From a virus: a DNA stretch of 30,104 nt. A program made the translations under genes and the position numbers. The stretch covers positions 1-30,104 of IMG/VR virus record IMGVR_UViG_3300017748_000068; one strand, given 5' to 3'. A model generated the notes under the pieces. The model saw nothing but the letters and a program-made list of their open reading frames with translations, had not been told where the DNA came from and did no database searches. Every line of letters begins with the position of its first letter. Within the stretch, counting starts at the first letter, position 1. Shown here piece by piece: positions 1 to 30,104 of this stretch.

Positions 1-732
1 CTTTGAAAAGCCATCGACATTTTTAAAAGCATACATTATGTATTGAAAACCTTGAGAATTCCAAGCACCTAAAGTCACTTTACTTGCATCTGGTGCAGTT
101 CCATTCCAAACATTACTATTGCTTCCTTTTGCATCAGCTGTTTGAAGTTGCAAATAATCATTACCACTTGTAAATGAATTGTGCCATATCCACCAAGCCT
201 GTGTGCTGTTTATAGCTTTCATTATTATAAAATCAGGAGTTGAATCTAATCCGTGTGTAGCAGTACCTCCTGTGCTACCTGATGTAAATTTAGTTATACA
301 AAAACCTGCATCACTATTAAGTTGATGAGTTACACTTGACACACCTCCTGTTCCTGTTCCTGATGTTGTAGTTCCTCCGTTTGCTTTCCAACACCAAGCT
401 ACATAAGTTTCATTAGAAGTATTTTGTCCATTATTAGCCCCAACTGTAAATCCGTCTGTATCAAAAGAACTTAATCCATTAGTAGTGGTGTGTTCTGCAT
501 TTTGAGAGTTTGAGCTTAATTCTTTTTGTACACCTCTTGTAGAATCCATAATACTATGGTTCTCTGTGTTACTTCTTCTTTTAATCCATACCCAGTCAGG
601 TTTAAAGCCAACACCTGTAATTGATTGAGTTCCACCATTACCTGTATAAGTAACTGCCTTAAAGTTTTCACCTGGAGTTAATGCACCACTTGCAGTAGCA
701 CCTGCACCAATTAATCTTTTATTTAAACCCAT
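1..732 (-). CDS. Tail fibre / LamG-like virion protein, 3' end cut by window edge
   Basis: The reading frame starts at ATG 732 and stays open for 244 codons to base 1, so the C-terminal part lies outside the window. The protein is rich in Gly, Ser, Thr, Trp and Asn. It has a repeated pattern of the type GVGFKPDWVWIKRRS followed by a WCWKA segment about 80 residues later, and a second, diverged copy (TPDFIIMKA, then WWIWHNSF). This pattern is common in marine phage fibre or appendage proteins and resembles concanavalin/LamG-like beta sandwiches. The likely role is receptor or polysaccharide binding at the virion surface. It follows a fibre-assembly-like gene with only a few bases between. The family assignment rests on pattern memory, so the exact domain name is uncertain. 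Confidence 0.75.
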   Translation of the reverse strand, partial: MGLNKRLIGAGATASGALTPGENFKAVTYTGNGGTQSITGVGFKPDWVWIKRRSNTENHSIMDSTRGVQKELSSNSQNAEHTTTNGLSSFDTDGFTVGANNGQNTSNETYVAWCWKANGGTTTSGTGTGGVSSVTHQLNSDAGFCITKFTSGSTGGTATHGLDSTPDFIIMKAINSTQAWWIWHNSFTSGNDYLQLQTADAKGSNSNVWNGTAPDASKVTLGAWNSQGFQYIMYAFKNVDGFSK

Positions 733-735
733 TTA

Positions 736-1215
736 TTAAATGTTTGGGAAATCGTATGTAATAACTGCACCTTTTGCACTTAAAGCATTGATTTCAGTTT
801 CAGTTGTATCAGATAATTCTCTTAAATCTTCTCTTGCATCAGCTATCTCTTGTGGCACTTCTGTTCCATTATCAGCTTTTCTAATAATGTACCAATCTGT
901 TTTTGCAAGTTCACCACCTATTCTATGTTTAAAATTGGTAATCGCTTGTTCTTTTAATTCGGTTAATGATTTACTAAATGTTTTATTAGATATGTCTTTT
1001 CTAAAACAAGTAGCTTCTGTGTCCCAATATATTTCACCTAAATCGTGAATCCTTGAATCATAACTATCATCTATAATTACATCAAAAAGACCATTGTTTT
1101 CCATTTCATCTTCAGTCCACCCTTTTGTGTTTAAATGCAATCCAGTTGATGATCTAAATGAATTTGGTAATGATTGATAAAATGTTATTACACCTTCGTT
1201 GTTTACTGCTTTCAT
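736..1215 (-). CDS. Putative fibre-associated protein (tail fibre assembly/XkdW-like)
   Basis: This 159-residue protein starts at ATG 1215. The C-terminal third has a segment KTDWYIIRKADNGTEVPQ followed by a charged helix (ADAREDLRELSDTTETEI). Such a helix is typical of short proteins encoded next to phage tail fibres, including XkdW/DUF4376-like fibre-assembly chaperones. The N-terminal part looks like a small globular beta-rich domain and has no motif I can name. It sits between two fibre-like genes, with 1 base to the upstream gene and 3 bases to the downstream one, which supports a role in fibre folding or attachment. It could also be a virion component itself. Confidence 0.6.
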   Translation of the reverse strand: MKAVNNEGVITFYQSLPNSFRSSTGLHLNTKGWTEDEMENNGLFDVIIDDSYDSRIHDLGEIYWDTEATCFRKDISNKTFSKSLTELKEQAITNFKHRIGGELAKTDWYIIRKADNGTEVPQEIADAREDLRELSDTTETEINALSAKGAVITYDFPNI

Positions 1216-1216
1216 A

Positions 1217-2203
1217 TTATACGACTTTATTTATTGTTGCGAATTGTTCTGTATTTCCATTTGTGGAAACTATACTTATTAATTGTTCTCCATCAGCACC
1301 TGCATAATTTGCAGTTATTTCTTTTACACTTGTTGGTAATGTCAAAGAATAATTGCCACTAATAACTAAATTTATCTGCATACCAGTTTGTACACCAGTA
1401 AATGTTAAAGCTGTATTAGCACCTAATGTTTTAGTAAATACTTGACCATTTGCCCAATTTACCTCTGTTCCTGAACCTAATGCAACGATTGATGTAAACT
1501 CTGCACCTAACTTAGAATATCCTACAGCATCTGCAGCAATCATTCCTGCAGCTACACTTCCTGTATCTCCAGTAGCAACAAGTGTTCCTGTTGCAGTTGG
1601 CAAAGTTAATACTGCTGAACTTGCTGCACTATGTGGTGCAGCTTTAATCGTTTGATAATGTGCATTTGAACTTTCACAATACATTCTCATTTCTGCTACA
1701 TTACCTGTTCCTGTTCTTACTTGTATTGAACCATCATTAACAGTAACCCCACCTGTAGAACCATTTCCACCCATTGTAAAAGAATTTGTAGTTGAAGCAC
1801 CTAAACTTACAGTCACTGCACCACTCGTTCCCCCACCTGATAAACCTGTTCCTGCCGTAACACCTGTGATATCTCCACTTGAAGCAGCAGTATAACTAAA
1901 CGATCCATCTCCATCTGATTGAATTAATTGTCCACTTGTACCATTCCCACTAATGTTTAATTGTGTGGCAGTTACGGCATTGTCAGCAATCATTGTAGAA
2001 CTTACCTCACCAGTTGATGATGTACCAATTAATGTTCCTTTATTAGTAGAAACAATAATTCCAGTATTTGTTAATGTTAGACCAAGTGCATTACCTGCAC
2101 CATCAGTAAGTGCTTGTGCTGAACCATCTATTGTAGAATTATCACCCACCTTAAGTAGTGATGTATAAGTATCTTTTATTTTATTACCTGTTAAACTTGC
2201 CAT
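1217..2203 (-). CDS. Fibre-like structural protein, Gly/Ser/Thr-rich
   Basis: This 328-residue protein is very rich in Gly, Ser, Thr and Ala and poor in charged residues. It carries repeated motifs of the kind MIADNAVTATQL (about residue 71) and MIAADAVGYSKL (about residue 222), and long beta-prone stretches. Such 'MIADnAVta.qL' repeats are common in marine phage tail fibres and other trimeric surface proteins. The first residues (MASLTGNKIKDTYTSLLK) resemble an N-terminal virion-anchoring segment seen in such proteins. It is followed by the fibre-assembly-like gene after 1 base and preceded by a 43-residue orphan. Structural function is well supported by composition and context. The receptor is not inferable. 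Confidence 0.75.
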   Translation of the reverse strand: MASLTGNKIKDTYTSLLKVGDNSTIDGSAQALTDGAGNALGLTLTNTGIIVSTNKGTLIGTSSTGEVSSTMIADNAVTATQLNISGNGTSGQLIQSDGDGSFSYTAASSGDITGVTAGTGLSGGGTSGAVTVSLGASTTNSFTMGGNGSTGGVTVNDGSIQVRTGTGNVAEMRMYCESSNAHYQTIKAAPHSAASSAVLTLPTATGTLVATGDTGSVAAGMIAADAVGYSKLGAEFTSIVALGSGTEVNWANGQVFTKTLGANTALTFTGVQTGMQINLVISGNYSLTLPTSVKEITANYAGADGEQLISIVSTNGNTEQFATINKVV

Positions 2204-2214
2204 ATTTTTTTATT

Positions 2215-2346
2215 TTATAATGATTCCCAATTTTTATTTACATTTTCCCATTTTTGTTGATTCTTATTCCAATATTGTCTTACTTTTTGAATAGCAATAG
2301 CAACCTTATTGCCCATTTTTGCTAAATTTAATCCAAGTCCTAACAT
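2215..2346 (-). CDS. Small hypothetical protein (43 aa)
   Basis: The reading frame runs from ATG 2346 to TAA at 2217-2215. It encodes a basic, Trp- and Asn-rich peptide (MLGLGLNLAKMGNKVAIAIQ, then three W residues near the C-terminus). It begins one base after the stop of the upstream structural gene and fills an otherwise empty 144-base gap in a tightly packed operon, which is the main reason to call it real. The N-terminal 20 residues are amphipathic or hydrophobic, so membrane association is possible. A similar short Trp-containing protein, ending WFATNWNNIV followed by basic residues, lies at 29836-29940. I do not recognise a family. Confidence 0.6.
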   Translation of the reverse strand: MLGLGLNLAKMGNKVAIAIQKVRQYWNKNQQKWENVNKNWESL

Positions 2347-2347
2347 A

Positions 2348-2620
2348 CTATTCGATATAAGCAATTACTTTTCCTGCTGCACAACTTATTGTATGAAATG
2401 TTCCATATATAATAATCCCTGCTGATAATTCTAAACTTGTTATCGCAGTATCTCCACCTGTTGCTGCATTTGTACAAGTTATCGTAGAATCTTCCATTGC
2501 TTGAATAGCATTGTATTTCTCACCAACTGTACTTGTACCACCTGAAGCTATGATTCTTAAACCAAATTCACCGAATGCTGCTTTCTGATAATTTCCTGAA
2601 TAATATAAATCGTTTGACAT
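2348..2620 (-). CDS. Small virion-associated protein (90 aa)
   Basis: This 90-residue, Ala/Thr/Gly/Ser-rich, beta-prone protein starts at ATG 2620. It resembles short structural proteins that marine phages encode just before fibre genes, with a central segment on the pattern YNAIQAMEDSTITCTN and a hydrophobic C-terminus ending IAYIE. Such proteins are usually found as virion decoration or appendage components. A TATTTTTG promoter-like box lies 16 bases upstream of the start (2637-2644), so this gene may begin a fibre transcription unit. Function is inferred from composition and position only. Confidence 0.6.
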   Translation of the reverse strand: MSNDLYYSGNYQKAAFGEFGLRIIASGGTSTVGEKYNAIQAMEDSTITCTNAATGGDTAITSLELSAGIIIYGTFHTISCAAGKVIAYIE

Positions 2621-2636
2621 AAGTAATAATTTATTA

Positions 2637-2644
2637 CAAAAATA
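2637..2644 (-). promoter_or_regulatory. Bacteroidota-type -7 box (TATTTTTG) ahead of fibre genes
   Basis: On the minus strand TATTTTTG matches the Bacteroidota -7 consensus TAnnTTTG. It sits 16 bases upstream of the ATG at 2620, in the short gap after the 43-residue basic gene. No convincing -33 TTTG at the usual spacing is seen. Confidence 0.45.
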
Positions 2645-2656
2645 ACAAATTAATTA

Positions 2657-2788
2657 TTAATGCTTTCGACCTTGCCCACGATATTTTTTTTTGTAACCTG
2701 ATTGACCTTTACTTGCATTTTTACTATGGCGACCAGGTCTTTTTTTCTTTGGCTTTTCAATATAAGAAACAAATACTTTTCGTGCCAT
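2657..2788 (-). CDS. Small basic protein (43 aa), RPGRH...KKYRGQGR type
   Basis: The reading frame runs from ATG 2788 to TAA 2659-2657. The start overlaps the holin stop in the form TAATG (1-base overlap), which strongly suggests translational coupling. The peptide is extremely basic, with a KKKRPGRHSKNASK segment and a C-terminus YKKKYRGQGRKH. Short proteins with this RPG-H...KKYRGQGR pattern recur in marine phage genomes and are usually annotated as hypothetical. The charge suggests binding to nucleic acid or to an acidic partner. It could act in DNA condensation or packaging, but its position next to lysis genes gives no direct clue. Confidence 0.7.
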   Translation of the reverse strand: MARKVFVSYIEKPKKKRPGRHSKNASKGQSGYKKKYRGQGRKH

Positions 2789-3162
2789 TAGTTTGACTTG
2801 TTGTTAAACTTTTCAAAAGTTCTCATTCCTCCAAGACCAAGCATACCTATTAAAACTGTCATTAAATGTTCCATTTGCAGGGCAGGGGGTGCTGATTCAA
2901 CTCCAACATACCAAACAAGCAAATCTCTTAATACAAAATTATATGCAAGTGCAAATCCACATACCCAACCGATAAAAGGTCGCCAACCTGCTACAAAAAT
3001 TGTTCTGTGCTTGGCTTCTTGTTCGTTAATTTGTGCTTGTAGTTCAATTAATGTTTGTGGATCAATCTCTTTCCCCTTGATAAGTTCTCTTATTTCAAGA
3101 CCAAGCCCACCAATATTATCATTTGATTTAAACCCTAAGAGTTTTTTAAGAAGTTTCAGCAT
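2788..3162 (-). CDS. Holin, three-TM type (PF11351-like)
   Basis: Holins form pores in the inner membrane that release the endolysin. The protein has a basic N-terminal amphipathic region, then a hydrophobic block containing WRPFIGWVCGFALAYN (about residues 60-75), a second around 79-88 and a third around 97-112. This is the layout of the 3-TM holin family often linked to gene-transfer-agent or phage release. I start at ATG 3162 (124 residues). A longer frame exists from TTG at 3171 but adds only three residues. The start overlaps the endolysin 3' end by 17 bases, so the two lysis genes are coupled. No spanin gene is recognisable nearby. Confidence 0.85.
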   Translation of the reverse strand: MLKLLKKLLGFKSNDNIGGLGLEIRELIKGKEIDPQTLIELQAQINEQEAKHRTIFVAGWRPFIGWVCGFALAYNFVLRDLLVWYVGVESAPPALQMEHLMTVLIGMLGLGGMRTFEKFNNKSN

Positions 3163-3655
3163 CGTAATCAATATCTAAGTCAAAATGAGTATATGTAGAA
3201 TAACCTTTCCCCTCTTTTCTTTTTGCTTGGTACACTAACTTTCGATTATTTCCTTTTACATAAGAAATGTGAATCCAAGCAGGGTTATTATCATCACCTA
3301 ATTCCCAAATAAGTTTATCAAAATCCATTTCATTTTTAATTATATAAAATAATTCACAATTAGTAATGCCAGTAGCATCTAAATCTATTGCACAACCCTT
3401 AATGTGTTGTGATGTTGCAGCAGCACCTGAAATAGCATTATTTAATTCTTGTGATCTAAAAAAACTATTTACTATAATTGGTTCACCTACTTTTTCTCTT
3501 AAAGGTTCAAAAAACTCCTCTGCCAATATTTTCATATTCGCTAATTGTTCACCGTTAGGTGTGTTTTTGATTTTTAATTTTTTAGCAGTTGCAGAACCAA
3601 ATGCTTCTTTCCAAGATATATTTGTACTAAAGTTTTCTTTTTTAGATTTTGCCAT
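3146..3655 (-). CDS. Endolysin, peptidase M15 (D-Ala-D-Ala carboxypeptidase-like)
   Basis: This 169-residue zinc peptidase probably cuts the peptide cross-links of peptidoglycan at lysis. The M15 signature is clear: an SFFRS segment with Arg67, SQHIKGCAIDLD with His84 and Asp91 (the SxHxxGxAxD metal-binding motif), and WIHIS with His129. Size matches single-domain M15A phage lysins. There is no signal peptide, so export would depend on the holin encoded immediately downstream and overlapping it. The C-terminus (about 140-169) is a charged tail of unknown purpose. Confidence 0.9.
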   Translation of the reverse strand: MAKSKKENFSTNISWKEAFGSATAKKLKIKNTPNGEQLANMKILAEEFFEPLREKVGEPIIVNSFFRSQELNNAISGAAATSQHIKGCAIDLDATGITNCELFYIIKNEMDFDKLIWELGDDNNPAWIHISYVKGNNRKLVYQAKRKEGKGYSTYTHFDLDIDYDAETS

Positions 3656-3660
3656 AATTA

Positions 3661-4098
3661 TTAATTTTGTTGAACTCTGTTTGCAATGTCAATAATTGCT
3701 CTGTAATAAGTTTTCTCATCATCATCATCATTACTATAAGCAACTCCGTTAATGTTGCTTGTAAACACATTAAAATTGTTTGATGTAAGGTCAAAGTAAT
3801 CTGTCGTAGATGTCTTAATTAGTTCTAAAATAGATTCTACAATATCATTTACTTGTAGTTCTCCACCATCATCAGAAAAGAAAGCAGTGACGACCTCGAT
3901 TCTTGTGATACATTCTACTATAAAATCACTTTGATTTTGATTTGTTTGTGCAGAATCAGCAGAATACACAATTATATAAGGTTCGCTTTGTGAAGATGGC
4001 ACACGATTATATACAGGTATATTTGCACCACCATAACTTACATTCCCATTTAAAAGTGTAAATATTTTTTGTCTTATAAATCGTATTGGTTCTTTCAT
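3661..4098 (-). CDS. Tail terminator / tail completion protein (DUF3168 or gp17-like)
   Basis: This 145-residue protein has the make-up of phage tail terminators, which cap the tail tube and join it to the head. It begins with an N-terminal helix (IRFIRQKIFTLL), followed by VPVYNRVPSS-like sequence reading IPVYNRVPSSQSEPYIIV, which matches the 'p.y...vP...p.Pyvvi' pattern of the family. A central helix (VNDIVESILELIK) and a final beta pair follow. It is last in the run connector - head closure - HK97 gp10 - tail terminator, which is the canonical order, and it overlaps the gp10-like gene by 4 bases (ATGA). The major tail protein that would normally follow is not here but at 29387-29806. Confidence 0.75.
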   Translation of the reverse strand: MKEPIRFIRQKIFTLLNGNVSYGGANIPVYNRVPSSQSEPYIIVYSADSAQTNQNQSDFIVECITRIEVVTAFFSDDGGELQVNDIVESILELIKTSTTDYFDLTSNNFNVFTSNINGVAYSNDDDDEKTYYRAIIDIANRVQQN

Positions 4099-4442
4099 CT
4101 TAAACTTCTTTTAATTGCATTGTTTAAATCTAACATTAACCTTTTTAATCCTAAGTTTATTTTATTAAAGAAATAAGGTTGTGATTTTTGAAATCTTGTA
4201 CCAAATTCAAGAAACCCTGAATAAGGTGCTTTAGATTCAATTGCTTTGTCTTGTGCATTATAAACAACATTGTTTCTTAAATTACCTGTATCAACTGGAA
4301 TAGGTGGCAATTTTATTTCTCTTGATATTAATAATCCATTTTTGTCAATTATCATATCAACCCCTTTATTGCCAAGTGCATCTAATTTGTCAAACATTTT
4401 ATTGACTTTTCTAAGATCAGATTTATTAACTCTAATATCCAT
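4095..4442 (-). CDS. HK97 gp10-like neck/tail completion protein
   Basis: This 115-residue protein carries the family hallmark PVDTGNLRNNV (about residues 48-58) followed by YSGFLEFGTRFQKSQPYF, a pattern diagnostic for HK97 gp10/minor tail proteins that act in tail completion at the neck. The ATG overlaps the stop of the preceding head-closure gene by one base (TAATG at 4442), and the stop overlaps the next start by 4 bases. These overlaps support strict co-translation of the connector set. Confidence 0.88.
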   Translation of the reverse strand: MDIRVNKSDLRKVNKMFDKLDALGNKGVDMIIDKNGLLISREIKLPPIPVDTGNLRNNVVYNAQDKAIESKAPYSGFLEFGTRFQKSQPYFFNKINLGLKRLMLDLNNAIKRSLR

Positions 4443-4768
4443 TACTCCCTTTTTGTTGCCGTTATTGTTGTGTAATACTTGTAATTGCTATTAAACATAT
4501 TATTTATTTGAAATTGCCCACTTTCATTTTCAATTTCTAACAAATCTGTCGTATTTATAGCATCAGCAGTTTTTTTCCTAACAGTTAGTTCAATTACCAA
4601 GTTTCGATCTCTCTTGCCATTCTTCGTTGCTACATCACCACTTGTATAATTGACCATCGCCCAAATCGTTGTTTGTGTTGCAAGAGTAGATGAAAAACCA
4701 CCAAACCCATCAACAGTTTTAGATTGTCTTTTAATCAAAACTCTTGTATCTAATTTTCCTGAATTCAT
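4442..4768 (-). CDS. Head-tail joining / head closure protein (SPP1 gp16-like)
   Basis: This 108-residue beta-rich protein has the N-terminal pattern typical of phage head-tail joining proteins (LDTRVLIKRQ, then DGFGGFS, then IWAMVNYTSG), where RvtI...t.D..GG...t..t...vWA.v is the family consensus. It plugs the portal/connector after DNA packaging and provides the tail docking surface. It lies between the gp6-like connector and the gp10-like protein and shares 1-base TAATG overlaps with both. Confidence 0.82.
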   Translation of the reverse strand: MNSGKLDTRVLIKRQSKTVDGFGGFSSTLATQTTIWAMVNYTSGDVATKNGKRDRNLVIELTVRKKTADAINTTDLLEIENESGQFQINNMFNSNYKYYTTITATKRE

Positions 4769-5313
4769 TATATAAACATCGTTTTATACGAACTTAATAA
4801 CTCCTTTACACTTGTTGGGATTTCATTAACAGTATTGCCAATCACAAAATCAGCTCTATTATCATATAAAGTAGAAACAAGTTGTAAGTTCGCTTGAATT
4901 AAAAAACTATCATTCATTCCTGCCGTTGTATAACTCACGATTACTTCCTTTGATGGTAAACTATTAAGTTCAACAATCGTATCATCAAGACCATATTCTG
5001 TATAAGCAGTTGTTGCAGTTCCTTCAACTGTTATTGATTGAATTGAAGCTATGGGTGAAAATGGAAGAACAAACCTTTCATCAACACTCGCTAAATACAA
5101 CTTTCTTGTTTTAGCAGCTATGTCTTTCGTAATGTAGTTTTCTATTATAATCCTGGCTTGTGTTATCATTTGACCTATTAGAGTATCATCAGCACTTGTA
5201 TCAACTCTTAAATAAGATTTAGCCGTTGCCGTATTGATTATCTCTGATCCTGTCGTTGCAGTAATTTTCATTTGTGTATGAAAACGATTTAAAGGATTAC
5301 TATAATATTTCAT
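4768..5313 (-). CDS. Head-tail connector protein (HK97 gp6 / SPP1 gp15-like)
   Basis: This 181-residue protein contains the pattern seen in gp6/gp15-type connectors: AKSYLRVDTSADDTLIGQMITQA near the start of the fold (about residues 30-52). It then has ARIIIENYI, a beta segment with LYLASVDERFVLPFSPI, and a C-terminal helix. These proteins form a ring under the portal. The ATG overlaps the stop of a 37-residue ORF (TAATG at 5313) and its own stop overlaps the head-closure start. An extra 15 N-terminal residues (MKYYSNPLNRFHTQM) precede the conserved part, so translation from the second Met is possible. Confidence 0.8.
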   Translation of the reverse strand: MKYYSNPLNRFHTQMKITATTGSEIINTATAKSYLRVDTSADDTLIGQMITQARIIIENYITKDIAAKTRKLYLASVDERFVLPFSPIASIQSITVEGTATTAYTEYGLDDTIVELNSLPSKEVIVSYTTAGMNDSFLIQANLQLVSTLYDNRADFVIGNTVNEIPTSVKELLSSYKTMFI

Positions 5314-5426
5314 TACTTATTTTTTTTAATTTTTTTCTTGTATGCTTGTTTTAGTTCCTTTGTTTCTTTTGTCTTTTTAGTATCTCTTTCTATGATTCCT
5401 AAAAACTCTAATATATCTTCTAACAT
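5313..5426 (-). CDS. Small Lys-rich protein (37 aa) at head of connector operon
   Basis: The reading frame runs from ATG 5426 to TAA 5315-5313. The stop overlaps the connector start as TAATG, and a TATTTTTG box lies 16 bases upstream. The peptide has an acidic, hydrophobic N-terminal helix (MLEDILEFLGIIERD) and a Lys-rich tail. It could be a real mini-protein or a leader ORF whose translation delivers ribosomes to the connector gene by reinitiation. No family is recognised. Confidence 0.6.
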   Translation of the reverse strand: MLEDILEFLGIIERDTKKTKETKELKQAYKKKIKKNK

Positions 5427-5442
5427 AATTTATTATTTAAAA

Positions 5443-5450
5443 CAAAAATA
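5443..5450 (-). promoter_or_regulatory. -7 box (TATTTTTG) ahead of connector operon
   Basis: TATTTTTG on the minus strand matches TAnnTTTG. It is located between the terminator at 5452-5485 and the ATG at 5426, with 16 bases to the start. A promoter directly after a terminator makes functional sense, because the connector genes would otherwise be cut off from the capsid transcript. Confidence 0.5.
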
Positions 5451-5451
5451 C

Positions 5452-5485
5452 AAAAAAAATGCACCATAAAGTTTACAGTGCATTT
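5452..5485 (-). terminator. Intrinsic terminator after PD-(D/E)XK gene
   Basis: On the minus strand an 8-bp perfect stem (AAATGCAC with GTGCATTT, at 5478-5485 and 5457-5464) encloses a 13-base loop and runs into five further T (5452-5456). It lies 28 bases after the stop of the endonuclease gene. Confidence 0.75.
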
Positions 5486-5513
5486 GATTGAAAAAGAATA
5501 AAGAAAGAAAAAA

Positions 5514-5876
5514 CTATTTAAAGTCAAAGTTATTAAAAAATTTTGAATAATTATTTGTCAAACTTAATCTTACGGCTAATCTTGTACCATCATTTTTAAA
5601 AATAAAAAAACCTTCAAATTTTTCTACCCATATCGCAAAATAATCTACATCTACTTTTTCATAAGTTCGTTTCCATTGTATGTGTACAGTTTTTCTATTT
5701 CTTTGAAAACCTTGAAATGTTGATTTGATTTGAATTCTATAAATATTATCTCCAGTGTCTGCAAGACAATCATATACGGAAGTATGGAGCAAGGGATAGG
5801 ATATTTTTATGTCTCTTTTAAGACATTCAATACCGAATTTATATTCAGCAATACAACCCTTTGAATTGCTATCCAC
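5514..5876 (-). CDS. PD-(D/E)XK endonuclease (PDDEXK_5, group I intron-associated type)
   Basis: This 120-residue nuclease-like protein opens with SKGCIAEYKFGIECL, in which KG..aE provides the first acidic residue. It continues with SVYDCLADTGDNIYRIQIKST, giving the Asp and the (I/V)QIK Lys of a PD-(D/E)XK core. This pattern matches the PF11645 endonucleases, some of which are associated with group I introns or act as free-standing mobile nucleases. The start is GTG at 5876; there is no Met elsewhere in the protein, and the frame is open further upstream only through a terminator hairpin. It interrupts the usual run from capsid to connector and has a terminator on either side, as expected for an acquired cassette (moron). 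Cleavage activity is inferred. Confidence 0.75.
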   Translation of the reverse strand: MDSNSKGCIAEYKFGIECLKRDIKISYPLLHTSVYDCLADTGDNIYRIQIKSTFQGFQRNRKTVHIQWKRTYEKVDVDYFAIWVEKFEGFFIFKNDGTRLAVRLSLTNNYSKFFNNFDFK

Positions 5877-5890
5877 AAATGTAAAGTTAA

Positions 5891-5919
5891 AAAAAAAGTG
5901 GCTAACCGAAATTAACCAC
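5891..5919 (-). terminator. Intrinsic terminator upstream of PD-(D/E)XK gene
   Basis: On the minus strand GTGGTTAA and TTAGCCAC (5912-5919 and 5898-5905) form an 8-bp stem with one G-U pair and a 6-base loop. It is followed by seven T (5891-5897). It lies after the stop at 5952 and just before the GTG start of the endonuclease gene. Confidence 0.8.
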
Positions 5920-5951
5920 TCATCACCTAATTAATATGAAAAAAAAACTAA

Positions 5952-6113
5952 TTAACTAAACACTTTATTTTTTTTACTCTTTTCTACTTCATCTTCTATA
6001 CTATAAACCAAACCTAATATTTTAAAATACATATCTTGGGTAACATCATCTTTATTTAAATTATCTGATACTATTCTCATAATCTTTGGTGCTATTTTTT
6101 TATTCATTGCCAT
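5952..6113 (-). CDS. Small soluble protein (53 aa) in coupled mini-gene cluster
   Basis: The reading frame runs from ATG 6113 to TAA 5954-5952. The ATG overlaps the stop of the upstream mini-gene as TAATG. The peptide is charged and predicted helical, with a basic N-terminus (MAMNKKIAPKIMRI), a middle segment DVTQDMYFKILGLVYSIEDE and a Lys-rich end. It has no membrane segment. Coupling and the packed arrangement favour a real gene. Its family and role are unknown. Confidence 0.6.
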   Translation of the reverse strand: MAMNKKIAPKIMRIVSDNLNKDDVTQDMYFKILGLVYSIEDEVEKSKKNKVFS

Positions 6114-6268
6114 TATCTAAATAACCAAAATAAAAATTCAATTGCTAATGTTGCCCAAAATGTAAATAATCCTAATCCCCAACATAAATACTTTAGTATT
6201 CTTTTTTGCAGTTGCTCATCAACTGGCATATTCAAATCTTGTTGTGTTGCTTTATATATTACTTTCAT
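6113..6268 (-). CDS. Small membrane protein (51 aa)
   Basis: The reading frame runs from ATG 6268 to TAA 6115-6113 and shares 1-base TAATG overlaps with the genes on both sides. A charged N-terminal half (about 1-25) is followed by one strong hydrophobic segment (YLCWGLGLFTFWATLAIEFL, about 27-46) ending in WLFR. The layout is that of a single-pass inner-membrane protein with a cytoplasmic N-terminus. It might be holin-like, antiholin-like or a superinfection-exclusion peptide; nothing in the sequence decides between these. Confidence 0.6.
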   Translation of the reverse strand: MKVIYKATQQDLNMPVDEQLQKRILKYLCWGLGLFTFWATLAIEFLFWLFR

Positions 6269-6372
6269 TAATGAGTTATTAAACAAATTAAAAAGTGTGA
6301 TGCAAAATAAACCACTGCAAGTACAATGATAGGTATTTGCAATTTTTCTATTGTTGTGAGAATTTTATTCAT
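6268..6372 (-). CDS. Small membrane protein (34 aa)
   Basis: The reading frame runs from ATG 6372 to TAA 6270-6268. It encodes a short N-terminal charged stretch (MNKILTTIEKLQ) and one hydrophobic helix (IPIIVLAVVYFASHFLICLI). It is the first of three mini-genes joined by TAATG overlaps, between the capsid terminator and the endonuclease cassette. A single-pass membrane peptide is the only inference supported. Confidence 0.55.
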   Translation of the reverse strand: MNKILTTIEKLQIPIIVLAVVYFASHFLICLITH

Positions 6373-6388
6373 TATTTCTAATTTTCAT

Positions 6389-6420
6389 CAAAGTAAACCA
6401 ATTTATTTATTATATGCAAA
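6389..6420 (-). promoter_or_regulatory. Candidate promoter for mini-gene cluster (TTTG-N20-TTACTTTG)
   Basis: On the minus strand a TTTG (6417-6420) and a TTACTTTG (6389-6396; one mismatch to TAnnTTTG) are separated by 20 bases, close to the spacing of Bacteroidota -33/-7 promoters. It lies downstream of the capsid terminator and 16 bases before ATG 6372. The rest of 6373-6471 is AT-rich and holds nothing else I can name. Confidence 0.35.
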
Positions 6421-6471
6421 TATTTTTTACTTTATTTAATATTCTTTAATGATTATTTAACATTAGGGTAT

Positions 6472-6499
6472 AAAAAAAGGGGGTATAAAACCCCCCTTT
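6472..6499 (-). terminator. Strong intrinsic terminator after major capsid gene
   Basis: On the minus strand AAAGGGGG and CCCCCTTT (6492-6499 and 6476-6483) form an 8-bp stem with an 8-base loop. The T-run is seven long, counting three T in the stem and four after it (6472-6475). It lies 20 bases after the capsid stop and should end the packaging/capsid transcript or set its level relative to connector genes. Confidence 0.88.
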
Positions 6500-6519
6500 A
6501 ATAATATAATCTCTAATGA

Positions 6520-7725
6520 TTATAGAGCAGCAATCACTGTTGCGAATGAACCTCTACATAGAGCATTTGGAAGATAAGTTGTGAAACCTAATCTTTCTTG
6601 AACTCTAACTGTTATAAAGTTCTTTTGAACATTATCAGAATCTTGCTCGAAGAATTCAACACTAATGTTCTCTCTCTGCCAAATCTGTGCAGCTTGACTA
6701 AAGTTACCTACGATAAACTCTCCCTCTGCCATTGCAGTTGAGATTCTTACAGGTACTCCCATAAATGTTGGTTGTAGTCCTTGATAAACTTGATCTTTTA
6801 GATATCTGTTGTCAGAATCTTTAAGAGCAAGAATTTTGTGGAAATCAGTTGGGTGTAATAAAATACCATCTGAAGTATAGTTAGCTTTTGCCACTTGGTT
6901 TAATGCAGTTATAAGTACATCAAATTGTTGTGGGTTAGCAAAGTCAGCAGCACCAAAACCTGATGCACCTGTACTCCAAACTGTAGCAGAATTTCTTAAT
7001 CCCTCTAAATTTGGTGCAGTACCATTACCACCTAATAACTGGTCATCTTCTACTGCCATAAGTTTACTTGGAACTCTTGCTGAAATATATGAACTTAATT
7101 GTTCAGTATCTTCCATCATTTGTCTTGATAATCTTAGGTATGTACCAATCGTTTCGACAGGTGCAGTTGATGCAGTTAAGTTAAAATCTGTTTGACCTAA
7201 AGCAGAACCCTCTGCCGTAGCAGCAGCACCTTGTGTATAAGCACTTTCTTTTACAAATCTGATTAGATCAGAATTTGTAGTTCCAACAGGAACAATTTGT
7301 CTTATATGTACTGCATTACTTGGATCAAACTTGTATCCAGGTACTCTTGTCGCTGCGATAACCTCACCAGTATAATCTGCACCAGTTGTCATATCAGCTT
7401 TAACTTCAAATGATGAAGCTCTTGATTTACCTTTTTTAAGTGCTTCAATAGCACCACCATCAATCGCATCTTTAATTGCGGATTTGAAGTTCATAGGCTT
7501 ACTATCTACGGCATTTTTTTTAGCTGCCATTTCGATAATATCCATTCTCTTTTGCATTTCATCATTCTTTGCAAGATAGTCGTTAGTTAAGTTTGAAATC
7601 TCACTCTTAAGTGATTCTTCAACCTCGCCTTTAGCGTTATCTTGTGCCGAATTAAATGCTTTTTCAATTTTAGAATCAACTAAATCTCCGATTTGGTCTA
7701 ATTCTTTTTTGATTTCATCGTTCAT
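6520..7725 (-). CDS. Major capsid protein, HK97 fold, with N-terminal scaffold/delta domain
   Basis: This 401-residue protein has the HK97 gp5 layout. Residues 1 to about 75 are charged coiled-coil (delta/scaffold domain, normally removed by the prohead protease). The capsid fold then starts near the EVKADMTTGADYTGEVI segment. Family-typical features include VPVGTTNSDLIRFVKES, the TIGTYLRLSRQMMEDTEQL stretch and the C-terminal region (YLKDQVYQGLQPTFMGVPV, then VRVQERLGFTTYLPNALCRG). The gene follows the prohead protease after 3 bases and is itself followed by a strong terminator, the standard arrangement for this morphogenesis module. Confidence 0.95.
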   Translation of the reverse strand: MNDEIKKELDQIGDLVDSKIEKAFNSAQDNAKGEVEESLKSEISNLTNDYLAKNDEMQKRMDIIEMAAKKNAVDSKPMNFKSAIKDAIDGGAIEALKKGKSRASSFEVKADMTTGADYTGEVIAATRVPGYKFDPSNAVHIRQIVPVGTTNSDLIRFVKESAYTQGAAATAEGSALGQTDFNLTASTAPVETIGTYLRLSRQMMEDTEQLSSYISARVPSKLMAVEDDQLLGGNGTAPNLEGLRNSATVWSTGASGFGAADFANPQQFDVLITALNQVAKANYTSDGILLHPTDFHKILALKDSDNRYLKDQVYQGLQPTFMGVPVRISTAMAEGEFIVGNFSQAAQIWQRENISVEFFEQDSDNVQKNFITVRVQERLGFTTYLPNALCRGSFATVIAAL

Positions 7726-7728
7726 TTT

Positions 7729-8430
7729 TTACGAATTTAATTTATTAAACAAATAATTATAAATATCACTATTATCAGCTTTTATCTGTGTCGGCTCTGT
7801 AACTTCAATTTCGGTTGGCAAAGTGGCACTATCGTTAAAAATAGATTTTAGCTTAACGAGTTCTGCTTCGATAGCATAACCCATATTGTCAGAAATGTTA
7901 CCCTTGCGAATTAACTTCACAAGTTTATCAAATCTTTTCAATACTTTCTCCTTATCTACATTCCCTTTTACATCTAATATCATTGCTTCATCATTTGCAG
8001 CAAGTGTAACGGCAGAAATCTCATAGAGTTTTACCTCTGTTAGTTTTCTATTGTAATCATCACCCATTCCTGCTTCTTTCTGTAGCGGTAATATACCAAC
8101 ACTATTTTCGGTAATCACTCCTGCTTTCATAAGTTCTAATACATCAGTTCCAAGTTGAGTTTTTGGTATTTTCGCTTCAAACATTAATCCTTTGTCATCT
8201 TCATATAGGTTTACCATTTTTCCTAAAGGTTGATCCATATTGTGCTGATATAGGTATTTAACACGACTACCATTTTCCATAATCGTTTTTGTATATGCAC
8301 CAGGTGTAATTATATCACCATCGCTATCAACATTGTTAAACACAGAACCATAACCTTTTACGATTCCACTCTTTTCATCGGCATCAATTAATTCACCGAT
8401 TGGGCTTGACTTATATATTATATTTTCCAT
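7729..8430 (-). CDS. Prohead protease (HK97 gp4 / U35 family)
   Basis: This 233-residue serine protease should process the capsid scaffold domain during prohead maturation. Family blocks are visible: GYGSVFNNVDSDGDIITPGA (about 26-45), YLYQHNMDQPLG with catalytic His63, ENSVGILP with Ser110, and VKLYEISAVTLAAND with Glu137. The C-terminal 60 residues are a charged, low-complexity tail that may itself be removed or act as scaffold. A TATCTTTG box ends exactly 4 bases before the ATG. The gene is directly followed by the major capsid gene. Confidence 0.92.
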   Translation of the reverse strand: MENIIYKSSPIGELIDADEKSGIVKGYGSVFNNVDSDGDIITPGAYTKTIMENGSRVKYLYQHNMDQPLGKMVNLYEDDKGLMFEAKIPKTQLGTDVLELMKAGVITENSVGILPLQKEAGMGDDYNRKLTEVKLYEISAVTLAANDEAMILDVKGNVDKEKVLKRFDKLVKLIRKGNISDNMGYAIEAELVKLKSIFNDSATLPTEIEVTEPTQIKADNSDIYNYLFNKLNS

Positions 8431-8434
8431 TTTA

Positions 8435-8442
8435 CAAAGATA
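8435..8442 (-). promoter_or_regulatory. -7 box (TATCTTTG) 4 bases before prohead protease start
   Basis: TATCTTTG on the minus strand matches TAnnTTTG and is followed by TAAA then ATG 8430. A transcript begun at the normal distance would have almost no leader. The same box-N4-start arrangement occurs at 13918, 14123, 22792 and 28623. Confidence 0.5.
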
Positions 8443-8637
8443 TTAATTTTCTATATATATTAATTCACCACCATCGAGTTGATTTGTCTTTTCAATAATT
8501 GATATTTGCCTACCATTTGAATTCTTTAACATTTCAGTAATAACATCAATATCAAATTGCATAATCCAAAAACCAGGTGATTCAGCTTTTGGGTGTAAGT
8601 TTTCGTATTGTTCTACAAGTTTTTCAAATTCCCCCAT
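8443..8637 (-). CDS. Hypothetical protein (64 aa) between MuF and protease
   Basis: This small acidic protein starts at ATG 8637, overlapping the MuF 3' end by 14 bases. It has an N-terminal helix (MGEFEKLVEQYENLH) and a middle segment (ESPGFWIMQFDIDVITEML). It ends 12 bases before the protease start. No family is recognised. Its place inside the morphogenesis operon suggests a head-assembly accessory or a virion component. The overlap and tight spacing support it being real. Confidence 0.6.
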   Translation of the reverse strand: MGEFEKLVEQYENLHPKAESPGFWIMQFDIDVITEMLKNSNGRQISIIEKTNQLDGGELIYIEN

Positions 8638-10174
8638 TTGTTTTGTTTATTAAAGTTTGTATTAATTGCCTTGTTTCTTCATATATTTCAGGGTACAAGT
8701 ATTTAAATATTTTATTTCCTTGATAAAAATTTTCAAATGAATGTGCCATTACTTCTGCATATTGACCATAAACACCTCTGCTTGTGTAATATGATTTAGA
8801 ATGACCAAAACCAACTTTATTTTTAGTTAAAGCACCAAAAAAATCTGACATTGCACCGTGTTCATAAAGAAAATCCATTCTGTCCATATCACTAAATTTT
8901 TCTCTTAATTGTGCAATCTTCTGCCTATCATTTAATCTTCTAAATGGTTGTAATTTTTGTTGTTGTATTTCATTGCTTTGTTTGTATCCTAATTGTTTTC
9001 TCCATTTTTCAAAAGCATTTTTAACATCATCATCTAAAATTGGTTTAGATTTTGCAAAAACATTAACATCTGCCCATTTTCTTTGTTTATGAACTATATG
9101 TCCTATTTCGTGTACTAAAACCTGGTTAAGTTTAAATTTTGTGTTATGTGTCTTAATGTTAATTTCAATTGTATTTCCTCGTGCAAAAGAATCCCCCCTT
9201 TGTTTTATTTTTACACTCATAGGTTTGTTTAACAATTTTGTTATCTCCATTGCTTTATCATCAATATCATAACCTTGTTTTTTTAAATCATCTATTTCTT
9301 TTGGATAAAAGTTTGGTTTTCCTTCTTGCACGACTCGTTGTCTTGGAACTCTAACTGGCATAGGTTCTATTCTTTGTGGTATTGAACCCTGTATAATTTC
9401 TTCTTTAGGGAATGGTGCGTTGGTACATCTACAATTAATAACATTTGCAGCACTTCCTGAACTATCACCTGGATAACTTAATTCCTCACCACCAACCATA
9501 AACTTTTTATCCATATCGACTATTTGTCCATTGGCTTGTATGTGATCTATTCTTGTTCTATTGTCAAAGGTTGCAATCCATTCTTTTTGTAAGTTTTCTT
9601 TACCAAAAACATCAGTAGCACTTTGATTCGTAGCATAGTTTGCAGCATTGACACTTTCTGTTCTAACAATTCGCTTTGCATTGTTTACAGACATATCCTT
9701 AAACTTCTTTCTTAATATTCTCCCTGCTTGTACCTCATTCATTGATTGAAAGTCAGGATCTGCCATATATCTTTTTAATGTCTTGACAAACTCTTTTCTT
9801 CGATTACCACCCACACTAACTATTCTTGCACCTGCTACCTCATTTCCTATGTATGCAAACTTTTCATTCCATATATCCTCATATTCAATATGAGTGTTTT
9901 TAGTTATGTATTTGTGAAAGTTTTGAGCATACCACTTGGCAAACTTATTTCCAACCTCTTGGTACAACTCTACATAAAGAGTTATTAGGTCGCTATCCTT
10001 AAATTTAAATTGTAAGTCAGGTATTTGTTTATTCGCTTTTAAAAACTCATCAATTATTTGATTGTTTTCACCCACAAGATATTTTGTCCATTTCTTATCT
10101 TGTTTCGCTTCTTCAATGTCTAATTGATTAAGCCAATCCTTATGATAAGTTTTTTTAAATTTTTTAGTCAGCAT
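8624..10174 (-). CDS. MuF-type head morphogenesis protein fused to zincin metallopeptidase domain
   Basis: This 516-residue two-domain protein is a minor head protein. The N-terminal half is MuF/SPP1 gp7-like: AKRIVRTESVNAANYAT (about 166-182), WIATFDNRTRIDHI (199-212) and YPGDSSGSAANVINCRC (234-250). MuF proteins sit inside the head near the portal and can be ejected with DNA. The C-terminal domain (about 290-516) has VHEIGHIVHKQ with the zinc-binding HEIGH at 355-359 and a later acidic helix (QYAEVMAHSFENF, about 471-483) that could supply the third ligand. Polymorphic C-terminal enzyme or toxin domains on MuF proteins are known, and this looks like one. It overlaps the portal gene by 11 bases. 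The peptidase substrate is unknown. Confidence 0.85.
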   Translation of the reverse strand: MLTKKFKKTYHKDWLNQLDIEEAKQDKKWTKYLVGENNQIIDEFLKANKQIPDLQFKFKDSDLITLYVELYQEVGNKFAKWYAQNFHKYITKNTHIEYEDIWNEKFAYIGNEVAGARIVSVGGNRRKEFVKTLKRYMADPDFQSMNEVQAGRILRKKFKDMSVNNAKRIVRTESVNAANYATNQSATDVFGKENLQKEWIATFDNRTRIDHIQANGQIVDMDKKFMVGGEELSYPGDSSGSAANVINCRCTNAPFPKEEIIQGSIPQRIEPMPVRVPRQRVVQEGKPNFYPKEIDDLKKQGYDIDDKAMEITKLLNKPMSVKIKQRGDSFARGNTIEINIKTHNTKFKLNQVLVHEIGHIVHKQRKWADVNVFAKSKPILDDDVKNAFEKWRKQLGYKQSNEIQQQKLQPFRRLNDRQKIAQLREKFSDMDRMDFLYEHGAMSDFFGALTKNKVGFGHSKSYYTSRGVYGQYAEVMAHSFENFYQGNKIFKYLYPEIYEETRQLIQTLINKTNGGI

Positions 10175-12374
10175 TTTGAGAAATCTTTTTAGCCCAAGAA
10201 ATCATTGCTTTTCCACCCCAAAGATTATAAGCAACATACCCTTTGTCTTTATAAGGTTCGTTTCTATAATCTTCTGATATTTTTGCATTATCCTCGTGTC
10301 TTGCTAAAAAGCTATTGATTCGTTTTACAGTATCAAGTGATATTGGTTCTCTATTTGCAAGTTGATTTGCTCGTTTCCAACCAACTTCTGTACCACCCTT
10401 GACTACATCACGACCATATTTCTCTCTCCATTCTAACATTCTCTTTGCATTGTTAGTAGCACCTTGTGGGTAATCATTATAGCTTTCGGCTTTAGTAATC
10501 GATTTCTTGCTTGACATTGGGTGTCCACTTGGTAAAAGGTCTGTGTCGTGTTTACCACTTCTAAATTTACCATTACGAAGAACATATAAAAATGAATTTA
10601 CTCTTGCATAAGCCCATTGATCTTCACTTGTAACACTTGGTCTTACTGATGATGGATTGTTTCTATATGCACCAACACCTCTATTGAATACAGTTTGCAA
10701 AGTTCTATAAGAAGTTCTTTTTGATTTATTGTCGCCAACTTTCTCATTGTGTTCCTCTACCTTGTTTTTAAGACCAGTTTCTACTGCACTACCAGGTTTT
10801 ACTGGTTTATCAATATATTCATCTTTAACATCTTGTCCAATGATTGCAATATAATCTTCGTGTGATGCACACGGCATATAAATCTTATTTCCATTATCAT
10901 CGTGTGAATGAACACCTTGACAACCTATTGCTTCTGCTCTTTCACTTGCTTCGGTTTCGGTTGTATAGACATCTCTACGAACCTCTCTCTTAACATCAAG
11001 AAGTTCATCGTAATTTACTTTAACACTTTTAAAATCATCTGCAATCACCTCATCTTGTAATGGCATAAGATTCATTGGAATATAGTAATCATTAAGTTTA
11101 TCATTGTCAGCTTCAACACCATAACTCATTGCTTGTCTTTTCTCATTTGGAGTTAGCCACCAAGCCTGACTCATTTGCCCAACCACTTTATCCATTTCTT
11201 CTTGCATTTCAGAAATACTTGTGTAATCAAAGTCAATGTATAGTTTATCGCCATAAGCAGGAACTAACCATCTGTTTAATTCATCTTTGATTTTATTAAG
11301 TTCAGGAATTACTGCATTTTGATACAATGTCTTTTTAGCTTCTATTACATTGTTGTATGTAGAAGATTCTGTGTTGTTTAAAAGAACTGCAGGTACAGAA
11401 TAAATATTACATAAATCTTTAATACTTGCATTGTACTGTTCTATAAGAGATAAATCAGATGCAGACATTCCAAAGTTAATCCAAGATAGTTTCTTTGGTG
11501 TTATTACAATATCACCTGCACTATTAGAACCTTGATAGTTTTGTCTAAACTTCTCTTTTAATTGTTGTGCTTGAACTTCATTAATATCCCCCTCATCACT
11601 CATAAGCACACCTCTTGCAGTTTGATTCTGTAAATACTTCGCACCAGTTGTAACTGCTTCGTTATTCGTATCTAACGATCTTAAACCTGCTTTAAGTGGC
11701 GACATTCCGTACAAATGACTACCAGTTCCATCATAATAAGGGTTAAAATCTTTAATGTGGCAAATATCCTCTGCTGCCATCTTATATTGCCCATTGTACT
11801 CTAATGAGTATGATTTGATTGGATCAAATATTCCACCACTATTAATCTCTACCTTTTGACTTGGTAATACATATAATTCTTTGAATTTGCCTTTATTAGC
11901 ACCTGTATCAGGTTTTAAACCATAGATGTAACGATTACCAGTTAGTTTACCAAAAGCTATTATCTCTTGAATCCAAGCATTGTATGATTGTGCAGGATTA
12001 GGTCTTGATAGTAAATCGTGTAGTTCTGTATCTGCCACTTCTTCAAGAGCGTGTTTTCTTAAAACCTCTGCTTTGTGTAATGCAGAACCATTAGCGATAC
12101 CACTTGTCATTGCTTTGTATCTCTTTAACTCATTCTCACTTTTAATCTCATATATCTGAAATGGAATTGTTGCTGCCGTTTTAGCAATAAGATTTACAAT
12201 AGAATATATAGTTGTGTTGTATTGATAACCCTTTTCAATGTATGTACTATCGTTTTCAGGATTCCAAATAATACTATTCCCTATGTAGTTATATATCGCT
12301 TTATTAAACTCTGCATTAGTTTGTTGAAAATTCTTTGATACGAGTTTCTGAAATCTTGATAATATTGATGCCAT
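10164..12374 (-). CDS. Portal protein (HK97 family) with 280-residue multi-module C-terminal extension
   Basis: Residues 1 to about 455 form a normal HK97-type portal: KGYQYNTTIYSIVNLIA near 48-64, ELHDLLSRPNPAQSYNAW (116-133), TGNRYIYGL, then the clip and helix regions ending with TPNEKRQAMSYG (407-418). The chain then continues with three further modules. Residues 472-512 carry Cys484, His488, His490, Cys501 and His504 in a GCQGVHSH...YMPCASHEDY pattern that looks metal-binding. Residues 526-620 carry ETGLKNKVEEHNE and WAYARVNSFL. Residues 632-732 carry a helical MLEWREKYGRDVV and NLWGG module. These look like modules I have seen as separate phage proteins of unknown function, so this seems to be a fusion. 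A TATTTTTG box lies 18 bases upstream of ATG 12374. Confidence 0.88.
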   Translation of the reverse strand: MASILSRFQKLVSKNFQQTNAEFNKAIYNYIGNSIIWNPENDSTYIEKGYQYNTTIYSIVNLIAKTAATIPFQIYEIKSENELKRYKAMTSGIANGSALHKAEVLRKHALEEVADTELHDLLSRPNPAQSYNAWIQEIIAFGKLTGNRYIYGLKPDTGANKGKFKELYVLPSQKVEINSGGIFDPIKSYSLEYNGQYKMAAEDICHIKDFNPYYDGTGSHLYGMSPLKAGLRSLDTNNEAVTTGAKYLQNQTARGVLMSDEGDINEVQAQQLKEKFRQNYQGSNSAGDIVITPKKLSWINFGMSASDLSLIEQYNASIKDLCNIYSVPAVLLNNTESSTYNNVIEAKKTLYQNAVIPELNKIKDELNRWLVPAYGDKLYIDFDYTSISEMQEEMDKVVGQMSQAWWLTPNEKRQAMSYGVEADNDKLNDYYIPMNLMPLQDEVIADDFKSVKVNYDELLDVKREVRRDVYTTETEASERAEAIGCQGVHSHDDNGNKIYMPCASHEDYIAIIGQDVKDEYIDKPVKPGSAVETGLKNKVEEHNEKVGDNKSKRTSYRTLQTVFNRGVGAYRNNPSSVRPSVTSEDQWAYARVNSFLYVLRNGKFRSGKHDTDLLPSGHPMSSKKSITKAESYNDYPQGATNNAKRMLEWREKYGRDVVKGGTEVGWKRANQLANREPISLDTVKRINSFLARHEDNAKISEDYRNEPYKDKGYVAYNLWGGKAMISWAKKISQNAD

Positions 12375-12392
12375 CGAATAACTTTTATTTTA

Positions 12393-12400
12393 CAAAAATA
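12393..12400 (-). promoter_or_regulatory. -7 box (TATTTTTG) ahead of portal gene
   Basis: TATTTTTG on the minus strand lies in the 30-base gap between the large-terminase stop and the portal ATG, 18 bases before the start. It could feed portal, MuF and capsid genes independently of the terminases. Confidence 0.45.
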
Positions 12401-12404
12401 CTAA

Positions 12405-13589
12405 TTAAATTACAAAAAAGTTTTCTTTCTTACCAAAGGAAGAATAAACGGCATAACGAATAGAATCCATTAAGTGATTTTCCTTGTCTTGTGGCTTATT
12501 TATTATTGTTCCATCTTTTAATTGTTCCCAATAATAGCTTTGATATTCTCGTAATATGTTCTTTGATTCATTGCTTACAATTATATCGTACTCTTTTAAT
12601 TTAGATATTCCTGCATTTATACTTCCTTGACCTTTTGTTGCAGGTTTTATGTATAGACCTAATCTTCTCATCTCCTCAATAGATTTTGGTTCAGCAGAAT
12701 CAGCATAAGTAATTACCTCGCCATAGCCTTTAGCTTTTAATATATCTACAATATCGCTATTAGTTAAACCTTTTTGGTATAATATCTCGTGCAAGTACAC
12801 CCTATCGTGTTTTTTAAAGACAAGAACACAAGCAGTTGGATCATTACTGTACCCATAGTCAATTCCGACTATTCCCTCTACATCTAAATCAAATTCAGGA
12901 AATTCATCGTAATCAATAAAAGTCCAGTTATTAAATATTTGTCTTGCACTAAAGATTGCTTTTAATCCCTCTCCATATACTCTCCAGTAATCAGGATCAC
13001 GAAGTTTCATTCTCTCTATTTCGTGAACTAACTCATCTGACAAGAAGTTGTTGTCTTTGTATGTTGTTACCCAAGTATCGCAATCATCTCTTGGAATTAA
13101 GTCGCTATAAATCCAATGGATAGGATCTGATGGGTTAAAATCAACAATTACCATATCAAGAGTTCTCATATTGATTTGTCTAAAATCCTCTATGTTTAAT
13201 TCATTACCCTCATTTAGAAAAGCAATGTTTCTTTTACGACCACGAATCTTTTGGGGTTCATCTACTGAAAGAAATTCTATTAGGTGGTCATTATACTTAA
13301 AAGTGTTTTCAGCTTTGTTATGAGTACCTGAATAGTAGATTCCTGTTTCCTGGAGTATAATCATAATATCACGAAGAACAGAACCTTTTAATGCAGGTAA
13401 TGTCTTACGAACTATTGAGATAGTCAAAGGTTTCTTAGATGTTGTGATTAGATATACTATGTATTGACAGACTGCGACTGTTTTTCCTGACCTTGTTCCT
13501 CCTTGATGGACTTTGAATCTTTTGTTTGATCTAATAAGGTCGTAGAATTGTCTATTGCATCTTTGTTCAATTTTCTTGGTGGTGTCCAT
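12405..13589 (-). CDS. terL: Terminase large subunit (PBSX-type ATPase/nuclease)
   Basis: This 394-residue DNA packaging motor and headful nuclease has a Walker A at GGTRSGKT (30-37) and a Walker B at IAFLNEGNE with FLNE at 124-127. The RNase H-fold nuclease has Asp244 in GIDYGYSND, Asp297 in ITYADSAEP and Asp375 in NHLMDSIRY. Length is typical for the Terminase_3/PBSX group. The start at 13589 keeps the conserved adaptor segment (FYDLIRSNKRFKVHQ) intact, which forces an unusually long 133-base overlap with the small terminase frame. The portal gene follows after 30 bases. Confidence 0.96.
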   Translation of the reverse strand: MDTTKKIEQRCNRQFYDLIRSNKRFKVHQGGTRSGKTVAVCQYIVYLITTSKKPLTISIVRKTLPALKGSVLRDIMIILQETGIYYSGTHNKAENTFKYNDHLIEFLSVDEPQKIRGRKRNIAFLNEGNELNIEDFRQINMRTLDMVIVDFNPSDPIHWIYSDLIPRDDCDTWVTTYKDNNFLSDELVHEIERMKLRDPDYWRVYGEGLKAIFSARQIFNNWTFIDYDEFPEFDLDVEGIVGIDYGYSNDPTACVLVFKKHDRVYLHEILYQKGLTNSDIVDILKAKGYGEVITYADSAEPKSIEEMRRLGLYIKPATKGQGSINAGISKLKEYDIIVSNESKNILREYQSYYWEQLKDGTIINKPQDKENHLMDSIRYAVYSSFGKKENFFVI

Positions 13590-13918
13590 TCTATAATGGT
13601 TGATTTAATTTGATTGTCGTGTACTATCTCGCTTCTTTCGACATAACCACGAGATTTACCTTTTGTCTTTAAAAGGAATATTGTAGCAGTTGTATTGCCC
13701 TCACTTATTTGTTTGTGTAGTTGTGATTCAGCAAAATCAAGTGCAATGTTCTCAATATCTTTTACTTGCTTTGCAAACTCCTCATCTTCTTTTAGATACT
13801 TGTAAAAGGTGGTTCTATTGATTCCAACTTTTCTACAAGTAGTTGTAACAACCCCCAAAGATTTTTCTAATGCTTCAAGAATTGCTTTTTTAGTATGTTG
13901 CTTTTTGTTGGTTTTCAC
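13457..13918 (-). CDS. terS: Terminase small subunit
   Basis: This 153-residue DNA-recognition subunit of the packaging machine has an N-terminal helix-turn-helix of the PBSX/phage terminase type (AILEALEKSLGVVTTTCRKV, then INRTTFYKYLKEDEEF, about 12-49), a central oligomerisation helix, and a hydrophilic Gln/Lys/Ser-rich C-terminus. I start at GTG 13918. An in-frame ATG at 13933 exists, but its following codons coincide with a TATTTTTG promoter box that lies exactly 4 bases before the GTG, as at several other genes. The last 44 codons overlap the large subunit gene in another frame. Confidence 0.85.
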   Translation of the reverse strand: MKTNKKQHTKKAILEALEKSLGVVTTTCRKVGINRTTFYKYLKEDEEFAKQVKDIENIALDFAESQLHKQISEGNTTATIFLLKTKGKSRGYVERSEIVHDNQIKSTIIEWTPPRKLNKDAIDNSTTLLDQTKDSKSIKEEQGQEKQSQSVNT

Positions 13919-13922
13919 TTTA

Positions 13923-13930
13923 CAAAAATA
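13923..13930 (-). promoter_or_regulatory. -7 box (TATTTTTG) 4 bases before small terminase GTG
   Basis: TATTTTTG on the minus strand is followed by TAAA and then GTG 13918. The same box-N4-start spacing at other genes supports both the promoter call and the choice of GTG over the upstream ATG at 13933. Confidence 0.5.
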
Positions 13931-13952
13931 CATTAAAAACTATTAATATTGA

Positions 13953-14123
13953 CTATTCTTCGTTAGGAGTAAAGTAATTTATGTTGATTATTACAAAGAA
14001 AAAGATAATTTGTATCGTGTGTCGTAGATCATCGGCTATATATTCCAATCCCTCAATATCCTCATTAGAGTAGTTAAAACCTACACCAAAACCCCTCATT
14101 ACCGATATGCTTACATCAAACAT
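13953..14123 (-). CDS. Small hypothetical protein (56 aa) upstream of terminase
   Basis: The reading frame runs from ATG 14123 to TAG 13955-13953. The peptide has a Gly-rich start (MRGFGVGFNYSNEDIEGLEY), an acidic helix and a hydrophobic segment IQIIFFFVIINYF that could insert in a membrane. A TACCTTTG box lies 4 bases before the ATG, and a candidate terminator lies just upstream of it, so it appears to start a new transcription unit leading into the terminase genes. The short leader and absence of any other gene in this 290-base interval support it. No family is recognised. Confidence 0.6.
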   Translation of the reverse strand: MFDVSISVMRGFGVGFNYSNEDIEGLEYIADDLRHTIQIIFFFVIININYFTPNEE

Positions 14124-14127
14124 ATTA

Positions 14128-14156
14128 CAAAGGTATTAAAACGAGGAAACTAACAA
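14128..14156 (-). promoter_or_regulatory. Promoter with -33/-7 elements (TTTTG-N18-TACCTTTG) before packaging operon
   Basis: On the minus strand TACCTTTG (14128-14135) matches TAnnTTTG. A TTTTG inside the preceding hairpin loop, 18 bases further upstream, could be the -33 element. The box ends 4 bases before ATG 14123. This is the best-formed promoter in the window and would drive the packaging genes. Confidence 0.55.
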
Positions 14157-14165
14157 AACCTCGTT
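14138..14165 (-). terminator. Candidate intrinsic terminator after methyltransferase gene
   Basis: On the minus strand AACGAGG and CCTCGTT (14159-14165 and 14140-14146) make a 7-bp perfect stem with a 12-base loop, followed by a short T-run that is interrupted early (TTTT then AATA). It lies 58 bases after the methyltransferase stop. The tail is weak, so it may be leaky. It separates replication from packaging transcription. Confidence 0.55.
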
Positions 14166-14222
14166 ATTTAAAAAGTATGCTTACCAGGATTTGAACTAAT
14201 AAGCTAAATATAAAGAACGAAT

Positions 14223-15404
14223 TTAGTTTTTTGATTTATATTTTTTACCATTAATTTTTATTTCAATATTAGTGTCAAGTTTTTGCATCCTGTCTATTAT
14301 AAGTTGACAATATTTTGGATCAAGTTCCATTCCATAGCATTTTCTTTTTAATTGGTGAGCTGCTACCATTGTTGAACCACTACCAAGAAATAGGTCAAGA
14401 ACTAACATCTTTATTTTACTACTGTTTTTTATAGCAATAGACGATAATTCTATTGGTTTTGGTGTTTTATGTTTAGTTTGCCTATCTACATCAACCTCCC
14501 ACACATCACTTTGAGAGTTGTCACCATAAAACGGTGAATTATTTTCTTTTGTTACATATATAATTAATTCGTGCTGAAATCTATATCTTTTACCTAATCC
14601 CCATATATTTTTTTTCCATACGATTAAGTGTTTTAATTTATAATTACATAATTCTATTTGTTTTTTAACTATATGATATATTCTATAGTCACAACATATA
14701 TAAACACTTTCGCTATTAAAATTTTTAAAACTATCTAATAAAAATTGTTCAAAATCATTCCAATTCATATTATCATTTGCAAACCATTCGTTAGGATTTA
14801 ATCTTGTTTCGCTTTTAGTTTCATTTTTTTTCCAACTCTTTAAGGCATTATATGGTGGATCAGTAAAAACCATATCTGCTTTCTCTCCATTCATTAGCTT
14901 AGCCACTTGTTCGCTGTCTGTACTATCGCCACACAACAATCTATGTTCGCCTATTTCTATTAAGTCGCCTAATACAATATCTGTTTTTATTTCATCAGGT
15001 ATTTGGTAATCATCTTCTTCTGCTTCTACATCAACAATTGGTATTTCAGGAATATCTAACCCCCAATCTTCTAACTGTTCTATATCCCATTGATTTGCTA
15101 ATATATCCCAATCCCACTCACCAAAACCTGAATTATCTTTTATTATAAATTCATTTTTCTTTTCTTCACTCCAATCAAGAACTTGGTCAATCCAAATTTC
15201 TTTAAGTCCTGCTTTTTTACACGCCTTTAATCGCATATTACCACCAAGAACAATAAAATTTTCATCTACTATAATTGGTCTTTTTTCTAACATTTGAGGA
15301 AACTCCTCAATAGATTTTACTAATCTTTTAAATTTAGAGTTGTTTATAAATCTTGGATTATTTTTATTTGGTTTTATTTTTTTTATACTTATTTTTTGTT
15401 TCAT
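14223..15404 (-). CDS. ParB-like domain fused to DNA adenine/cytosine-N4 methyltransferase
   Basis: This 393-residue protein has two domains. Residues 1 to about 90 resemble the ParB/Srx N-terminal fold (NPRFI, then IVDENFIVLGGNMRLKACKK, about 46-64). Residues about 140-380 form an N6-adenine/N4-cytosine methyltransferase in which catalytic TDPPY (181-185) precedes the AdoMet-binding DLFLGSGST (337-345), the beta-class order. ParB-methyltransferase fusions are frequent in phages and mobile elements and serve DNA modification, often against host restriction. No restriction enzyme partner is adjacent. It lies 10 bases after the primase-helicase gene, as the last gene of the replication operon. 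The target site cannot be read from sequence. Confidence 0.92.
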   Translation of the reverse strand: MKQKISIKKIKPNKNNPRFINNSKFKRLVKSIEEFPQMLEKRPIIVDENFIVLGGNMRLKACKKAGLKEIWIDQVLDWSEEKKNEFIIKDNSGFGEWDWDILANQWDIEQLEDWGLDIPEIPIVDVEAEEDDYQIPDEIKTDIVLGDLIEIGEHRLLCGDSTDSEQVAKLMNGEKADMVFTDPPYNALKSWKKNETKSETRLNPNEWFANDNMNWNDFEQFLLDSFKNFNSESVYICCDYRIYHIVKKQIELCNYKLKHLIVWKKNIWGLGKRYRFQHELIIYVTKENNSPFYGDNSQSDVWEVDVDRQTKHKTPKPIELSSIAIKNSSKIKMLVLDLFLGSGSTMVAAHQLKRKCYGMELDPKYCQLIIDRMQKLDTNIEIKINGKKYKSKN

Positions 15405-15414
15405 ATTTTTTTAT

Positions 15415-17088
15415 TTAAAACGGTATATTGTCTTTTATTACTTCAAACCTTTGTTTGTCTTTATCTATTTCTTTATACACACCCCCATTTTTAAAATCAG
15501 GTGCAACCATAAAATCGCCTTGTTTGCCATTTTCTTTTCTCTTTACCTTTTGAACATATACTTGTACACTATCACTTCCATAAATAGTTTTTTGACCAAG
15601 ATTTCTATAAACAGTAATACAATTATATGCTTTATTAAAAAAGTCAGATGATTGAGAAATGTCATAAGGATTCGGTACTCTATATTTACCATCAACACTT
15701 TCCATCTTTCTTGGGTGTGCAACAAGAAATAAATGAGTATTGGTTTGTTGGCAGAACTGGGTTATTTCCGATAATAGTTTTCCTACATAAGTAAAATCTC
15801 TTTGTGCAGAATGGTCTAACATATTATATGGATCAATCACACATACATTTACACCTTTTTGGAATACAAGTTGCTTAAAAGCATCTAAAATGCCTTTTAG
15901 GGTTAAGTTTTCGATGTCTATTCGAACAAAGAAAAAGTGTTCCTCAATAAATGTTTTTGTATTGTTTAAATCTTGGGTAGTACATTCTTTCTCATTTATC
16001 TTATTTGCTAACCTTTTTATGTGCGATTCATAAGGGAATGATTCAGGTGAAAACATTGCTACTCTAAAGTTTTCTTGTAATGCAAGATTAACACATATTT
16101 GGTCGATGACATCTGACTTTCCTGCATTTGGAATCCCTGTGCATACAGTCCATTCTCCGAAGCTAATGTTATAATACTCAGTAGAGTTTCCCAATCGCAC
16201 ATTATAATTCTTGATTCCATTCTCGTTAAAGTTTAAAACACTATCCCAAATATCGTTAATATTTAGTACACCCTCAATCGGAAAGTTCTTTGCTTTACTA
16301 ACAACTTCTCGAAGTTCACTTGCACCTTTGTTGATTAATATATCGTTAGCATCTTTATAATCGCCAAATTCAACATACTTACATCTACCTTGTCCAAATC
16401 TTCTTGCAAGTTCTCCTCGAAGTGATAATCCTGCCTGGTCGTTATCTGTACATAATATAATCTCTGTTTTATCCACAAAGTATTCCCAACAGTTGTCAAG
16501 ATATTCTAATCGTTGTGATCCTTTAGATGCACCATTGGGAACTGAACAAACACTATAAAGACCTGCTTCGTGTAATGATAAAGCATCTATTTCGCCCTCA
16601 ACAATATAAATCTTTTCCATTTCCTTGATATTATCAAGACCATAAAAGATAAGTTCAGCATCTTTAAAAAGTTTAAAATTCTTTTGTCCATCACGATACT
16701 TGATGTTTATTAGTTGCTTTTCACGATAGTAATTAAAGTTGATTGCTATTCTTTCTTTTTTGACTTGTGGAAAATACTCTATGGATTCGCTAATGTTCCA
16801 ATTAACGATTGTGGTTTCTGATATACCTCTTTTAGCAAACCACTTTAGAGTTTTATCTGATAATTCAGATTTAACCTCAATAGGTTTTACATATTCTTTT
16901 TTTGGTTGAAGATTTACATTACCACTATATCCACAATGATGACAGTTGAATAAACCTTTTGGTTCATTTATGGATAAGCACCTTTCGGTTTTCTTTTTTC
17001 TTGTACTACTACACTTTGGACAAGTAGTGTGGAACTCACCAGTTTTAAAACCAATGTCAATTCCAAAATCTAAAAATTTATCTTTCAT
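15415..17088 (-). CDS. T7 gp4/Twinkle-like primase-helicase
   Basis: This 557-residue bifunctional replication enzyme has an N-terminal zinc ribbon with CPKC (23-26) and CHHC (49-52). A TOPRIM primase domain follows with VEGEIDALS (Glu at 164 and 166) and TDNDQAG (Asp215, Asp217). A RecA-like helicase domain has Walker A GIPNAGKS (318-325), Walker B VCVIDPYN (Asp419) and FLVAHPRK (454-461). I start at ATG 17088, which gives an 11-base overlap with the upstream gene; the frame extends to a TTG at 17118, but that adds 10 residues that do not look conserved. It should unwind and prime DNA for a host or off-window polymerase, as none is encoded here. Confidence 0.94.
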   Translation of the reverse strand: MKDKFLDFGIDIGFKTGEFHTTCPKCSSTRKKKTERCLSINEPKGLFNCHHCGYSGNVNLQPKKEYVKPIEVKSELSDKTLKWFAKRGISETTIVNWNISESIEYFPQVKKERIAINFNYYREKQLINIKYRDGQKNFKLFKDAELIFYGLDNIKEMEKIYIVEGEIDALSLHEAGLYSVCSVPNGASKGSQRLEYLDNCWEYFVDKTEIILCTDNDQAGLSLRGELARRFGQGRCKYVEFGDYKDANDILINKGASELREVVSKAKNFPIEGVLNINDIWDSVLNFNENGIKNYNVRLGNSTEYYNISFGEWTVCTGIPNAGKSDVIDQICVNLALQENFRVAMFSPESFPYESHIKRLANKINEKECTTQDLNNTKTFIEEHFFFVRIDIENLTLKGILDAFKQLVFQKGVNVCVIDPYNMLDHSAQRDFTYVGKLLSEITQFCQQTNTHLFLVAHPRKMESVDGKYRVPNPYDISQSSDFFNKAYNCITVYRNLGQKTIYGSDSVQVYVQKVKRKENGKQGDFMVAPDFKNGGVYKEIDKDKQRFEVIKDNIPF

Positions 17089-17407
17089 TAAAGTTTTCTT
17101 TATAATTATTCCTTTCAACTTCTAATTTATAAAAATTAAATGATTGCATACCAATAATATGAGCATCAGTTGGTACAAAATATTGCCAACCCTTTGACAT
17201 ACCTCTATTGAGATAGTAAAAAAAGAAAACTGCTTTCTTGCCAGTGTTCTTTTTAAATATTACCGAAGCCGTATGATCTGACATTGGAATAACCTCAACA
17301 ACTTTAAATATTTCATTGTTAAAATTACCCTCACGATTCTTTTTAGAAAAGTTATCAGCTACGACCTCAGCTTTTGCTTTTAGTTCTTTGACAAGAGATT
17401 TATTCAT
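17078..17407 (-). CDS. Hypothetical protein (109 aa) in replication operon
   Basis: This 109-residue basic protein starts at ATG 17407, overlapping the upstream gene by 8 bases. An N-terminal helix (MNKSLVKELKAKAEVVADNF) is followed by a beta-rich core (FKVVEVIPMSDHTASVIFKK, then KKAVFFFYYLNRGMSKGWQY). The core looks like a small single-domain fold, possibly nucleic-acid binding, but no family is recognised. It is sandwiched between a nucleotide hydrolase-like gene and the primase-helicase, and overlaps both, so a replication accessory role is likely. Confidence 0.6.
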   Translation of the reverse strand: MNKSLVKELKAKAEVVADNFSKKNREGNFNNEIFKVVEVIPMSDHTASVIFKKNTGKKAVFFFYYLNRGMSKGWQYFVPTDAHIIGMQSFNFYKLEVERNNYKENFNER

Positions 17408-17705
17408 CGTTCATCTCTAAAAACTTCTCCAATGCACCAAGTGTTCTCCAAGCAGCTTTACCAAGATGTAATAATCCATCTTCATCTAATGGTTCTTCTG
17501 TATGGTCTATTAAATGCCTTACACAAGCATCTAATTCATCTTTAGATTTTTCCCTATCCCAATGAAGTGGTGTTCCAGGATTGTGTTGTTCATTTCCAAC
17601 ATAACTTACTTTAGAAACATATCTAATTGCTTTTGGAAAATATTTTAGAACTCCTGAAAAAACAGGAATTTCTTTTCTTTCTTGATGTTTATTCTTTTTA
17701 CTCAT
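17400..17705 (-). CDS. MazG/MazZ-like dNTP pyrophosphohydrolase (dATP/dGTP diphosphohydrolase N-terminal, DUF5664-like)
   Basis: This 101-residue all-helical protein matches the pattern of DUF5664. A helix ends in YVSKVSYVGNEQHNPG, followed by WDREKSKDELDACVRHLIDH and DEDGLLHLGKAAWRTLGALE. The family consensus is 'D..lRHl......De..GL.HL..aa.n...ll'. Acidic residues in the second and third helices would bind metal and the triphosphate. Enzymes of this group hydrolyse dNTPs or house-clean nucleotides, and one relative works in 2-aminoadenine (Z) synthesis. No PurZ-like gene is present here, so general dNTP pool control is the safer reading. It overlaps the upstream HTH gene by 4 bases. Confidence 0.65.
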   Translation of the reverse strand: MSKKNKHQERKEIPVFSGVLKYFPKAIRYVSKVSYVGNEQHNPGTPLHWDREKSKDELDACVRHLIDHTEEPLDEDGLLHLGKAAWRTLGALEKFLEMNDE

Positions 17706-18385
17706 ATATTTATTTGTTTTAGATTCTTACCAAACTTGGCTTCGAATAGGTTAATGTATTTTAAACCATCTTTATTTTTCTTTCTAAGTTTTAAAATGGT
17801 CAAAAAATTGTTTTTCCAAAAATCATCTGTTCTAACTTTTTGGACTATGTAATAAACTTTTCTTGGTGAATAACCATCTAACCTTTCAAGTTTATCGATA
17901 CAATCAAGCCAAGAGTTTTTATCGGCTTGTGTTTTTGGTTGTGTTTGAATTGGAAATAACTCACATATTGGTTCAAATGATTTTAAAACCATATCTGAAA
18001 ATTCTTTCTTCTTATATTCTAATGTATTATTATTGTTATTTATATATATATTATCCTGGTGATTATCTTCTATAGGGGGTGCATTTTTTTTCACTACCTC
18101 ACGAAAATTTATGATGTATATTTCACGACTTTCAATTTCCTTTGAATTTTCTTTATAAGTCATTTTTAATTTAATATATTTTCTTGTTTTTAATTGTCCA
18201 ATCCAATCGGTAATTGATCTTGTTTTTACACCATATAGGTCAGCAAAATATTTATTTCTTGCAAAACAAAAACCTTTTTCATTACATAGGGCAGTAATTT
18301 CGCCATACAATAATTTGGCATTAGGGGTTAGTGTTTGGTCATATCTGACAAATGCAGGTATGATAGCATAATAACTTTTTTTCAT
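17702..18385 (-). CDS. Helix-turn-helix replication protein (HTH_36, replisome organizer-like)
   Basis: This 227-residue protein has a winged helix-turn-helix of the HTH_36 type at the N-terminus: YYAIIPAFVRYDQTLTPNAK, then LYGEITALCNEKGFCFARN, then LYGVKTRSITDWIGQLKTRK. This domain is usual in phage replication initiators that bind the origin and load the helicase. An Asn-rich linker (five consecutive Asn, around residue 118) separates it from a C-terminal helical domain (about 130-227) of the kind that binds partners in DnaD-like proteins. The origin might lie within or near this gene, as in many phages, but no iterons were evident by eye. Confidence 0.75.
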   Translation of the reverse strand: MKKSYYAIIPAFVRYDQTLTPNAKLLYGEITALCNEKGFCFARNKYFADLYGVKTRSITDWIGQLKTRKYIKLKMTYKENSKEIESREIYIINFREVVKKNAPPIEDNHQDNIYINNNNNTLEYKKKEFSDMVLKSFEPICELFPIQTQPKTQADKNSWLDCIDKLERLDGYSPRKVYYIVQKVRTDDFWKNNFLTILKLRKKNKDGLKYINLFEAKFGKNLKQINI

Positions 18386-18392
18386 TTAATCT

Positions 18393-18647
18393 TTACAGGT
18401 TTTCGGTAATGTTTTTTAATTCATTACAAAATTTTCTTAATCGGTCATACATTAATTGGACATCTTCAAATGAAATTTCTTCATCTTGAAACTTTAAAAA
18501 AAGTGCTTCAATTAATAGATCAAACTCAACTTTAGTTAAAGAACCTATGTAGTCATAGTTTTCAAAGTCATCAAAATTATGATTGACAGTATAACGAATC
18601 CTTTGCTTAGATTCTGACCAATAAACCATTTTATAACTCTGAATCAT
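18393..18647 (-). CDS. Hypothetical protein (84 aa), helical, acidic
   Basis: This small protein starts at ATG 18647, overlapping the upstream gene by 17 bases; ATG 18629 would instead begin one base after the upstream stop and give 78 residues. It has an N-terminal Tyr/Arg-rich beta-like stretch (MVYWSESKQRIRYTVNHN) and two acidic helices (LTKVEFDLLIEALFLKF and SFEDVQLMYDRLRKFCNELK). No family is recognised. Its location between the nuclease fusion and the HTH replication protein suggests a replication accessory factor. Confidence 0.6.
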   Translation of the reverse strand: MIQSYKMVYWSESKQRIRYTVNHNFDDFENYDYIGSLTKVEFDLLIEALFLKFQDEEISFEDVQLMYDRLRKFCNELKNITENL

Positions 18648-19305
18648 TGGGTTTTGATAAATAAAGGTCTATAATTTCAATAGTTTTATCGTAGTCATTT
18701 GTCCAATGACACTCCCAGTTCTCTTTTCTTAATCTTTCTAAAGTTTCTTTTTGACTATCGGTTGGTTTGTTATACCCAATCTTTAATTCGATTGCAAGAC
18801 CATACCTACCAGTTCCACCACCCCTAAATATTAGTATATCAGGAACACCTGCTTTTCCACCTAAATATTTAAACTTAAATCTTTCAAATGGACTTCTTTT
18901 CCCCTCATTTGCAACATGAATTGCATAAACATTAGGATATTGAAAAGCTAAATACTCCATTACACTATGTTGTAATTTATCTTCTTTACTTAAATATTTA
19001 TCAAATGGATTTGCCAACTTATCTATATTTTTTAAACATATTGATTTTAAAGTTAAGTAATTATTTTGGGTTGATTTATTATATTCAAGTAGAAAATTAA
19101 ATTGTTTCATACCATTAACCACTGTCGCGTGGTTTAAATTTACCGATTTACCTAATTTTTCATAGGTCGCACCTGGCACTAATTCTCTTGATAAACTATA
19201 ATAAATACCCCTTGCATCAACATAAACTTGCATTCTTGTTTTTCTTGATATGTTAATTTGAAAATAATCATTTACAATATCCTTAATAATGTTTAAATCT
19301 TTCAT
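18631..19305 (-). CDS. DnaA domain IV-like DNA-binding domain fused to VRR-NUC nuclease
   Basis: This 224-residue protein combines two recognisable domains. Residues about 16-75 match DnaA domain IV: KTRMQVYVDARGIYYSLSR followed by YEKLGKSVNLNHATVVNGM, in which NLNHATVVNGM corresponds to the DnaA signature (DHTTV.hA...) that reads DnaA boxes. Residues about 110-215 match VRR-NUC: KLQHSVMEYLAFQYPNVYA, an NEGKRSPFERFK segment, AGVPDILIF with Asp156, and LAIELK with Glu173 and Lys175, then TDSQ. I start at ATG 19305, whose ATGA overlaps the exonuclease stop; the frame extends to TTG 19317. A site-directed origin nuclease or a junction resolvase is plausible. Both family calls are from motif reading. 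Confidence 0.8.
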   Translation of the reverse strand: MKDLNIIKDIVNDYFQINISRKTRMQVYVDARGIYYSLSRELVPGATYEKLGKSVNLNHATVVNGMKQFNFLLEYNKSTQNNYLTLKSICLKNIDKLANPFDKYLSKEDKLQHSVMEYLAFQYPNVYAIHVANEGKRSPFERFKFKYLGGKAGVPDILIFRGGGTGRYGLAIELKIGYNKPTDSQKETLERLRKENWECHWTNDYDKTIEIIDLYLSKPNDSEL

Positions 19306-20096
19306 CTTTTTTTCCAACCTTTTAAAATTATAGTACCATCATCATCAAAATCTTGGGATTGATACCCAGTTTGAATACCCTTTTCTTTATATAGTTTCCA
19401 AAATGTAAATGCTCTTTCAAAATCTAATTCAGCATTTTCAATAAACACATCATCTAATTTATACACCTCAACACCAAATGGGTGATTAGTTTCACAAGCT
19501 ATAAATCGAAACCTTGATGGATCGATGCCCAACATAAAGCAGTAGAACCAAGCCTGTATGTGATAGTTTCTTGACTTTATATCATAGATAAATTTTTCAG
19601 GTGAACTGTCTTGACAAGTTTTTATATCACTTATCCAATCATCACCCATACAATCAGGTCTAACTCTAACTGGTATGCCTTGATAAGTTCCATAATGAGA
19701 AACCTCAATTTTACCCTTTGACCATTTTTTAACCTTGTCATTGCTAATAAAGTTTTTGTGGATTCCTCGTATGATATTATCTTCATCTTCATCTAAAGCC
19801 ACCTTTCCTTTATTCTTTTCAATAAGTTTTGCCTTCAATTCTTTATCCTCTTTTTTTCTTAGATCAAGTTTTGGAAGAACATAATATTCTTTTTTAAATG
19901 CTTCAATGCCCTCATAACAAATTGTGTGTACAGCATTACCCCTTGTCATAAATTTAGTTGTCTTAATGGGTTTGCGATTTAGATAGTGCCAAACTGATTT
20001 CTCAGCTATGTATTTCAAGCTACTTGCTGAAATTGAATCTTTTGAGTGATATTCCTCAATACTATCATTTTTTACTTCTAAGTTTTCTATTTTCAT
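19302..20096 (-). CDS. PD-(D/E)XK exonuclease (RecE/DUF3799-like)
   Basis: This 264-residue nuclease has the pattern of phage RecE-like/DUF3799 enzymes. There is an N-terminal ISASSLKYI segment, FMTRGNAVHTICYEG (about 49-63) and IEVSHYG with Glu131. The core is PDCMGDDWISDIKT with Asp148, Asp157 and Lys159, followed by Gln181 in HIQAWFYCFML. Such enzymes resect double-stranded DNA ends to leave tails for an annealing protein. The annealing candidate and SSB-like gene lie just upstream in the operon, which completes a recombination module. The 3' end overlaps the next gene by 4 bases. Confidence 0.85.
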   Translation of the reverse strand: MKIENLEVKNDSIEEYHSKDSISASSLKYIAEKSVWHYLNRKPIKTTKFMTRGNAVHTICYEGIEAFKKEYYVLPKLDLRKKEDKELKAKLIEKNKGKVALDEDEDNIIRGIHKNFISNDKVKKWSKGKIEVSHYGTYQGIPVRVRPDCMGDDWISDIKTCQDSSPEKFIYDIKSRNYHIQAWFYCFMLGIDPSRFRFIACETNHPFGVEVYKLDDVFIENAELDFERAFTFWKLYKEKGIQTGYQSQDFDDDGTIILKGWKKR

Positions 20097-20184
20097 TTTT
20101 AAGTTCTTTTATTTCTTTTTCTTTTTCTTCTAATTGCTTTGTAAGATTTGCAATTACATTATTGTATAATATATGTTCATTCAT
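20065..20184 (-). CDS. Coiled-coil mini-protein (39 aa)
   Basis: The reading frame runs from ATG 20184 to TGA 20067-20065, overlapping the exonuclease gene by 32 bases. The first 18 residues (MNEHILYNNVIANLTKQL) lead into a Glu/Lys-rich heptad-like helix (EEKEKEIKELKNENRKL). It is the only gene candidate in the gap between the terminator at 20196 and the exonuclease, where an open, coding-like frame is unlikely to be wasted. It might dimerise with the exonuclease or be a leader peptide. Support is moderate. Confidence 0.45.
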   Translation of the reverse strand: MNEHILYNNVIANLTKQLEEKEKEIKELKNENRKLRSKK

Positions 20185-20195
20185 AATATTGTATT

Positions 20196-20220
20196 AAAAA
20201 AGGGGGTGATTAACCCCCTT
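20196..20220 (-). terminator. Strong intrinsic terminator after SSB-like gene
   Basis: On the minus strand AAGGGGG and CCCCCTT (20214-20220 and 20200-20206) form a 7-bp stem with a 7-base loop. Four more T follow (20196-20199), giving a six-T run. It begins 4 bases after the SSB-like stop and resembles the capsid terminator at 6472-6499 in design (G5/C5 stem with A/T flanks). Confidence 0.88.
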
Positions 20221-20224
20221 AAAG

Positions 20225-20524
20225 TTAGAATGGTAAGTCATCATCTTGCTCTGCTTTCACAGGTATAGATTCTGTTTTGACTTCCTTTTTATTAGGTACA
20301 AAGTCGTTAAATTTTAACGATAGTCCACCATCATCATTTTGAGTTAATTGAATAGGTATTTGTTTGTTACCATCATATTCACTCGTTAAAATGTTTGGAT
20401 TCTCCTTTACAAAATTTAATAACACTTTTGGTGTTATAAATCCTTGACCTTTTACAAAGTCAGGTGCATTTTGATGTGGTTTGAATATACTTATTCCTTT
20501 TATGTAAATAGCTTTATTTGCCAT
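20225..20524 (-). CDS. SSB-like single-stranded DNA-binding protein
   Basis: This 99-residue protein ends in QDDDLPF, which matches the acidic C-terminal tip (DDDIPF) that bacterial SSB proteins use to recruit partners. The body (IYIKGISIFKPHQNAPDFVK, GFITPKVLLNFVKENPNI, then LSLKFNDFVPN) is short and beta-rich, as in compact SSB-like proteins of marine phages. It starts one base after the annealing-protein stop and is followed directly by a terminator. It should coat displaced strands during replication and recombination and tether the host or phage machinery via its tail. Confidence 0.75.
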   Translation of the reverse strand: MANKAIYIKGISIFKPHQNAPDFVKGQGFITPKVLLNFVKENPNILTSEYDGNKQIPIQLTQNDDGGLSLKFNDFVPNKKEVKTESIPVKAEQDDDLPF

Positions 20525-20525
20525 A

Positions 20526-20987
20526 TTATATTTGATTTATATGTTCAACTTTTTTTTTACTTTGAGTTGTAGATTTCTTTTGTTTGCTAATAGCAACAAC
20601 AAGTTCATCTGCACTTGCAATAGAATCTTTAATTCCAATTCCAAGAAAACCTAAAGCACGACCAACTGCTGATGTTTCGCAATTCTCAACAAAACTTGTT
20701 TCGTTTACAAAACCAGTAGCTTTTTCTTCTTGTGCATAACCTGATGAAACAACATTTCCATCTTTGTTACGAATTACACATTTGATGATAATTGCATCTA
20801 AAACTTTTGTTGTTTTTTTACCAACAACTTTATCGTTTTTAACAATATCACCAATGAGTTCTGAATAGTTTTTTTCGACTATTTCAGTTTCAATAGTAAG
20901 AGTTTTGTATAAAGGATTTCTCCTTAATTCAGCAACTCTTTCGTGGACTTGTATATAGTCCTTTCCTTTAATCTTTATTGATTGCAT
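20526..20987 (-). CDS. Putative single-strand annealing protein (Rad52/ERF-like)
   Basis: This 153-residue protein has a core pattern found in phage ERF/Rad52-like annealing proteins: VHERVAELRRN, a beta sheet with VLDAIIIKCVIRNKDG, and SFVENCETSAVGRALGFLGI (about 98-117). The last is the most telling part, since ETSAvGRALgflGiG is highly conserved in these proteins. A Lys/Gln/Ser-rich C-terminal tail (SKQKKSTTQSKKKVEH) could contact DNA or SSB. Neighbours are an SSB-like protein and a PD-(D/E)XK exonuclease, the standard partners. The ATG overlaps the HTH gene stop (TAATG at 20987). Strict family membership is not proven by eye. Confidence 0.6.
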   Translation of the reverse strand: MQSIKIKGKDYIQVHERVAELRRNPLYKTLTIETEIVEKNYSELIGDIVKNDKVVGKKTTKVLDAIIIKCVIRNKDGNVVSSGYAQEEKATGFVNETSFVENCETSAVGRALGFLGIGIKDSIASADELVVAISKQKKSTTQSKKKVEHINQI

Positions 20988-21199
20988 TATATATTAATTG
21001 TTTCTAAATTAAATTCTAATTCTTTCAAATTACTCAAATCCTTAACAGTTAATGTATCAGGGTTTTGAATCTTTGAATTAAGTGTGGGCATAGTCATTTC
21101 TAACTTTTCTGCCACATCTTTCTTTTTAAGACCTAATCGCCTTAAATCATCAATGAATTCGATTTCGAACTCACTAATAAATGTTTGTATTTTATCCAT
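20987..21199 (-). CDS. Small helix-turn-helix protein (70 aa)
   Basis: This 70-residue protein has a Cro/CI-like helix-turn-helix in its middle: FIDDLRRLGLKKKDVAEKLE followed by MTMPTLNSKIQNPDTLTVKD. The pattern of a helix, a turn with a Lys-rich segment and an A-hydrophobic pair is typical of XRE-type DNA-binding domains. It is encoded at the front of the recombination genes and its stop overlaps the annealing-protein ATG. It could regulate this operon or the switch to late genes. No opposing repressor gene or lysogeny module is visible, so a temperate switch is not indicated. Confidence 0.65.
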   Translation of the reverse strand: MDKIQTFISEFEIEFIDDLRRLGLKKKDVAEKLEMTMPTLNSKIQNPDTLTVKDLSNLKELEFNLETINI

Positions 21200-21202
21200 T
21201 AA

Positions 21203-21460
21203 TTACCATTTATCTAAAGGACATTTAGATGCAGGGGAAAGTGTCTTTGGTGGTATTGCACAACCACAACCGTTTTTTATTTCTTTAGTTTTAACATTTA
21301 TCCCTTGTTTTGATGGGCTACATATATGACCACTTCTAATATCACAAATATCACAAATAAGTAATCTCATCTTTGACATTTGAACAATATTAGGATCAAG
21401 TAATTTAAATTGGCTTAATGTCCAATTTGCCCAACCCTCTAAAATATTCTTTAGTAACAT
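21203..21460 (-). CDS. Cys-rich zinc-binding-like protein (85 aa)
   Basis: This 85-residue protein has six Cys: Cys36 and Cys39 (CDIC), Cys47, Cys65 and Cys67 (CGC), and Cys80 in a final CPLDKW. The spacing CxxC...C...CxC...CPxxxW is seen in small phage proteins and is compatible with a zinc ribbon or knuckle. The first 30 residues are a helix (ILEGWANWTLSQFKLL). It lies between tail and recombination genes, 3 bases before the HTH gene. It could be a DNA-binding accessory or a host-takeover factor. Metal binding is inferred from Cys spacing only. Confidence 0.65.
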   Translation of the reverse strand: MLLKNILEGWANWTLSQFKLLDPNIVQMSKMRLLICDICDIRSGHICSPSKQGINVKTKEIKNGCGCAIPPKTLSPASKCPLDKW

Positions 21461-21499
21461 TGTAGTAAAGTTAAAAATATTTTCAATATAAAAAAATTT

Positions 21500-22792
21500 T
21501 TAGTCAAAATTATATGTATTAAATGCAACTTGGTCATCATCTTGATTTGGAATGTGCATAACAATTCTATAATTATTTTGCTTGACATTATACTCCATTT
21601 GGTCTATAATACAAGCGACTGGTTCTTGCAAAACAGTAGTTCCAAAATTTACCCACAACTTATTGTAAAAATAAATAGGTACTACATCAGAATCATCTTT
21701 ATAAAAAGAACCCTCATATCTTTTTAACGGATCTCTATAATCGTTAATTATTTCTTGCAAAACACAACTATCCAAAGTGCTTGTTAGGATTGCATTTCCA
21801 GGTCTATCTTTTCTTGCATAAACAAACTCTATTGCACTTACATCTAACCTGTCGAGTTCATTTGATAAAATAATTTGTTTTTGCTTGTATTCACCAGTAA
21901 TTGATTTTTCATCTTCAGTAGAAACATTAAAAGAAGAAAGAAGCCCTGTTAAAAGAAAAGCACCCCTCCTCCTTGTAATTGTTTTTGTAGTAGAAATTGC
22001 TTTTTGTGAAATAGAAAAACCATCAAGAAAAAATTTACCACCCAATGTAACAAACGATCTTGCTTCAAATAATTTTACCTCAATATGTGGGTTTGTTTCT
22101 GTACTTGTCAAATTAACTTGAAGTGTTGTCTCATATTTATTCCAAGAGTTTAATTCTGTATAGTCAATTTTCTTAAAGAATTTTGCATCTGTAAATGTTC
22201 CAGTTTCAAATTTATTTTCTTCAAAATTATACATCTTGTTTATAGTGCCATTATTTGTAGAATCAAGACCTATGCTTATATATTGTTCCACAAGTGGTAA
22301 ACCAAGAAATGATTGTATATAGTAATTCCATACAATTGATATATCACGACCACTAACAATAGGTGAATCGCTTAATATATTTTTAATCATATGTGTTGTT
22401 TTAGATTCAGCAGTTGCTAAATTTTCTTGATACAAACAATAAATACCTGATATAGGTTGAACATTTGCTATTATTTGTGATGGAATTTGTACTGTTGCTT
22501 TTGATGCAGTAATATTCCAATTAAAAGAATTGTATCTAAAATTTGGATTCTTGTTTATTAAATAAGATGAACTTGATTTAACTGTTTTAATTGCATCTCT
22601 AAGTGGTCTTTGGTACTCTGCTACTAAATCCTCATTAATTGGTGTTAAATTGCTTGGAATCTGCTTTAAAACATCTTTTGTTTGTTTTAGTGTTGCTTTT
22701 GCATTACCATCTTTATCATAAACAAAAAACTCTATATTTTCTGTTCCATTTTCTTGAAGTAATCTTGTTTGTTCTGTTCTAATTGCACCCAT
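21500..22792 (-). CDS. Tail-tip / baseplate-associated protein (430 aa)
   Basis: This 430-residue protein is last in the tail module. The N-terminal third (GAIRTEQTRLLQENGTENIE, then helices) looks like a virion-attachment or trimerisation region. The middle (about 100-270) is beta-rich with Asn/Ser/Thr content, as expected of a carbohydrate-binding-like sandwich. The C-terminus (about 300-430: RLDVSAIEFVYARKDRPG, then YFYNKLWVNFG, then YRIVMHIPNQDDDQVAFN) has the look of tail hub or baseplate extensions. Receptor contact is plausible. A TAAATTTG box ends 4 bases before the ATG, so it may be transcribed on its own. I cannot name the family. Confidence 0.6.
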   Translation of the reverse strand: MGAIRTEQTRLLQENGTENIEFFVYDKDGNAKATLKQTKDVLKQIPSNLTPINEDLVAEYQRPLRDAIKTVKSSSSYLINKNPNFRYNSFNWNITASKATVQIPSQIIANVQPISGIYCLYQENLATAESKTTHMIKNILSDSPIVSGRDISIVWNYYIQSFLGLPLVEQYISIGLDSTNNGTINKMYNFEENKFETGTFTDAKFFKKIDYTELNSWNKYETTLQVNLTSTETNPHIEVKLFEARSFVTLGGKFFLDGFSISQKAISTTKTITRRRGAFLLTGLLSSFNVSTEDEKSITGEYKQKQIILSNELDRLDVSAIEFVYARKDRPGNAILTSTLDSCVLQEIINDYRDPLKRYEGSFYKDDSDVVPIYFYNKLWVNFGTTVLQEPVACIIDQMEYNVKQNNYRIVMHIPNQDDDQVAFNTYNFD

Positions 22793-22796
22793 ATTA

Positions 22797-22804
22797 CAAA
22801 TTTA
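22797..22804 (-). promoter_or_regulatory. -7 box (TAAATTTG) 4 bases before tail-tip gene
   Basis: TAAATTTG on the minus strand matches TAnnTTTG and is followed by TAAT then ATG 22792. It also overlaps the 3' end of the glycosyltransferase gene, which stops 9 bases before the ATG. Confidence 0.45.
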
Positions 22805-23710
22805 CAATATTTGTTTTACAAGTTCATAATATTTAAATGAAGCCAAAGTTGGATTTATCTCTAAATCTTTTGGTGGTTTTTTATTTAAATATTTTGCTTT
22901 ATAAAACTCTTTGTTTTTATCGTTGTTTATTCCTGCATTATGGAATATTGCATTTGTACCCCACGAATTTACATTGTCTGTTGCCCAAGTAAAATCTAAT
23001 TCTTTAATGACTTCAGTATTTATATCTCTTTTCCAAAGATTCCAAAGAACTGCCCACATATCAGCACACCAAATTTGCAATGGGTGGTGTCTATCATCTT
23101 TAGCAATTTTTTGTGTATTTAGTGCAACAACTTTTTCAAATAAGTTTTCGCAATCTTGTTCAACTTCTTCCCAAAAGGAATAATCAATGTTTTTTAAAAT
23201 GTAATGACAACCACCTGATTTATCTTGATTGTGTTTAACAATCTCTTTATCAATACTTGCCACATCACACATTAAATCCAAAACATCTTCACCTTTAGAC
23301 AATATATAATCGTGTCCTATATAGCTTATTGTGTCGCTTAAATAACAAGTGGGATTGCAACCACACAAGTAATGATCTATTTGCAATGGTTTTGTTAAAG
23401 CGATATCGCAATCGTGATACATAAAAGTTCCTTTATATAAATCAGCATATCTGTAAAAGTGTTTTTTTAATATGTGTGGTCGAACACTTGAAATGTATTT
23501 AATGTTTTCTCTTGTGTCAGGGTAGAAATAAAAATTTACATTAGGATATTTTTGAGTTAAATAAAAGCAAGGTAACTCGCCATTTGGTTTATCAGAAAAC
23601 ACAATATCTATTTGTTCAGCTTTTATACCATTATTTAAAAAACTATGTATCATAGCATCAACTTGCCAAGAATAATAAATGGTTGATGGTTGGCAACAAA
23701 TGTATCTCAT
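22802..23710 (-). CDS. GT-A-like glycosyltransferase
   Basis: This 302-residue protein has a nucleotide-sugar transferase look. An N-terminal Rossmann-type start (MRYICCQPSTIYYSWQVDAM, then AEQIDIVFSD) is followed by a DxD-like metal site, MYHDCDIAL (Asp100, Asp102). There is a Gly-Gly acceptor loop (DKSGGCHYIL), a Trp-rich HHPLQIWCADMWAVLWNLW helix and a C-terminal FHNAGIN segment. The order resembles GT-A enzymes of the hydroxyproline/serine O-glycosyltransferase type. It lies inside the tail operon between two tail-tip genes, 3 bases after the Thr-rich tail protein, which suggests modification of a virion protein. Sugar and acceptor are unknown. The fold call is by motif only. Confidence 0.65.
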   Translation of the reverse strand: MRYICCQPSTIYYSWQVDAMIHSFLNNGIKAEQIDIVFSDKPNGELPCFYLTQKYPNVNFYFYPDTRENIKYISSVRPHILKKHFYRYADLYKGTFMYHDCDIALTKPLQIDHYLCGCNPTCYLSDTISYIGHDYILSKGEDVLDLMCDVASIDKEIVKHNQDKSGGCHYILKNIDYSFWEEVEQDCENLFEKVVALNTQKIAKDDRHHPLQIWCADMWAVLWNLWKRDINTEVIKELDFTWATDNVNSWGTNAIFHNAGINNDKNKEFYKAKYLNKKPPKDLEINPTLASFKYYELVKQIL

Positions 23711-23713
23711 ATT

Positions 23714-26700
23714 TTATGGACAACCAGGACAAGTTGCAGTTGTTAATGTATTTCCATTCCAAAAGAATAAATTACCACTTGCATTTATGTAATTACCTGC
23801 ACCAAGAAATACAGTACAATCAGAATTTGTAAACACAGCACTTGCAGTTGCTATTGAGTTTGAATTAATATATATTGTTATTGATTTAGAACCACAACAA
23901 GCATTAAGTGCAGATGTTGTAACTGCTGCTTGAATTGCAGTACAAGGTGCTTGTGTTGTTGTTGGTGCTTGTGTTGTTGTCGTACTGACATAAGCCTGAC
24001 AAGCTGCACAATCTGCAAAATCCAAATAATTATCTACATCACCATTTGTACCTGCACCTCCATCTTGTAGTGATGAGTAACATATAACACCATCTGTAAT
24101 AACTGATGGAAAACTATTTGTTTGATTTGATACCTCTATTATTGTATCATCTGCACTACAATTAGATTGCAAACTTTGATATATTCTAAAAAATATAGAT
24201 GGTTGTGTTGTTGTCGTTGTAGTTGGCACTTGTGTCGTTGTAGATATACCTAAACATTCATCACAAGAATTAAATTCTGATGAAAATTTGCTTGTTGGAA
24301 AACACCCTAAATTAAATTCATTATCACTTTGTATGTCAGGTGTTGAACCTATTAATTGCCAACAATCATTATTTGAAATTTGTTTTAAAAATTGTGGAAA
24401 TTCGTTTTTGTTATTACCTATCACCTCAATTCTGTCATCACCACATTTTAAGTATCTTGAAAAGAATGTCATTGTTGGACAAGTTTCACTTGGTGTTGGT
24501 TTGTCTGTATCACAAGAAACATTAATTGTGATTGCAGACAAATCATCAGGTGTTGTAATTTCTTCAAGTATTGTAAAACAATGTTCAGTTTGTACACTTA
24601 AAACAACCCTCTGACCAACACTAAAGTTTGCATTGTAATCAACTCTTAATCTATCTTGCGAATTATCTTTTTCAACTAAAAACCCAGCAGGTGTTACATC
24701 ATCATCACAGTTAGGACAACTTGCCGTATTTAAAAGGTTTGTTCCATTAAATTGTCTATAATTAATTAAATCCTCTGATAAGAATTGAGCATTTGTAAGT
24801 GTTGTACAAGTATCATCAATAAATACTTTTGTTGTATTTGTATTGTCAGTAAACGATTCACCATTAATATAAAATGTTCTTGATGTTGGGGTTTTACAAC
24901 ATAAGTTATCAGCAGTATCTGATCTATATAATGTAATTGCTTTACAAGTAACTGCAACAGTTGTAGATGGCACAGGTTCAGTAGTATCAGCACAAGCACC
25001 ACTAATTGTTGCAAGACCTGTTAAACTAACCAATGATTGTCCTATTGATATAATATAACAATCTGTACCAGTAGTTGAAATTGTAACCTCATTCCCTACT
25101 GCTTTAGAAACATCATAAGGAACTGAAACTGATGTGCTATCTGATAATTTTCTTAATCTCCACGAATTCCAAGTATATTGTGTTCTTGTTATTCCAACAC
25201 TCTCACCAGTCGTGTTTATAGCATAAGCAGTATAAAAATGAGCAACACCTGCTGTTAAAGTAAGTGATGGGCTTGTAACACTTGTAGTGTTTAAATTAAA
25301 ATCTAAAGGACTTGAAACGCTTTGACTTGTAGCTACTACAATTTTTCTATTGTTATTGTAATTATTTTGATCTGTACCAAAGTAAAAACCATATTCAGTA
25401 ACATTACTTGTTCCTACATCTGTAATTTTTGCTTTTACAGTCATAGATGTATTTTTAACAAGTGAATTTGCAACCACTTCAGTTGTAACAATAGGTGCAG
25501 CATTTGGTGCTTCAGTTGTTGTTGTAGCACCTGGTGTATATTGTATAGTTCCTCCTATTCCCTCTGTATTAATATTATTTTTTGCATAAGCAGCAATATA
25601 ATATGTGTCGCCAGTCGTTAAATTCGATTGATTAGAAACAAAATTTGTCGCAACTGTACCTGCAACTTTTGGATTTGCTTGTATTAAAGCATTAGTTCCA
25701 AAATAAAACCCTCTTTCAATTATTGCAAGTCCTCGATCTGAAACAATAGTTCCGTTTAATGTAACACTTGTTGATGTTGTGTTTGTTACAGAATCAGTTG
25801 TAACCAATGGGTTTATTACTGTTTGGTCTTGGTCATCATCAATACCTGTTATTGTACCCCCAATAGATTTATCATAATAATTACTATTAGAAACAATATA
25901 CCAACTTGCATTTGCTTGATATATTCTTGAATTTGTTAATCTTAATATGTTTTCCAATACCTCTTTTGAAGATATTTTGGCAGAATTTTTTGTAAAAGCA
26001 AATTCATTTATTGAAATATCTTGGAATAAATTGTTGTTAGAATTTACAACTGTACCTGTTGGAAGTGTTACTTTTCTAATGTTGTTCTGAACAAAAATAT
26101 CAAAGTCAAGATTTGTAAAGTTTAATATTTTGTGAATATAATACCAAGCACTATCTGTAATGGTTTGATCGGTTGCAGCAACTTTAATTGTACCATCAGC
26201 ATTTGTGTTTATATTACCATCAGGTACTAAATAAGAATCAAGAGTACCCAATCCATCTATTGCTCTTAAACTAATATCAAATGGTTTTGAATTTATAACT
26301 TCTGCAAAAGTGTCAGCAACTAAATAACCCTCCCAATAAACTTGAAATATAGTAGATGCTGCCCAATTAAAATCGGTTGCTTCCCAATTTGTATCTGCAA
26401 GTTGCCAAAGTGGTGAATTAATATCTGCAGCTTCATCTTCAACTCCAATATTAACCCTAACCTTATATTCTCTTTCATCAAAATTTACAAACTCATCATA
26501 CGATATTGTGTCGGTTGTTTTAATATTTAAAATACAAGAAGAACCGATTATCGGATTATAAAAATCATCATCATTTGTGTATTTAATAATTACTGGATTG
26601 TCAGTTCCTACAATAGCAAATACATCGCCAACATAATCCTTTTTTAGAATTTGTACACTTCTTTTATTTCCCTTGATATCTGAAAAATCAAGTTCATATT

Positions 26701-26716
26701 TAACTCCGTAAGCCAT
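23714..26716 (-). CDS. Modular tail-tip protein (hub N-terminus, Fn3-like domains, Cys-rich repeats, Thr-rich linkers)
   Basis: This 1000-residue protein begins with a tail hub-like region (about 1-280: FSDIKGNKRSVQILKKDYVG, VYWEGYLVADTFAEVINSKP, then KEVLENILRLTNSRIYQAN). Two Fn3/Ig-like domains follow, each with an ERGFYFGT or EYGFYFGT strand. From about residue 520 there is a chain of Cys-rich modules: a pair C1 (about 524-585) and C2 (671-735), a pair A1 (591-670) and A2 (925-1000) sharing a CC...YIN...TASCP.C pattern, and a pair B1 (746-822) and B2 (840-908) sharing an IEV...FP...C..C pattern. Thr-rich linkers such as STTTQVPTTTTTTQP and STTTTQAPTTTQAP lie between. Likely role is host recognition at the tail tip. 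The ATG overlaps the tape-measure stop (TAATG). Confidence 0.8.
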   Translation of the reverse strand: MAYGVKYELDFSDIKGNKRSVQILKKDYVGDVFAIVGTDNPVIIKYTNDDDFYNPIIGSSCILNIKTTDTISYDEFVNFDEREYKVRVNIGVEDEAADINSPLWQLADTNWEATDFNWAASTIFQVYWEGYLVADTFAEVINSKPFDISLRAIDGLGTLDSYLVPDGNINTNADGTIKVAATDQTITDSAWYYIHKILNFTNLDFDIFVQNNIRKVTLPTGTVVNSNNNLFQDISINEFAFTKNSAKISSKEVLENILRLTNSRIYQANASWYIVSNSNYYDKSIGGTITGIDDDQDQTVINPLVTTDSVTNTTSTSVTLNGTIVSDRGLAIIERGFYFGTNALIQANPKVAGTVATNFVSNQSNLTTGDTYYIAAYAKNNINTEGIGGTIQYTPGATTTTEAPNAAPIVTTEVVANSLVKNTSMTVKAKITDVGTSNVTEYGFYFGTDQNNYNNNRKIVVATSQSVSSPLDFNLNTTSVTSPSLTLTAGVAHFYTAYAINTTGESVGITRTQYTWNSWRLRKLSDSTSVSVPYDVSKAVGNEVTISTTGTDCYIISIGQSLVSLTGLATISGACADTTEPVPSTTVAVTCKAITLYRSDTADNLCCKTPTSRTFYINGESFTDNTNTTKVFIDDTCTTLTNAQFLSEDLINYRQFNGTNLLNTASCPNCDDDVTPAGFLVEKDNSQDRLRVDYNANFSVGQRVVLSVQTEHCFTILEEITTPDDLSAITINVSCDTDKPTPSETCPTMTFFSRYLKCGDDRIEVIGNNKNEFPQFLKQISNNDCWQLIGSTPDIQSDNEFNLGCFPTSKFSSEFNSCDECLGISTTTQVPTTTTTTQPSIFFRIYQSLQSNCSADDTIIEVSNQTNSFPSVITDGVICYSSLQDGGAGTNGDVDNYLDFADCAACQAYVSTTTTQAPTTTQAPCTAIQAAVTTSALNACCGSKSITIYINSNSIATASAVFTNSDCTVFLGAGNYINASGNLFFWNGNTLTTATCPGCP
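23945..24250 (-). repeat. Two Thr-coding low-complexity linkers flanking Cys-rich module B2
   Basis: The linker near 24200-24250 codes for STTTQVPTTTTTTQP, and that near 23945-23992 for STTTTQAPTTTQAP. Both are built of ACA/ACR codon runs with a Q(V/A)P punctuation, like mucin-type linkers. A third, shorter one (TTTTEAP) is near 25505-25535. Confidence 0.8.
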
Positions 26717-28623
26717 TATTTAAATCTATTTCTGTTTCGTTCTGCTCTTTGTAAAGCAACTACTAAATCTTGACCTCTTAAAACAAACTCTCCTTGCATT
26801 GCACCACCAGTTCCTAACATATTTTTTAATTTACTTAATGGTGCAACTACTTCAGGGTTTGATCTTGCACCTGGATATTCTCCAATTAAAGCATTTGTTG
26901 GTCCTGATACAATACCACCTTTTGCAAATTCGATTCCTGAAAAGGAAGTAAATAATCCTTTAATTCCACCTAATTTGGTAAGAATTGCAGAACCACCAGT
27001 TGCACCCCCTAAAAATGCACCAAGCAACATTGCTGCTGCTGCTGCTGCCATTAATCTTACAACTAACCCTTTTAATATTGTTCCTAATCTTTTTAATGGG
27101 GGTTCACCATCTGCAATCGCAGCAAATCCCTCTTGTAATGCAACACCGATTTGGGGTATAATTTGTTCTCCAAAAGTTTTAAAATCTTCAACTAAAGGTT
27201 TTACTGCTTGTGTATTTAAATCTTGAAATGCACTTGTTGTTGTTGTTATTATTGGGCTTAAAGATTCAAGTGCAGGTCTTACAACTGTATTAATACCAAC
27301 ACCTGCAGATTCAATCATACCAAATATAGATTGATGTAAACTTGCTGCACCCTCACTTAGCCCTGTAAATTTTGGTGGTGTTGTTGTTGCAGTAGAAGTA
27401 GATGCAGTTGTTGCACCAGGAAATAATAAATTTTGTAAATTTCTTGTTTGTCCTTTTTGCAAAGGTCCCATTACCCCCTCCATTGATTTTTTTAAAGCAT
27501 CTAATTCAAGTTTTGCAGCTAATGAACCTGCTTGTAATGCTGCAAAAAGACCTCCACTTCCTTTTGATTTAACTAAATTTTTAAGTGTTTCTCCAAATGA
27601 TATTCCTGATGCTCTTGCAGTCAAAAATGTAGTAGATAATGTTCCTAAAACAAATATTAATGCAGTAATTAAAGGATTTAATGCCATAACCGTAGTTACA
27701 ATGGTAGATAAAGAAGCAGTTAATAAACCTAAAACCATTATAATAGGTGGAATAGCTGCTGCCATTAAAGAAGCATTAATTATAAATTTTTGTGTATCAT
27801 CATCTAAATTCTTAAACCTTTTTACTAATTCTCCAATCTTTTTAGATAAAGCAGGAATACCTTCTTTTAAATTAAGTGTATCTGCAATTTCTTGACCAAG
27901 TTCTGCAAGTGCTATATTCACATTATCTTTTAATGTACTGAACAATCCCTCTAAAGTTTGTGAAAGAACCTTTAAACCATCATTAAAACGACCTTGTGAA
28001 CCTGTTGCAAACTCAAAACCATCTTGTAAAACTTTAAAAGATATTTTACCCTCTGAAGCCATCTCCATTATTTCACTCCTTGCAACTCCCATTGACATTG
28101 AAAGTATATCAAGAATAGGTACACCATTGTTTATAAACTGCCTTAAATCCCTTGTCATTACCCTACCCTCTGCAGCAGCTTGACCAAATGCTACGGCTAT
28201 ACCTGTAAGATTACCACCTGAAACGGCTGCAACATCACCCAACATTTTAAGCGATTTAAAAGCATCATCTGATGTTTGCCCAAATCCCATTAACATATTG
28301 TTCACTCTTGTTAATTCCTCTAATTGTAGTGGTGTTTCTGCACTAAATTGCACCAATCTTTCAAATGCTTTTGCACCCTCCTCTGCTGATCCGTTTAATG
28401 TGTTTAATGTAACTTGTAATCTTTCAAACTTTGCAGCTTGTCTAACTGCTAAAGTACCAACTGCAAGTAAAGGAAGTGATAATCTCGTGGACAACATTTT
28501 ACCTGTCCTTGTAGCCTGTTGGCTAAACTTATCAATTTTACCCCTTGCTTTATCAATATTAATATTAAACTGTGCAGTTTTAGCAATAAACTCGAATAAT
28601 AACCTAAAATCTGTATTTGCCAT
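26716..28623 (-). CDS. Tail tape measure protein
   Basis: This 635-residue protein sets the tail length and is ejected with DNA. The N-terminal part (KAARGKIDKFSQQATRTGKM type; here ARGKIDKFSQQATRTGKM near 25-42) and the core from about 80 (NTLNGSAEEGAKAFERLVQF, SAETPLQLEELTRVNNMLM, then AVSGGNLTGIAVAFGQAAAE) match the tape-measure domain. Two hydrophobic stretches (about 285-345 and 523-545) are typical of these proteins. By the usual 0.15 nm per residue, the tail would be roughly 95 nm. A TATTTTTG box lies 4 bases before ATG 28623, and the chaperone frame ends 13 bases upstream. Confidence 0.92.
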   Translation of the reverse strand: MANTDFRLLFEFIAKTAQFNINIDKARGKIDKFSQQATRTGKMLSTRLSLPLLAVGTLAVRQAAKFERLQVTLNTLNGSAEEGAKAFERLVQFSAETPLQLEELTRVNNMLMGFGQTSDDAFKSLKMLGDVAAVSGGNLTGIAVAFGQAAAEGRVMTRDLRQFINNGVPILDILSMSMGVARSEIMEMASEGKISFKVLQDGFEFATGSQGRFNDGLKVLSQTLEGLFSTLKDNVNIALAELGQEIADTLNLKEGIPALSKKIGELVKRFKNLDDDTQKFIINASLMAAAIPPIIMVLGLLTASLSTIVTTVMALNPLITALIFVLGTLSTTFLTARASGISFGETLKNLVKSKGSGGLFAALQAGSLAAKLELDALKKSMEGVMGPLQKGQTRNLQNLLFPGATTASTSTATTTPPKFTGLSEGAASLHQSIFGMIESAGVGINTVVRPALESLSPIITTTTSAFQDLNTQAVKPLVEDFKTFGEQIIPQIGVALQEGFAAIADGEPPLKRLGTILKGLVVRLMAAAAAAMLLGAFLGGATGGSAILTKLGGIKGLFTSFSGIEFAKGGIVSGPTNALIGEYPGARSNPEVVAPLSKLKNMLGTGGAMQGEFVLRGQDLVVALQRAERNRNRFK

Positions 28624-28627
28624 AGTA

Positions 28628-28635
28628 CAAAAATA
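28628..28635 (-). promoter_or_regulatory. -7 box (TATTTTTG) 4 bases before tape measure start
   Basis: TATTTTTG on the minus strand is followed by TACT and ATG 28623. It overlaps the gap after the G-T chaperone gene (stop at 28637). Confidence 0.45.
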
Positions 28636-28636
28636 A

Positions 28637-28966
28637 CTATTTTTTATTCAACTTACTATTAATGAGTTCTTGATACTTTTCAAAATCTTCTCTTGATGTT
28701 TTAGCCGTATTTCTCTTTATGTTGTCTTGTGGCAATTCAAAGAGTTGGTGGGGTTTTATCATATCAGATTTCTTACCAACATTAACATTATGAATCATTG
28801 TCGCTACAAAACGATGTTGTTCCCAAAGTGCATTTATTTGGATTACATAGGATTCCGACATAAGTTTGTTTTCCTTAAATGTATTTGTCCAAAAGTCGTT
28901 AGGATTAATACCACAATAACCAATGTAGAAATCGGTTATATCCTCCCAAGAAGTTTTATCGGTTAT
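28637..28966 (-). CDS. Tail assembly chaperone T extension (made by -1 frameshift as G-T fusion)
   Basis: This frame is read by slipping -1 on the ten-A run at the end of the G gene. It is open for 109 codons from 28966 to the stop at 28637. Its first part (ITDKTSWEDITDFYIGYCG, then INPNDFWTNTFKENKLM) has the T-domain pattern in which a helix, a G-(I/L)-xP-x-(D/E)-FW and a short conserved segment precede a helical tail. An ATG at 28861 within the frame could give a 74-residue product but leaves out the conserved part, so the fusion is the better model. The G-T fusion (about 232 residues) binds the tape measure during tail assembly in lambda-like phages. The downstream gene is the tape measure, as expected. 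Confidence 0.8.
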   Translation of the reverse strand: MTDKTSWEDITDFYIGYCGINPNDFWTNTFKENKLMSESYVIQINALWEQHRFVATMIHNVNVGKKSDMIKPHQLFELPQDNIKRNTAKTSREDFEKYQELINSKLNKK

Positions 28967-29334
28967 TTTTTTTTTGAATCAGTTTGTGGATTCCTATTTA
29001 AACCTGCATTTAAATCATTACCTAAGATTCGAGATTCTGTCATTGCTTTGATAATCTTTTCAATATCCTCTGAAGTTATATCTTCAAGCCAATTACCAAC
29101 ATCGAAATTATCATAGTCAATTTCTTTTTTGTTTTCTTGATCGTAAGTTAAAATACCTGCATATACTATCGTGATGATAGCTTTAAGTGAAACACCTTTT
29201 TCAAAAATACCTCCAATTTCATCAAGAGAAACACCAAGCATATCCGTAAAGGTTGCCCAAAAGTTCATACTAAAGTGAAGTGTACGATTCTTTCCTCCGA
29301 TTTTAAGAGTGTAATAACCTCTTTGTTTTGTCAT
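28963..29334 (-). CDS. Tail assembly chaperone G
   Basis: This 123-residue protein is encoded between the major tail protein and tape measure, the fixed position of the G chaperone. It has an N-terminal beta hairpin (RGYYTLKIGGKNRTLHFSMN), then FWATFTDMLGVSLDEIGGIF, then KAIITIVYAGILTYDQENKK and a helical segment with IEKIIKAMTESRILG, matching the GP24_25/tail-assembly chaperone pattern. It ends in DSKKK with ten consecutive A before the stop; that run is the probable slip site that makes the G-T fusion. A TATATTTG box lies 19 bases upstream of ATG 29334. Confidence 0.82.
   Translation of the reverse strand: MTKQRGYYTLKIGGKNRTLHFSMNFWATFTDMLGVSLDEIGGIFEKGVSLKAIITIVYAGILTYDQENKKEIDYDNFDVGNWLEDITSEDIEKIIKAMTESRILGNDLNAGLNRNPQTDSKKK
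28966..28975 (-). promoter_or_regulatory. Slippery A10 frameshift site at G/G-T junction
   Basis: Ten consecutive A on the minus strand (ten T on the plus strand) immediately precede the TAA stop of the G gene. Slipping back one base continues into the open T frame. The run allows tandem tRNA slippage on A-AAA-AAA, and transcriptional slippage is also possible. No clear downstream pseudoknot was identified by eye. Confidence 0.75.
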
Positions 29335-29353
29335 TTAAAATAGTTTACAATAA

Positions 29354-29361
29354 CAAATATA
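29354..29361 (-). promoter_or_regulatory. -7 box (TATATTTG) ahead of chaperone gene
   Basis: TATATTTG on the minus strand matches TAnnTTTG and lies 19 bases before ATG 29334, in the 52-base gap after the major tail protein. Confidence 0.4.
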
Positions 29362-29386
29362 ACAATTACACATTAAAAATCAAGTG

Positions 29387-29806
29387 TTAGTTTGTAGATT
29401 CAGTAATTGCACCTGTAACTGTGATTGTTCCTGAATAAGTAACTGCTTCTTCCATTGCACCACTTATTTCACAAGAAGAAATAAATCCCTCTCCTGAATA
29501 AATCGTATCTCCAGTTGCTGCAGTTCCAAATGTAAAATCACACTTTTGTCTTGTAAGTAGTTTGTGTGCAATTTCTTTTCCTCCATTAGCATCAGTATAA
29601 TCAACTAAACCATCAAAAGATATTTCTGCAGATCTTAAACCTGCGATTGATTCTGAAAACCCTGCTGAATCTTTTGTAGTGGCAGCTGCCATATCGTTAG
29701 TAAATGAAATTGAACACGATGTGGTGTGTCCTATTGTAGCAGGTGAACCTGCATCATCTGCGATTTTGATTAAAAGGTTAGTACCATTGAAAACTGTTGA
29801 AGCCAT
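29387..29806 (-). CDS. Major tail protein (TP901-1 type)
   Basis: This 139-residue tail-tube subunit has the TP901-1 pattern: FNGTNLLIKIADDAGSPATI, then HTTSCSISFTNDMAAATTKD and SAGFSESIAGLRSAEISFDG (about 45-65). It continues with LVDYTDANGGKEIAHKLLTR and a C-terminal beta segment (GFISSCEISGAMEEAVTYSG, TITVTGAI). The whole fold is a single beta-rich tube domain without an added Ig domain. It is followed by the chaperones and the tape measure, confirming a long non-contractile tail. A TATATTTG box lies 20 bases upstream of ATG 29806. Confidence 0.9.
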   Translation of the reverse strand: MASTVFNGTNLLIKIADDAGSPATIGHTTSCSISFTNDMAAATTKDSAGFSESIAGLRSAEISFDGLVDYTDANGGKEIAHKLLTRQKCDFTFGTAATGDTIYSGEGFISSCEISGAMEEAVTYSGTITVTGAITESTN

Positions 29807-29826
29807 AACTTATAATTTTTATACTA

Positions 29827-29834
29827 CAAATATA
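29827..29834 (-). promoter_or_regulatory. -7 box (TATATTTG) ahead of major tail protein
   Basis: TATATTTG on the minus strand matches TAnnTTTG and lies 20 bases before ATG 29806, directly after the stop of the 34-residue mini-gene at 29836. Confidence 0.45.
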
Positions 29835-29835
29835 A

Positions 29836-29940
29836 TTAATTTTTGATTAATAATTTTCTAACGATATTATTCCAATTAGTTGCAAACCAACCATTGAAAT
29901 TTCTAATCTTTTGTGCTAAATATTCAAATAATCTTGCCAT
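29836..29940 (-). CDS. Small hypothetical protein (34 aa)
   Basis: The reading frame runs from ATG 29940 to TAA 29838-29836, starting one base after the stop of the membrane mini-gene. The peptide (MARLFEYLAQKIRNFNGWFA, then TNWNNIVRKLLIKN) is basic, aromatic-rich and amphipathic. It shares its short, Trp/Asn-rich character with the 43-residue protein at 2215-2346. Coupled spacing supports it. No family is recognised. Confidence 0.5.
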   Translation of the reverse strand: MARLFEYLAQKIRNFNGWFATNWNNIVRKLLIKN

Positions 29941-29941
29941 A

Positions 29942-30097
29942 TTATTTTTTGTTTTGTTTTTGTAATAATTGTACGATCTTAATTATTGTATAAACCAAAG
30001 TTGCTATTATTAGAAGTCCTTGAAGTACTGAGTTTATTTCAGATATTGTCATTATTATTGTAAATACTCCTAATACTGTTGGTTCAAATCCATTCAT
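29942..30097 (-). CDS. Small membrane protein (51 aa), holin-like layout
   Basis: The reading frame runs from ATG 30097 to TAA 29944-29942. It has a short polar start, a hydrophobic region (VLGVFTIIMTIS) and a stronger one (GLLIIATLVYTIIKIVQLL, about 27-45) ending in a Lys/Gln tail, the layout of a small holin or other inner-membrane peptide. The frame is open back to the window edge, so the true start might lie upstream. If the window ends are adjacent in a circular genome, this gene would sit just after the fibre genes. Confidence 0.55.
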   Translation of the reverse strand: MNGFEPTVLGVFTIIMTISEINSVLQGLLIIATLVYTIIKIVQLLQKQNKK

Positions 30098-30104
30098 AAC
30101 ATTA

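Follow-up and report, generated by a model that had tools for sequence, protein, structure and literature searches.

The window analysed here, the whole 30,104-nt stretch of the IMG/VR virus record IMGVR_UViG_3300017748_000068, is a near genome-sized virus contig. It carries a gene for a 224-aa protein (MKDLN...NDSEL*) in which DnaA domain IV is joined to a VRR-NUC nuclease domain (Table 1). The coordinates given in the original prediction are correct and the strand is minus, with the plus-strand reading of the same interval being interrupted by stops throughout. The fusion is real and natural and not an artefact, as it recurs in 38 distinct fused relatives.

Table 1. Features of the fusion gene and its neighbours in the window; counts for neighbouring genes refer to fused or split loci with enough flanking sequence
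Feature	Position	Strand	Evidence or remark
Fusion gene, DnaA domain IV + VRR-NUC, 224 aa	18631..19305	-	Pfam, PDB profile matches, AlphaFold, Foldseek
DnaA domain IV (Bac_DnaA_C), residues 6-67	19105..19290	-	Pfam; Foldseek to 1J1V/3PVP
Arg24 (E. coli DnaA R399)	19234..19236	-	invariant
His59 (E. coli DnaA H434)	19129..19131	-	invariant
VRR-NUC nuclease domain, residues 97-217, PD-(D/E)XK core	18655..19017	-	Pfam, alignment, AlphaFold, Foldseek
Codon 97, TTG	19015..19017	-	matches the start of the stand-alone nuclease gene in split relatives; putative internal start
RecE/exonuclease VIII-like gene (DUF3799)	19302..20096	-	directly upstream; 72/72
84-aa gene	18393..18647	-	directly downstream; 80/80
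Replication initiation/helicase-loader-like protein (HTH_36)	17702..18385	-	79/80
TOPRIM DNA primase/helicase	15415..17118	-	listed with a TTG start; the first ATG may be more internal
SSB-like small protein ending DDDLPF	20225..20524	-	acidic tail only; no family match

In searches with the single protein, both Pfam scores were marginally below the gathering cut-offs: Bac_DnaA_C matched residues 6-67 with E 8e-7 and 29.4 bits (cut-off 31.5), and VRR_NUC matched residues 130-197 with E 7e-5 and 23.3 bits (cut-off 23.8). At the DNA level Bac_DnaA_C scored 31.9 bits, above its cut-off; relatives surpassed the Bac_DnaA_C cut-off by a clear margin. Two of these (L156 and L065) exceeded the cut-offs for both domains, and a third relative (L149) exceeded that for VRR_NUC. 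A profile of the fusions matched the VRR-NUC structure 4QBL (E 1e-11) and the DnaA structures 1J1V and 8BTG (E 0.004-0.005). The AlphaFold model of the fusion comprised two confident domains, with a mean pLDDT of 86 and a pTM of 0.56, the latter making the relative placement of the two domains unreliable. Using Foldseek, the nuclease half of the model was aligned to 4QBL with a TM of 0.78, and the N-terminal half, in which the helix-turn-helix fold of domain IV is present, to the DNA-bound DnaA domain IV structures 1J1V and 3PVP (TM 0.79 and 0.86, rmsd 1.4 A). Pfam, the PDB profile matches and the structural comparison agree on both domain assignments, as first predicted, and the motif NLNHATVVNGM, cited then as the DnaA signature, occupies residues 56-66. 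The predicted lack of the DnaA ATPase was also borne out: the AAA+ domain (domain III, PF00308) was found neither in the window nor in six relatives, and the NCBIfam DnaA model gave 27 of 343.9 bits, so that the protein does not count as a DnaA replication initiator.

In the nuclease half, alignment A4 shows no variation at E108, D156, E173, K175 and Q185; these correspond to the catalytic E, D and E-x-K and the partner Gln, which upholds the catalytic Asp, Glu and Lys noted originally. Single-domain VRR-NUC proteins are dimers that cut four-way junctions, that is, Holliday-junction resolvases (PMC4103454), and the protein matched PHROG 5702, annotated as 'Holliday junction resolvase', with E 3e-9. 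By homology, the nuclease half would be expected to cut junctions.

The terminase of the window is closest to those of Bacteroides phages, and Tenacibaculum and Cellulophaga phages are among the closest matches of its primase/helicase, making a Bacteroidota host likely on these similarities. Searches of PHROGs, Pfam, NCBIfam and PADLOC placed the 84-aa protein in no family, and Rfam gave no match. A role in a defence system was considered and set aside, with no PADLOC match. Other observations in the window concern a 101-aa protein at 17400-17705 (minus strand) whose sole match is to the dATP/dGTP diphosphohydrolase N-terminal domain (PF18909); a portal protein at 10164-12374 (minus strand) extended by DUF3721 and DUF5824 regions in Pfam; and a Mu-F-like head protein at 8624-10174 (minus strand; Pfam Phage_Mu_F), the C-terminal part of which contains a metalloprotease-like HEIGH motif (LVHEIGHIVHK). 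A 120-aa PDDEXK_5 nuclease ORF with a GTG start lies at 5514-5876 (minus strand; Pfam E 1e-9, PADLOC homing-endonuclease model E 7e-4), alone between head genes and surrounded by the longest non-coding gaps, and is possibly a freestanding homing endonuclease.

Fused, split and domain-lost relatives

Scans of IMG/VR with uniform classification yielded 102 distinct nucleases, of which 38 are fused to DnaA_C, 51 have a separate DnaA_C gene directly upstream, 12 are without DnaA_C and one is cut by a contig end; these are the closest relatives only, and the proportions of fused and split forms are no survey. Nine of the 12 lone nucleases are only distantly related VRR-NUCs and lie in other gene contexts. 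The split pairs range from genes about 114 nt apart to pairs whose stop-to-stop frames overlap by about 139 nt. Fused and split forms occupy the same slot, with the RecE gene on one side and the 84-aa gene on the other, and exactly one DnaA_C per phage was found in 18/18 fused or split phage records checked.

Three relatives (L139, L140 and L263) have no DnaA_C while retaining RecE, the nuclease and the 84-aa gene, and L139 and L140 still have part of the fused linker ahead of the nuclease, as well as the seam TTG. Since these three do without it, the DnaA domain is not essential to the nuclease, which argues that it modulates the nuclease instead. On the nuclease tree, the fused state requires about six changes, at least three of which are forced by well-supported branches; a single clade of fusions is disfavoured, though not rejected (AU p 0.087).

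A genome scan for host prophages gave no match with a first query; with a second, the only matches were a contig of a Woesearchaeota MAG and a distant case on a Saprospiraceae MAG contig. The former (L046, PBPJ01000031.1) bears a split DnaA_C and VRR-NUC pair and, despite its binning with a Woesearchaeota archaeon, is probably a misbinned phage contig. The latter (L047, JAJCYJ010000801.1) encodes a standalone DnaA_C of 128 aa with a distant VRR-NUC about 3 kb away, and is possibly a prophage. Two further records, MT839682 and MT838018, were rejected as phage relatives, as they hold full-length DnaA genes.

DNA contacts, DnaA boxes and a putative internal start

When the DnaA parts were mapped on E. 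coli DnaA, the equivalents of R399 and H434 were conserved in 86/86 and that of R407 in 85/86. From the E. coli domain IV-DNA structure, we take the first to be the minor-groove arginine and the second to sit in the reading helix. DNA binding is therefore probably kept, with uncertain specificity, and conservation of these three positions suggests that binding is under selection despite the DnaA half being less conserved than the nuclease half. The position of D433 is D or N in most DnaA parts, with N also occurring in one Bacteroidota DnaA (L192, RNHATVLH), and the position of T435 is mostly A, as in that same sequence; a second Bacteroidota-type DnaA (L189, RDHSTVIY) has D and S at the two positions. 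With [DN]H[AS][TS], the reading helix follows the Bacteroidota version of DnaA. The DnaA half is one residue shorter than DnaA before the reading helix. Near this helix, R432 is replaced by L and H439 by N in the window's own lineage, unlike in DnaA and in the split forms, which retain R/K432 and mostly H439, and its specificity may thus have drifted.

Delivery of the nuclease to DnaA boxes on the phage genome, as originally proposed, was not supported, as the boxes are neither enriched nor clustered. The motif TTWTNCACA occurs six times in the window against 7.9 expected, and TTATNCACA occurs 64 times over 38 related records against 44 for the reversed control, with many near-complete records having zero or one copy. 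No convincing iteron arrays or operator repeats were found. Of the roles first envisaged, the resolution of replication or recombination intermediates fits best, given that single-domain VRR-NUC proteins are resolvases and that the gene lies within a recombination/replication operon.

The split nuclease genes of the nearest type begin M-A-N-P-F-D-K-Y-L, while the window reads L-A-N-P-F-D-K-Y-L at the seam between the two halves, with L97 encoded by TTG. In all 38 fusions, an ATG or TTG lies at most three codons from the seam motif, where the split genes start; within the window's clade, nine genes have 80 invariant-Leu columns between them, and only at the seam do all sequences use TTG. Fused and split sequences are related, however, and such counts are not independent. 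In three split relatives (L086, L087 and L046), TTG is the only usable start at the seam. The 20 nt upstream of the seam are mostly A-rich (A 0.35-0.70 against an average of about 0.40), and the RNA at the seam is weakly folded (mean rank 0.23 of all codons, chance 0.5); the longer 81-nt RNA fold around it is unremarkable (z -0.16). Retention of a start codon at the seam of every fused gene suggests a conserved internal start, from which a nuclease-only protein may be made besides the fusion, so that a tethered and a free form might both come from a single gene. ATG is one step from TTG, and the seam TTG may also be an inherited leftover of an ATG.

Proposed role and relation to known systems

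Taken together, we favour, with reservations, a reading in which the gene encodes a Holliday-junction-type VRR-NUC of the phage recombination and replication module that is tethered by its DnaA domain and also made in a free form through the internal start. Before packaging, the nuclease would trim or resolve junctions arising from RecE/annealing recombination and from replication. Through its DnaA-type domain, which is like that of Bacteroidota DnaA, some of the nuclease would most likely be tethered to DNA, perhaps at putative DnaA-box-like sites, and the start at codon 97 (TTG here, ATG or TTG in fused relatives) would probably also give the nuclease alone. A more specific version, which we put forward only tentatively, is that one gene makes two proteins, a junction nuclease steered by its DnaA part to DnaA-type sites of phage or host and a free nuclease, and that it arose repeatedly, in separate phage lineages, by fusion of neighbouring or overlapping genes.

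Alternatively, DnaA_C could be an independent phage regulator or origin-binding protein, with the fusion reflecting mere co-expression of coupled genes and no guided cutting. The standalone DnaA_C proteins of Cellulophaga, Olleya, Nonlabens and Flavobacterium phages, which have no neighbouring VRR-NUC, are what this would lead one to expect, as are the overlapping or tightly spaced split genes, the start codon retained at the seam and the nuclease that outlives the loss of DnaA_C. However, with roughly six fusion/split changes on the tree and a fused form that has stayed stable in large clades, the joint protein would seem to be at least useful or harmless, and the search for origin or operator repeats came back empty; we regard this explanation as rather doubtful. 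A weapon for host take-over, in which the nuclease reaches host DnaA boxes or oriC by way of the DnaA-type domain and so blocks or cuts the origin, seems improbable. The reading helix of this domain is of the Bacteroidota type, so host boxes could be bound, and the phages themselves have few DnaA boxes; yet single-domain VRR-NUC proteins act on branched DNA, the gene is always embedded in the replication/recombination operon, and DnaA_C is dispensable in some relatives. That two separate genes were joined by an assembly error or a frameshift, an idea for which the relatives with overlapping frames might speak, can practically be dismissed, as the same open frame occurs in 38 distinct sequences on many contigs and has a full-length match in an independent collection.

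The tethered junction nuclease that we favour would bring together an origin-reading domain and a nuclease for branched DNA in phages that are widespread as a group, and such a pairing lends itself as a natural experiment on whether sequence can steer junction nucleases. The split, overlapping, fused and domain-lost forms, all at the one syntenic position, further provide a series for the fusion of overlapping genes in which an internal start is kept.

Both domains are known, and it is the pairing itself that is apparently undescribed, in line with the novelty first suggested: no description of DnaA domain IV with VRR-NUC was found in the open-access literature searched, and of the papers containing both 'DnaA' and 'VRR-NUC', none is apparently on the fusion, as far as titles and abstracts tell. 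The same fusion has apparently already been deposited, judging from the structural match, as the unnamed 218-aa viral protein A0A516L0Z0 (BFVD/UniProt), which matches over its full length (214 columns, 41% identical).

Subclass 2.1 of the TnpA-REP (HUH) proteins sets a precedent for DNA-cutting enzymes that carry a Bac_DnaA_C-like domain, in their case at the C-terminus, and their flanking repeats are unlike DnaA boxes (PMC6006769), just as boxes are not enriched in the phages. TnpA-REP differs from the fusion in its HUH transposase chemistry, its opposite domain order and its place in a chromosomal element; no HUH family was found in the Pfam and PHROG scans, and the nuclease fold by Foldseek is PD-(D/E)XK. 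The standalone DnaA_C proteins of Olleya phage Harreka_1, Cellulophaga phage Nekkels_1, Nonlabens phage P12024L and Flavobacterium phage tooticki6-1 share the DNA-binding domain and the host group, but have neither a fused nuclease nor, in those records, an adjacent VRR-NUC gene. Compared with DnaA domain IV itself (1J1V, 3PVP, 8BTG), the fusion has the common fold (rmsd 1.4 A) and the equivalents of R399, R407 and H434, but is without domains I-III, including the AAA+ ATPase, and in the window differs at R432 (L) and H439 (N). With psNUC (4QBL), stNUC and saNUC (Pennell et al. 2014, PMC4103454) it shares the fold (TM 0.78 to 4QBL), the catalytic E/D/E-x-K and the partner Gln, so that cleavage and dimerization would be expected here by homology; unlike these nucleases, it carries an N-terminal DnaA domain IV.
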